Positions 1 to 36,150 of a stretch of DNA of 36,150 nt are shown piece after piece; position 1 is the first letter of the stretch, and each line of letters starts with the position of its first letter. The notes under the pieces were generated by a model. The model was given only the letters and a program-made list of their open reading frames with translations, did not search any database and was not told the DNA's origin. Origin of the DNA: Propionispora vibrioides (GTDB lineage: Bacteria > Bacillota > Negativicutes > Propionisporales > Propionisporaceae); NCBI RefSeq assembly GCF_900110485.1, contig NZ_FODY01000034.1:1-36150 (forward strand). Direction: 5' to 3'. The position numbers were made by a program, and so were the translations under genes.

Positions 1-337
1 CACGGAGCTAGGAACCTTGATCAAACAGATAAATGCCAAGCTGGTTGGGCACTTTCGCTACTATGGGGTAACCGACAACAGCAATGGAATCCATACCTTT
101 GGATACTGCGTACGGCGTAAATTGTTTGAAATACTCAATCGCAGAAGCCAAAAGAAGAGCTTGACGTGGGAAGGATTTGCAAAACTAACAGATAGATTCC
201 CGCTAGCAAAAGCGAGAATCTATGTGAATATCTATGGCTAAACGTAAGTAAATGCTGCTATGAAGAGCCGGATGCCTTAATAGGGCAAGTCCGGTTCCGT
301 GAGGGGGGCTGGAATGTGAGTTCCGCCTCTACTCGAC
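1..337 (+). mobile_element. Group II intron, 3' end (cut by window edge)
   Basis: The end of an intron-encoded protein is followed by a typical intron 3' end. Domain V is at about 265-297: it begins GAGCCGG, closes CCGGTTC and is 33 nt long. A domain VI-like stem follows (about 301-330), then CTACTCGAC, the usual kind of 3' splice end. The rest of the intron lies before base 1. The exact 3' boundary (about 337) is inferred. The flanking exon is not recognisable as a gene. Confidence 0.85.
2..241 (+). CDS. ltrA: Group II intron reverse transcriptase/maturase, C-terminal fragment
   Basis: This is the last ~79 codons of an intron-encoded protein, open at the left edge. The visible part is the thumb/maturase (domain X) end, with the family's GHFRYYG and RRSQKKSLTWEGF motifs and the usual RIYVNIYG terminus. 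The protein stops there, so it has no C-terminal HNH endonuclease domain. That fits ORF classes which depend on reverse transcription and splicing alone. Domain V follows the stop by about 23 bases, the normal arrangement. Whether the complete protein is active cannot be judged from this piece. Confidence 0.88.
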   Translation, partial: TELGTLIKQINAKLVGHFRYYGVTDNSNGIHTFGYCVRRKLFEILNRRSQKKSLTWEGFAKLTDRFPLAKARIYVNIYG

Positions 338-391
338 CGAGAGGCGGATGATCAGCGAGCTTATGATGATTGCGCAGGTAGGGGGAGGCTA

Positions 392-420
392 TTGACAGGA
401 ACTTTTTGGCCGTGTACTAT
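392..420 (+). promoter_or_regulatory. Sigma-70-type promoter for the purine-riboswitch leader
   Basis: TTGACA (392-397), a 17-bp spacer and TACTAT (415-420) lie about 30 bases before the aptamer. Transcription would start near 427, so the riboswitch is at the 5' end of the mRNA. Confidence 0.65.
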
Positions 421-450
421 ATAGAATGTATTGTGCAACTTCAGATATTT

Positions 451-552
451 CTCGTATAGCCCCGCAATCATAGGGTGGGGGTCTCTACAGGGAGCCTATA
501 CTTCCTAACTACGATGATAAGGAATGTCCTTATCCGTGGTTAGGATTTTTTT
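451..552 (+). promoter_or_regulatory. Purine riboswitch (guanine-type C at specificity position) with intrinsic terminator
   Basis: P1 is TCGTA (452-456) with TACGA (510-514). P2 is 460-465 with 475-480. J2/3 reads GTCTCTAC (481-488), close to the canonical GTTTCTAC. P3 is AGGGA (489-493) with TTCCT (502-506). The base equivalent to position 74 is C509, as in guanine/hypoxanthine aptamers (adenine aptamers have U). Deviations are C in place of U48, a longer L2 and AAC instead of GAC before P1. A long hairpin (504-513 with 535-544, inner stem 516-523 with 527-534) followed by seven T (546-552) is the terminator. Its 5' arm is the same sequence as the P3/J3-1/P1 3' strands. Ligand binding should therefore prevent termination, which makes this an ON switch (inferred). 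Confidence 0.85.
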
Positions 553-598
553 GTGCAATACAACTGTTTGACATAGCTTACAGGAGGATATGTATATT

Positions 599-1543
599 AT
601 GAAATATTCTGTTTCCGTTTTTGTGGGAGCCGCAAGTTACGGGGTATTATCCACGATTGTTGTGTTGGCTTATCAGTCCGGGTTTCAGCTTGGTGAAATT
701 GTGGGCACTCAACTGTTGACCGGTGTGCTGCTTTCCTGGCTGTCCGTGTTTTATATTCAAAAAAGAAAATCGGCTAAGACCGACGGGGGCCGAGGCAATC
801 AGGGCGACGACAGCTCCTATACGAGTTTAACCTGGCGACAAAGAGGCCTGCTTATGCTGGCGGGAGCGCCTACCGTCATTACCGGGCTGCTGTATTATCA
901 GTCGCTTCGCTATATTCCGGCTTCGCTCGCTATTATTTTGCTGTTCCAGTTCACCTGGATTGGCGTGGCCATTCAGGCGGTCCTTACCTGCCGGCGGCCG
1001 GGAAAAAACATGCTGCTGGCCCTGCTGGTTATTTTGGCGGGCACCTTGCTGGCGGCCGGTGTACTGGGTGAAGCTGCGGTGCCTTTCGACCGGTGGGGGA
1101 TTCTGTTTGGCCTGCTGGCGGCAGTCAGCTACTCCTGCTTTATTTTGTTCAGCGGCAGAGTCGTGTCGTCTGCTCATCCGATAAGCCGGAGTGCCTGGAT
1201 GGTTACCGGCGGTTTTATCCTTTTAGCAATTCTGTTTCCGCCTTATTTTTTGTTTAACGGTTCGTTATGGGGGCCGCTGCTGCTGTTTGGCGCGTTGCTC
1301 GGTTTTTTTGGCGCCTTCCTGCCGCCGCTTTTGTTTGCCATTGGCGTACCCCATGTTGGTGAGGGTATGGCCGGCATTTTGGGAGCGGCGGAGCTGCCTG
1401 TGGCGGTACTCATGTCTTCCCTGGTGCTGCATGAGCCGGTCGGCGAAGTGCGCTGGCTGGGCGTAGCGTTGATTCTGGCCGGGGTGGCGCTGCCTGAGTT
1501 GCGGAAGCTGCGCAAGCGGAGCAATAGTTCGCTGGCCTCTTGA
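599..1543 (+). CDS. DMT superfamily (EamA-type) permease, probable metabolite exporter
   Basis: A 314-residue membrane protein with about ten hydrophobic segments arranged as two EamA repeats, joined by a short charged loop near residues 60-75 (KRKSAKTDGG). EamA proteins of the drug/metabolite transporter family usually export small metabolites. I start at ATG 599: AGGAGG (582-587) is 11 bases upstream, whereas the in-frame ATG at 590 is only 2 bases from it. The gene lies directly behind a purine riboswitch whose geometry predicts activation by ligand. A purine base or nucleoside exporter is therefore the likeliest role, as for B. subtilis PbuE (an MFS protein, not a homologue). The substrate is inferred from context only. 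Confidence 0.85.
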   Translation: MKYSVSVFVGAASYGVLSTIVVLAYQSGFQLGEIVGTQLLTGVLLSWLSVFYIQKRKSAKTDGGRGNQGDDSSYTSLTWRQRGLLMLAGAPTVITGLLYYQSLRYIPASLAIILLFQFTWIGVAIQAVLTCRRPGKNMLLALLVILAGTLLAAGVLGEAAVPFDRWGILFGLLAAVSYSCFILFSGRVVSSAHPISRSAWMVTGGFILLAILFPPYFLFNGSLWGPLLLFGALLGFFGAFLPPLLFAIGVPHVGEGMAGILGAAELPVAVLMSSLVLHEPVGEVRWLGVALILAGVALPELRKLRKRSNSSLAS

Positions 1544-1570
1544 GAAGGGGAGTTGTCGAGCGCCTTCTCA
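1541..1570 (+). terminator. Weak terminator-like hairpin after the DMT gene
   Basis: TGAGAAGG (1541-1548) pairs with CCTTCTCA (1563-1570) and is followed by TTGTTT, not a clean T-run. It begins at the stop codon of the permease gene. It may only be a partial terminator. Confidence 0.4.
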
Positions 1571-1643
1571 TTGTTTAGGGAGAGAGGAAGTTTTTCTTGC
1601 CCGAAATAAGCGACAACGCCTTTCTAAAGCAGGCTTTTGCCGC

Positions 1644-1672
1644 TTGACAACTAACGACGTTAGTATTAGTAT
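1644..1672 (+). promoter_or_regulatory. Promoter with perfect palindromic operator in the spacer
   Basis: TTGACA (1644-1649), a 17-bp spacer and TAGTAT (1667-1672). The spacer contains the perfect 15-bp palindrome ACTAACGACGTTAGT (1650-1664). An operator between -35 and -10 ahead of a TetR-family gene is the classic autorepression arrangement. The in-frame TTG at 1644 is the -35 box, not a start codon. Confidence 0.7.
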
Positions 1673-1730
1673 AAATGTGGTTAGTGAAGTTGCTGACAAG
1701 TCCGGTCAGCGAAAGGAAAGCAGGGATTAT

Positions 1731-2321
1731 TTGAAGATACGGATAGGTCTAAATAACCGGATATTGATTGAAACGGCGGCGCAAATCGCCGACGAACTCG
1801 GGCTGGCGGCGGTGACGCTTACCGAAGTGTCCGACCGTCTGGGTGTCCGTAAGCCGTCACTATATAATCACGTTAAGGGGCTGCCTGATTTGCGGAAGGG
1901 GCTGGCGGTGTTTGGCAGCAGCCAGCTTAGGGCAAGGATCGGCGAAGCCGCTGTGGGAAAAGCCCGGCAGGATGCTATCCGGGCCATTGCTGCCGAGTAC
2001 CGTCTATTTGCTCATGAACGGCCCGGCCTGTATCAGGCGATTGTTGCCTGGTCGGACCGGGAGGACCCGGCCGTGAAGGCGGCAACGAAGGAGCTTATGG
2101 AAGTGTTTTATGCCGTGCTGCGCGGCTACCGGCTGCAGGACGAGGCTCTTGTCCATGCGGTACGCGGTTTGCGCAGCGTCATGCACGGGTTTGTGGCGCT
2201 GGAGGCGTCCGGCTGGTTTGCTCAGCCGGCGGAACGGGACATAAGCTACCAGCAGCTCTTAGATACCTTTATCCGCGGCCTGGAAGTGCTGGCTGGGGAG
2301 GAGCAGGGTAAAGATGCCTGA
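1731..2321 (+). CDS. TetR/AcrR family transcriptional regulator
   Basis: About 196 residues. An N-terminal helix-turn-helix lies at residues 5-50 with the family signature AAQIADELGLAAVTLTEVSD..LGVRKPSLYNHV. The C-terminal part looks like the WHG-type ligand domain. I prefer TTG 1731 (MKIRIGLNNRIL): GGAAAGCAGGG lies just upstream and family members start about ten residues before the HTH. The open frame reaches to 1644, but that would put the promoter inside the gene; GTG 1677 is a second alternative. It probably represses its own promoter through the palindrome at 1650-1664 and controls the MFS exporter downstream. Confidence 0.88.
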   Translation: MKIRIGLNNRILIETAAQIADELGLAAVTLTEVSDRLGVRKPSLYNHVKGLPDLRKGLAVFGSSQLRARIGEAAVGKARQDAIRAIAAEYRLFAHERPGLYQAIVAWSDREDPAVKAATKELMEVFYAVLRGYRLQDEALVHAVRGLRSVMHGFVALEASGWFAQPAERDISYQQLLDTFIRGLEVLAGEEQGKDA

Positions 2322-2326
2322 GGACA

Positions 2327-2479
2327 CCGGTACTTTATCCGTCTTAATTCAGTGAATGCTGGCGAGCTAGCTCCTGCAACGCTTCGTTGGCGCCAGTCCG
2401 CATACTTCGGTATGCTTCTTTCCTCTGCCTTGTATTGCAAAAAATAGCCTCGCCATGTTTTAGGACTGACAAGTACCGG
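2327..2479 (+). mobile_element. Inverted-repeat element, copy A (MITE-like)
   Basis: Copy A is 153 bp with perfect 9-bp ends: CCGGTACTT (2327-2335) and AAGTACCGG (2471-2479). Inside are the hairpin GCATAC-TTCG-GTATGC (2400-2415) and the block CTCTGCCTTG...CAAAAAAT..CCTCGCCAT (about 2423-2456), both shared with the copies at 15974 and 17762. It sits between the TetR and MFS genes and ends 25 bases before the MFS start codon. It contains no ORF. Confidence 0.7.
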
Positions 2480-2504
2480 GCAGGCGCTAAAGTGGGGATT
2501 TTTT

Positions 2505-3716
2505 ATGGAAATGTGGAAAAGAAATTTGTTTATTTGTTGGCTGGGCGCGTTTGCAACGTCTTCAGCCTTAAGTCAGGTGGCACCGATCCTGCCTTTATAT
2601 ATTGATCATTTAGGAGTGCACGCCACGGCGGATATTGAGCTGTGGTCAGGGATCGCCTTTGGCTGCACGACGCTGGCCCTGGGGCTGGTCTCGCCACTCT
2701 GGGGCAAACTGGCCGATCAATATGGCCGTAAGCCCATGCTGCTTAGGGCAAGTCTGGGCATGGCCATTATTGTTAGTTGTATGGGTTTTGTGCAAAACGT
2801 TTACGAACTGGTAGGTCTGCGGCTGCTGCTGGGGACGATTGCCGGTTTTAATTCGGGTGCGATCACACTGATTGCCACTCAAACGCCGAAGGAGCGAGCC
2901 GGCTGGGCGCTGGGGACACTTTCTACCGGTGTGGTGGGCGGCACGCTGTTAGGGCCTTTGCTGGGCGGTTACTTAGCGGAAGCGACAGGCTTCCGGAACA
3001 TGTTTTTTGTGATGGGAGCCTTGCTGCTGCTGGCCTTCGCGTTAACCCTGTTCTTTGTGAAAGAAAAGGTTGTGACCAATAAAAAAGAGGTGCTCAGTTT
3101 CCAGGAGGTTTGGCAGAAGCTGCCCGATCAGCGGCTCTTGCTGTCCATGTTCTTTACCACCTTTGTGCTGCAGGTGGCGCTATTTTCCATTGAACCGATT
3201 ATTACTGTCTATATTGACACGCTGTCGCCCGGTAATGATCACCTGGCGGTCATTGCCGGCCTGGTCTTTGCGGCGTCAGGGATGGCCAGCATACTGGCGG
3301 CTTCCTCACTGGGCAAGCTCTCCGACCGGATTGGCGCTCACAAGGTTATTCTAGTGGCGTTAATTGCGGCGGGTTGTTTATTTGTGCCCCAGGCACTGGT
3401 TAAAAATGAATGGCAGCTTATGATGCTGCGCTTTTTGCTGGGGATCGCCACGGCCGCGTTGATGCCGTCGATCAATACGCTCTTAAAGCAGAGTATTCCC
3501 GATGAAATTGCCGGACGGGTATTTGGCTACAATCAGGCGGCCCAGTTTTTCGGAACCTTTACCGGCGCGTTGGCCGGGGGACAGATTGCCGCCCATTTCG
3601 GAATTTACTATGTGTTTTATTTGACCAGCGCCTTGTTGCTGATAAATGCCGTTTGGGTGTACCATACTGTTTTCAAACGGGTTTCGGAGGAACTGACGGC
3701 GGTACCCAATCACTAG
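2505..3716 (+). CDS. MFS multidrug/drug efflux transporter (DHA1 type)
   Basis: 403 residues with about 12 transmembrane segments in two halves. The loop motif between TM2 and TM3 is GKLADQYGRKP (motif A), repeated in the second half as GKLSDRIGAHK. Motif C-like GTLLGPLLGG lies in TM5, typical of drug:H+ antiporters. The start is ATG 2505 with GGGG at 2494-2497; ATG 2511 is possible but worse spaced. The preceding TetR gene probably regulates it, although the inverted-repeat element now lies between them. Substrate unknown; similar proteins export drugs, dyes or sugars. Confidence 0.88.
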   Translation: MEMWKRNLFICWLGAFATSSALSQVAPILPLYIDHLGVHATADIELWSGIAFGCTTLALGLVSPLWGKLADQYGRKPMLLRASLGMAIIVSCMGFVQNVYELVGLRLLLGTIAGFNSGAITLIATQTPKERAGWALGTLSTGVVGGTLLGPLLGGYLAEATGFRNMFFVMGALLLLAFALTLFFVKEKVVTNKKEVLSFQEVWQKLPDQRLLLSMFFTTFVLQVALFSIEPIITVYIDTLSPGNDHLAVIAGLVFAASGMASILAASSLGKLSDRIGAHKVILVALIAAGCLFVPQALVKNEWQLMMLRFLLGIATAALMPSINTLLKQSIPDEIAGRVFGYNQAAQFFGTFTGALAGGQIAAHFGIYYVFYLTSALLLINAVWVYHTVFKRVSEELTAVPNH

Positions 3717-3737
3717 GGAATATGTATTGACTGAGAG

Positions 3738-3785
3738 AAGCACTGTGAGCCGGTCTCGCCACCGGTTCACAGTGCTTTCTTTGCT
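3738..3785 (+). terminator. Rho-independent terminator after MFS gene
   Basis: AGCACTGTGA-GCCGGT (3739-3754) pairs with ACCGGT-TCACAGTGCT (3761-3776) and is followed by TTCTTTGCTTT. Confidence 0.9.
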
Positions 3786-3939
3786 TTAACGGCAGGATTC
3801 TGCCTTTTGCCACAGAACTTGTAAACATAAACAAAAGGCTGTTGGCTTAGAATATTGTCAGAGATATATTTCCTGACCTTATTCGTTGCGGTAAAATGTG
3901 GCCGGAGCGGTGTATCCGGCTGGGAAATGGGGTTGAACG

Positions 3940-4887
3940 ATGAGAAAATTAGTTGTTATCATGTTAAGCATTGTGTTTATGCTGGCGCTGACCGGCTGCG
4001 GAACGGGACCAGGCGGCGGCACCGGAGAGCAGGCGGGCCAGACGCTTACGGTAGGACTTATGCCGGACGTGGATTCTATCCCGTTTATCATTGCGCAGGA
4101 AAAGGGCTTTTTCAAGGAAGAAGGCGTGAATGTCACGCTCAAATCGTTTAAAAGTGCTGTCGACCGGGACAGTGCCTTGCAGAGCGGCAATCTGGACGGG
4201 GCGATTTCCGACGTGCTGGCTGAGGCATTTGCCAAGGACGGCGGTTTTGATACGGTGATTACTTCGGCCACCACAGGCAATTACAAACTGGTGGCCGGCA
4301 AGGGCGAAGCCGTGACGGCCCTGCAGGACCTAAAGGGAAAAGATGTGGCGATTTCCAAAAACACCATTATCGAGTATGTGACCGATACGATCGGCACCAA
4401 GGGTGGACTGGCCGCCGATGATATGAACAAGGTCATTGTGCCGCAAATTCCGGCGCGGCTGGAAATGCTGCAAAATGGCAAAATCGCTGCCGCCACCCTG
4501 CCCGACCCATTGGCAACGCTGGCCGTGAAAAGTGGGGCCAGGCTGGTAAGCAGTTCGGAACAACTGGGCATTAATCCGGGCGTTATGCTCTTTACCAACA
4601 AGGCGACAGAAGCAAAAGCCAAGGAGATTGCCGCCATGTACCGGGCTTACAACAAGGCGATTGAGTATTTGGCAAAAGAACCCAGAGACAGCTATATTGA
4701 TCTGGTGATTGAGAAAGCCGGCTTCCCGGCGGTGGTGAAAGATTCGCTGGAACTGCCGCAGTATAAAAAAGCCGCCGCTCCTGTTCCCGCCGATGTGGAG
4801 GCGGTTATTGCCTGGCTGCAGCAAAAGCAGTTGATCCAAAAGGGCTACTCCTATGAAGAACTGGTTAACGACCGGTTTGTCAGGTAA
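3940..4887 (+). CDS. ABC transporter substrate-binding lipoprotein (NitT/TauT type)
   Basis: 315 residues. The N-terminal signal ends in the lipobox LTGC, so Cys20 should be lipidated. The mature part is an NMT1/SsuA-like periplasmic-binding fold (TVGLMPDVDSIPFIIAQEKGFFKEEGVNVTL; repeated LQSGNLDGAISD and LQNGKIAAATLPDP elements). Family members bind nitrate, sulfonates, taurine or thiamine precursors. It is the first gene of a three-gene operon with its ATPase (six bases downstream) and permease. A weak promoter with -10 TAAAAT (3892-3897) is possible. No riboswitch is visible, so the substrate cannot be named. Confidence 0.88.
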   Translation: MRKLVVIMLSIVFMLALTGCGTGPGGGTGEQAGQTLTVGLMPDVDSIPFIIAQEKGFFKEEGVNVTLKSFKSAVDRDSALQSGNLDGAISDVLAEAFAKDGGFDTVITSATTGNYKLVAGKGEAVTALQDLKGKDVAISKNTIIEYVTDTIGTKGGLAADDMNKVIVPQIPARLEMLQNGKIAAATLPDPLATLAVKSGARLVSSSEQLGINPGVMLFTNKATEAKAKEIAAMYRAYNKAIEYLAKEPRDSYIDLVIEKAGFPAVVKDSLELPQYKKAAAPVPADVEAVIAWLQQKQLIQKGYSYEELVNDRFVR

Positions 4888-4893
4888 CAGGTC

Positions 4894-5640
4894 ATGCTTC
4901 GGATCAAAGAACTGACCGTCGGCTATACCTCACAGGAGGAAAACTATACGGCGCTGGCCGGAATCAATCTGGAGCTTGCTCCCGGTGAAACCTGTGCGAT
5001 CATCGGTCCTTCCGGCTGCGGCAAGTCCACGCTCCTCAAGGTGCTGGCCGGCATTATTACCGATTTTACGGGACAGGTAGAAATGAACGGACAGCCTCTG
5101 CGGCCGGCCGAGCAGCAAATCGGGTTTATTCCGCAAAATTACGGCCTGTTGCCTTGGAAAAATGTCTATGAGAATATTTGTCTCGGGACGAAAATAAAAA
5201 AGCAAGCCCGGTCCGGCCAGGCCATACAGGAGGTCATCGGCCAACTGGGGCTTAGCGGACTGGAAAAACGCTATCCCGGCGAGCTAAGCGGCGGGCAGCA
5301 GCAGCGGGTATCGCTGGCCCGCAGCTTCTTGTTGCAGCCTGACTTATTGTTGATGGATGAACCTTTTTCCGCGTTGGACGCGATGACCAGGGAGGAAATT
5401 CAGCAAGTATTTCTTCATGTCTGGAAGACACACGCCGTTTCGACCTTTCTGGTCACCCATCATGTGGAGGAGGCTGTGTATTTGGGCAAAAAGATTGTCA
5501 TTTTATCCGGCTGTCCCGGCCAGGTCAGTCAGGTGCTGGATAATCCCCTGTTCGGGCAGGAGGCGGTCCGCGAACAGGCTGAGTTTTTCCGGATGTGCCT
5601 GACTTTGCGTAAACTGATAAAAGAGGACTGGTCGCTATGA
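4894..5640 (+). CDS. ABC transporter ATP-binding protein (NitT/TauT type)
   Basis: 248 residues with a complete nucleotide-binding domain: Walker A GPSGCGKST (residues 38-46), Q-loop IPQNYGLLPW, signature LSGGQQQR, Walker B LLLMDEPFSALD and the switch His in LVTHHVEEA. The PW after the Q-loop and the DEPFSALD sequence are typical of SsuB/TauB-like ATPases. It lies six bases after the binding-protein gene, and its end overlaps the permease start by four bases (ATGA), indicating translational coupling. Confidence 0.9.
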   Translation: MLRIKELTVGYTSQEENYTALAGINLELAPGETCAIIGPSGCGKSTLLKVLAGIITDFTGQVEMNGQPLRPAEQQIGFIPQNYGLLPWKNVYENICLGTKIKKQARSGQAIQEVIGQLGLSGLEKRYPGELSGGQQQRVSLARSFLLQPDLLLMDEPFSALDAMTREEIQQVFLHVWKTHAVSTFLVTHHVEEAVYLGKKIVILSGCPGQVSQVLDNPLFGQEAVREQAEFFRMCLTLRKLIKEDWSL

Positions 5641-6383
5641 GGAGCAAAAGAGCAGGGCTGGGATATCTGTATGGGGTAGCGCTCTTTCTGATCATCTGGC
5701 AGGCTGTCGCCGCTTTGGTCAACCTGCCGATCATTCCTTATCCCGTGCTGGTGGCGGTCACGCTGATTAAAATTTTTGCGGCAAAAATTGCCGCCCACGG
5801 TTTTTACAGCCTGTGGCGTATTCTGGCGGGCGTTCTGCTGGCGGTGGCAGCCGGCATGCCTTTAGGGTTATGTATGGGCTATTTTTCCCGCTGGGACAGG
5901 ACGTTATCGCCTCTGGTCTATCTGACCTATCCCATCCCGAAAATCGCCCTGCTGCCTGTTCTGATGCTGTTGTTTGGCCTGGGCGAGGCTTCGAAAATCC
6001 TGATGATTTTTTTAATCATTGTGTTCCAGGTGGTGGTGGCCGTACGGGATGGTGTAAAGAGCATTCCCAGGGAGACCTACTATCCGCTCTATTCGCTGGG
6101 CGCTAGGTTTGGTGCGGTGGCGCGGGACATTTTAGTTCCGGCGTCGCTGCCGCAGTTTTTCACCTCGCTGCGAGTGGCGATGGCGACAGCCGTTTCGGTG
6201 CTTTTTTTCACCGAGACCTTTGGCACGCAGTACGGCATGGGGTATTTTATTATGGACGCCTGGATGCGGGTGAATTATCTGGAAATGTACGCCGGCATTG
6301 TGGTGCTTAGTCTGATCGGGCTATTTTTGTTCGCCTTGATTGACTACTTAGAGCGCCGGTTATGCTATTGGCAATATAAATAG
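5637..6383 (+). CDS. ABC transporter permease (NitT/TauT type)
   Basis: 248 residues with about six membrane segments. The cytoplasmic EAA-like loop is around residues 150-180 (YYPLYSLGARFGAVARDILVPASLP), the docking site for the ATPase. It completes the import system with the two upstream genes and overlaps the ATPase gene by ATGA. A strong terminator follows at 6411. The family usually works as a homodimer, consistent with a single permease gene. Confidence 0.9.
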   Translation: MRSKRAGLGYLYGVALFLIIWQAVAALVNLPIIPYPVLVAVTLIKIFAAKIAAHGFYSLWRILAGVLLAVAAGMPLGLCMGYFSRWDRTLSPLVYLTYPIPKIALLPVLMLLFGLGEASKILMIFLIIVFQVVVAVRDGVKSIPRETYYPLYSLGARFGAVARDILVPASLPQFFTSLRVAMATAVSVLFFTETFGTQYGMGYFIMDAWMRVNYLEMYAGIVVLSLIGLFLFALIDYLERRLCYWQYK

Positions 6384-6410
6384 GCAGCGATGCTTTAGAG
6401 ATTGGAAGCG

Positions 6411-6441
6411 ACGGTACTGAAGACGAGTACCGTTTTTTTTT
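6411..6441 (+). terminator. Rho-independent terminator of the ABC operon
   Basis: ACGGTACT (6411-6418) pairs perfectly with AGTACCGT (6426-6433), followed by an unbroken run of T to 6441. Confidence 0.93.
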
Positions 6442-6581
6442 GCGGATAAGAATGGAAAGGGAGAGAGGTCCGCTTTAATAGCGGATAACTGCAAAAAAAC
6501 GGGCTAATTTCTGGAATTATCGCAACGTAGCGGGATTGCTTGTTAATTAAAATCATATTAAGATTAATATTGTTCTGATTA

Positions 6582-6597
6582 CTAATGTTAAAATTAG
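6582..6597 (+). promoter_or_regulatory. Possible operator upstream of the padR-like gene
   Basis: Inverted repeat CTAAT-gttaaa-ATTAG in an AT-rich stretch (about 6541-6597), immediately before the ribosome binding site. PadR regulators usually bind short AT-rich palindromes at their own promoter. The -10/-35 boxes are not clear, so this is tentative. Confidence 0.3.
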
Positions 6598-6609
6598 GCG
6601 GTGATAGAA

Positions 6610-6960
6610 GTGGTGCAAAAAAGTGAGCAGAAAACCTGGACCAAGATTATTATGGCGTTGTATTTGCTTACCTTCTTAGCCAAGGGGCCGGCTTATGGCA
6701 ACAAAATGGCGGAGGAAATCAAACGGCGCACCCAGGGGGCGATTACACCCAATCCCAATGCGCTCTATCCGTTGCTGCGGATTATGGAGGAACGGAGCTA
6801 TGTGGTGGGACACTGGGAAGATAACGATAAGCGCAGCAAACGTATTTATTCAATTACCGAGCAGGGCCGTGCTTATATTCCCGAGCTGGTGAAAAAGGTG
6901 ACTGCACGATTGAACGAAGTAGAACGGAACATACAAATTATTCGAAATGATTTACTGTAA
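6610..6960 (+). CDS. PadR family transcriptional regulator
   Basis: About 116 residues. The PadR winged helix spans residues 12-90: the recognition region YGNKMAEEIKRRTQGAITPNPNALYPLL is followed by the wing RSKRIYSITEQGR, and the short C-terminal helix is the dimerisation arm. The start is set by AGGCGGTGAT (6596-6605), nearly a full match to the 16S anti-Shine-Dalgarno. This points to GTG 6610 (or GTG 6613) rather than the GTG at 6601, which is inside the ribosome binding site. The HlyD/EmrB exporter follows after 16 bases, so the likely role is a ligand-responsive local repressor. Confidence 0.85.
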   Translation: MVQKSEQKTWTKIIMALYLLTFLAKGPAYGNKMAEEIKRRTQGAITPNPNALYPLLRIMEERSYVVGHWEDNDKRSKRIYSITEQGRAYIPELVKKVTARLNEVERNIQIIRNDLL

Positions 6961-6976
6961 TTAGGGAGAGTGGACA

Positions 6977-7999
6977 ATGGGTCAGGCAACAAATAGACTA
7001 AGTAAACGAACAATGGGAGTGATCGTCGGGCTGATTGTTTTAATTGCTGTCAGCGGCGGCGTATGGTGGTGGATTCGCAGCAGCCGGATTGTCTCGACAG
7101 ACGATGCCCGGGTGAAAGGGACAATTGTCAATATCAGTGCCAAAGTGACCGGCAGAGTGGAAAAACTGCTGGTGCAGGAGGGGGATGCCGTAACAGCCGG
7201 CCAGGTGATTGCCACCATTGAACAACGGGAATTCCAGGCACAACTGGAGCAGGCGCAGGCTGCTCTGGCGGCAGCGCAGGCCAAACTGGCGCTGGCCGAG
7301 GCCGGCAACCGGCCGCAGGAAATTGCCGAAGCCGGTGCTTCGGTGACGCAAGCGCAGGCGACGATGGAAAATGCCCGGAAGGAATATGAACGGGTGGAAG
7401 CGCTCTATCGTCAGGGCGGTATTTCAGCCCAGCAGCGGGATGCGGCGAAAACGGCCTGGGAGGTAGCCAAGGCCCAGTATGAGGCGGCCCAGAACTCTTA
7501 CAGTGTGACTAACGAAGGGTCCCGGCCGGAAGATATAAAAATGCTGCAGGCCCAGGTACAGCAAGCCCAGGCGGCGGTAAAAAGTGCCCAGGTGCAACTG
7601 GATGATACGGTCATTAAAGCACCGGTCAGCGGCACACTGGCCTTAAAGTCGGTGGAAGACGGCGAAGTGGTATCCTCCGGACAGCCGCTGGTAAGCATAG
7701 CCAATCTGTCGGATGTCTGGGTTGCCGCTAATATTGAGGAAACCTATATCGGCAAGGTCAAGGCCGGCCAGGAGGTCAGCTTTACGATAGACGCCTATCC
7801 GGGCAAAACCTTTACCGGCAAGGTGAAGGAAGTAGGACCGGCGGCCGGGTCGCAGTTCGCGCTGCTGCCTAACGAGAATACTTCGGGAAACTTTACGAAA
7901 GTGACACAGCGGCTGCCGATAAAAATTCAGGCTGAAAATGCGGCGGATGGAGAATTAAAACCGGGCATGTCGGCGATCATTGAAATTCATGTGCGCTAA
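6977..7999 (+). CDS. HlyD/EmrA-type membrane fusion protein
   Basis: 340 residues. One N-terminal membrane anchor (about 13-33) precedes a lipoyl-like half (DARVKGTIVNISAKVTGRV..). A long Ala/Gln-rich coiled-coil hairpin spans about residues 83-200, followed by the second lipoyl half (VIKAPVSGTLALKSVEDGEVVSSGQP) and a beta-barrel domain. It would bridge the inner-membrane pump encoded next to an outer-membrane channel of TolC type; a candidate is encoded at 14069-15352. The gene begins 16 bases after padR and ends 21 bases before the pump gene, so it is one operon. Confidence 0.9.
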   Translation: MGQATNRLSKRTMGVIVGLIVLIAVSGGVWWWIRSSRIVSTDDARVKGTIVNISAKVTGRVEKLLVQEGDAVTAGQVIATIEQREFQAQLEQAQAALAAAQAKLALAEAGNRPQEIAEAGASVTQAQATMENARKEYERVEALYRQGGISAQQRDAAKTAWEVAKAQYEAAQNSYSVTNEGSRPEDIKMLQAQVQQAQAAVKSAQVQLDDTVIKAPVSGTLALKSVEDGEVVSSGQPLVSIANLSDVWVAANIEETYIGKVKAGQEVSFTIDAYPGKTFTGKVKEVGPAAGSQFALLPNENTSGNFTKVTQRLPIKIQAENAADGELKPGMSAIIEIHVR

Positions 8000-8020
8000 C
8001 CGGGAGAAGGTAAAACAGTT

Positions 8021-9583
8021 ATGATGAAAAAATACTCCGTCTTATTTGCCGTATGCCTGGGGACGGTGCTCAGTGCTTATGTCAGCAGTTGTGTCAATAT
8101 TGCCCTGCCGAATATGATGCAGGAACTGAATTTTAATATGGACTCTATTGTGTGGGTTTCGTTGAGCTATCTCTTGCCCTATGGCTCCACCCTGCCGCTG
8201 ACGGGAAAACTGGGCGACCAGTTTGGCACAAAAGAGACCTACATCGCGGGAATGACGATTTTTACTATAGCGTCGCTGCTGTGCGGCGTTGCCTCCAATT
8301 CCACCTTTATGGTTATCGTACGGGTCATTCAGGGGGTGGGAGCCGGCATGCTGCTGCCCAACGCGATGGCTATTGTGGCGGCCACCTTTGAACCTTATGA
8401 ACGGGGGCAGGCGCTGGGCATCTGGAGTGCCATGGCGGCAGCCGGCAGCGCGATGGGACCAACCATCGGCGGCTATTTGATCGAACATTTTAGTTGGCGG
8501 TCCATCTTTTTTTCGGTGGTTCCCCTGTGTATTATTTGCATTATGCTGGCTTTTCTCATTATTCCAAAATTTGAGCGAAATCAAAAGGCGGGGGCCGATT
8601 ATCTTGGCGCAGGCTTTTTGATTCTCAGCATCAGTTCACTGCTGATTGCGCTTAATCAGGGACAGAAGGAAGGCTGGGATTCTTTATATATTGTTTCGCT
8701 GTTCTATACGGCTGGTGCCGCCATGGTGCTGTTTATCATGGTCGAGCTATATGTAAAACAGCCGATGATTGAGCTGACGCTGTTTAGAAACAAAAATTTT
8801 GCCATTGCCAATATCATCGGATTTTTATCCTTTGTCGCCATGTATGGCGCGATGTTTTTGCTGCCCTTCTTTTTAAAGACCATCTTAAATTACAGTTCCA
8901 TGACGGCAGGCATTATGCTGCTGCCCATGACGGCCACCATGGTGGTGTTTGCCCCGGTCGGCGGTCGGCTGGCCGACCGCTTCGGGTCGCGGCTGCCTAC
9001 CGCTTGCGGCATTTTGCTCATCTCGTTGGCCATTTATCTGTTGAGTCAGATCAATCCTGATTTTTCGTCCCGGAACTTTTTCATCCGTCTGGTTATGCTG
9101 GGGATTGGTCTGGGTTTTACCATGTCGCCGTTAAGCAACTGTGCCATTGCGTCGTTGCCTAAGGACAAGATCGGGGTCGGGTCGGGCGTATTTAATCTGG
9201 CTAAAATTATCGGTGGCAGTATTGGCGTTGTCTTTGTTGAAACTTTGCTGACCAACCGGGAAATCCATCATTCCCAGGTATTGAACGCCTATCTGAATCC
9301 GGCGGTCCGGTCGACGCAGGAACTGTATAGCCTGCTGCGGACGTTATGGGGCGATAAGGGGATGGATAACCAACTGCTATCCGAGGCCTTGCACGGCTGG
9401 AGCACCGGACGGGGACTCCTGCCGGAGCAGTACGCCCAATTCAAACTGTTACTGGGACAAATGCTGCAGCAACATGCCAGCGTATTGTCTTTTGAAGATG
9501 TGTTTTTTGCCTTGTCCCTTCTTTGTTTGTGCGGGGCGTTCTTTTCTTTCTTTATTACAGGTCGCCGGGCTGAAGCTGATTAG
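8021..9583 (+). CDS. EmrB/QacA-type (DHA2) MFS efflux pump
   Basis: 520 residues with about 14 transmembrane segments, the length and topology of the DHA2 family. Motif A is GKLGDQFGTKE; the motif C-like sequence is GPTIGGYL in TM5; a second motif A-like loop is GGRLADRFGSR. The start is ATG 8021 (ATG 8024 also possible), with GGGAGAAGG at 8002-8010. Together with the HlyD protein it should form an EmrAB-like export system for hydrophobic drugs, fatty acids or toxic metabolites. A TolC-type partner is required in a diderm cell. Confidence 0.9.
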   Translation: MMKKYSVLFAVCLGTVLSAYVSSCVNIALPNMMQELNFNMDSIVWVSLSYLLPYGSTLPLTGKLGDQFGTKETYIAGMTIFTIASLLCGVASNSTFMVIVRVIQGVGAGMLLPNAMAIVAATFEPYERGQALGIWSAMAAAGSAMGPTIGGYLIEHFSWRSIFFSVVPLCIICIMLAFLIIPKFERNQKAGADYLGAGFLILSISSLLIALNQGQKEGWDSLYIVSLFYTAGAAMVLFIMVELYVKQPMIELTLFRNKNFAIANIIGFLSFVAMYGAMFLLPFFLKTILNYSSMTAGIMLLPMTATMVVFAPVGGRLADRFGSRLPTACGILLISLAIYLLSQINPDFSSRNFFIRLVMLGIGLGFTMSPLSNCAIASLPKDKIGVGSGVFNLAKIIGGSIGVVFVETLLTNREIHHSQVLNAYLNPAVRSTQELYSLLRTLWGDKGMDNQLLSEALHGWSTGRGLLPEQYAQFKLLLGQMLQQHASVLSFEDVFFALSLLCLCGAFFSFFITGRRAEAD

Positions 9584-9668
9584 AGTTGTAGCCGGTGGTG
9601 AAAACAGGGCATATACTGGCAGTGAACCGCTGCCGTAACGGCCGGTTGAAGTACGGATGGAGGATGTG

Positions 9669-9899
9669 ATGGTTGTGGCCGTGGCAAGCGATATTAACGA
9701 CGTGCTAAGAGTGTTTGTTTTTGGTAATTTGAGCAGCATTGTCAACAATGAACCGGTGGTGGTGCCGGCCGGCATCGACATTCTCCTGCAGGTTAATGTT
9801 TTGAACAATATGGGAGCGCTGGGACTGCCGCCGGATATTGCACAAATCACCGAAAATTACTTTGTCGCCGGCGCCGGCAGCCAGATAACGGCTACTTGA
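9669..9899 (+). CDS. Small hypothetical protein
   Basis: About 76 residues; not recognised. GGAGG (9659-9663) is five bases before ATG 9669, so I prefer this to the in-frame ATG at 9657, which overlaps the ribosome binding site. The protein is acidic and rich in Val/Ile, with short hydrophobic stretches (VLRVFVFGNLSSIV, EPVVVPAGIDILLQVNVL), no clear membrane helix and no Cys. It lies alone between the efflux operon and the FMN riboswitch. The good ribosome binding site and non-random composition support it as real. Confidence 0.5.
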   Translation: MVVAVASDINDVLRVFVFGNLSSIVNNEPVVVPAGIDILLQVNVLNNMGALGLPPDIAQITENYFVAGAGSQITAT

Positions 9900-9945
9900 G
9901 TATTGGTGGAAAATCTGGTATGATAAACAAAAAAATAAGACGATA

Positions 9946-10116
9946 TATCTTCGGGGCAGGGTGAAATTCCCAACCGGTGGTAAGCAGTTTTCGCTGCAAG
10001 CCCACGAGCCGTAATACTATTCTTCTATAAAGCGTGATGGTTTTAATGGGAGAGTAGTATAAGGCAGACTTGGTGTGATTCCAAGGCCGACAGTACAGTC
10101 TGGATGAAAGAAGATA
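9946..10116 (+). promoter_or_regulatory. FMN riboswitch (RFN element)
   Basis: All conserved blocks are present in order: ATCTTCGGGGCAGGGTGAAA, TTCCCAACCGGTGGT, GCCCACGAGCC, GGTGTGATTCCAAGGCCGACAGT, AGTCTGGATGAAAGAAGAT. The closing stem is ATCTTC with GAAGAT. Bound FMN should stabilise it and favour the terminator at 10132. The gene behind it is a riboflavin transporter, the commonest target. Confidence 0.96.
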
Positions 10117-10131
10117 AAAGAGGATCTTTTC

Positions 10132-10160
10132 AGCCCGGAGATTTTCCGGGCTTTTGCTTT
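10132..10160 (+). terminator. FMN-riboswitch-controlled terminator
   Basis: AGCCCGGA (10132-10139) pairs with TCCGGGCT (10145-10152), followed by TTTGCTTTT. It lies between the aptamer and ribU, as expected for an OFF switch. Confidence 0.85.
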
Positions 10161-10184
10161 TCCCGGATAGAGGGAGGACTTGTA

Positions 10185-10766
10185 ATGTATAAGACGCAGT
10201 ATCTGGCAAAGATCGGTCTATTGGCAGCGGTGGCTACTTTGCTGATGTTTTTTGAAGTGCCTGTTCCGATGCTGCCGGCCTTTTTGAAATTGGATATCAG
10301 TGAACTGCCGGCGGTCATTGCCGTTTTTTCCCTGGGACCGGTGGCCGGTGTGCTGGTCGATTTGATCAAAAATATGCTCCACATAGCAGGAACCCAGACG
10401 GCCGGCATCGGCGAACTGGCCAATTTTCTGGTGGGCGTAGCCTTCTTAGTCCCCGCCGGACTGGTTTATCGCCGGCATAGCTGCTACCAGGGAGCGCTTC
10501 TGGCGTTGACGGCCGGCTCGGTAACCATGGTGGCGGCGGCTTCGCTGCTTAACTATTTTGTCTTGATCCCGCTATATCAGGCGGTGCTGCATTTCCCGCT
10601 GGAACAAGTCATCGCCATGGGATCGGCGGCCAATCCGCATATTGTTGATTTAAAAACCTTTGTTACCTTGGCGATTGCGCCGTTTAACGCCATTAAGGGC
10701 CTTGTGATTGCCGTATTTACCCTGCTGCTTTACCGTAAGGTATTGCCGCTGCTGCATGAAGGCTAG
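10185..10766 (+). CDS. ribU: Riboflavin ECF transporter S component
   Basis: 193 residues with about five to six hydrophobic helices. It has RibU family features: LMFFEVPVPMLPAFLKLDISELPAVIAVFSLGP near the N-terminus, then the GTQTAGIGELANFLVG loop. RibU is the substrate-binding membrane subunit that captures riboflavin and works with the shared EcfAA'T energising module, which is not encoded in this window. The start is ATG 10185 with GGGAGG upstream; the open frame extends into the riboswitch but has no start there that fits. The FMN riboswitch supports the call. Confidence 0.93.
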   Translation: MYKTQYLAKIGLLAAVATLLMFFEVPVPMLPAFLKLDISELPAVIAVFSLGPVAGVLVDLIKNMLHIAGTQTAGIGELANFLVGVAFLVPAGLVYRRHSCYQGALLALTAGSVTMVAAASLLNYFVLIPLYQAVLHFPLEQVIAMGSAANPHIVDLKTFVTLAIAPFNAIKGLVIAVFTLLLYRKVLPLLHEG

Positions 10767-10803
10767 CCACAGGCCGTTGACTTAGAGTAAGGGGTTGTAT
10801 CAT

Positions 10804-12597
10804 TTGTTTAAGGAATATTTACAGAAACACAGCGTCCTGGCCGACGGGGCGATGGGAACCTACTATGCGGCGCTCACCGGCCGTGACACCGCCTTCTCCG
10901 AACTGGCCAATCTGACCGAACCGGCTCAGATTCAAGCTATCTATTGCCAATATATCGAGGCCGGTGCCAGGCTGATCCGGACCAATACATTTTCTGCCAA
11001 TTCTTTTTCGCTGCAATTGCCGCAGGAAGAAGTGAAAGAAATCATCAAGGCCGGCTATCATATTGCCCGGCAGGCAGCCGCCGGGAAGAACGTCTGGGTG
11101 GCGGCCGATATCGGTCCGGTACCCGAAATTATTTCCGGAACAGCCGAAGGGGATCGCAGCCGGATTTTAGCGGAATATCTGTTCCTGGCCGATACTTTTT
11201 TGGCGGAAGGTGTTGACCTGTTTGTCTTTGAGACCTTCAGCAGCACCGACTATCTGGCCGAGGTGGCCGCTCATATCAAGCGGCAGCGGCCGGAGGCCTT
11301 TATCTGGGCCCAGTTTGCCACTACGCCGGACGGCTTTACCCGCCGGGGCATCAGTAACGAACGGATTGTCCGGGAGGTTAAGCAGATTGCCGCTATTGAC
11401 GCCTACGGGTTTAACTGCGGTGTTGGGCCGACGCATTTATATAATGCGCTGAAAAACCTGACCGGACGCGACCGCGGCGATATTGTCTCAGTCCTGCCTA
11501 ATGCCGGCTATCCGGAGATTGTCAATGAACGTACGGTGTATGCTCAGAATCCCGATTACTTTGCCGAAGTTATGGAACAAATCAGCGCTTTGGGCGTACG
11601 GATTTTAGGCGGCTGCTGCGGTACAACGCCGGAACATATTAGAAAGACGGCTCAGCGACTGAATCAGTCGGCCGTTTCGCCGGTGGAAGACAGACCGGTG
11701 ACGGTGCGGGAGGTGCTTCCGGTCAAGGCCGCGCCTAACCAGTTGCGTGACAAACTGTCGCACGGCGAATTCGTAGTTGCCGTGGAGCTGGACCCGCCCT
11801 TTGATACCTCGGTTGATAAAATTTTGCATAACGCCCACCTTTGCCGTCAGGCCGGAGTTGATCTAATCACCGTAGCCGACTCCCCCATGGCCAAAGCCAG
11901 GGTGGATTCGGTGATGCTGGCCGCCAAAATCCAGCGCGAGGCAGGCATTGCCACGATGCCCCATATCTGTTGCCGGGATAAAAATGTCAACGCTCTAAAA
12001 TCCAGTCTGCTGGCCGGCCATATTGAAAACCTGCGCAATGTACTGGCGGTTACAGGCGATGCTATTGCCAGTGCCGACAAAAACGAAATAAAAAGCGTGT
12101 TCAACCGGACTTCCCTTAGCTTTATGGAATTGATCGCTGAAATGAACTGTGAGCTGTTTAAAGATGATCCGTTTTATGTCGGCGGAGCGCTCAATTTGAA
12201 TGTAGCTAATAAGCGGGTTGAACTGGGCAGGATGGCCAAAAAGGCTGAACGGGGCGCTGCCTTTTTTTTGACGCAGCCAATTTTCGTCGATGAAGTCATT
12301 GACTTTTTGCCGGAGGTTAAGCGGGCCGGCGCTACGAAAATCCTGGGCGGCATTATGCCGCTGGTCAGCTACCGGAATGCCATGTTTTTAAATAACGAGA
12401 TTCCGGGTATTTCCATACCGGAAGAGCATATCCGGCGGTTTGATCCGGCCATGGACCGCGCCCAGGCTGAGGCGGTGGGCATTCAACTGGCGGTGGAGCT
12501 TGCCCGGAAAATTAAGCCTTTCGTCGATGGCTTCTACTTTATCACCCCTTTTAACCGGGTAGATATGGTACTTAACATATTACGACAGGTAATGTGA
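10804..12597 (+). CDS. Bifunctional homocysteine S-methyltransferase / methylenetetrahydrofolate reductase
   Basis: About 597 residues. Residues 1-285 are a homocysteine S-methyltransferase domain with the zinc-binding Cys set: C205 in GFNCGVGP and C271/C272 in GGCCGTTPEH. Residues ~315-597 are a MetF-like FAD-dependent reductase (VAVELDPPFDTSVDKIL...TQPIFVDEV...GGIMPL). The arrangement matches B. subtilis YitJ, about 612 residues. It lacks the cobalamin and folate domains of MetH. I start at TTG 10804: AAGGGG (10789-10794) touches the TTG at 10795 but is nine bases from 10804. Only 37 bases without a terminator separate it from ribU, so the FMN riboswitch may control both. Confidence 0.93.
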   Translation: MFKEYLQKHSVLADGAMGTYYAALTGRDTAFSELANLTEPAQIQAIYCQYIEAGARLIRTNTFSANSFSLQLPQEEVKEIIKAGYHIARQAAAGKNVWVAADIGPVPEIISGTAEGDRSRILAEYLFLADTFLAEGVDLFVFETFSSTDYLAEVAAHIKRQRPEAFIWAQFATTPDGFTRRGISNERIVREVKQIAAIDAYGFNCGVGPTHLYNALKNLTGRDRGDIVSVLPNAGYPEIVNERTVYAQNPDYFAEVMEQISALGVRILGGCCGTTPEHIRKTAQRLNQSAVSPVEDRPVTVREVLPVKAAPNQLRDKLSHGEFVVAVELDPPFDTSVDKILHNAHLCRQAGVDLITVADSPMAKARVDSVMLAAKIQREAGIATMPHICCRDKNVNALKSSLLAGHIENLRNVLAVTGDAIASADKNEIKSVFNRTSLSFMELIAEMNCELFKDDPFYVGGALNLNVANKRVELGRMAKKAERGAAFFLTQPIFVDEVIDFLPEVKRAGATKILGGIMPLVSYRNAMFLNNEIPGISIPEEHIRRFDPAMDRAQAEAVGIQLAVELARKIKPFVDGFYFITPFNRVDMVLNILRQVM

Positions 12598-12627
12598 GGG
12601 ATTTATTGTTTTTCTTACTACATACCG

Positions 12628-12656
12628 TTTACATTTAGCGGAAAACGCAATATAAT
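12628..12656 (+). promoter_or_regulatory. Promoter of the 52-aa gene
   Basis: TTTACA (12628-12633), exactly 17 bp, then TATAAT (12651-12656). Confidence 0.7.
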
Positions 12657-12732
12657 TTATAATCATAAACGATATAGTAGAAGAAATATTAGCCGTTATT
12701 GAGAGATGATAGCGATATTTGGGGTGTTAGGT

Positions 12733-12891
12733 GTGACTAAAAAAGAAAATAAGGAAAGCAAGCTAACTTATAAAATTAAGAAAATGGACCCTGCCGCAGA
12801 GCCGCCGGTGGAGACGGTGGATGCTTTTAATACGTTTATCTATCAATGTCAGCAGGAAAAAACTCAAAATAAGAAAAAACAGGACGAATAA
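12733..12891 (+). CDS. Small hypothetical protein (52 aa)
   Basis: Not recognised. It is a highly charged, Lys/Glu-rich protein (TKKENKESKLTYKIKKM at the start, QEKTQNKKKQDE at the end) with one Cys and no membrane segment. I take GTG 12733, with TTGGGGTG and TTAGGTG upstream; ATG 12706 is possible but has no ribosome binding site. A clear promoter (12628-12656) precedes it and a strong terminator follows at once, so it is a monocistronic unit. Confidence 0.6.
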   Translation: MTKKENKESKLTYKIKKMDPAAEPPVETVDAFNTFIYQCQQEKTQNKKKQDE

Positions 12892-12892
12892 A

Positions 12893-12938
12893 ACGATATG
12901 GCTGAACCCTGGTGGTGTTCAGCCATATCGTTTATCTT
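12893..12938. terminator. Bidirectional terminator between convergent genes
   Basis: ACGATATGGCTGAAC (12893-12907) pairs with GTTCAGCCATATCGT (12917-12931), closing a loop with no mismatch. TTTATCTTAGTTT follows on the + strand and A-rich sequence precedes it, so it can serve the minus-strand gene as well. Confidence 0.88.
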
Positions 12939-12968
12939 AGTTTATTTTGCTTAATAACCATGTCCCGG

Positions 12969-13283
12969 TTAGGAAAGGTAGGAGCAGCAATAGTCGGTTA
13001 CTTGGGTAACTTTCAGGCGGAAGCTGGAATTGGCCGGCACCTGGAAGGTTGTATTGGCGGTAACCTGTTTCCACTCGGTTTCGCCGGGCAGCAGAACGGT
13101 CAGTTCACCGGCCAGGATTTCCATGACTTCGGCCGCCGCCGTGCCAAATTCATATTCGCCAGGCAGCATGATGCCCAGCGTTTTTTTTGTGCCGTCGGCA
13201 AATAAAACGGTGCGGCTGGTTACGTTGCCGTCAAAATAGATGTTGGCCTTTTTTACTATGGTCACTTGGTTAAACTCACTCAT
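12969..13283 (-). CDS. ppnP: Pyrimidine/purine nucleoside phosphorylase, PpnP (DUF1255) family
   Basis: 104 residues; a single small cupin barrel. Matching features are [36 protein letters not shown]...[16 protein letters not shown], then [17 protein letters not shown]. PpnP enzymes cleave diverse nucleosides with phosphate to give the base and ribose 1-phosphate. The start is the ATG whose complement is at 13281-13283, behind AAGGAGGATCCTGATT. A longer frame reaches 13325 but has no ribosome binding site. It is transcribed alone, convergent with the 52-aa gene. Confidence 0.9.
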
Positions 13284-13395
13284 AATCAGGATCCTCCTTA
13301 ACGGATATAATGATATAACAGACATATGCTACAAAGATTATAGGTCAAGGGAAAAATTCCTGCTGCCGGCCGCTGGTTGGCGCTGGTATTTTTTA

Positions 13396-13424
13396 TTGAC
13401 AGGGTAACGTTCTCGCGGTAAAAT
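13396..13424 (+). promoter_or_regulatory. Promoter of the SAM-I riboswitch leader
   Basis: TTGACA (13396-13401), 17 bp, TAAAAT (13419-13424). The sequence before the -10 (TCTCGCG) is also present before the -10 of the ABC-F gene promoter (16142-16171). Confidence 0.75.
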
Positions 13425-13448
13425 AGATAACAACAAAATAAAACGTAA

Positions 13449-13550
13449 GCTCTTATCCAGAGTGGTCGAGGGACTGGCCCGATGACACCCGGCAACCCGC
13501 AGCAATGCAGTGGTGCTAATTCCAGCAGGAGAAATCCTGAAAGATAAGAG
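13449..13550 (+). promoter_or_regulatory. SAM-I (S-box) riboswitch
   Basis: The conserved S-box elements are all present: CTCTTATC..AGAG, GAGGGACTGGCCCGATGA, ACCCGGCAACC, TGGTGCTAATTCC and the closing AGATAAGAG. SAM binding should favour the terminator at 13563. No methionine or SAM gene follows; the next ORF has 55 codons. Confidence 0.96.
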
Positions 13551-13562
13551 GAAAGTATAAAA

Positions 13563-13587
13563 CCCTTTCCTCGAAAGGGTTTTTTTG
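13563..13587 (+). terminator. SAM-riboswitch terminator
   Basis: ACCCTTTC (13562-13569) pairs with GAAAGGGT (13573-13580), followed by seven T. It is directly downstream of the aptamer, so read-through is allowed only when SAM is low. Confidence 0.88.
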
Positions 13588-13714
13588 TATGCTGTAAAGG
13601 GCAGACTGCCTGTGCGGATGAGCTGAAAACTGTGCACGGCGGCTTAGAACCCACTTAGGCTGGGTGGCTTACGTTTAGTGTTTGCCCGGCAGGGCAGGAA
13701 GGATGACTGTATAG

Positions 13715-13882
13715 ATGGTTAAACAGGCAGCGGCGAAAAAAGAAACGCAAGAGCCTTACGGCAAAGCCCGTAAGGAAGGGGTTAGTGAGGTAAACATCAC
13801 AATCCGGAACGGTAATGTCATCAAGTTTGAGCACACGATTCGATTTTTAGAGGAGGAGTGCATGTATGGCGATGGAATCTAA
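13715..13882 (+). CDS. Small hypothetical protein (55 aa) behind the SAM-I riboswitch
   Basis: Not recognised. The first ~22 residues are basic (MVKQAAAKKETQ, GKARKEG). They are followed by a segment resembling alternating beta strands (VSEVNITIRNGNVIKFEHTIRFLEEE) and one Cys. AGGAAGG (13696-13702) lies 12 bases upstream, rather far. A three-codon ORF (ATG ACT GTA TAG, 13703-13714) sits exactly between, its stop touching this start codon, so termination-reinitiation is possible. A strong terminator follows at 13899. It is the only ORF of any length between the riboswitch and that terminator. Confidence 0.55.
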   Translation: MVKQAAAKKETQEPYGKARKEGVSEVNITIRNGNVIKFEHTIRFLEEECMYGDGI

Positions 13883-13898
13883 TAGAAAATCGCAGATC

Positions 13899-13937
13899 AA
13901 CCGGACCAGCATGCGAATGCGGGGTTCGGTTTTTTTA
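13899..13937 (+). terminator. Terminator of the SAM-riboswitch transcript
   Basis: AACCGGACC (13899-13907) pairs with GGTTCGGTT (13923-13931, one G-T pair), with an inner GCAT/ATGC stem, then TTTTTTT. Confidence 0.85.
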
Positions 13938-13994
13938 TGCCCGGCGTTTCTATTCTTTGCCACTGGAGAAGAACCATTTAGTTTACAGAATAAG

Positions 13995-14042
13995 TTGTCA
14001 ATAAAATAAAAATATGATATGATTTGACTGACTAGTCGGTCA
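13995..14042 (+). promoter_or_regulatory. tolC promoter with TetR-type palindromic operator
   Basis: TTGTCA (13995-14000), 17 bp, TATGAT (14018-14023). Immediately downstream is TGACTGACTAGTCGGTCA (14025-14042), an 18-bp palindrome with one mismatched pair that covers the expected start of transcription. This is the operator type used by many TetR-family repressors. Its repressor is not next to it. Confidence 0.8.
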
Positions 14043-14068
14043 TAAAATAGTGCAAAGGAGCAAGAAAA

Positions 14069-15352
14069 ATGGCAAAGCAAAGGGTTTGGAAGAATTATTT
14101 GGTTGCAGCGCTTAGCAGCAGTGTTATGATGCTGTCTGCCACCACTGCATTCGCGGATTCAACTGAACTCTCTTTAGATGACAGTATTGCGATGGCCTTA
14201 CAGAATAACCCTTCCATAAAGATGGCCGTAAAAGATCAGGAAAAAGCCGGTTATGGAATCGATCAAGCCAAAGCAGGCAAAATGCCATCTCTGAGTTTAG
14301 GTACGTCCGGAACACACGGCGACACCACTGCCGGACAGGTGGGCGACAGCTTTAGTACATCTTTGAAACTGAGCATGCCGTTATACACAGGCGGCAAGCT
14401 GGAAAGTACGATTGATCAGGCTAAAATTAATGCCGAATCGGCGCAGCAAGGCGTAGTCAAGGCCCAGGAAGAGCTGCGGCTGGACGCGGCTAATGCTTAC
14501 TATACCGTACTGCAATCGCAAAATCTGGTCCAGGTGAATGAAGAAACCGTGACCAGCCTGGAGGAGCACTTAAAAACGGTACAAGCTCAATATGAGGTTG
14601 GTACGGTAGCCAAGGCGGACGTATTGCGTTCGGAAGTGGAACTGGCCAATGCCAAGCAAAATCTTACGAAAGCTAAAAATAATTACGATGTAGCCGTTTC
14701 CAGTCTGAATAATATTATCGGCGCACCGCTGGCCACCGAGCATGTGTACAAGGACAGCCTACAATATGCGCCCTACGACACATCGCTGGATGACAGTATC
14801 GCCATGGCTCTGGCTAAACGGCCGGAGATCATTCAATCGCAGTACAATATAGCTGCCAGCAAAGCCGGGGTTGAGATTGCCAAAAGCGGCAACAGACCTA
14901 CGGTCAGCATGAGCGGCAGCCAGGGCTGGAGTGGTTCGGATTTCCCCGGCGACAATAAAAACTGGTCGGTCGGCGTAGCCGCCAACTGGAATGTGTTTGA
15001 CTCGGGACTGACCAATGCGCAGGTTAAGGGTGCCCAGGCGGCTCTGGACAAAGCCGAGGAACAGGATGCCCAAACCCGCAGCAGCATCGAACTGGAAGTG
15101 CGGCAAAACTACTCGTCCATGCAGGAGGCCAAAGAGCGGATTGATACTTCGCAGGTAGCGGTCAACAAAGCAGAGGAAGATTTAAGTATTGCCAAAGTGA
15201 AATACGGTGCCGGTGCCGGAACCAACCTTGACGTCATTGACGCCCAGGTGGCGCTGACCCAGGCGAAGACCAACTATACGCAAGCTCTGTATGATTATAA
15301 CGTAAACAAGGCCAAGGTTATTAAAGCCGTTGCCCTGCAAGCCGGCAACTAA
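14069..15352 (+). CDS. tolC: TolC family outer-membrane efflux protein
   Basis: 427 residues. A Sec signal peptide (KNYLVAALSSSVMMLSATTAFA) is followed by two outer-membrane-efflux repeats, each starting with LSLDD/TSLDDSIAMAL and rich in Gln/Ala/Asn coiled-coil helices. Membrane-facing glycine-rich strands (TGGKLES; WNVFDSGLTNAQ) follow each first helix. TolC proteins form trimeric outer-membrane ducts for inner-membrane pumps. Its presence means the cell has an outer membrane. AAAGGAGC (14055-14062) sets the start. It stands alone, so it probably serves several pumps, including the EmrAB-like system in this window. Confidence 0.92.
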   Translation: MAKQRVWKNYLVAALSSSVMMLSATTAFADSTELSLDDSIAMALQNNPSIKMAVKDQEKAGYGIDQAKAGKMPSLSLGTSGTHGDTTAGQVGDSFSTSLKLSMPLYTGGKLESTIDQAKINAESAQQGVVKAQEELRLDAANAYYTVLQSQNLVQVNEETVTSLEEHLKTVQAQYEVGTVAKADVLRSEVELANAKQNLTKAKNNYDVAVSSLNNIIGAPLATEHVYKDSLQYAPYDTSLDDSIAMALAKRPEIIQSQYNIAASKAGVEIAKSGNRPTVSMSGSQGWSGSDFPGDNKNWSVGVAANWNVFDSGLTNAQVKGAQAALDKAEEQDAQTRSSIELEVRQNYSSMQEAKERIDTSQVAVNKAEEDLSIAKVKYGAGAGTNLDVIDAQVALTQAKTNYTQALYDYNVNKAKVIKAVALQAGN

Positions 15353-15376
15353 TACCTTGCCAGTTTTTGTCTTGAA

Positions 15377-15420
15377 AAAAGAGAAGTCACCGGCCATAGG
15401 ACGCGGGGCTTCTCTTTTAC
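15377..15420 (+). terminator. Terminator after tolC
   Basis: AAAAGAGAAG (15377-15386) pairs with CTTCTCTTTT (15409-15418); the last T residues act as the U-tract. The A-rich start allows function for the convergent minus-strand gene as well. Confidence 0.75.
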
Positions 15421-15479
15421 ATATCGGCCAGCCCGCCGTAGCGGGAGCAGCAAGGGTGCCAGGATTTTTATCCGGCTCC

Positions 15480-15899
15480 TTATTGTAGCGTTCCTTTTTC
15501 CCGTTCCCGCCGGACAATGGTGTCCAGAATTTCGGCCGCTTTGGCGATGACCTTCTGGCATTTCAATTCCGGCGTGCGGTGCTTATCCTTTAAGGGCGTA
15601 CAGTGAATATCGCCCATTTCCTGCTCATAGGCGGTAAACAGCTCCTGGGATAAATCTTTAATGACCGGACTGGCATGGGCATTGTTTTTTACGAACAAAT
15701 GGCTCAGCACCATGATCGATGCCGTCAGGGCACCGCAGACGCTGCCGATGGCCATGCCGCCGCCAAAGCCGGCGGAAAGTTTAAGCGCCTCCGGACTCAA
15801 GCCAAGATGGTACGCCTCATTGGCACCGTATAAAATTTTTTCCGCACAGTTCAGGTCCTCTTTATTACCAAAGCCCGCTTCGATTAAATCCTGCAGCAT
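15480..15899 (-). CDS. C_GCAxxG_C_C family putative redox protein
   Basis: 139 residues. It has the family's spaced cysteines: C18 (DLNCAEKIL), C55 (FGGGMAIGSVCGALTAS), C100 and C114. The glycine-rich central helix is partly hydrophobic but short for a membrane span. Members occur widely in anaerobes as putative redox or metal-binding proteins without proven reaction. AAGGAGGCATTCTT precedes ATG (complement of 15897-15899). It is divergent from the ABC-F gene, with inverted-repeat copy B in the shared upstream region. Confidence 0.88.
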   Translation of the reverse strand: MLQDLIEAGFGNKEDLNCAEKILYGANEAYHLGLSPEALKLSAGFGGGMAIGSVCGALTASIMVLSHLFVKNNAHASPVIKDLSQELFTAYEQEMGDIHCTPLKDKHRTPELKCQKVIAKAAEILDTIVRREREKGTLQ

Positions 15900-15973
15900 A
15901 AGAATGCCTCCTTTTTATTGTCTAATCTTATTAAGGGCATTCTAGCCGGCGACACTGTTTTCCTACCGCCCGG

Positions 15974-16128
15974 TACTCTGCGTCATCTAAATACATGGAT
16001 ATCGGGCAGCCTTTTTTCGCCCCGTTTCGTTGTCGTCGCCTTACCTATGTCCGATAGGTGCGGCTCCTCCGCCTTGCAGGACAAAAAAATCCTTGCCATT
16101 TTATCGAATGATTTAGTGACTCAGAGTA
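15974..16128 (+). mobile_element. Inverted-repeat element, copy B (MITE-like)
   Basis: Copy B is 155 bp. The ends are TACTCTGCGTCATCTAAAT (15974-15992) and ATTTAGTGACTCAGAGTA (16111-16128), inverted repeats with one mismatch and one gap. The inner hairpin ACCTAT-GTCCG-ATAGGT (16043-16059) sits where copy A has GCATAC/GTATGC. The block CTCCGCCTTG..GGACAAAAAAATCCTTGCCAT (16067-16100) is shared. It has the same orientation as copy A and lies between divergent genes. Confidence 0.72.
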
Positions 16129-16141
16129 GGAACTATTTTCT

Positions 16142-16171
16142 TTGACAGGTTTATGGATCTCGCGCTAAAAT
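16142..16171 (+). promoter_or_regulatory. Promoter of the ABC-F gene
   Basis: TTGACA (16142-16147), 18 bp, TAAAAT (16166-16171), starting 14 bases after copy B of the inverted-repeat element. Confidence 0.65.
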
Positions 16172-16208
16172 GAAAAAAGCATTGTAAAAGAAGACAGGAG
16201 TTTGGTGA

Positions 16209-17765
16209 ATGAGCGTATTAACTGTTGAAAATGTTACCCATGGTTTTGGGGCCCGGCAAATTTTGGCGAATGCTTCTTTCCGGCTGTTAAAGGGAGAGCA
16301 TGTCGGGCTGATCGGGGCCAATGGAGAAGGAAAATCCAGCTTTTTAAATATTATTACCGGCCAGCTTACACCCGATGAAGGCAAGGTGGAGTGGTCCAAC
16401 CGGGTGACGGTGGGCTATCTGGACCAGCATGCCGTGTTGGTAAAGGGAAAAACCATCCGCGATATTCTGCGTGAAGCTTTCCAGGGCATGTTCGATCTGG
16501 AGGCGGAGATGCTGGGCCTGTATGACAAAATGGGTGAAGCCTCGCCGGAGGAATTGGACAAAATGATGGCCGATGTCGGCGAGATTCAGGACATGCTGGA
16601 GCATGGCGGCTTTTATATGATCGACGCTAAAATTGAAGAGGTGGCCAACGGGCTGGGGCTGGGTGATATCGGCCTGGACCGGGACGTCACCGATTTGAGC
16701 GGTGGTCAGCGGACCAAGGTGCTGCTCACCAAATTGCTGCTTACCAATCCGACCATTCTGATTCTGGACGAGCCGACCAACTATCTGGATGTTGATCACA
16801 TTGAATGGCTGAAGCGGTATTTGAAAAATTATGAGAACAGCTTTATTTTAGTATCCCATGATATTCCGTTCCTTAATGAAGTGGTCAACGTGATTTATCA
16901 TGTGGAAAATACCGTATTGACCCGCTATACCGGCGATTATGAGCAGTTCCAGCAGATGTATGCCATGAAGAAAAGCCAGGAGCAGAAGGCGTATGAACGG
17001 CAGCAGCAGGAAGTGGAGCGGATGGAGGATTTCATCGCCCGCAATAAAGCGCGGGTGGCCACCCGCGGCATGGCCAACAGCCGGCAGAAACGGCTGGACA
17101 AGATGGAAATGCTGGAGAAGCCGCGGGAAAAACCCAAGCCTTCTTTTCAATTCCGGGAAGCCCGGACGCCGGGACGGTTTATTGTGGAAGCCGCCGGTCT
17201 GGTGCTTGGCTATGACGAGCCGTTAACCCGGCCTGTCGACATTACCCTGGAACGGGGCCAGAAGGTAGCCATCCGGGGCGTAAACGGACTGGGCAAATCC
17301 ACTCTGTTAAAGACGCTGCTGGGGCAAATCCCGCCCATTGCCGGCAAGGTGGAGCTGGGGGACTATCTCTTTCCCGGCTACTTTGAGCAGGAATCCAGCC
17401 GAAACAACACCAATACGGCGATGGAGGAAGTATGGAACGAGTACCCCGGTATGACCAACTTTGAAGTACGGGCTGCGCTGGCCCGCTGCGGTCTGACCAA
17501 TGAGCACATTACCAGTCAGATGATGGTGCTTAGCGGTGGCGAGAGCGCCAAGGTGCGGCTCTGCAAGCTGATGCTGAAAGAGGTAAACTGGCTGGTGCTG
17601 GACGAACCGACCAACCATTTGGATGTGGAGGCCAAAGCGGAATTGAAAAAGGCAATTAAGGAATTTAAAGGGACAGTGCTGCTGGTATCGCACGAACCTG
17701 ACTTTTATGAGGATTGGGTTACCCATGTATGGAACGTGGAGGACTGGACTACGAAAATAGTCTAG
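16209..17765 (+). CDS. ABC-F family ATPase (YbiT/YkpA-like)
   Basis: 518 residues with two nucleotide-binding domains in tandem and no membrane segment. The first has Walker A GANGEGKSS, signature LSGGQRTK and Walker B LILDEPTNYLD. The second has GVNGLGKST, LSGGESAK and LVLDEPTNHLD. Between them lies the charged linker characteristic of ABC-F proteins (about 240-310). ABC-F proteins act on the ribosome E site as translation factors, and some protect against antibiotics; the YbiT/YkpA branch is widespread and not specifically a resistance type. The TAG stop (17763-17765) lies inside the left end of inverted-repeat copy C. Confidence 0.92.
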   Translation: MSVLTVENVTHGFGARQILANASFRLLKGEHVGLIGANGEGKSSFLNIITGQLTPDEGKVEWSNRVTVGYLDQHAVLVKGKTIRDILREAFQGMFDLEAEMLGLYDKMGEASPEELDKMMADVGEIQDMLEHGGFYMIDAKIEEVANGLGLGDIGLDRDVTDLSGGQRTKVLLTKLLLTNPTILILDEPTNYLDVDHIEWLKRYLKNYENSFILVSHDIPFLNEVVNVIYHVENTVLTRYTGDYEQFQQMYAMKKSQEQKAYERQQQEVERMEDFIARNKARVATRGMANSRQKRLDKMEMLEKPREKPKPSFQFREARTPGRFIVEAAGLVLGYDEPLTRPVDITLERGQKVAIRGVNGLGKSTLLKTLLGQIPPIAGKVELGDYLFPGYFEQESSRNNTNTAMEEVWNEYPGMTNFEVRAALARCGLTNEHITSQMMVLSGGESAKVRLCKLMLKEVNWLVLDEPTNHLDVEAKAELKKAIKEFKGTVLLVSHEPDFYEDWVTHVWNVEDWTTKIV

Positions 17766-17931
17766 GTAACCACTGATTAAATGAACCTGTCGGGCTGGCG
17801 AGAGATTTTTTCGTCTGGCAAGGAAGAAAAACCGCAGGAATAGCGGCCCCTATTTCAAGGTTTTGCTGATGCAGCCAGGCGGAAAAAGCTCCGTCAGGAC
17901 GCGCAGTGTGAATTAATCAGCGGTTACCTAG
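17762..17931 (-). mobile_element. Inverted-repeat element, copy C (MITE-like, reverse orientation)
   Basis: Copy C is 170 bp with 19-bp ends CTAGGTAACCACTGATTAA (17762-17780) and TTAATCAGCGGTTACCTAG (17913-17931), 18 of 19 matching. On the minus strand it carries the family block: CCTTGCCAGACGAAAAAATC, then TCTCGCCAG (complement of 17794-17822). The small hairpin CCGC-aggaata-GCGG (17832-17846) is at the usual hairpin position. It begins in the stop codon of the ABC-F gene and separates that gene from its terminator at 17949. Confidence 0.75.
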
Positions 17932-17948
17932 GAAACTAATGATCTTGG

Positions 17949-17982
17949 ACATACCTGCCGGCACCGGCAGGTATGTTTTTTT
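17949..17982 (+). terminator. Terminator of the ABC-F gene
   Basis: ACATACCTGCCGG (17949-17961) pairs with CCGGCAGGTATGT (17964-17976) across a 2-base centre, so the real loop is a few bases larger. TTTTTTT follows. Confidence 0.9.
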
Positions 17983-18251
17983 ATCGGAGAGCTGCCTGCC
18001 AGGTGAGCCGCTGTTAAGGTCCACAGATGGAGGCATTTGTGTATCGGAGGGATAAAAGACAAGTTATTGCATATATATGTGATAGCATACTTTACAGAGT
18101 GGCTTTACCCGGCAACTATGCTGTTGATCTGATCGGCTGCTTTACAAAACATATACACGATTGTCTCGGTTTGGTTTTTTTTACAGCCATAACGTGCGTT
18201 CCGAAGAGACATAACCAAAAAAAGTATATAGCCAAGAGAAGAATTTTGTGC

Positions 18252-18338
18252 TAAAATTTATGTTAGATGCGGTTAATAGGATACTAAGGGCAGCGTTGCC
18301 ACTGGAGCGAAGGTTTAAAAGCTTTGGTGGCTTTTTTT
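18252..18338 (+). promoter_or_regulatory. Leader of the amino-acid ABC operon with terminator/attenuator
   Basis: A -10-like TAAAAT is at 18252-18257, without a clear -35. Terminator: GCCAC (18298-18302) pairs with GTGGC (18327-18331), followed by TTTTTTT (18332-18338), with a weak inner stem. Just before it GGCA-gcgt-TGCC (18289-18300) forms a competing hairpin that uses the GCC of the terminator arm. This suggests transcription attenuation; no known riboswitch or T-box motif is present. The rest of 17983-18251 shows nothing definite. Confidence 0.5.
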
Positions 18339-18362
18339 GCCAAAAAAGGGGTGATAGACAAG

Positions 18363-19088
18363 GTGATCGTATTAGAAAACATACATAAATACTTTGGTTC
18401 CTTACATGTACTAAAAGGAGTCAACCTCACTGTTCAGTCGGGAGAAAAGGTGGTTATCATCGGACCCAGTGGATCGGGAAAAAGTACGCTGATCCGGTGT
18501 ATGAACCTCTTAGAGATGCCTACCGAGGGCAAGGTTGTCGTTGATGAGGTGCAGATGAATGCGCCGAAAGCTCCGGTACCGGCTCTTCGTCAGTCCATCG
18601 GGATGGTGTTTCAGCAATTTAACCTGTATCCGCATAAAACCGTCCTGGAAAATTTGACGCTGGCACCAGTCAAAATCAAGGGTGTGCCGCTGGAGGAAGC
18701 TGTTACTTCGGGGCTCAAGTATCTGGAACGGGTTGGACTGCAAGACAAGGCCAACGCTTATCCGGCCCAATTGTCGGGCGGACAGCAGCAGCGGGTGGCC
18801 ATTGCCCGGGCGCTCAACATGCATCCGAAAATCATGTTGTTCGATGAGCCGACTTCGGCGCTGGACCCCGAAATGATTCAGGAAGTACTGGATGTTATGG
18901 TTGGTTTGGCCGGGGAGGGAATTACCATGGTGGTGGTGACACACGAAATGGGCTTTGCCCGTAAAGTGGCGGACCGTGTCATCTTTATGGATCAAGGGCA
19001 GATATTGGAAGAGGGGACGCCGGAACACTTCTTTATCAACCCGACCCATGAACGCACCAAGCTGTTCCTTAGCCGGATTAATCATTAA
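18363..19088 (+). CDS. Polar amino-acid ABC transporter, ATP-binding protein (GlnQ type)
   Basis: 241 residues, the usual length of GlnQ. Motifs: GPSGSGKST, the Q-loop [40 protein letters not shown] and the H-loop VTHEMGFA. The start is GTG 18363: AAGGGGTGAT (18347-18356) is seven bases upstream and closely matches the 16S tail. The frame extends upstream to 18324, but that would start inside the terminator. First gene of a four-gene operon. Confidence 0.92.
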
Positions 19089-19121
19089 TTGAGTATAGAG
19101 CAAAGTAGAGGAGGAGTTATT

Positions 19122-19931
19122 GTGAAAAAGTGGTTTTCTCTTGTAGCTTTACTGGCTGTCATGGCTATGGCCCTGGCCGGCTGCGGCAGCAGCGCTCCGT
19201 CATCAACATCGGCAGGTGGCGACGCATCGGATATCAAAGCAATTAAGGAACGGGGCGTGTTGAAGGTCGGCGTTAAGGTGGATGTTCCGAAATTTGGCTT
19301 TAAAGATCCGCAGACCGGCAAGATTGACGGTATGGAAATCGATCTGGCCAGAAGCATCGCTAAAAAGATTCTCGGCGATGAAAATAAAGTGGAGGTACAG
19401 GCTGTAACGGCCAAGACCCGCGGACCGCTCTTAGATAACGGCGAAGTGGATCTGGTTATCGCTACCTTTACCGTTACCGACGAACGCAAACAAAGTTATA
19501 ATTTCTCCGAACCATACTTTACCGACGGTGTTGCCCTGATGGTTAAGAAGGACTCGGGCATAACCAGTCTGAAAGATCTGAACGGCAAGAAAATTGGTGT
19601 AGCCCAAAGTGCAACCAGCAAAAAAGCGTTAGTGGACGAAGTGAATAAATTGGGAATTAAAGTGGACTTCCTGGAATTCGGAACCTATCCGGAAATCAAA
19701 ACCGCCTTGGATTCCGGCCGTGTAGATTGTTTCTCGGTGGATGGAGCAATTCTGTATGGCTATCTGGATGACTCTACTGTGATTTTACCGGATCGTTACA
19801 GTCCGCAAGAATACGGGATCGCCTCCAAAAAATCCAACACCAGCCTGGCTAAACTGGTCGATGATACGGTTGCCGAAATGCAAAAATCCGGCGACATGGA
19901 TAAGCTGATCAAAAAATGGGGTCTTAAATAG
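19122..19931 (+). CDS. Polar amino-acid ABC transporter, substrate-binding lipoprotein
   Basis: 269 residues. The signal peptide ends in the lipobox LAGC (Cys21), and a Ser-rich linker follows. The remainder is an SBP_bac_3 fold: IKERGVLKVGVKVDVPKFGFKDPQTGKIDGMEIDLARSIA, and NFSEPYFTDGVALMV. It resembles PEB1/GlnH-type binders of glutamate, aspartate or glutamine. The start is GTG 19122 with AGGAGGAG upstream; the frame before it carries no ribosome binding site. The stop overlaps the next start by one base. Confidence 0.92.
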   Translation: MKKWFSLVALLAVMAMALAGCGSSAPSSTSAGGDASDIKAIKERGVLKVGVKVDVPKFGFKDPQTGKIDGMEIDLARSIAKKILGDENKVEVQAVTAKTRGPLLDNGEVDLVIATFTVTDERKQSYNFSEPYFTDGVALMVKKDSGITSLKDLNGKKIGVAQSATSKKALVDEVNKLGIKVDFLEFGTYPEIKTALDSGRVDCFSVDGAILYGYLDDSTVILPDRYSPQEYGIASKKSNTSLAKLVDDTVAEMQKSGDMDKLIKKWGLK

Positions 19932-20602
19932 TGACCGGACCTTTCGCATGGTTTAAGTGGGTAGCCGTATTTCAGGAATGGCCGGTTTTTGCCGAAGGTT
20001 TTGTAACAACTTTGGTATTATCGGCGTTAGCACTCAGCCTGGCTATCATACTGGGAATTGTGCTGGGGGTCATGGGAACCTCGCACTATAAATCAATGCG
20101 GACGATCAACCGGGCTTATGTGGAGTTTATTCAAAATACTCCGTTGGTTATTCAAATATTCTTCCTGTATCATGGCCTGCCTCATGTGGGCATTATGCTT
20201 CCGGTTTTCTCGGTAGGGGTTTTGGGGGTCGGCATTTACCATGGCGCTTATATTGCCGAGGTTGTGCGGGCCGGCATCCAGTCCATCCCGCGGGGGCAGC
20301 ATGAGGCCGCCTATTCCCAGGGGTTCTCGTACTGGAGTGCTATGCGCCACATTGTACTGCCTCAGGCTAAGCGGATGGCTTTGCCGCCGCTTACCAATCA
20401 GGCGGTGAGCTTGATAAAAAATACGTCCGTTATGGCAATGGTCGCCGGCGGCGATCTGATGTATCATGCCGATTCCTGGGCCAGTACCAATCTGTATTAT
20501 GGGCCGGCCTATGTGGTTACAGGCATTCTTTACTGGATTATCTGTTATCCGCTGGCCCGTTACGCCCGGGAGATGGAACGTAAGCTGGAGGTGTCGTTAT
20601 GA
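19931..20602 (+). CDS. Polar amino-acid ABC transporter, permease 1
   Basis: 223 residues; HisM/GlnP family. Conserved features are [19 protein letters not shown] near the N-terminus and [22 protein letters not shown]. The cytoplasmic coupling loop is [27 protein letters not shown]. It starts at GTG 19931 within the stop codon of the binding protein and overlaps the next gene by ATGA, so translation is coupled. Confidence 0.92.
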
Positions 20603-21249
20603 TCAGTGAACTGCTTCAGCCTGAACTCTTCCTGTTCCTTGGCGCCGGGCTTATGACTACCCTGTATATTGCTGTGGCATCTATTGTGCTCAGCATGATT
20701 GCCGGGACCATTCTGGGGATTGCCCGGTTTTCCGGTCACCGGCTGTTTGCTCCCGCGGCGGCCCTGTATATTGAAAGCGTGCGCAATACGCCGCTATTGC
20801 TGTTCATTTTGGCTGTCCGGTTTATGACGCCCTTGCCGCCGGTGCAGGCCGGTGTGGCGGCCATGACCATTTTTACGGCGTCGATCGTGGCCGAGATTGT
20901 TCGGGGCGGCTTGAATTCCATCCATAAGGGACAGTGGGAAGCGGCCCGTTCGCAGGGCTTCGGCTATTGGCAGACGCTGCGGTATATTGTATTGCCGCAG
21001 GCGCTGCGCAACATGATTCCGCCACTGGTTTCGCAATGCACTACGGTCATTAAGGATACTTCCTTTGTCTGGGCAGTGGGCATTGAGGATTTGACCGGCA
21101 AGGGGATGATCATCATGGGCAAATACGGGACATCGGCGCAGGTGTTTTGTATCTTTGGGATGATCGCCTTGATCTATTTTGTTATGAATTACGCCCTATC
21201 CGGTTATGCCCGTGCCCAGCACCGGAAAATGGCACATCATAGCTATTAA
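20599..21249 (+). CDS. Polar amino-acid ABC transporter, permease 2
   Basis: 216 residues, paralogous to permease 1: [19 protein letters not shown], and the coupling loop [30 protein letters not shown]. The two permeases should form a heterodimer with two copies of the ATPase. It is the last gene of the operon; a terminator follows at 21265. Confidence 0.92.
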
Positions 21250-21264
21250 TGGTTGTTCTTCATT

Positions 21265-21309
21265 TACCTGTGGCACCGGCGACAATTGTTGCCAGTGCCG
21301 CAGGTTTTA
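21265..21309 (+). terminator. Terminator of the amino-acid ABC operon
   Basis: ACCTGTGGCACCGGC (21266-21280) pairs with GCCAGTGCCGCAGGT (21291-21305), with two internal mismatches, followed by TTTATTATAT. Confidence 0.8.
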
Positions 21310-21415
21310 TTATATATTTATACAAGGAGGAGCGTGGTTGTTAGCAGGAAAAGAACTCTCTATAAGGAATTAATGTTGTTAAGTGATACCACAGTTGACT
21401 CAAGGAGAGATACAT

Positions 21416-22363
21416 ATGACTGATGATCTGCGCGAACAGCAAAACGGTCTTTTGCCTGAAGACTATGCAACATCCGAAAAGATGCTGGCGGAAATTGTTG
21501 ATTTAACTTATGACTGTCTGCTGTTGGTATCGGTGGAAACCGGTGGGATTGTCTATGCCAATAAGGCATGCCGCCGGTTATACGGTTACCGTTCCGAAGA
21601 GTTACTTGGCATGCCGATGCAGGAGATTGCCGCCAGGGACAGAAATTCTTTGGAACGGGAAATACAGCGGGTCATAAAAAAGTATCCGGGATCATACCAG
21701 TTTGAGACGACACATGGCACCAAGACAGGGCGGCAAGTCCCTGTGGAGATCATTTCCAAACTGGTGGTAATCGACGGGAAAAAATTTTTATTAAAACATA
21801 TCAGGAATATCTCTAAGCAAAAGAAACTGCAGCTTGAAGCGGAGTTATTGATTCAAAAGCTGTCAAACCATGCTTATTACGACCAACTCACCGGGGCTCA
21901 CAACCGGACTTATTTGTTCTCCGTCTTGCTGCCGAAGGTAGTCGCCTCGCAGCTGCAAGCCGGGATTTTGTTGATGGATATAAATAAGTTTAAGTTTATT
22001 AACGATACTTATGGACATCAGGCCGGTGACTACATACTGGCTGAATTTGCCCATACGGTGGAGGATTGCATTCGCAAGCAGGATAAATTGATCCGTTATG
22101 GCGGCGATGAATTTATTGTGGTTTTAATGAAATCGTCTTATGAAGAAGCGGTCAGCTCTGCCAGCCGGATCAAAAAGACCGTTGCGGACAGACAATTTAT
22201 TTTTCAGGGGCAGCGGATAGAATGCACCGCCAGTGCCGGCATTGCGGCAGGAAAATTCAAAACGGAAAAAGATTTGGAAGTATGGATAAAGCAGGCCGAT
22301 ACGGCTCTTTATGAAGAAAAGCGGCATTTAACGGTAGTTGCCGGACAAGGGAGCGTCACATAG
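21416..22363 (+). CDS. PAS-GGDEF diguanylate cyclase (soluble)
   Basis: 315 residues with no membrane segment. A PAS domain spans about residues 25-135 (CLLLVSVETGGIVYANKACRRLYGY...ELLGMPMQEIAARD), followed by a short helical linker and a GGDEF domain (about 150-310). The active-site motif GGDEF is intact at 229-233. An I-site RxxD (RKQD, 220-223) sits exactly five residues before it, so product inhibition by c-di-GMP is expected. Asp/Asn metal and substrate residues (LMDINKFKFINDTYGHQAGD) are present. The start is ATG 21416 behind AAGGAGAGA. It should make c-di-GMP in response to a PAS-sensed cytoplasmic signal. Confidence 0.92.
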   Translation: MTDDLREQQNGLLPEDYATSEKMLAEIVDLTYDCLLLVSVETGGIVYANKACRRLYGYRSEELLGMPMQEIAARDRNSLEREIQRVIKKYPGSYQFETTHGTKTGRQVPVEIISKLVVIDGKKFLLKHIRNISKQKKLQLEAELLIQKLSNHAYYDQLTGAHNRTYLFSVLLPKVVASQLQAGILLMDINKFKFINDTYGHQAGDYILAEFAHTVEDCIRKQDKLIRYGGDEFIVVLMKSSYEEAVSSASRIKKTVADRQFIFQGQRIECTASAGIAAGKFKTEKDLEVWIKQADTALYEEKRHLTVVAGQGSVT

Positions 22364-22485
22364 CCAAGAACGTCTGGATATAATCAGGTATATACTGGTC
22401 ATAACTCTGTGGTGCCTTGGGCCACCTTCTGTTATGGCTGTTAGTGGTCTGCAAGCGGACCAGGGTTAGAAAGGAAATCTTTACA

Positions 22486-23340
22486 ATGATTAGTAGAAAA
22501 CAAGCTGTTTTATATTTGATGTTAACGGCCCTGCTTTGGAGCACCGGCGGAGTGATGATTAAGTGGGTGGACTGGAATCCCATGGCGGTAGCCGGGGTCA
22601 GAAGTCTGATTGCGGCAGTGGTCATGGGCATCGCCTTTCGAAAAGAAAAGCTTTCTTTTTCAAAAGCTCAGTGGGGCGGTGCGATTGCTTATTCGGCTAC
22701 TGTCAGTCTGTTCGTTATAGCCACTAAGCTGACTACGGCGGCTAATGCGATTTTACTCCAGTATACAGCCCCGGTGTATGTGGCTTTATTAGGTGGCTGG
22801 CTGCTGGGTGAAAAAGCCACCCGCCGGGACTGGCTGACTATTGTGTTCGTATTTGGCGGCATGGCTTTCTTTTTTGCCGACAAGGTATCGGCAGGCGGCA
22901 TGCTGGGCAACTTATGTGCCATTGGCAGCGGATTAAGCTTTAGCCTGATTTCCATATTTATGCGGATGCAGAAGGAAGGCTCACCGTATGGGTCGGTGCT
23001 GCTGGGCAATGGGCTTACTTTTTTGGTGAGTCTGCCGTTTCTGGGGAATATCTCCTTTACGTCACCTAATGTAGTGGCTATGCTGTTTTTGGGTGTTTTT
23101 CAGCTAGGGTTAGCCTATGTTCTTTATAGTCATGCCATCAAGCATGTCAATGCGCTGGAGGCGATCATTATTACAACACTGGAACCGATTCTCAATCCGG
23201 TGTGGGTCTTTTTCTTCATTGGCGAGGTGCCGGGCATGTTCGCCCTGATCGGCGGCGGTATTGTGGTAACAGCCATCGCTATGCGCAGCTATCTGGAAAA
23301 GGCCGCCGCTGAAAATTCAGTCGTGGCCGATAGCGATTAA
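22486..23340 (+). CDS. DMT superfamily (EamA-type) permease 2
   Basis: 284 residues with ten hydrophobic helices in two EamA halves (LLWSTGGVMIKWVDWNPMAVAGVRSL; NAILLQYTAPVYVALLGGWLLGEK; second half ALEAIIITTLEPILNPVWVF). The start is ATG 22486 after AAAGGAAATC; the frame upstream to 22417 lacks a ribosome binding site. No riboswitch precedes it, unlike the DMT gene at 599. Possibly an exporter of amino acids or other metabolites; substrate unknown. Confidence 0.88.
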   Translation: MISRKQAVLYLMLTALLWSTGGVMIKWVDWNPMAVAGVRSLIAAVVMGIAFRKEKLSFSKAQWGGAIAYSATVSLFVIATKLTTAANAILLQYTAPVYVALLGGWLLGEKATRRDWLTIVFVFGGMAFFFADKVSAGGMLGNLCAIGSGLSFSLISIFMRMQKEGSPYGSVLLGNGLTFLVSLPFLGNISFTSPNVVAMLFLGVFQLGLAYVLYSHAIKHVNALEAIIITTLEPILNPVWVFFFIGEVPGMFALIGGGIVVTAIAMRSYLEKAAAENSVVADSD

Positions 23341-23389
23341 GGCTGAATCGCTGGGGTTATTTTACAGAACAAAAATATAGAAGAGGCAT

Positions 23390-23418
23390 TTGACAAAATG
23401 TTATTTTAGGTATATACT
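23390..23418 (+). promoter_or_regulatory. tRNA promoter
   Basis: TTGACA (23390-23395), 17 bp, TATACT (23413-23418), 27 bases before the first tRNA. A strong consensus promoter. Confidence 0.85.
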
Positions 23419-23445
23419 ATCTTATGTCATTAAATGTAGTGACAT

Positions 23446-23521
23446 TGGGGTGTCGCCAAGTTGGTAAGGCACGGGACTCTGACTCCCGCATTCCTAGGTT
23501 CGAGTCCTAGCACCCCAGCCA
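23446..23521 (+). tRNA. tRNA-Gln (CTG anticodon)
   Basis: The acceptor stem is TGGGGTG with CACCCCA. The D arm is GCC/GGC. The anticodon stem CGGGA/TCCCG encloses the loop CTCTGAC, giving anticodon CTG. The T arm is CTAGG/CCTAG with TTCGAGT. The 3' end GCCA encodes CCA. Confidence 0.95.
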
Positions 23522-23523
23522 AT

Positions 23524-23599
<76 letters not shown>

Positions 23600-23608
23600 G
23601 TAAAACTC

Positions 23609-23655
23609 AGGTGTATTAAAGACGTTATTGTCTTGATACACCTTTTATTATTTTC
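23609..23655 (+). terminator. Terminator of the tRNA operon
   Basis: AGGTGTAT plus AAGAC (23609-23623) pair with GTCTT plus ATACACCT (23630-23643), followed by TTTATTATTTTC. Confidence 0.88.
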
Positions 23656-23675
23656 TTTTTGCCAACATTTCTGTA

Positions 23676-23700
23676 ACCTGCTGTTTATATGACAGCAGGT
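23676..23700. repeat. Perfect hairpin upstream of tlpA-like gene
   Basis: ACCTGCTGT (23676-23684) and ACAGCAGGT (23692-23700) form a perfect 9-bp inverted repeat with a 7-base loop and no T-run. It could be an operator or a leader stem for the thiol-redox operon that starts at 23812. Nothing more can be said. Confidence 0.45.
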
Positions 23701-23811
23701 CTTCGGGAAGCGATTTGGTGTGGCAGGCTTTTGGTTTTTAACTACAAAATGTCTGCAGGGAATAGGGAATTGGTGACGAAGGCTTTGTAAAGATCAATAG
23801 GAGGGATTACC

Positions 23812-24345
23812 TTGCGTAAATGGAAATGGATTGTTGGGGTTATGATCGTCGCAGTGCTTGGCGGTTATGGCTTGTTTAGCATTAATCAGCCGCAGGCTGT
23901 GTCTGGCAAGCAACAAGCAGCACAATCGGGAACGGGAGTAACCATTGGCAAGGTAGCTCCCGCCTTTAAACTGGACAGTTTGGTGGGAAAGACGGTCGAG
24001 GTTGGCGGTGGCGGACAGATTTATGTAATTAATTTCTGGGCCAGTTGGTGTCCGCCCTGCCGGGCCGAGTTTCCTGAGTTGGTTCGCTTTGCTCATTCCT
24101 ACAACGGCAAAGTGCAGTTTTATGCGGTTAATCTTCAGGAATCGAATGAGCAGGTCAGCGATTTTTTACAGCAGCAGGGTTATGAACTGCCGGTACTACT
24201 CGACCGGGATGGAACGGTCGCAAAGCTGTTTAAAGTGACAGCTATTCCGACTACGCTGGTGGTTGACTCGCAGGGCATTATCCGTTACCGCAAGAGTGGC
24301 GGGGTTACGTTCAGTGAATTGGAAACGGTTATAAAGGAACTGTAG
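23812..24345 (+). CDS. TlpA/ResA-like thiol:disulfide oxidoreductase
   Basis: 177 residues. An N-terminal membrane anchor or signal (about 5-24) precedes a thioredoxin fold with the active site FWASWCPPCRAEF (C80 and C83) and the cis-proline region AIPTT. Such proteins face the cell envelope and reduce disulfides, often for cytochrome c maturation or spore/envelope proteins. The start is TTG 23812 with AGGAGG (23800-23805). A CcdA-type electron donor is encoded nine bases downstream, so both act as one pathway. Confidence 0.92.
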   Translation: MRKWKWIVGVMIVAVLGGYGLFSINQPQAVSGKQQAAQSGTGVTIGKVAPAFKLDSLVGKTVEVGGGGQIYVINFWASWCPPCRAEFPELVRFAHSYNGKVQFYAVNLQESNEQVSDFLQQQGYELPVLLDRDGTVAKLFKVTAIPTTLVVDSQGIIRYRKSGGVTFSELETVIKEL

Positions 24346-24353
24346 GTGAAGGC

Positions 24354-25049
24354 ATGGAACAGGTTACGTTGCTAAGTAGTTTTTTTGCCGGCCTGCTATC
24401 GTTTGCATCCCCTTGTGTATTGCCTTTGCTGCCGGCCTTTTCAGCGATGCTGGCGGGAACAGCTAACGGAGAGAAGATAAACTTTCGCCGGTTATATGTG
24501 AATGCTCTTTGCTTTTTTACAGGTTTTTCCTTGGTCTTTGTGCTTATGGGTGCGACGGCATCAATACTGGGACAATGGTTTTTTGATTACCAGGAAAAAA
24601 TTCGACAAGCGGGAGCATTGGTGATTATCCTGATGGGTCTTCAACTGTCGGGAGTTATCCGGATTGCTTTGCTGGAACGGGAGTACCGGCCGTTTTTGTC
24701 CCGTCCTTTCCAGGGGCCGCTTGGCGCTCTGCTGCTGGGGATATCCTTTACCGCCGGCTGGACGCCCTGCATTGGACCGATTCTTACAACCATTTTACTA
24801 TATGCCGGACAAACGGCCACGGTTGGCGCAGGGATAGCTTTGTTGCTGGCCTACGCTATGGGCTTTGTCCTGCCTTTTTTTCTGCTGGTTACTGTGTTAA
24901 GAAAGTATGCATTACGTGTACGGGGGCTGTATGAGTCGTTGCCTCTATTGCAGCGAATAGCAGGCTATCTGCTGATTTTGACCGGTATTCTAATCTGGCT
25001 GGATTGGGTTGAAAAAGGGATCGGCATTCTTTGGTCGTTTTTTTTATAA
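24354..25049 (+). CDS. ccdA: CcdA/DsbD-type membrane electron transporter
   Basis: 231 residues with six to seven membrane helices. The two redox cysteines lie in FASPCVLPLLPAF and TAGWTPCIGPIL, the positions that pass electrons from cytoplasmic thioredoxin across the membrane. It supplies reducing power to the TlpA-like protein encoded immediately upstream. The start is ATG 24354 after TGTAGGTGAAGGC. No terminator is obvious right after it. Confidence 0.93.
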   Translation: MEQVTLLSSFFAGLLSFASPCVLPLLPAFSAMLAGTANGEKINFRRLYVNALCFFTGFSLVFVLMGATASILGQWFFDYQEKIRQAGALVIILMGLQLSGVIRIALLEREYRPFLSRPFQGPLGALLLGISFTAGWTPCIGPILTTILLYAGQTATVGAGIALLLAYAMGFVLPFFLLVTVLRKYALRVRGLYESLPLLQRIAGYLLILTGILIWLDWVEKGIGILWSFFL

Positions 25050-25522
25050 CATGGAATTTGTATGATTTTCTATAGCCCGGCGTATTTTATAAAACTTTGA
25101 TAATCCTGCGATACTATGGCGAAAATCGGGCGGTATACTGAAATTGCTCCAAGGTAATCCAGTACTCTTGAGCACTGCCTGGGAACGGAGAGAAGCCCTC
25201 CTGTTCGTAACTTCCGCAACCCAGGCGCCTCTAAGCCCCTGTCTTCTTACGAAGCGGGGCTTAGGGCGCATCTTCAACTATCCAAAATGTTCCCTGATGG
25301 CGCTTTTATGCCATGCTTCATTACAGTTTTTGAAAATAGGGGCGCTATTTCTGCAAAATTTCGCGAGCCCGTTAGGGTATAATTCGTTGACCCAAAGATC
25401 ATTCCGTTAGTTTGAAGACACGTTCTAGCGTGCGAATATCGGCTTTGCCGCCAGTAACCTGCTTGGGGCAGGCGCATAGGATAAGGAGAGAAACGCTAAT
25501 TGGCGGTGAAGGAGGTCGGGCT
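25050..25522. other. Intergenic region with strong RNA-like secondary structure
   Basis: 473 bases without a convincing gene. Element 1: GCCTGGG (25177-25183) with CCCAGGC (25220-25226), enclosing GAAC/GTTC and GGAG/CTCC stems (25183-25206). Element 2: GCGCC-t-CTAAGCCCC (25225-25239) with GGGGCTTAG-GGCGC (25256-25269), closed by CTTC-ttac-GAAG. A smaller hairpin ATGGC/GCCAT lies at 25297-25314. Further on, CACG-ttctag-CGTG (25420-25433), CCTGC/GCAGG (25458-25472) and GCCGCC/GGCGG stems lie in front of the 42-aa gene. No T-run follows elements 1 and 2, and I recognise no RNA family. Confidence 0.55.
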
Positions 25523-25651
25523 ATGAGCGGGCAGGGCAGGTGGCGGTCACCCGGCGGTAGCTGGGTTTTTATTATCATCGTCCTTTTTCTTGCTTTTTCT
25601 TTACACGGAAACCAGGCAGCGTCAGGAATAACTTCCAGCGAAACGGACTGA
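25523..25651 (+). CDS. Small single-span membrane protein (42 aa)
   Basis: Not recognised. An 11-residue basic, Gly/Ser/Arg-rich start (MSGQGRWRSPGGSW) precedes one membrane helix (VFIIIVLFLAFSL) and a short polar tail. AAGGAGG (25509-25515) is seven bases before ATG 25523. The frame is open to 25412, but upstream starts lack a ribosome binding site. A strong terminator follows. Its shape is like the YjcZ group of sporulation membrane peptides, without their Cys motifs. Confidence 0.65.
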   Translation: MSGQGRWRSPGGSWVFIIIVLFLAFSLHGNQAASGITSSETD

Positions 25652-25657
25652 CGACGG

Positions 25658-25687
25658 CACCTTCCTTAGTGGAAGGTGATTTTTTTT
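25658..25687 (+). terminator. Terminator after the 42-aa gene
   Basis: CACCTTCC (25658-25665) pairs perfectly with GGAAGGTG (25671-25678), followed by A and eight T. Confidence 0.92.
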
Positions 25688-25762
25688 ACCTAAGATTATT
25701 AGAAAACGAAACGGTCTTGCTGATATAATAAAAGAATAGGCAGAATAAGGGAGGGTGTAAGG

Positions 25763-26392
25763 ATGAAAGTATTATTGGTTAATGGGAGTCCCAAGGCACA
25801 GGGCTGTACCTACACGGCTTTGAGCGAAATCAGGAAAGAGCTGGAAGCCGCTAATGTTGAAACAGAGCTGATTCAGGTGGGAGTAAATCCAATCCGTGGC
25901 TGCACGGCCTGCGGCGGGTGTTCCAGAAATGATGCAGGAAAATGTGTGTTTCCCGATGGACCGGTAAATGAACTTATTGAAAAGGCCAAGCACGCCGATG
26001 GTTTCATCTTTGGTTCACCGGTTCATTACGCTGCGGCCTCCGGGCAGCTTACGTCCTTGCTGGATAGAGCCTTTTATGCGGGAAAAAGCGTATTCCGGTA
26101 TAAACCCGGGGCAGCCATTGTAAGCTGTCGCCGTGGCGGCGCAACCGCCGCTTTTGAGCAATTGAACAAGTATTTTACCATTTCCAATATGCCGGTGGTT
26201 TCCTCGCAATACTGGAACATGGTGCATGGCAATACGCCGGAGGAAGTTCAGCAGGACCTGGAGGGGATGCAAACCATGCGGCTTTTGGGTAAAAATATGG
26301 CCTGGCTTTTGCATTCCCTACAGGCAGGCAAGGCGGCAGGCATCGAACTGCCGGAGCAGGAACCCAGAGAAATAACAAATTTTATACGGTAA
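25763..26392 (+). CDS. Iron-sulfur flavoprotein / NADPH-dependent FMN reductase family
   Basis: 209 residues. The flavodoxin-like fold has the FMN phosphate loop NGSPKAQGCTYTAL at the N-terminus and FGSPVHYAAASGQLTSLLDR as the second FMN-binding loop. The compact cysteine motif C47-x2-C50-x2-C53-x7-C61 matches iron-sulfur flavoproteins that hold a 4Fe-4S cluster and shuttle electrons in anaerobes. GGGAGGGTG precedes ATG 25763. A -10 TATAAT (25724-25729) lies upstream without a clear -35. It is transcribed alone, with a terminator at 26407. Confidence 0.9.
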   Translation: MKVLLVNGSPKAQGCTYTALSEIRKELEAANVETELIQVGVNPIRGCTACGGCSRNDAGKCVFPDGPVNELIEKAKHADGFIFGSPVHYAAASGQLTSLLDRAFYAGKSVFRYKPGAAIVSCRRGGATAAFEQLNKYFTISNMPVVSSQYWNMVHGNTPEEVQQDLEGMQTMRLLGKNMAWLLHSLQAGKAAGIELPEQEPREITNFIR

Positions 26393-26406
26393 ACCGTACT
26401 CGTAAG

Positions 26407-26458
26407 AACCGGGTAGCAGCGGCGGCATAGTTAGTCGTCCGGATGTTGCCCGGTTTTT
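26407..26458 (+). terminator. Terminator after the flavoprotein gene
   Basis: AACCGGG (26407-26413) pairs with CCCGGTT (26449-26455), extended by inner pairs (TAGCA with TGTTG, partial), followed by TTTTTAG. Confidence 0.75.
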
Positions 26459-26522
26459 AGCTTGTCATAAAGCCGGTGGTCCAAGCATATGCTTTGGTAT
26501 CAGCAGGTGGAGGCGAGATAAG

Positions 26523-26867
26523 TTGTTTGAGTATTCTTTTGCGTTTGAGATAATTAAAGGGGTATGTGATTATATCCGGGAAAAAAAGTGTCAAAGGAAA
26601 ATGGAACGGATGGAAAGCTACATGGCCGAGTCGAGAAATTGCATGATCGAGCTGCGCCGGTATATGGAAATGAATTCGCTGGAATTGGGCTATAGTTTGC
26701 TGTGTGACCTGCAAACACGGGAAAGGGAAAAATTGCGGGATCTGCGGCAAAAGCTAATTCATCTGGGCGAGCTTGAACTGGCAGAGGAAGTAAATTATCT
26801 GATTGAAGAGGACTGCCGGTTGCCGGAGAATTCGTTTGTTATTTTACGAAGCTATTTGGGCTATTAG
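26523..26867 (+). CDS. Hypothetical helical protein (114 aa)
   Basis: Not recognised. It is almost entirely predicted helix, strongly charged with heptad-like spacing, and has no membrane segment. Four cysteines are scattered (KGVCDYIREKKCQ, RNCMIEL, LLCDLQ, EDCRL). The start is TTG 26523, seven bases after GGTGGAGGCG (26506-26515). The gene is followed by the 43-aa Cys-rich gene with no terminator between. Codon use and length are like neighbouring genes. Confidence 0.7.
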   Translation: MFEYSFAFEIIKGVCDYIREKKCQRKMERMESYMAESRNCMIELRRYMEMNSLELGYSLLCDLQTREREKLRDLRQKLIHLGELELAEEVNYLIEEDCRLPENSFVILRSYLGY

Positions 26868-26937
26868 GGAGCGCCCGGCAACAGGACTTTCTTTATCTGA
26901 ATGGAATATTCTTGTTAAAGATAAAGGAGGCGAGCCA

Positions 26938-27069
26938 ATGGCTAACTGTAATGAAAAAAACTGCAACTGTACGAATACTGCCTGCGAGAGGCATGGCAAG
27001 TGCTGTCTTTGCATCAATTTTCACCGGGAGAAGGGAAGCAAGGTATTCTGTATGCGGGATAAGAAGTAA
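26938..27069 (+). CDS. Small Cys-rich protein (43 aa, DUF6485-like)
   Basis: 43 residues with eight cysteines: NCNEKNCNCTNTACERHGKCCLCINFHREKGS in pieces, then a final Cys six residues from the end. The CERHGKC and CINFHRE pattern resembles the small DUF6485 zinc-ribbon-like family; function is unknown. AAAGGAGGCGAG before ATG 26938 is one of the best ribosome binding sites in the window. Cysteine spacing suggests a bound zinc or Fe-S centre. A terminator follows at 27087. Confidence 0.75.
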   Translation: MANCNEKNCNCTNTACERHGKCCLCINFHREKGSKVFCMRDKK

Positions 27070-27086
27070 AGGAGAGGAAAGTAAGC

Positions 27087-27112
27087 GACTGCCGGTAACG
27101 GCAGTCTTTTTT
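27087..27112 (+). terminator. Terminator after the Cys-rich gene
   Basis: GACTGCCG (27087-27094), loop GTAA, CGGCAGTC (27099-27106), TTTTTT. Confidence 0.93.
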
Positions 27113-27246
27113 GTCGGACCCGGGCTTTTGTAACAAGCGGTGGCTGACGGGATTTTCCACTGTGTCCTTGTAACATCGTTTCTCTGCAAGCCATAGAATA
27201 TAAGGGTATATACATACCACAATATGTGAAGAGGAGCTGATCTTAC

Positions 27247-27369
27247 ATGGGTTTTGGTGGATGTGGCTACGGAAACGGCTTTGGCCACAGTTGGATTATC
27301 ATTATCATCATTATCATTTTACTATTGTTCTGCTGCTGTGACGACAACGGTCCTTCCTATACTTGCTAG
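27247..27369 (+). CDS. YjcZ-like sporulation small membrane protein (40 aa)
   Basis: A Gly-rich start (MGFGGCGYGNGFGHSW) precedes a run of eight Ile and three Leu forming one membrane helix, then CCCDDN and a short tail. This is the YjcZ/YoaF-type architecture of very short proteins found in spore formers. The gene was too short for ordinary ORF lists. GAGGAGCTG (27229-27237) precedes ATG 27247. A terminator-like hairpin follows at 27443. It supports an endospore-forming host. Confidence 0.8.
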   Translation: MGFGGCGYGNGFGHSWIIIIIIIILLLFCCCDDNGPSYTC

Positions 27370-27442
27370 AGCAGCCATTGCGGCAGCCTATGTGGGGGAT
27401 ACGCTGTACACAGGGTAAGTCAATTGCTGAACTGAAGACAGA

Positions 27443-27480
27443 AACCCCGCTTCGGATCATTCCGGGCGGGGTCTTTCTTT
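27443..27480 (+). terminator. Terminator after the YjcZ-like gene
   Basis: ACCCCGC (27444-27450) pairs with GCGGGGT after an inner CGG/CCG stem, and CTTTCTTT follows. Confidence 0.82.
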
Positions 27481-27538
27481 AGGCTTCGCAAACACCTTTG
27501 TTAACATAAATTCATAGACTAATAGGGGAGGGATAAAT

Positions 27539-27712
27539 ATGACAAATTGGTTAGTCCGGATTGGCAATTGGTTTCTTGGCAAGGCAGAGGAAGTGGAACA
27601 GCTGGATAGTGCCATGAAAGCTATCGTCAATCAGCAGACAAAACGCGCTTTTTATCTTGGGGCCGGCGCGGGGATTGTGGTGACGGCCGGACTGGTCTGG
27701 TTGCTGGGGTGA
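27539..27712 (+). CDS. Small membrane protein (57 aa)
   Basis: Not recognised. An amphipathic N-terminal half (NWLVRIGNWFLGKAEEVEQLDSAMKAIVNQQTKR in pieces) precedes one C-terminal membrane helix (FYLGAGAGIVVTAGLVWLLG). GGGGAGGG (27524-27531) precedes ATG 27539. It ends four bases before the next gene, so the two are coupled. The pair resembles small accessory membrane proteins of phage or envelope cassettes, but nothing else phage-like adjoins it. Confidence 0.7.
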   Translation: MTNWLVRIGNWFLGKAEEVEQLDSAMKAIVNQQTKRAFYLGAGAGIVVTAGLVWLLG

Positions 27713-27716
27713 GGCA

Positions 27717-28409
27717 ATGGAGTTTATTAAGCTGCATTGGAGGACAATTGGCGGAGTAGTGGTAGCCCTGGCTCTGGGGTTTTATATCTATACGTTGGAA
27801 GGAAGGGTCCGGGAGGCAGAGGAACAGAAACAAAACGCGCTCGTCTTAAGCCAGCAGCAAGCGATGAATGCCAATGTGCTGCAGAATATGCTGGATTTAA
27901 ACAAGCAGAATGCGGCGATGCTAGCCTCGTTTATCGCCAAAGTCCAGCAGGGGCAGGTTCAGCCGGTAACCAATTTTACCGTGACGGCGGCTACGCCGTC
28001 GGAAGCAGCCAGTCAGGTGGCCGAAAAAATTAACCGTCAGGATCCGACGCTGCCGCCGGAAGCGTTGGAAAAAACCGATAATACCATAGTCAGTGTACAA
28101 AAACTTACCGACGCCGAAAAGCTGGCGACGCAAACTGCCAATAAAGCGAAACAGGAAGCCGGACAAACGACGGTTAATGAAGACTACGGCGTTGCGGTCT
28201 ACAAAAATAATAATTACCGGAACTGGTATATTGGCACCGGTGTGGGATGGCACGACGGTGATCACTATGTGCCGGTCAGCCTCCAGCGTAATTTCAGCAA
28301 GGATGCCGCCTTGGAATGGGAAGCCCATTTGGATGGGGATATGAATGTTAAGGGCGGGGAGATTAAATATAAGCGTGGGGTCAATAAGTTATTTTTTGGG
28401 CTGTTCTGA
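27717..28409 (+). CDS. Membrane-anchored coiled-coil protein (230 aa), function unknown
   Basis: One membrane anchor at about residues 10-27 (TIGGVVVALALGFYIYTL). It is followed by a Gln/Ala/Asn-rich coiled coil (28-80), a polar linker and a C-terminal domain rich in aromatic and Gly residues (NWYIGTGVGWHDGDHYVPVSLQRNF). The last part, with alternating charged and hydrophobic residues, looks like a beta domain. No family is recognised with confidence. Topology suggests it faces the envelope. It starts four bases after the 57-aa gene and a terminator follows at 28444, so the two genes form one unit. Confidence 0.8.
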   Translation: MEFIKLHWRTIGGVVVALALGFYIYTLEGRVREAEEQKQNALVLSQQQAMNANVLQNMLDLNKQNAAMLASFIAKVQQGQVQPVTNFTVTAATPSEAASQVAEKINRQDPTLPPEALEKTDNTIVSVQKLTDAEKLATQTANKAKQEAGQTTVNEDYGVAVYKNNNYRNWYIGTGVGWHDGDHYVPVSLQRNFSKDAALEWEAHLDGDMNVKGGEIKYKRGVNKLFFGLF

Positions 28410-28443
28410 AGGTTGTACCATAATAACCTGCAGAAATCAATTC

Positions 28444-28473
28444 ATCACCCTGCCGGGCGGGGTGATTTTTTTT
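28444..28473 (+). terminator. Terminator of the 57-aa/230-aa unit
   Basis: ATCACCC (28444-28450) pairs with GGGTGAT (28460-28466), followed by TTTTTTTA. Confidence 0.9.
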
Positions 28474-28564
28474 ATTTTGGAAAAATGTGATATTATAGAA
28501 GGGTAGACAGTCAGCAAGGTTTGCTGCTATACAATAAAATAAAAAAGTAAAGAGAGGTTTTTGG

Positions 28565-29422
28565 ATGACGAAAAAACATCGATTATTACAATACTTTAGG
28601 AAGTACCTTTTGTTGTTTATTGGTTCCATTATCTACGCAGCCGGCCTGGAGATTTTTTTAGTGCCGAATAATGTAATCGACGGAGGTGTGGTCGGCATTG
28701 CCATTATGGCAAGTCACCTGACGGGACTGCCCTTTTGGGTGTTTCTGGTCGTGATTAATATTCCGTTTGTTTATTTGGGCTATAAGCAGATTGGCAAGAC
28801 GTTTACGATAGCTACTCTATTTTCTATTCTGTCCCTGTCTTATTGGAGTAATATTTTTCTGCCGGTTCCCGGGTTAACTGAGGATTTGTTTTTAGCTTCG
28901 GTATACGGCGGTGTTATTTTGGGGATCGGCGTTGGCCTGATTGTCCGGTATGGCGGTTCTCTGGACGGCTCGGAGATTGTCGCCATCTTAATGGATAAAC
29001 GGTCCAGCTTTTCCGTCGGCGAAATTGTGCTGATCATCAACCTGTTCATCTTAACCGGCGCCGGTTTGGTTTTTGGCTGGGACCGGGCGATGTATTCCTT
29101 ATTCACCTACTTTATTGCTTCCAAGGTAATCGATATTACCATTGAAGGTCTGGATGAATCGAAAGCGGTGATCATTGTGTCCGATCAGTCGGCAGCTATA
29201 ACCGGTGCGCTGATGGACCGGCTTGGCCGGGGAGTCACCATTTTGCGGGGAGAAGGCGCCTATAGCGGCGATGCGAAAAATATTCTTTATACGGTGATTA
29301 CCCGGCTGGAGGTTGCTAAACTAAAAGCGATTATTGAGGAAATCGATGAAAAGGCCTTCGTCACCATCAATGATGTACATGATGTGTTTGGGGGCACCTT
29401 TAAGAAAAAAGCAATTCACTAA
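28565..29422 (+). CDS. YitT family membrane protein
   Basis: 285 residues. Five to six N-terminal membrane helices (GSIIYAAGLEIFLVPNNVIDGGVVGIAIM, and GGVILGIGVGLIVRYGGSLDGSEIVA) are followed by a soluble C-terminal DUF2179 domain (about 200-280; GRGVTILRGEGAYSG, and FVTINDVHDVFGG). This is the standard YitT layout in Firmicutes. The molecular function is not established; some members are thought to be transporters. AAGAGAGG precedes ATG 28565. It is transcribed alone. Confidence 0.92.
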   Translation: MTKKHRLLQYFRKYLLLFIGSIIYAAGLEIFLVPNNVIDGGVVGIAIMASHLTGLPFWVFLVVINIPFVYLGYKQIGKTFTIATLFSILSLSYWSNIFLPVPGLTEDLFLASVYGGVILGIGVGLIVRYGGSLDGSEIVAILMDKRSSFSVGEIVLIINLFILTGAGLVFGWDRAMYSLFTYFIASKVIDITIEGLDESKAVIIVSDQSAAITGALMDRLGRGVTILRGEGAYSGDAKNILYTVITRLEVAKLKAIIEEIDEKAFVTINDVHDVFGGTFKKKAIH

Positions 29423-29553
29423 GCTCGGCCAGCTTATTTTCGAATCAATGGAATGGCGGTTTAAAAAGGAATTTGTCAGGATATGGGCGAATAAAATGTT
29501 TACGGTGCAATAATCATGATTTTGCTCAGGTTTGCGTTATAGGGGGATGAAAT

Positions 29554-31029
29554 ATGAATTTTTTTAAGAAAGCGCCATGTCATGAGGCTCTTTGCATTAT
29601 TCAGAATGTGGAAGACCGTTTAAAAGGCAAGCCGGTTGACCCGCCTCAGGTGGATTACCCCATTCATCAAAGGATGCTTAAACAGTTTGACAAGCTTTTT
29701 GAAAGCGAACGGAAAATGTCGGTGAACTCCAAAAAAATGATTGGTATCGTACCTAAATTAAGTGAGTTCGATATAAGAATGACTCACGAATCGAACCAGT
29801 TAACGACATTTGCTCAGGACATGACGACGTTAAGTGAGTCCAATCTGGCCATTGTGGAAGAGATTACAGCCAGCATGAATGATGTCAATGATACTATTAA
29901 GCATGCTTCGGAGACGATGGAGCATCTGTCGACGGCTTCGCGGGGGCTGATTGAGAAGAATGACGAAAGCATGGCGCAGCTTGGTGAGATACAGGAGCTA
30001 AAGGAGGAAGTTATCCGGGATACGGCCATTATGCAGGAGCAGATTGAGCATTTGACGGAGATGGCCGCCAAGGTCAATGAGATTGTAAACGGTGTGGAAG
30101 CTATCGCGGCGGAAACCAATCTGCTGGCGCTGAACGCCTCGATTGAGGCGGCTCGAGCCGGTGAATTCGGGCGGGGTTTTGCCGTGGTCGCCAATGAGAT
30201 TAGAAAGCTGGCCGACAATACAAAAATGAATCTGGATGATATGCGGGTCTTTGTAAATAACATTCATCAGGCGGCCAATGATAGCCGGGAGAGCCTGGAT
30301 AATACGCTGCGTTCTACCAGCGGCATGAATGAAAAACTGGACAGCATTGCCGGCACCATACAGGGGAATGTAGCCATGCTGAAGGATACGGTCGCGGATG
30401 TCGACGATGTAGCGGGCTCAATGAAACAAGTGCATGAAGCGGCGCAGCAGGTAAATCAGGCAATGGCTTTTTCCGCCCGGGATGCGGAAAAACTGCATGG
30501 CATGACTCAGAGCATACATGATGATGCCATTATGAGCGCGGAAAATGCAAAGCAGCTATCTTCGATTGACAATGAACTGAGTGAAATTATCCGGGATATG
30601 ATCCTGTCGCTAAATGGCGGCGTCCATGCCATTTCTAATGACGATCTGACGGAGACGCTGACTAAGGCCAAGGTGGCTCATGGGAACTGGATGAAGAATT
30701 TGAAACGCATTGTTGATGAAATGAAGTCCTACCCGATTCAGATTGATTCAAAGCGCTGTGCTTTCGGTCATTTTTATCATGCCATTCAGTTGACTCATCC
30801 CGATATAAATAAAGAATGGCAGGCCATCGACGGCGTACATCATGAATTGCACGGCATGGGCAGCAAGGTACTGGACGCTGTGGAAAGGCAGGCCGCCGGT
30901 GAAGCCAATAGCCTGTATGAACGGGCGGAAGGGCTGTCGAAACAAATATTTACTCATATTGATAATACTATCCGGGAAATCAAAAGAAAATCAGATGAGG
31001 GTATCGAGCTTTTGCAAAGTAATTCATGA
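29554..31029 (+). CDS. Soluble methyl-accepting chemotaxis protein with C-terminal CZB domain
   Basis: 491 residues with no membrane segment. The N-terminal region has two cysteines five apart (CHEALC, residues 9 and 14) and no recognised sensor fold. A methyl-accepting coiled coil spans about 75-350, with the conserved hairpin tip AIAAETNLLALNASIEAARAGE. At the C-terminus a CZB zinc-binding domain carries His in HGNW, Cys in RCAFGHFYH and later His residues. CZB receptors sense zinc or oxidants such as hypochlorite in other bacteria. A cytoplasmic location is expected. GGGGGATG precedes ATG 29554. The first Pho-box-like promoter starts 15 bases after the stop codon. Confidence 0.9.
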   Translation: MNFFKKAPCHEALCIIQNVEDRLKGKPVDPPQVDYPIHQRMLKQFDKLFESERKMSVNSKKMIGIVPKLSEFDIRMTHESNQLTTFAQDMTTLSESNLAIVEEITASMNDVNDTIKHASETMEHLSTASRGLIEKNDESMAQLGEIQELKEEVIRDTAIMQEQIEHLTEMAAKVNEIVNGVEAIAAETNLLALNASIEAARAGEFGRGFAVVANEIRKLADNTKMNLDDMRVFVNNIHQAANDSRESLDNTLRSTSGMNEKLDSIAGTIQGNVAMLKDTVADVDDVAGSMKQVHEAAQQVNQAMAFSARDAEKLHGMTQSIHDDAIMSAENAKQLSSIDNELSEIIRDMILSLNGGVHAISNDDLTETLTKAKVAHGNWMKNLKRIVDEMKSYPIQIDSKRCAFGHFYHAIQLTHPDINKEWQAIDGVHHELHGMGSKVLDAVERQAAGEANSLYERAEGLSKQIFTHIDNTIREIKRKSDEGIELLQSNS

Positions 31030-31043
31030 CAATGTTTTTGGTC

Positions 31044-31077
31044 TTGTCATATATTTGTCATAAATATCCTCTATAGT
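31044..31077 (+). promoter_or_regulatory. Pho-box-like promoter 1
   Basis: TTGTCAT (31044-31050), 4 bp ATAT, TTGTCAT (31055-31061), then 11 bp from the second TTGTCA to the -10 TATAGT (31072-31077). Two 7-bp direct repeats 4 bp apart, 10-11 bp ahead of the -10, is the known layout of PhoB-activated promoters. It points toward a gene-free stretch ending in a terminator. Confidence 0.65.
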
Positions 31078-31083
31078 AAAAGT

Positions 31084-31218
31084 TGTCCACCATGCAATAC
31101 AGTCTGGCAGAGTTGCTGCTGCCGGACGAAAACTAATAGAGGGTCATCCTCTATTAACAATATTCTCATACTCCTCTGTTGTAGTCCCTCTATGTCAAGA
31201 TAGGGGGACATTTTTTTT
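31084..31218 (+). ncRNA. Candidate small RNA (about 135 nt)
   Basis: A short untranslated unit runs from the Pho-box-like promoter to a terminator. It contains a perfect hairpin TAATAGAGG-gtcat-CCTCTATTA (31134-31156). The terminator is GTCCCTCTA (31184-31192) with TAGGGGGAC (31201-31209), then eight T. The GAGG of the first hairpin can also pair with the CCTC of the terminator, so the two may exclude each other. The only ORF has 14 codons (from ATG 31092) and no ribosome binding site. The next gene is on the opposite strand. It is a small RNA by inference. Confidence 0.5.
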
Positions 31219-31240
31219 GCGGGGGTAACGGGTTGTATAA

Positions 31241-31276
31241 CAAAAGGTGAGCTTGATGGGGCAAGCTCACCTTTTG
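31241..31276 (-). terminator. Terminator of the HAD phosphatase gene
   Basis: CAAAAGGTGAGCTTG (31241-31255) is a perfect inverted repeat of CAAGCTCACCTTTTG (31262-31276). It directly abuts the minus-strand stop codon. Read on the minus strand it ends in CACCTTTTGTTAT. Confidence 0.85.
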
Positions 31277-31891
31277 TTATAGTAAAGTCAAAATCTCATG
31301 GGGTTTTTGGAAGATGTGGGTAGCCGGTAAATCAGGCGTTTTACTGCCCCAAAGCGCCAAACCGAAGTCGATGCCGGCCTGGCCGGCACAACGCTGATCA
31401 TAGGCGGTATCGCCGATATATAACGCTGTTTCGGGCCGGGCACCGGAAAGCTCGAGGTATTTTAAGAGCGGCTCCGGGTGAGGTTTGTGCTTTGCTGTGT
31501 CATCGGCGCAGACAATGAAAGATAGATATTTCATCAACCCAAAGGGAATGAAATCCTTTGTTAATTCGGCTTTTGTTTTGGAGGTCACAATGCCTGTGGG
31601 AATATGGCGGGCACCCAGCTCGGACAATACCGTCTCAATGCCGGTAAAGACAGTGATCGTGTGAAAATAATCATTCATATAATTGTCCCATTTGGCGAGG
31701 GCCTGCTCTTTGTTGCGGATAGACAGCTTTTCCAACGCGGCCATGCCCGGAATGCCCAAGGCAAAATGCAATTCTTCGCAAGTATATTGTTTTTGGCAGC
31801 TTTCACTAAGAACTCTTTGCAGTGCCAACAAGATGGCCTGCTCTGTATCAATCAGAGTGCCATCCACATCAAAGATGACCGTTGCATACAT
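31277..31891 (-). CDS. HAD superfamily phosphatase (phosphoglycolate phosphatase-like)
   Basis: 204 residues. Motif I DVDGTLIDT near the N-terminus gives the nucleophile Asp and the acid/base Asp. Motif II is IVTSKT and motif III/IV is KPHPEPLLKYLEL...YIGDTAYD. An alpha-helical cap (about 20-85) puts it in subclass I. It resembles Gph, PpaX or PgmB phosphatases of small phosphoesters; the substrate is not known. The start is the ATG complementary to 31889-31891, with GAAGGAGGC upstream; the frame continues to 32050 without a better start. It is divergent from the Arg/Glu/His-rich gene at 32093. Confidence 0.9.
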   Translation of the reverse strand: MYATVIFDVDGTLIDTEQAILLALQRVLSESCQKQYTCEELHFALGIPGMAALEKLSIRNKEQALAKWDNYMNDYFHTITVFTGIETVLSELGARHIPTGIVTSKTKAELTKDFIPFGLMKYLSFIVCADDTAKHKPHPEPLLKYLELSGARPETALYIGDTAYDQRCAGQAGIDFGLALWGSKTPDLPATHIFQKPHEILTLL

Positions 31892-32030
31892 GAAGATGCC
31901 TCCTTCTACCATTTGCCCCAAGGTGCCTTGGCAGGAAGCCTGGCTGCCGGGACAGGGAATTATACTAATTATATTATAGGGGGAAAGGGAAAAGGATGGC
32001 CAGAAAAATATAAAACAAACTGAGTTTATT

Positions 32031-32064
32031 TTGTCACAAAGATGTAACATTTGCCAATTATACT
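32031..32064 (+). promoter_or_regulatory. Pho-box-like promoter 2
   Basis: TTGTCAC (32031-32037), 4 bp AAAG, ATGTAAC (32042-32048), then TATACT (32059-32064). The distance from the second repeat to the -10 is exactly that of promoters 1 and 3 (11 bp after the hexamer). The repeats are less perfect here. Confidence 0.5.
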
Positions 32065-32092
32065 TAAGTCATCAAATCAAGGAGGGATTCCC

Positions 32093-32410
32093 ATGAACAA
32101 GGTCGCTAAAAAAATTATTATTTATTCTATGGTGGGTATCATGCAAATCGGTTTCGGCGCATCCGTACTTGAAGCTTCTCCCCGGCACGATGACGGTGAT
32201 AGAAGGCATCGTTATGAAGAAAGGCAGCATGACCGGGATCAAAGGATCAGAGAAGAAAATCAACGTTATGAAAGAGAAATGCAACGTAGACATAACGAAG
32301 ATGAACGGGAATGGCGTGACCGTCAGAACCGGGAAAAAGAGCACCATGAGGAAGTTATGAGAACCCTGGGCGGGTTGGCACTGCTGGCGGTAATTCTACA
32401 TAATAATTAA
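32093..32410 (+). CDS. Exported Arg/Glu/His-rich protein, paralog 1 (105 aa)
   Basis: A signal peptide at 1-27 (KKIIIYSMVGIMQIGFGASVLEA) is followed by about 60 residues consisting almost only of Arg, Glu, His, Asp and Gln (RHRYEERQHDRDQR..; DEREWRDRQNREKEHHEE). A short hydrophobic tail ends it (TLGGLALLAVILHNN). The start is ATG 32093 with AAGGAGGG (32079-32086); the frame upstream to 32051 lies in the promoter. Its signal peptide is nearly identical to that of the protein at 34184. Not recognised as a named family. Charge and His content suggest binding of anions or metals (inferred). Confidence 0.8.
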   Translation: MNKVAKKIIIYSMVGIMQIGFGASVLEASPRHDDGDRRHRYEERQHDRDQRIREENQRYEREMQRRHNEDEREWRDRQNREKEHHEEVMRTLGGLALLAVILHNN

Positions 32411-32415
32411 TTAAT

Positions 32416-32446
32416 AGCCTCCGGCGCTGCCCGGAGGCTTCTTTTC
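32416..32446 (+). terminator. Terminator after paralog 1
   Basis: AGCCTCCGG (32416-32424) pairs with CCGGAGGCT (32431-32439), followed by TCTTTTC. Confidence 0.88.
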
Positions 32447-32531
32447 TGTTATGAGAAGCTGATAGCAACGAGATAAACCTTCACCTGGACTGCCTGTTTT
32501 GCATACAGTATAGGGAAGGGAGGATAAATAA

Positions 32532-32882
32532 GTGAACCATTTTATTGTTATCAACCTCGCGACAGGGAGTCTTTTTTACTTTGAGGGAAATCAAATGCTG
32601 GGACGATATACCGTAGCAATCGGCCGGCCGGCTACGCCGACGCCGCCGGGCACCTATCAAATCACTGAAAAGGAGATATTACCTCTTCCAGAGCCTGGTG
32701 GTGCGGATCTGGGGTCTCGCCGGCTGATTCTGTCGTCGGCCAAGACCTGTGTACATGGCTCCTGGCATGGTCCGGTGATGGGACAAGTTTCCGGTGGCTG
32801 TGTCAGGATGCGCAACGAAGATATTGAGGAATTATTTCCCAAGGTTGAGGTCGGCACGCCGGTTATTATGATTGGCGAATAG
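32532..32882 (+). CDS. L,D-transpeptidase (YkuD domain), compact
   Basis: 116 residues, essentially only the YkuD catalytic domain. His75 lies in CVHGSW, and the catalytic Cys90 in VSGGCVRMRNEDIEEL, the full family signature. PATPTPPGTYQI near residue 35 is also typical. L,D-transpeptidases form 3-3 cross-links or attach proteins to peptidoglycan. It starts at GTG 32532 after GGGAGG (32517-32522). There is no signal peptide or LysM domain, unlike B. subtilis YkuD (LysM). Export or a sporulation role is therefore unclear. Confidence 0.9.
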   Translation: MNHFIVINLATGSLFYFEGNQMLGRYTVAIGRPATPTPPGTYQITEKEILPLPEPGGADLGSRRLILSSAKTCVHGSWHGPVMGQVSGGCVRMRNEDIEELFPKVEVGTPVIMIGE

Positions 32883-33028
32883 CCGTCAGATAGTCTGTTT
32901 GGACAATCGGCCCGCTCCACCCAACGGGGGAACGGGTTGATTACTAAACAGAAAGAATTCTGCCAAAACGTTTACCAAATCGATAGAGTTTACATAGTAT
33001 ATAAAAAGAGCGGGAGGAGGTGTCTTCT

Positions 33029-33199
33029 ATGGAACGCTGCCCATATTGCGGCCTTGATTTGTCACGCTCACCCCGGATTATCATTGCCGCCGGCGGTTGG
33101 GGTGCTCCCTGGGGTTGGGGAGGCTGGTATCCATGGTGGCATGGTGGCTGGGGCCATGGACATGGACATGGCTGGTGGCGGAATCGGTATTACCGCTAA
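33029..33199 (+). CDS. Zinc-ribbon-like Trp/Gly/His-rich small protein (56 aa)
   Basis: Not recognised as a family. It starts MERCPYCGLDLS, a half zinc ribbon with one CxxC pair. The tail is unusual: ten Trp, 13 Gly and five His, with GWG and HGHGHGWW repeats, ending RNRYYR. GGGAGGAGGTG (33012-33022) precedes ATG 33029, a near-consensus site. Another frame (32937-33218) is also open, but this one has the better ribosome binding site and a coherent composition. Metal binding is likely from Cys and His; the role is unknown. It is followed by a gap and the terminator at 33298. Confidence 0.65.
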   Translation: MERCPYCGLDLSRSPRIIIAAGGWGAPWGWGGWYPWWHGGWGHGHGHGWWRNRYYR

Positions 33200-33297
33200 G
33201 GAGGCTTTCAGGACGTAAAGACAGTGTGCAGACTACGTAAGCGGTATTGCTGCTTTAGACCGGTTAAAAAAGGTTTCTGATTACCGGTAAAGATGAA

Positions 33298-33335
33298 GGC
33301 TTCTGCAATAAAATTTGCAGAAGCCAAATTTTTTA
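33298..33335 (+). terminator. Terminator after the Trp/Gly/His-rich gene
   Basis: GGCTTCTGCAA (33298-33308) pairs perfectly with TTGCAGAAGCC (33315-33325), followed by AAATTTTTTAT. Confidence 0.88.
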
Positions 33336-33432
33336 TCAGGAAGTGTGCCGGGAGAATGACAAAAATTTACATACAGAGGCTGATATAATAGCAAGTGCTG
33401 CGGCAACAGATAAGACAAAAGGGGGAATAGTT

Positions 33433-33519
33433 GTGTTGACGGATGTAGTATATGGATTGATTTCCATTGGAATAATAACGGCAAGTTCTATTCTTTGTAT
33501 ATATTTTAAGCTGCCATAG
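33433..33519 (+). CDS. Tiny single-span membrane protein (28 aa)
   Basis: Not recognised. Nearly the whole peptide is one membrane helix (VVYGLISIGIITASSILCIYF), ending KLP. The start is GTG 33433, with AAAGGGGGAA (33418-33427) at the right distance. A -10-like TATAAT lies at 33384-33389. It is followed after 32 bases by a second tiny membrane gene, so the two probably form an operon. Peptides of this size usually are accessory subunits of a larger membrane complex, but no partner is visible here. Confidence 0.5.
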   Translation: MLTDVVYGLISIGIITASSILCIYFKLP

Positions 33520-33551
33520 GCGCTTTGATTATTCATAAAGGGGTGAAGGCG

Positions 33552-33647
33552 ATGAATACTGAATGGACCCATCCGATTATCATTTTTACAGGGCTGTTAC
33601 TGCTCTATACCATCGGGGTTTCCGTTATATCTCTGTTTAGCCATTAA
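33552..33647 (+). CDS. Tiny single-span membrane protein (31 aa)
   Basis: Not recognised. A polar start (MNTEWTHP) precedes one membrane helix (IIIFTGLLLLYTIGVSVISLF) and the end SH. AAAGGGGTGAAGG (33537-33549) is a strong ribosome binding site before ATG 33552. A terminator follows at 33671. It pairs with the 28-aa gene upstream; opposite polarity of the charged ends could place the two helices antiparallel (inferred). Confidence 0.6.
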   Translation: MNTEWTHPIIIFTGLLLLYTIGVSVISLFSH

Positions 33648-33670
33648 ACAAGCTGAACAGGCCAGGACGT

Positions 33671-33698
33671 ACCGCTTGCGTAAGTAAGCGGTTTTATT
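33671..33698 (+). terminator. Terminator after the tiny membrane genes
   Basis: ACCGCTT (33671-33677) pairs with AAGCGGT (33686-33692), followed by TTTATTAT. Confidence 0.8.
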
Positions 33699-33898
33699 AT
33701 CGTCATCCTTCCAGCGCGGGGTAAGCCTAAATAACTTTTTTCGTTGAGGGCATACTAAGTGCCGGAAAACTAGTGGTCCGTTTTAAGGTGCAAATTCAAT
33801 TGGCGGGAATTGTTCTGCAAGGCAGTCTTGCCGAATAATATCTGCAAAGTAATTGCAATTGCAAAGTAGATGGGCCATTGGGGATGAGAGGTGATCCA

Positions 33899-34072
33899 AT
33901 GAGCAGTTTACGGGAAATTGAAAGCAAGATTCAGGATTTACGGGCTCAACTTTATGAAATTGCCCGTGACAGAGAATTTACTGACCCGGAAGTCATAAAA
34001 GCGAGCCAAAAGCTTGATCAGGTACTTAATGAATATGAGCAATTTTTTAAAAGGAAAATGAGTGGGAAATAA
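33899..34072 (+). CDS. Spo0E-like sporulation regulatory phosphatase (57 aa)
   Basis: 57 residues forming a predicted helical hairpin. The Spo0E family signature is SQKLDQVLNEY at residues 38-48 (family form SQxLDxxIxxY). Such proteins dephosphorylate response regulators, classically Spo0A~P, and delay sporulation. The start is ATG 33899 directly after GAGAGGTGATCCA; the ATG at 33878 has no ribosome binding site. Transcribed alone, just before the third Pho-box-like promoter. Supports a spore-forming host. Confidence 0.85.
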   Translation: MSSLREIESKIQDLRAQLYEIARDREFTDPEVIKASQKLDQVLNEYEQFFKRKMSGK

Positions 34073-34119
34073 TGTCGGGAACTTGACTAACTTGAACATA
34101 AAAATAATAGACGGTCAGG

Positions 34120-34153
34120 CGATCATAATTCTGTCATAAATACCAATTATACT
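34120..34153 (+). promoter_or_regulatory. Pho-box-like promoter 3
   Basis: CGATCAT (34120-34126), 4 bp AATT, CTGTCAT (34131-34137), then TATACT (34148-34153), again 11 bp after the second hexamer. The second repeat is the exact E. coli Pho-box heptamer and the first is degenerate. Confidence 0.58.
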
Positions 34154-34183
34154 CAAATTAAAGAAAGCAGGGAGGGAACAGCT

Positions 34184-34537
34184 ATGAGGGGAATTGGCAA
34201 GAAAGTGGTTGTCTGGTCACTGGTAGGGATGCTGCAAATCGGTTTCGGTGCTTCGGTCATTGAAGCGTCACCGTTTCAGAATGGAGCTCCGCCGGCCCAA
34301 CAATATGGCAGGCACGATCAAGACCGGGAGCGGCACGAGCGGGAACGCTTGGAAAGAGAGCGGCATGAACAGGAACGGCGGGAAAACGAAAGACATGAAA
34401 GGGAAATGAAACGCCGTCCCCATGAAAGCCGGAAAGAGTGGCATGAAAGACAACACCGTGAAATGGAGCGCCATAGAAGAGCGTTGGAAGACATCCGTAC
34501 AGGCAGATATATGCATCCAGGGTTTGGCCGTCCATAG
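34184..34537 (+). CDS. Exported Arg/Glu/His-rich protein, paralog 2 (117 aa)
   Basis: A signal peptide at 1-29 (GKKVVVWSLVGMLQIGFGASVIEA) is followed by a short Gln/Pro linker. Then come about 65 residues of Arg, Glu and His in heptad-like order (ERHERERLERERHEQERREN, and HERQHREMERHRR), probably a long charged helix. The end GRYMHPGFGRP differs from the hydrophobic end of paralog 1. GGGAGGG (34171-34177) precedes ATG 34184. The shared QIGFGASV[LI]EASP cleavage region and promoter type show common origin and likely common regulation. Function unknown. Confidence 0.82.
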   Translation: MRGIGKKVVVWSLVGMLQIGFGASVIEASPFQNGAPPAQQYGRHDQDRERHERERLERERHEQERRENERHEREMKRRPHESRKEWHERQHREMERHRRALEDIRTGRYMHPGFGRP

Positions 34538-34552
34538 GACGGCTTTTCTTTT
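34527..34552 (+). terminator. Terminator after paralog 2
   Basis: GCCGTCC (34527-34533), loop ATA, GGACGGC (34537-34543), then TTTTCTTTTT. It overlaps the last codons of the gene. A weaker hairpin with seven T lies at about 34612-34637. Confidence 0.88.
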
Positions 34553-34767
34553 TGCCGAAAGAAGTCTGTCCCGGGTATGCGAAAAAAATGACGGAGCATT
34601 GCTGATTAGGACTTGGTGAAGACAGGTCTTTTTTTGTTTAGGCCGGCGGCGGTGGTTGTAAACAGGGGCTATAGGGAAGGTACAAATTTGTGGTGGTGCC
34701 GCTTCTGACAAAAACAGTAATGACAGTGTGACCGGCAGCAGCATAAACATAATAAGGAGGGATAAAT

Positions 34768-35355
34768 ATGCGGTTGATTACTTTGGAGGAACTTCGTCAA
34801 GAGGCCTTAAAGGCCAAAACAGACTTATGGTCAGCAGCACAGGGGCTGAACCGGGATGTGAAGCTCTACCTGCACTGGAGTGCCGGCCACTATGGGCAAT
34901 TTTTCGACGACTATCACATTAATATTGATTCTGACGGCAGTGTTTATATGAGTTCCGGGACATTAGCCACTGTAAAGGCGCATACCTATAAGCGCAACAG
35001 TGGTTCAGTGGGGATTTCACTGGCCTGCGCATATAATGCTACGACCAGTAATTTGGGCAGTGAGCCGCCTACAGCGCTCCAAATTGAAGCCATGGCGCAG
35101 GTTATAGCCGTACTATGCCGAACGCTCGACTTAACTGTTGATCTATGCCGGGTTATGACTCATGCCGAGGCGGCGAACAATTTAGACGGATTAAATCCGG
35201 GCTATGCCGACAACGGATATCCCGATGGCCGATATGGCCCGGGTTATAGTTGTGAACGTTGGGATTTGTGGTTTTTTAAAGGAGCGGCCCAAGGTGAAGG
35301 CGGCAATGTGCTGCGTGGCAAAGCCATATGGTATCAGCAAAATGGTTTAGGATAG
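34768..35355 (+). CDS. N-acetylmuramoyl-L-alanine amidase / PGRP-like protein
   Basis: 195 residues. The Amidase_2/PGRP fold has the zinc-ligand His36 in LYLHWSAG, the central HINIDSDGSVY strand, GSVGISLACAYNATTS and VMTHAEAA with a second zinc His. ERWDLWFF near the end fits the last conserved block. It would cut the bond between muramic acid and L-Ala of peptidoglycan. No signal peptide is present, as in phage endolysins and some mother-cell sporulation lysins. The start is ATG 34768 after AAGGAGGG. Transcribed alone; a short terminator follows at 35366. Confidence 0.82.
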   Translation: MRLITLEELRQEALKAKTDLWSAAQGLNRDVKLYLHWSAGHYGQFFDDYHINIDSDGSVYMSSGTLATVKAHTYKRNSGSVGISLACAYNATTSNLGSEPPTALQIEAMAQVIAVLCRTLDLTVDLCRVMTHAEAANNLDGLNPGYADNGYPDGRYGPGYSCERWDLWFFKGAAQGEGGNVLRGKAIWYQQNGLG

Positions 35356-35365
35356 TTTCTGTGGC

Positions 35366-35392
35366 TAAGGCCGGCAACTTTGCCGGTCTTAT
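35366..35392 (+). terminator. Terminator after the amidase gene
   Basis: GGCCGGCAA (35368-35376) pairs with TTGCCGGTC (35379-35387, one G-T), followed by TTATTC. The T-run is short. Confidence 0.6.
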
Positions 35393-35496
35393 TCGTCTCA
35401 ATAGAGCGGTGAGGCCATTTTCTCTAAATAAATAGATGTGATAGTAACAGGAGATACATAAATATTAATAGTGGTGAAAAACTTTTTAAAAGATAT

Positions 35497-35525
35497 TTGA
35501 CATAAACATATAGCTATGCTATTAT
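35497..35525 (+). promoter_or_regulatory. rRNA operon promoter P1
   Basis: TTGACA (35497-35502), 17 bp, TATTAT (35520-35525), preceded by an A/T-rich stretch like an UP element (35450-35496). Confidence 0.88.
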
Positions 35526-35572
35526 ATAAAAGTCGCCTCACTCAGAAACAATAATTTCCAAAAAAAATGTTA

Positions 35573-35601
35573 TTGACATAACTGAGAGAGTTCGATATAA
35601 T
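35573..35601 (+). promoter_or_regulatory. rRNA operon promoter P2
   Basis: TTGACA (35573-35578), exactly 17 bp, TATAAT (35596-35601): a full consensus promoter. Downstream, TGTTCCTTGAAAACT (35632-35646) resembles the boxA-type leader sequence of Firmicute rrn operons. Confidence 0.9.
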
Positions 35602-35712
35602 AATAAAGCCGTCGAGAGATGGTGAGCGAATGTGTTCCTTGAAAACTAAACAATGTAAGAATCATACGCCAGATGTGCGGTGCTTTTAGAAAGCACAAAC
35701 ATTTGTTAAGGT

Positions 35713-35787
35713 GCGGAAGTAGCTCAGTGGTAGAGCATCGCCTTGCCAAGGCGAGGGTCGCGAGTTCGAATCTCGTTTTCCGCTCCA
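35713..35787 (+). tRNA. tRNA-Gly (GCC anticodon)
   Basis: The acceptor is GCGGAAG with TTTCCGC (one G-T pair). The D arm is GCTC/GAGC. The anticodon stem TCGCC/GGCGA encloses TTGCCAA, giving anticodon GCC. The T arm is GCGAG/CTCGT with TTCGAAT. CCA is encoded. It lies in the rRNA leader ahead of 16S, so it is co-transcribed with the rRNA. Confidence 0.95.
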
Positions 35788-35854
35788 ATATATAACGAAT
35801 GCAAATAATTCTTTAAACAATTATAGAGCCATCAAAAGGCTCCATAAATAAACC

Positions 35855-36150
<296 letters not shown>

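Follow-up and report, generated by a model that had tools for sequence, protein, structure and literature searches.

The boxes of the Bacillus-type regulator PhoP are TTAACA repeats. The Pho box of Escherichia coli pstS reads TGTCATAAAACTGTCATA (PMC10294691), and mycobacterial PhoP also requires 7-bp repeats with a 4-bp spacer (PMC4832192); since this 7+4+7 layout is common to the E. coli and mycobacterial systems, the layout alone cannot name the regulator that uses it. The streptococcal CiaRH system acts through TTTAAG-N5-TTTAAG repeats, and its strongest promoters drive small RNAs (PMC8186281). Small RNAs can themselves act on such systems: MicA and GcvB repress E. coli phoPQ by pairing at the translation start of the response regulator (PMC3536696), and this provides a precedent for response-regulator repression by RNAs acting at the start site.

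Against this background, we analyzed a window of 36,150 nucleotides from the diderm firmicute Propionispora vibrioides, which constitutes an entire contig (C34) of a 4.4-Mb genome. This genome carries spore-related genes alongside outer-membrane-like proteins, features that, together with the kinship tables, point to a Sporomusaceae-like member of the Negativicutes. The window contains three predicted promoters, two of them in front of genes for paralogous exported proteins:

31044-31061, + strand: box 1, predicted regulator site, TTGTCAT-N4-TTGTCAT with an ATAT spacer (32.1 bits; 34/34 positions from box to -10 identical in the sister species)
31072-31077, + strand: -10 of promoter 1, TATAGT, spaced as in the cluster-linked promoters of relatives
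32031-32048, + strand: box 2, weaker, TTGTCAC-N4-ATGTAAC with an AAAG spacer (21.7 bits; 33/34 positions, 97%, from box to -10 identical in the sister species)
32059-32064, + strand: -10 of promoter 2, TATACT, read from the sequence
32093-32410, + strand: exported paralogue 1, 105 aa, a signal peptide followed by a charged His/Glu/Arg-rich body
34120-34137, + strand: box 3, CGATCAT-N4-CTGTCAT with an AATT spacer (22.3 bits; recurs in the sister species)
34148-34153, + strand: -10 of promoter 3, TATACT, read from the sequence
34184-34537, + strand: exported paralogue 2, 117 aa, of a family present in 19 of the 30 genomes searched

At all three sites the heptamers lie 4 bp apart, and N10 separates the second heptamer from the -10 (11 counted from its first six bases). 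The original prediction had placed the sites at 31044, 32031 and 34120 with this geometry, and with perfect repeats (TTGTCAT-ATAT-TTGTCAT) at promoter 1. Both points hold: the repeats are as described, and a matrix derived from nine boxes, all from other genomes and all linked to the two-component cluster discussed below, recovers exactly these sites as the only ones in the window above 8 bits. The best background score is 12.7 bits among 718,776 positions, or 360 kb, taken from contig C1 of the same genome. Across the whole genome, the box combined with the -10 and allowing up to two mismatches yields 20 matches, as against one for the reversed pattern; site 2, the weakest, escaped this search. 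On the motif alone sites 2 and 3 would be weak, because a loose search of the window (TGTCATN4TTGTCAT with three mismatches) returned 15 matches versus 8.65 by chance, which is barely higher. Counts of heptamer gaps over 0.5 Mb of the organism's own sequence were uninformative. The intergenic DNA near sites 1 and 2 is 71-83% identical to that of the sister species used for conservation (G002), compared with 100% and 97% for the sites themselves. Taken at the level of sequence, the three shared sites are confirmed as real, as does the excess of such boxes both genome-wide and class-wide. These promoters, promoter 1 included, are devoid of a normal -35, the box occupying its place, as would be expected of an activator acting beside the polymerase.

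The candidate regulator is encoded on another contig (C7), where the gene for a response regulator with Response_reg and Trans_reg_C domains (L012:6041-6718) lies beside that of a histidine kinase (L012:6715-8121) combining HAMP, HisKA and HATPase_c domains with two membrane helices and a sensor region of ~130 residues between them. A perfect box lies just 3' of these two genes and 5' of a gene coding for a 224-aa exported two-repeat protein; no box was seen by eye upstream of the two-component operon itself. The kinase has matches in 12 of the 30 genomes used for homologue searches, and the box follows the kinase gene in 11 of the 12; the twelfth (G014) encodes the exported protein at another locus, again with the box in front. 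In one relative (G005) both the two-component genes and the box are present, with only a remnant behind the latter, which is the single box in that genome. Across 120 genomes of the class, the exported protein was sought with a profile and boxes were counted. A box of at least 24 bits precedes the gene at 25 of 26 scorable loci, with a kinase motif just upstream in 21, and the placement of the box between the kinase and exported-protein genes is shared by no fewer than 21 genomes from different families of the class. The median number of boxes is 8 in genomes with a strong exported-protein match and 0 in those without (Mann-Whitney p = 2e-17, a value that ignores kinship). Likewise, two or more boxes are found in 31 of the 33 genomes with the cluster protein versus 11 of the 87 without; six genomes have 3-6 boxes and no strong match to the linked exported protein.

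The linked regulators hardly differ in their recognition region, FSREQLLTNVWGYDF.GDDRTVDATIKRLRQK, and the solved structure nearest to the regulator's DNA-binding domain is that of E. coli PhoB, which accounts for a PhoB-like word in another system. With a receiver and a winged helix, a partner kinase and direct repeats of 11-bp period linked to the regulator genes, the system has the organization of an OmpR/PhoB-family regulon, in agreement with the original prediction of a shared regulon of this type. Linkage and co-occurrence suggest that the boxes are bound by the linked regulator, and we regard the class-wide OmpR/PhoB-type two-component regulon, as read from these sequence patterns, as real and distinct from the Pho regulon. 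Searches of the open-access literature retrieved no account of the system, which is apparently undescribed.

Among the boxed genes of the organism's own genome, named from their translations and, where listed, Pfam, are those of the cluster protein and an HtrA protease, of a barrel-like candidate for the outer membrane, of an efflux-adaptor-like protein and a SpoIID-like lipoprotein, and of several exported proteins as well as very small membrane proteins. About one-third of the 20 matches are intragenic or have no clear target, and such matches may be noise. At HtrA the box is restricted to the genus, apart from a weaker copy in a single further relative, and it was rejected as a class-wide feature. 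As most of the clear targets are exported or membrane proteins, joined within the genus only by the extracytoplasmic protease HtrA, the regulon is probably an envelope response, with envelope stress as the proposed inducing signal; of the options originally put forward, the bracketed one of an envelope-stress-type regulon is thus the best fit. We also concur with the assignment of the window's targets as two paralogous exported proteins and a putative small RNA. Paralogue 1 matches no Pfam or NCBIfam family, and most homologues of the paralogue family are preceded by a box in the corresponding place.

Site 1 has no same-strand coding gene downstream and is a probable promoter of a small RNA, whose start we placed ~7 nt past the -10:

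31084-31218, + strand: putative small RNA, ~135 nt, comprising two stem-loops, a hairpin whose 14-nt loop is exposed, and a terminator
31144-31170, + strand: antisense segment TCATCCTCTATTAACAATATTCTCATA, complementary to the response-regulator gene start ATGAGAATATTGTTAGTCGAGGATGA
31171-31176, + strand: CTCCTC following the antisense segment, a possible pairing partner of a ribosome-binding site
31184-31218, + strand: intrinsic terminator, a GTCCCTCTAT / ATAGGGGGAC stem and then an eight-T run

The segment 31084-31218 folds with -48.8 kcal/mol (z = -5.1). It is identical to G002 at 132/134 positions (98.5%), versus 71% in the flank before it, 75% in the flank after it and 90-95% in neighboring genes; from box 1 to 31210, 166 of 168 aligned positions are identical. 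The RNA was not found past G002 in more distant relatives and is known from two species; its 21-nt core gave a single match in the genome collection, in an Aliifodinibius assembly, which we take as chance, and no Rfam family scored above its gathering threshold at this position. When the core was compared with this genome and that of G002, the best three non-self matches were all antisense at response-regulator start codons, viz., those of an OmpR-type gene on C6 (L107:7071), its G002 counterpart and a NarL-type gene on C8 (E-values 6.6e-5 to 4.3e-4). The duplex with the C6 gene spans ~27 nt with one G-U pair and one mismatch (-44.2 kcal/mol) and is retained in the sister species; because the targets were picked by their match, a ranking by duplex energy is not independent, and the E-values are the fairer measure. 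Thus, the locus combines its own promoter, a stable fold, a terminator and conservation exceeding that of its flanks with complementarity to an mRNA translation start that persists in a second species, as in trans-acting antisense RNAs. These features suggest that the RNA would be expressed and make it plausible that it silences the C6 response regulator.

The original prediction favored a phosphate-starvation regulon under PhoB. The word and spacing of the box indeed resemble the E. coli Pho box, and the likely regulator has a DNA-binding domain nearest that of E. coli PhoB, but the layout offered as PhoB-like is not specific to PhoB, being shared by mycobacterial PhoP. What decides the matter is the phosphate genes themselves. 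In this organism the pst genes are found on C7 (phoU; pstS, pstB and a response regulator), and the pstS promoter displays TTAACA-N5-GTAACA-N5-TTAACA, the best score of the TGTCAT matrix in the 300 bp upstream being -6.9. Across 21 pstS loci, such TTAACA-type repeats lie directly upstream of the gene in 14, namely in this genome and 13 relatives; among the rest, the best repeat pair follows the gene closely in four, and three lack a clear pair, although one of these sits on a short contig. None of the 21 carries a TGTCAT box (best matrix score 2.5 in the set of upstream regions and 10.2 in the set scored over entire loci). Hence, the pst promoters, proposed as the place to look for the same boxes, carry a different one, the very outcome that the original prediction named as refuting it, and the two box types occur side by side in the same genomes. 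Further, the boxed genes recovered by the own-genome pattern search include no recognizable phosphate gene, and the linked regulator scores 233.7 bits, under the 272.1 bits of the pst-linked regulator, although both fall below the NCBIfam PhoB cut-off of 296.2 bits, making this a weak test alone. The phosphate reading is accordingly contradicted at the sequence level, and having rejected it on the pstS boxes we regard it as very improbable; an E. coli-like Pho box need not imply phosphate control.

A different division of labor would leave only site 1 to the linked system and assign sites 2 and 3 to another OmpR-family regulator, e.g., a WalR-like one with TGTAA-type repeats. Site 2 does contain ATGTAAC, and some homologues of the window paralogues have TGTAAC variants or no box, including TTGTAAC-N4-TGTAAC-like repeats, also in genomes that gave no match to the linked kinase, so that a second regulator may share some sites. 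However, the matrix of linked boxes scores sites 2 and 3 far over background, and clear TGTCAT boxes precede many homologues of these genes, which renders a wholesale transfer of the two sites to a second regulator unlikely. The small RNA is open to a competing account of its own, in which it is an unused transcript or a piece of a response-regulator gene that was inverted and has decayed, its complementarity stemming from ancestry rather than function. Its minus strand reads MRILLIEDDPLL, resembling a response-regulator start, which makes an inverted gene start a possible origin of the RNA, and the complementarity could reflect that ancestry; its confinement to two close species points the same way. 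Yet the near-identity from the box to 31210 stands well above that of both the flanks and the nearby genes, the promoter is complete, and a strong fold and a terminator are present; moreover, the minus-strand translation has no Pfam match, and we dropped the notion of a still-recognizable response-regulator fragment. On balance, we find the decayed-fragment account doubtful, albeit less so than the reassignment of sites 2 and 3.

We return to the linked system, and consider it rather likely that the three sites are operators of the C7 regulator, with envelope targets and with a small RNA that is antisense to the start of the C6 regulator mRNA. We propose that the OmpR/PhoB-family regulator, encoded off the window beside its kinase, acts at all three sites: in its active form it would occupy each box as a dimer arranged head to tail, substitute for the missing -35 and thereby switch the promoter on. 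Its targets would comprise the two-repeat exported protein, the window paralogues, the outer-membrane-barrel-like protein, small membrane proteins and, within the genus, the HtrA protease, while the RNA of 31084-31218 would pair at the start-codon region of the C6 regulator mRNA (L107:7071) and block its translation. A more far-reaching version is offered tentatively, as its chances are somewhat below even: a class-wide system of diderm Firmicutes with a near-PhoB word governs the envelope, and a genus-level small RNA, born of an inverted 5' fragment of a regulator gene, silences another two-component system at the start codon. Envelope monitoring in outer-membrane-bearing Firmicutes is largely undescribed, and the present finding supplies a regulator and its box, lists targets and maps the distribution over the class; the small RNA would, in addition, connect two two-component systems.

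Compared with the known systems, the closest in its box is E. coli PhoB, with nearly the same 7+4+7 direct-repeat word, TGTCAT-N5-TGTCAT (PMC10294691); the difference is that here the box is absent from pst, where TTAACA repeats occur instead, and that its targets, a small RNA aside, are exported or membrane proteins. Bacillus-type PhoP is likewise an OmpR/PhoB-family regulator with direct repeats of 11-bp period, and boxes of its type sit at this organism's own pstS; its word is another one, and the pst-type box is not found at the three window sites. Streptococcal CiaRH is alike in being a two-component system with small RNAs and a tie to HtrA, but differs in its word, genes and monoderm host, with homology evident only at the general-family level. 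The Cpx and Bae systems share a kinase with a two-helix membrane sensor, and here the adjacent exported protein and an HtrA-type protease (in the genus only) are likely targets; their box differs, and the family-model scores lie far under the cut-offs (CpxR 155/341, BaeR 170/380, CpxA 154/486 and BaeS 200/603 bits), so that by these models it is neither Cpx nor Bae. MicA and GcvB are unrelated as RNAs to the one described here, in which a 27-nt complementarity falls in a coding start typical of response regulators. What appears new is the system itself, its use of a word so like that of Pho, and the small RNA, but not the kind of mechanism. The target profile is that of an envelope response, and its working would be comparable to that of Cpx or CiaRH.

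The histidine kinase gene (L012:6715-8121) that is partnered with the OmpR/PhoB-family regulator is adjoined by a gene for an exported protein (L012:8367-9041), whose product contains two repeats of about 60 residues that carry a conserved K.INN.W motif. Searches of Pfam and NCBIfam recovered no clear family for this protein, which is a candidate accessory or sensor-partner component.

Directly upstream of the third box (34120..34137) in the window lies a gene for a Spo0E-like sporulation regulator (33899-34072; Pfam). The same region codes for a Gly/Trp/His-rich protein of 56 aa (33029-33199), with no Pfam family, whose N-terminus, MERCPYCG, resembles half a zinc ribbon, and for a tiny membrane protein (33552-33647; MNTEWTHPIIIFTGLLLLYTIGVSVISLFSH), likewise without a Pfam family. 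The latter resembles a 32-aa protein of contig C14 (L024) that is preceded by a box; a search upstream of the window copy found none.

On contig C3 (226082), a box-like site (L028:1501-1534) lies within an inverted repeat upstream of a gene for a YafY-like regulator, and may instead be the operator of that regulator.

Three consecutive genes (L107:7071-9985), in which that of a histidine kinase stands between those of two response regulators, are adjoined by a flagellin gene; the first response regulator is the likely target of the putative small RNA (window 31084..31218).
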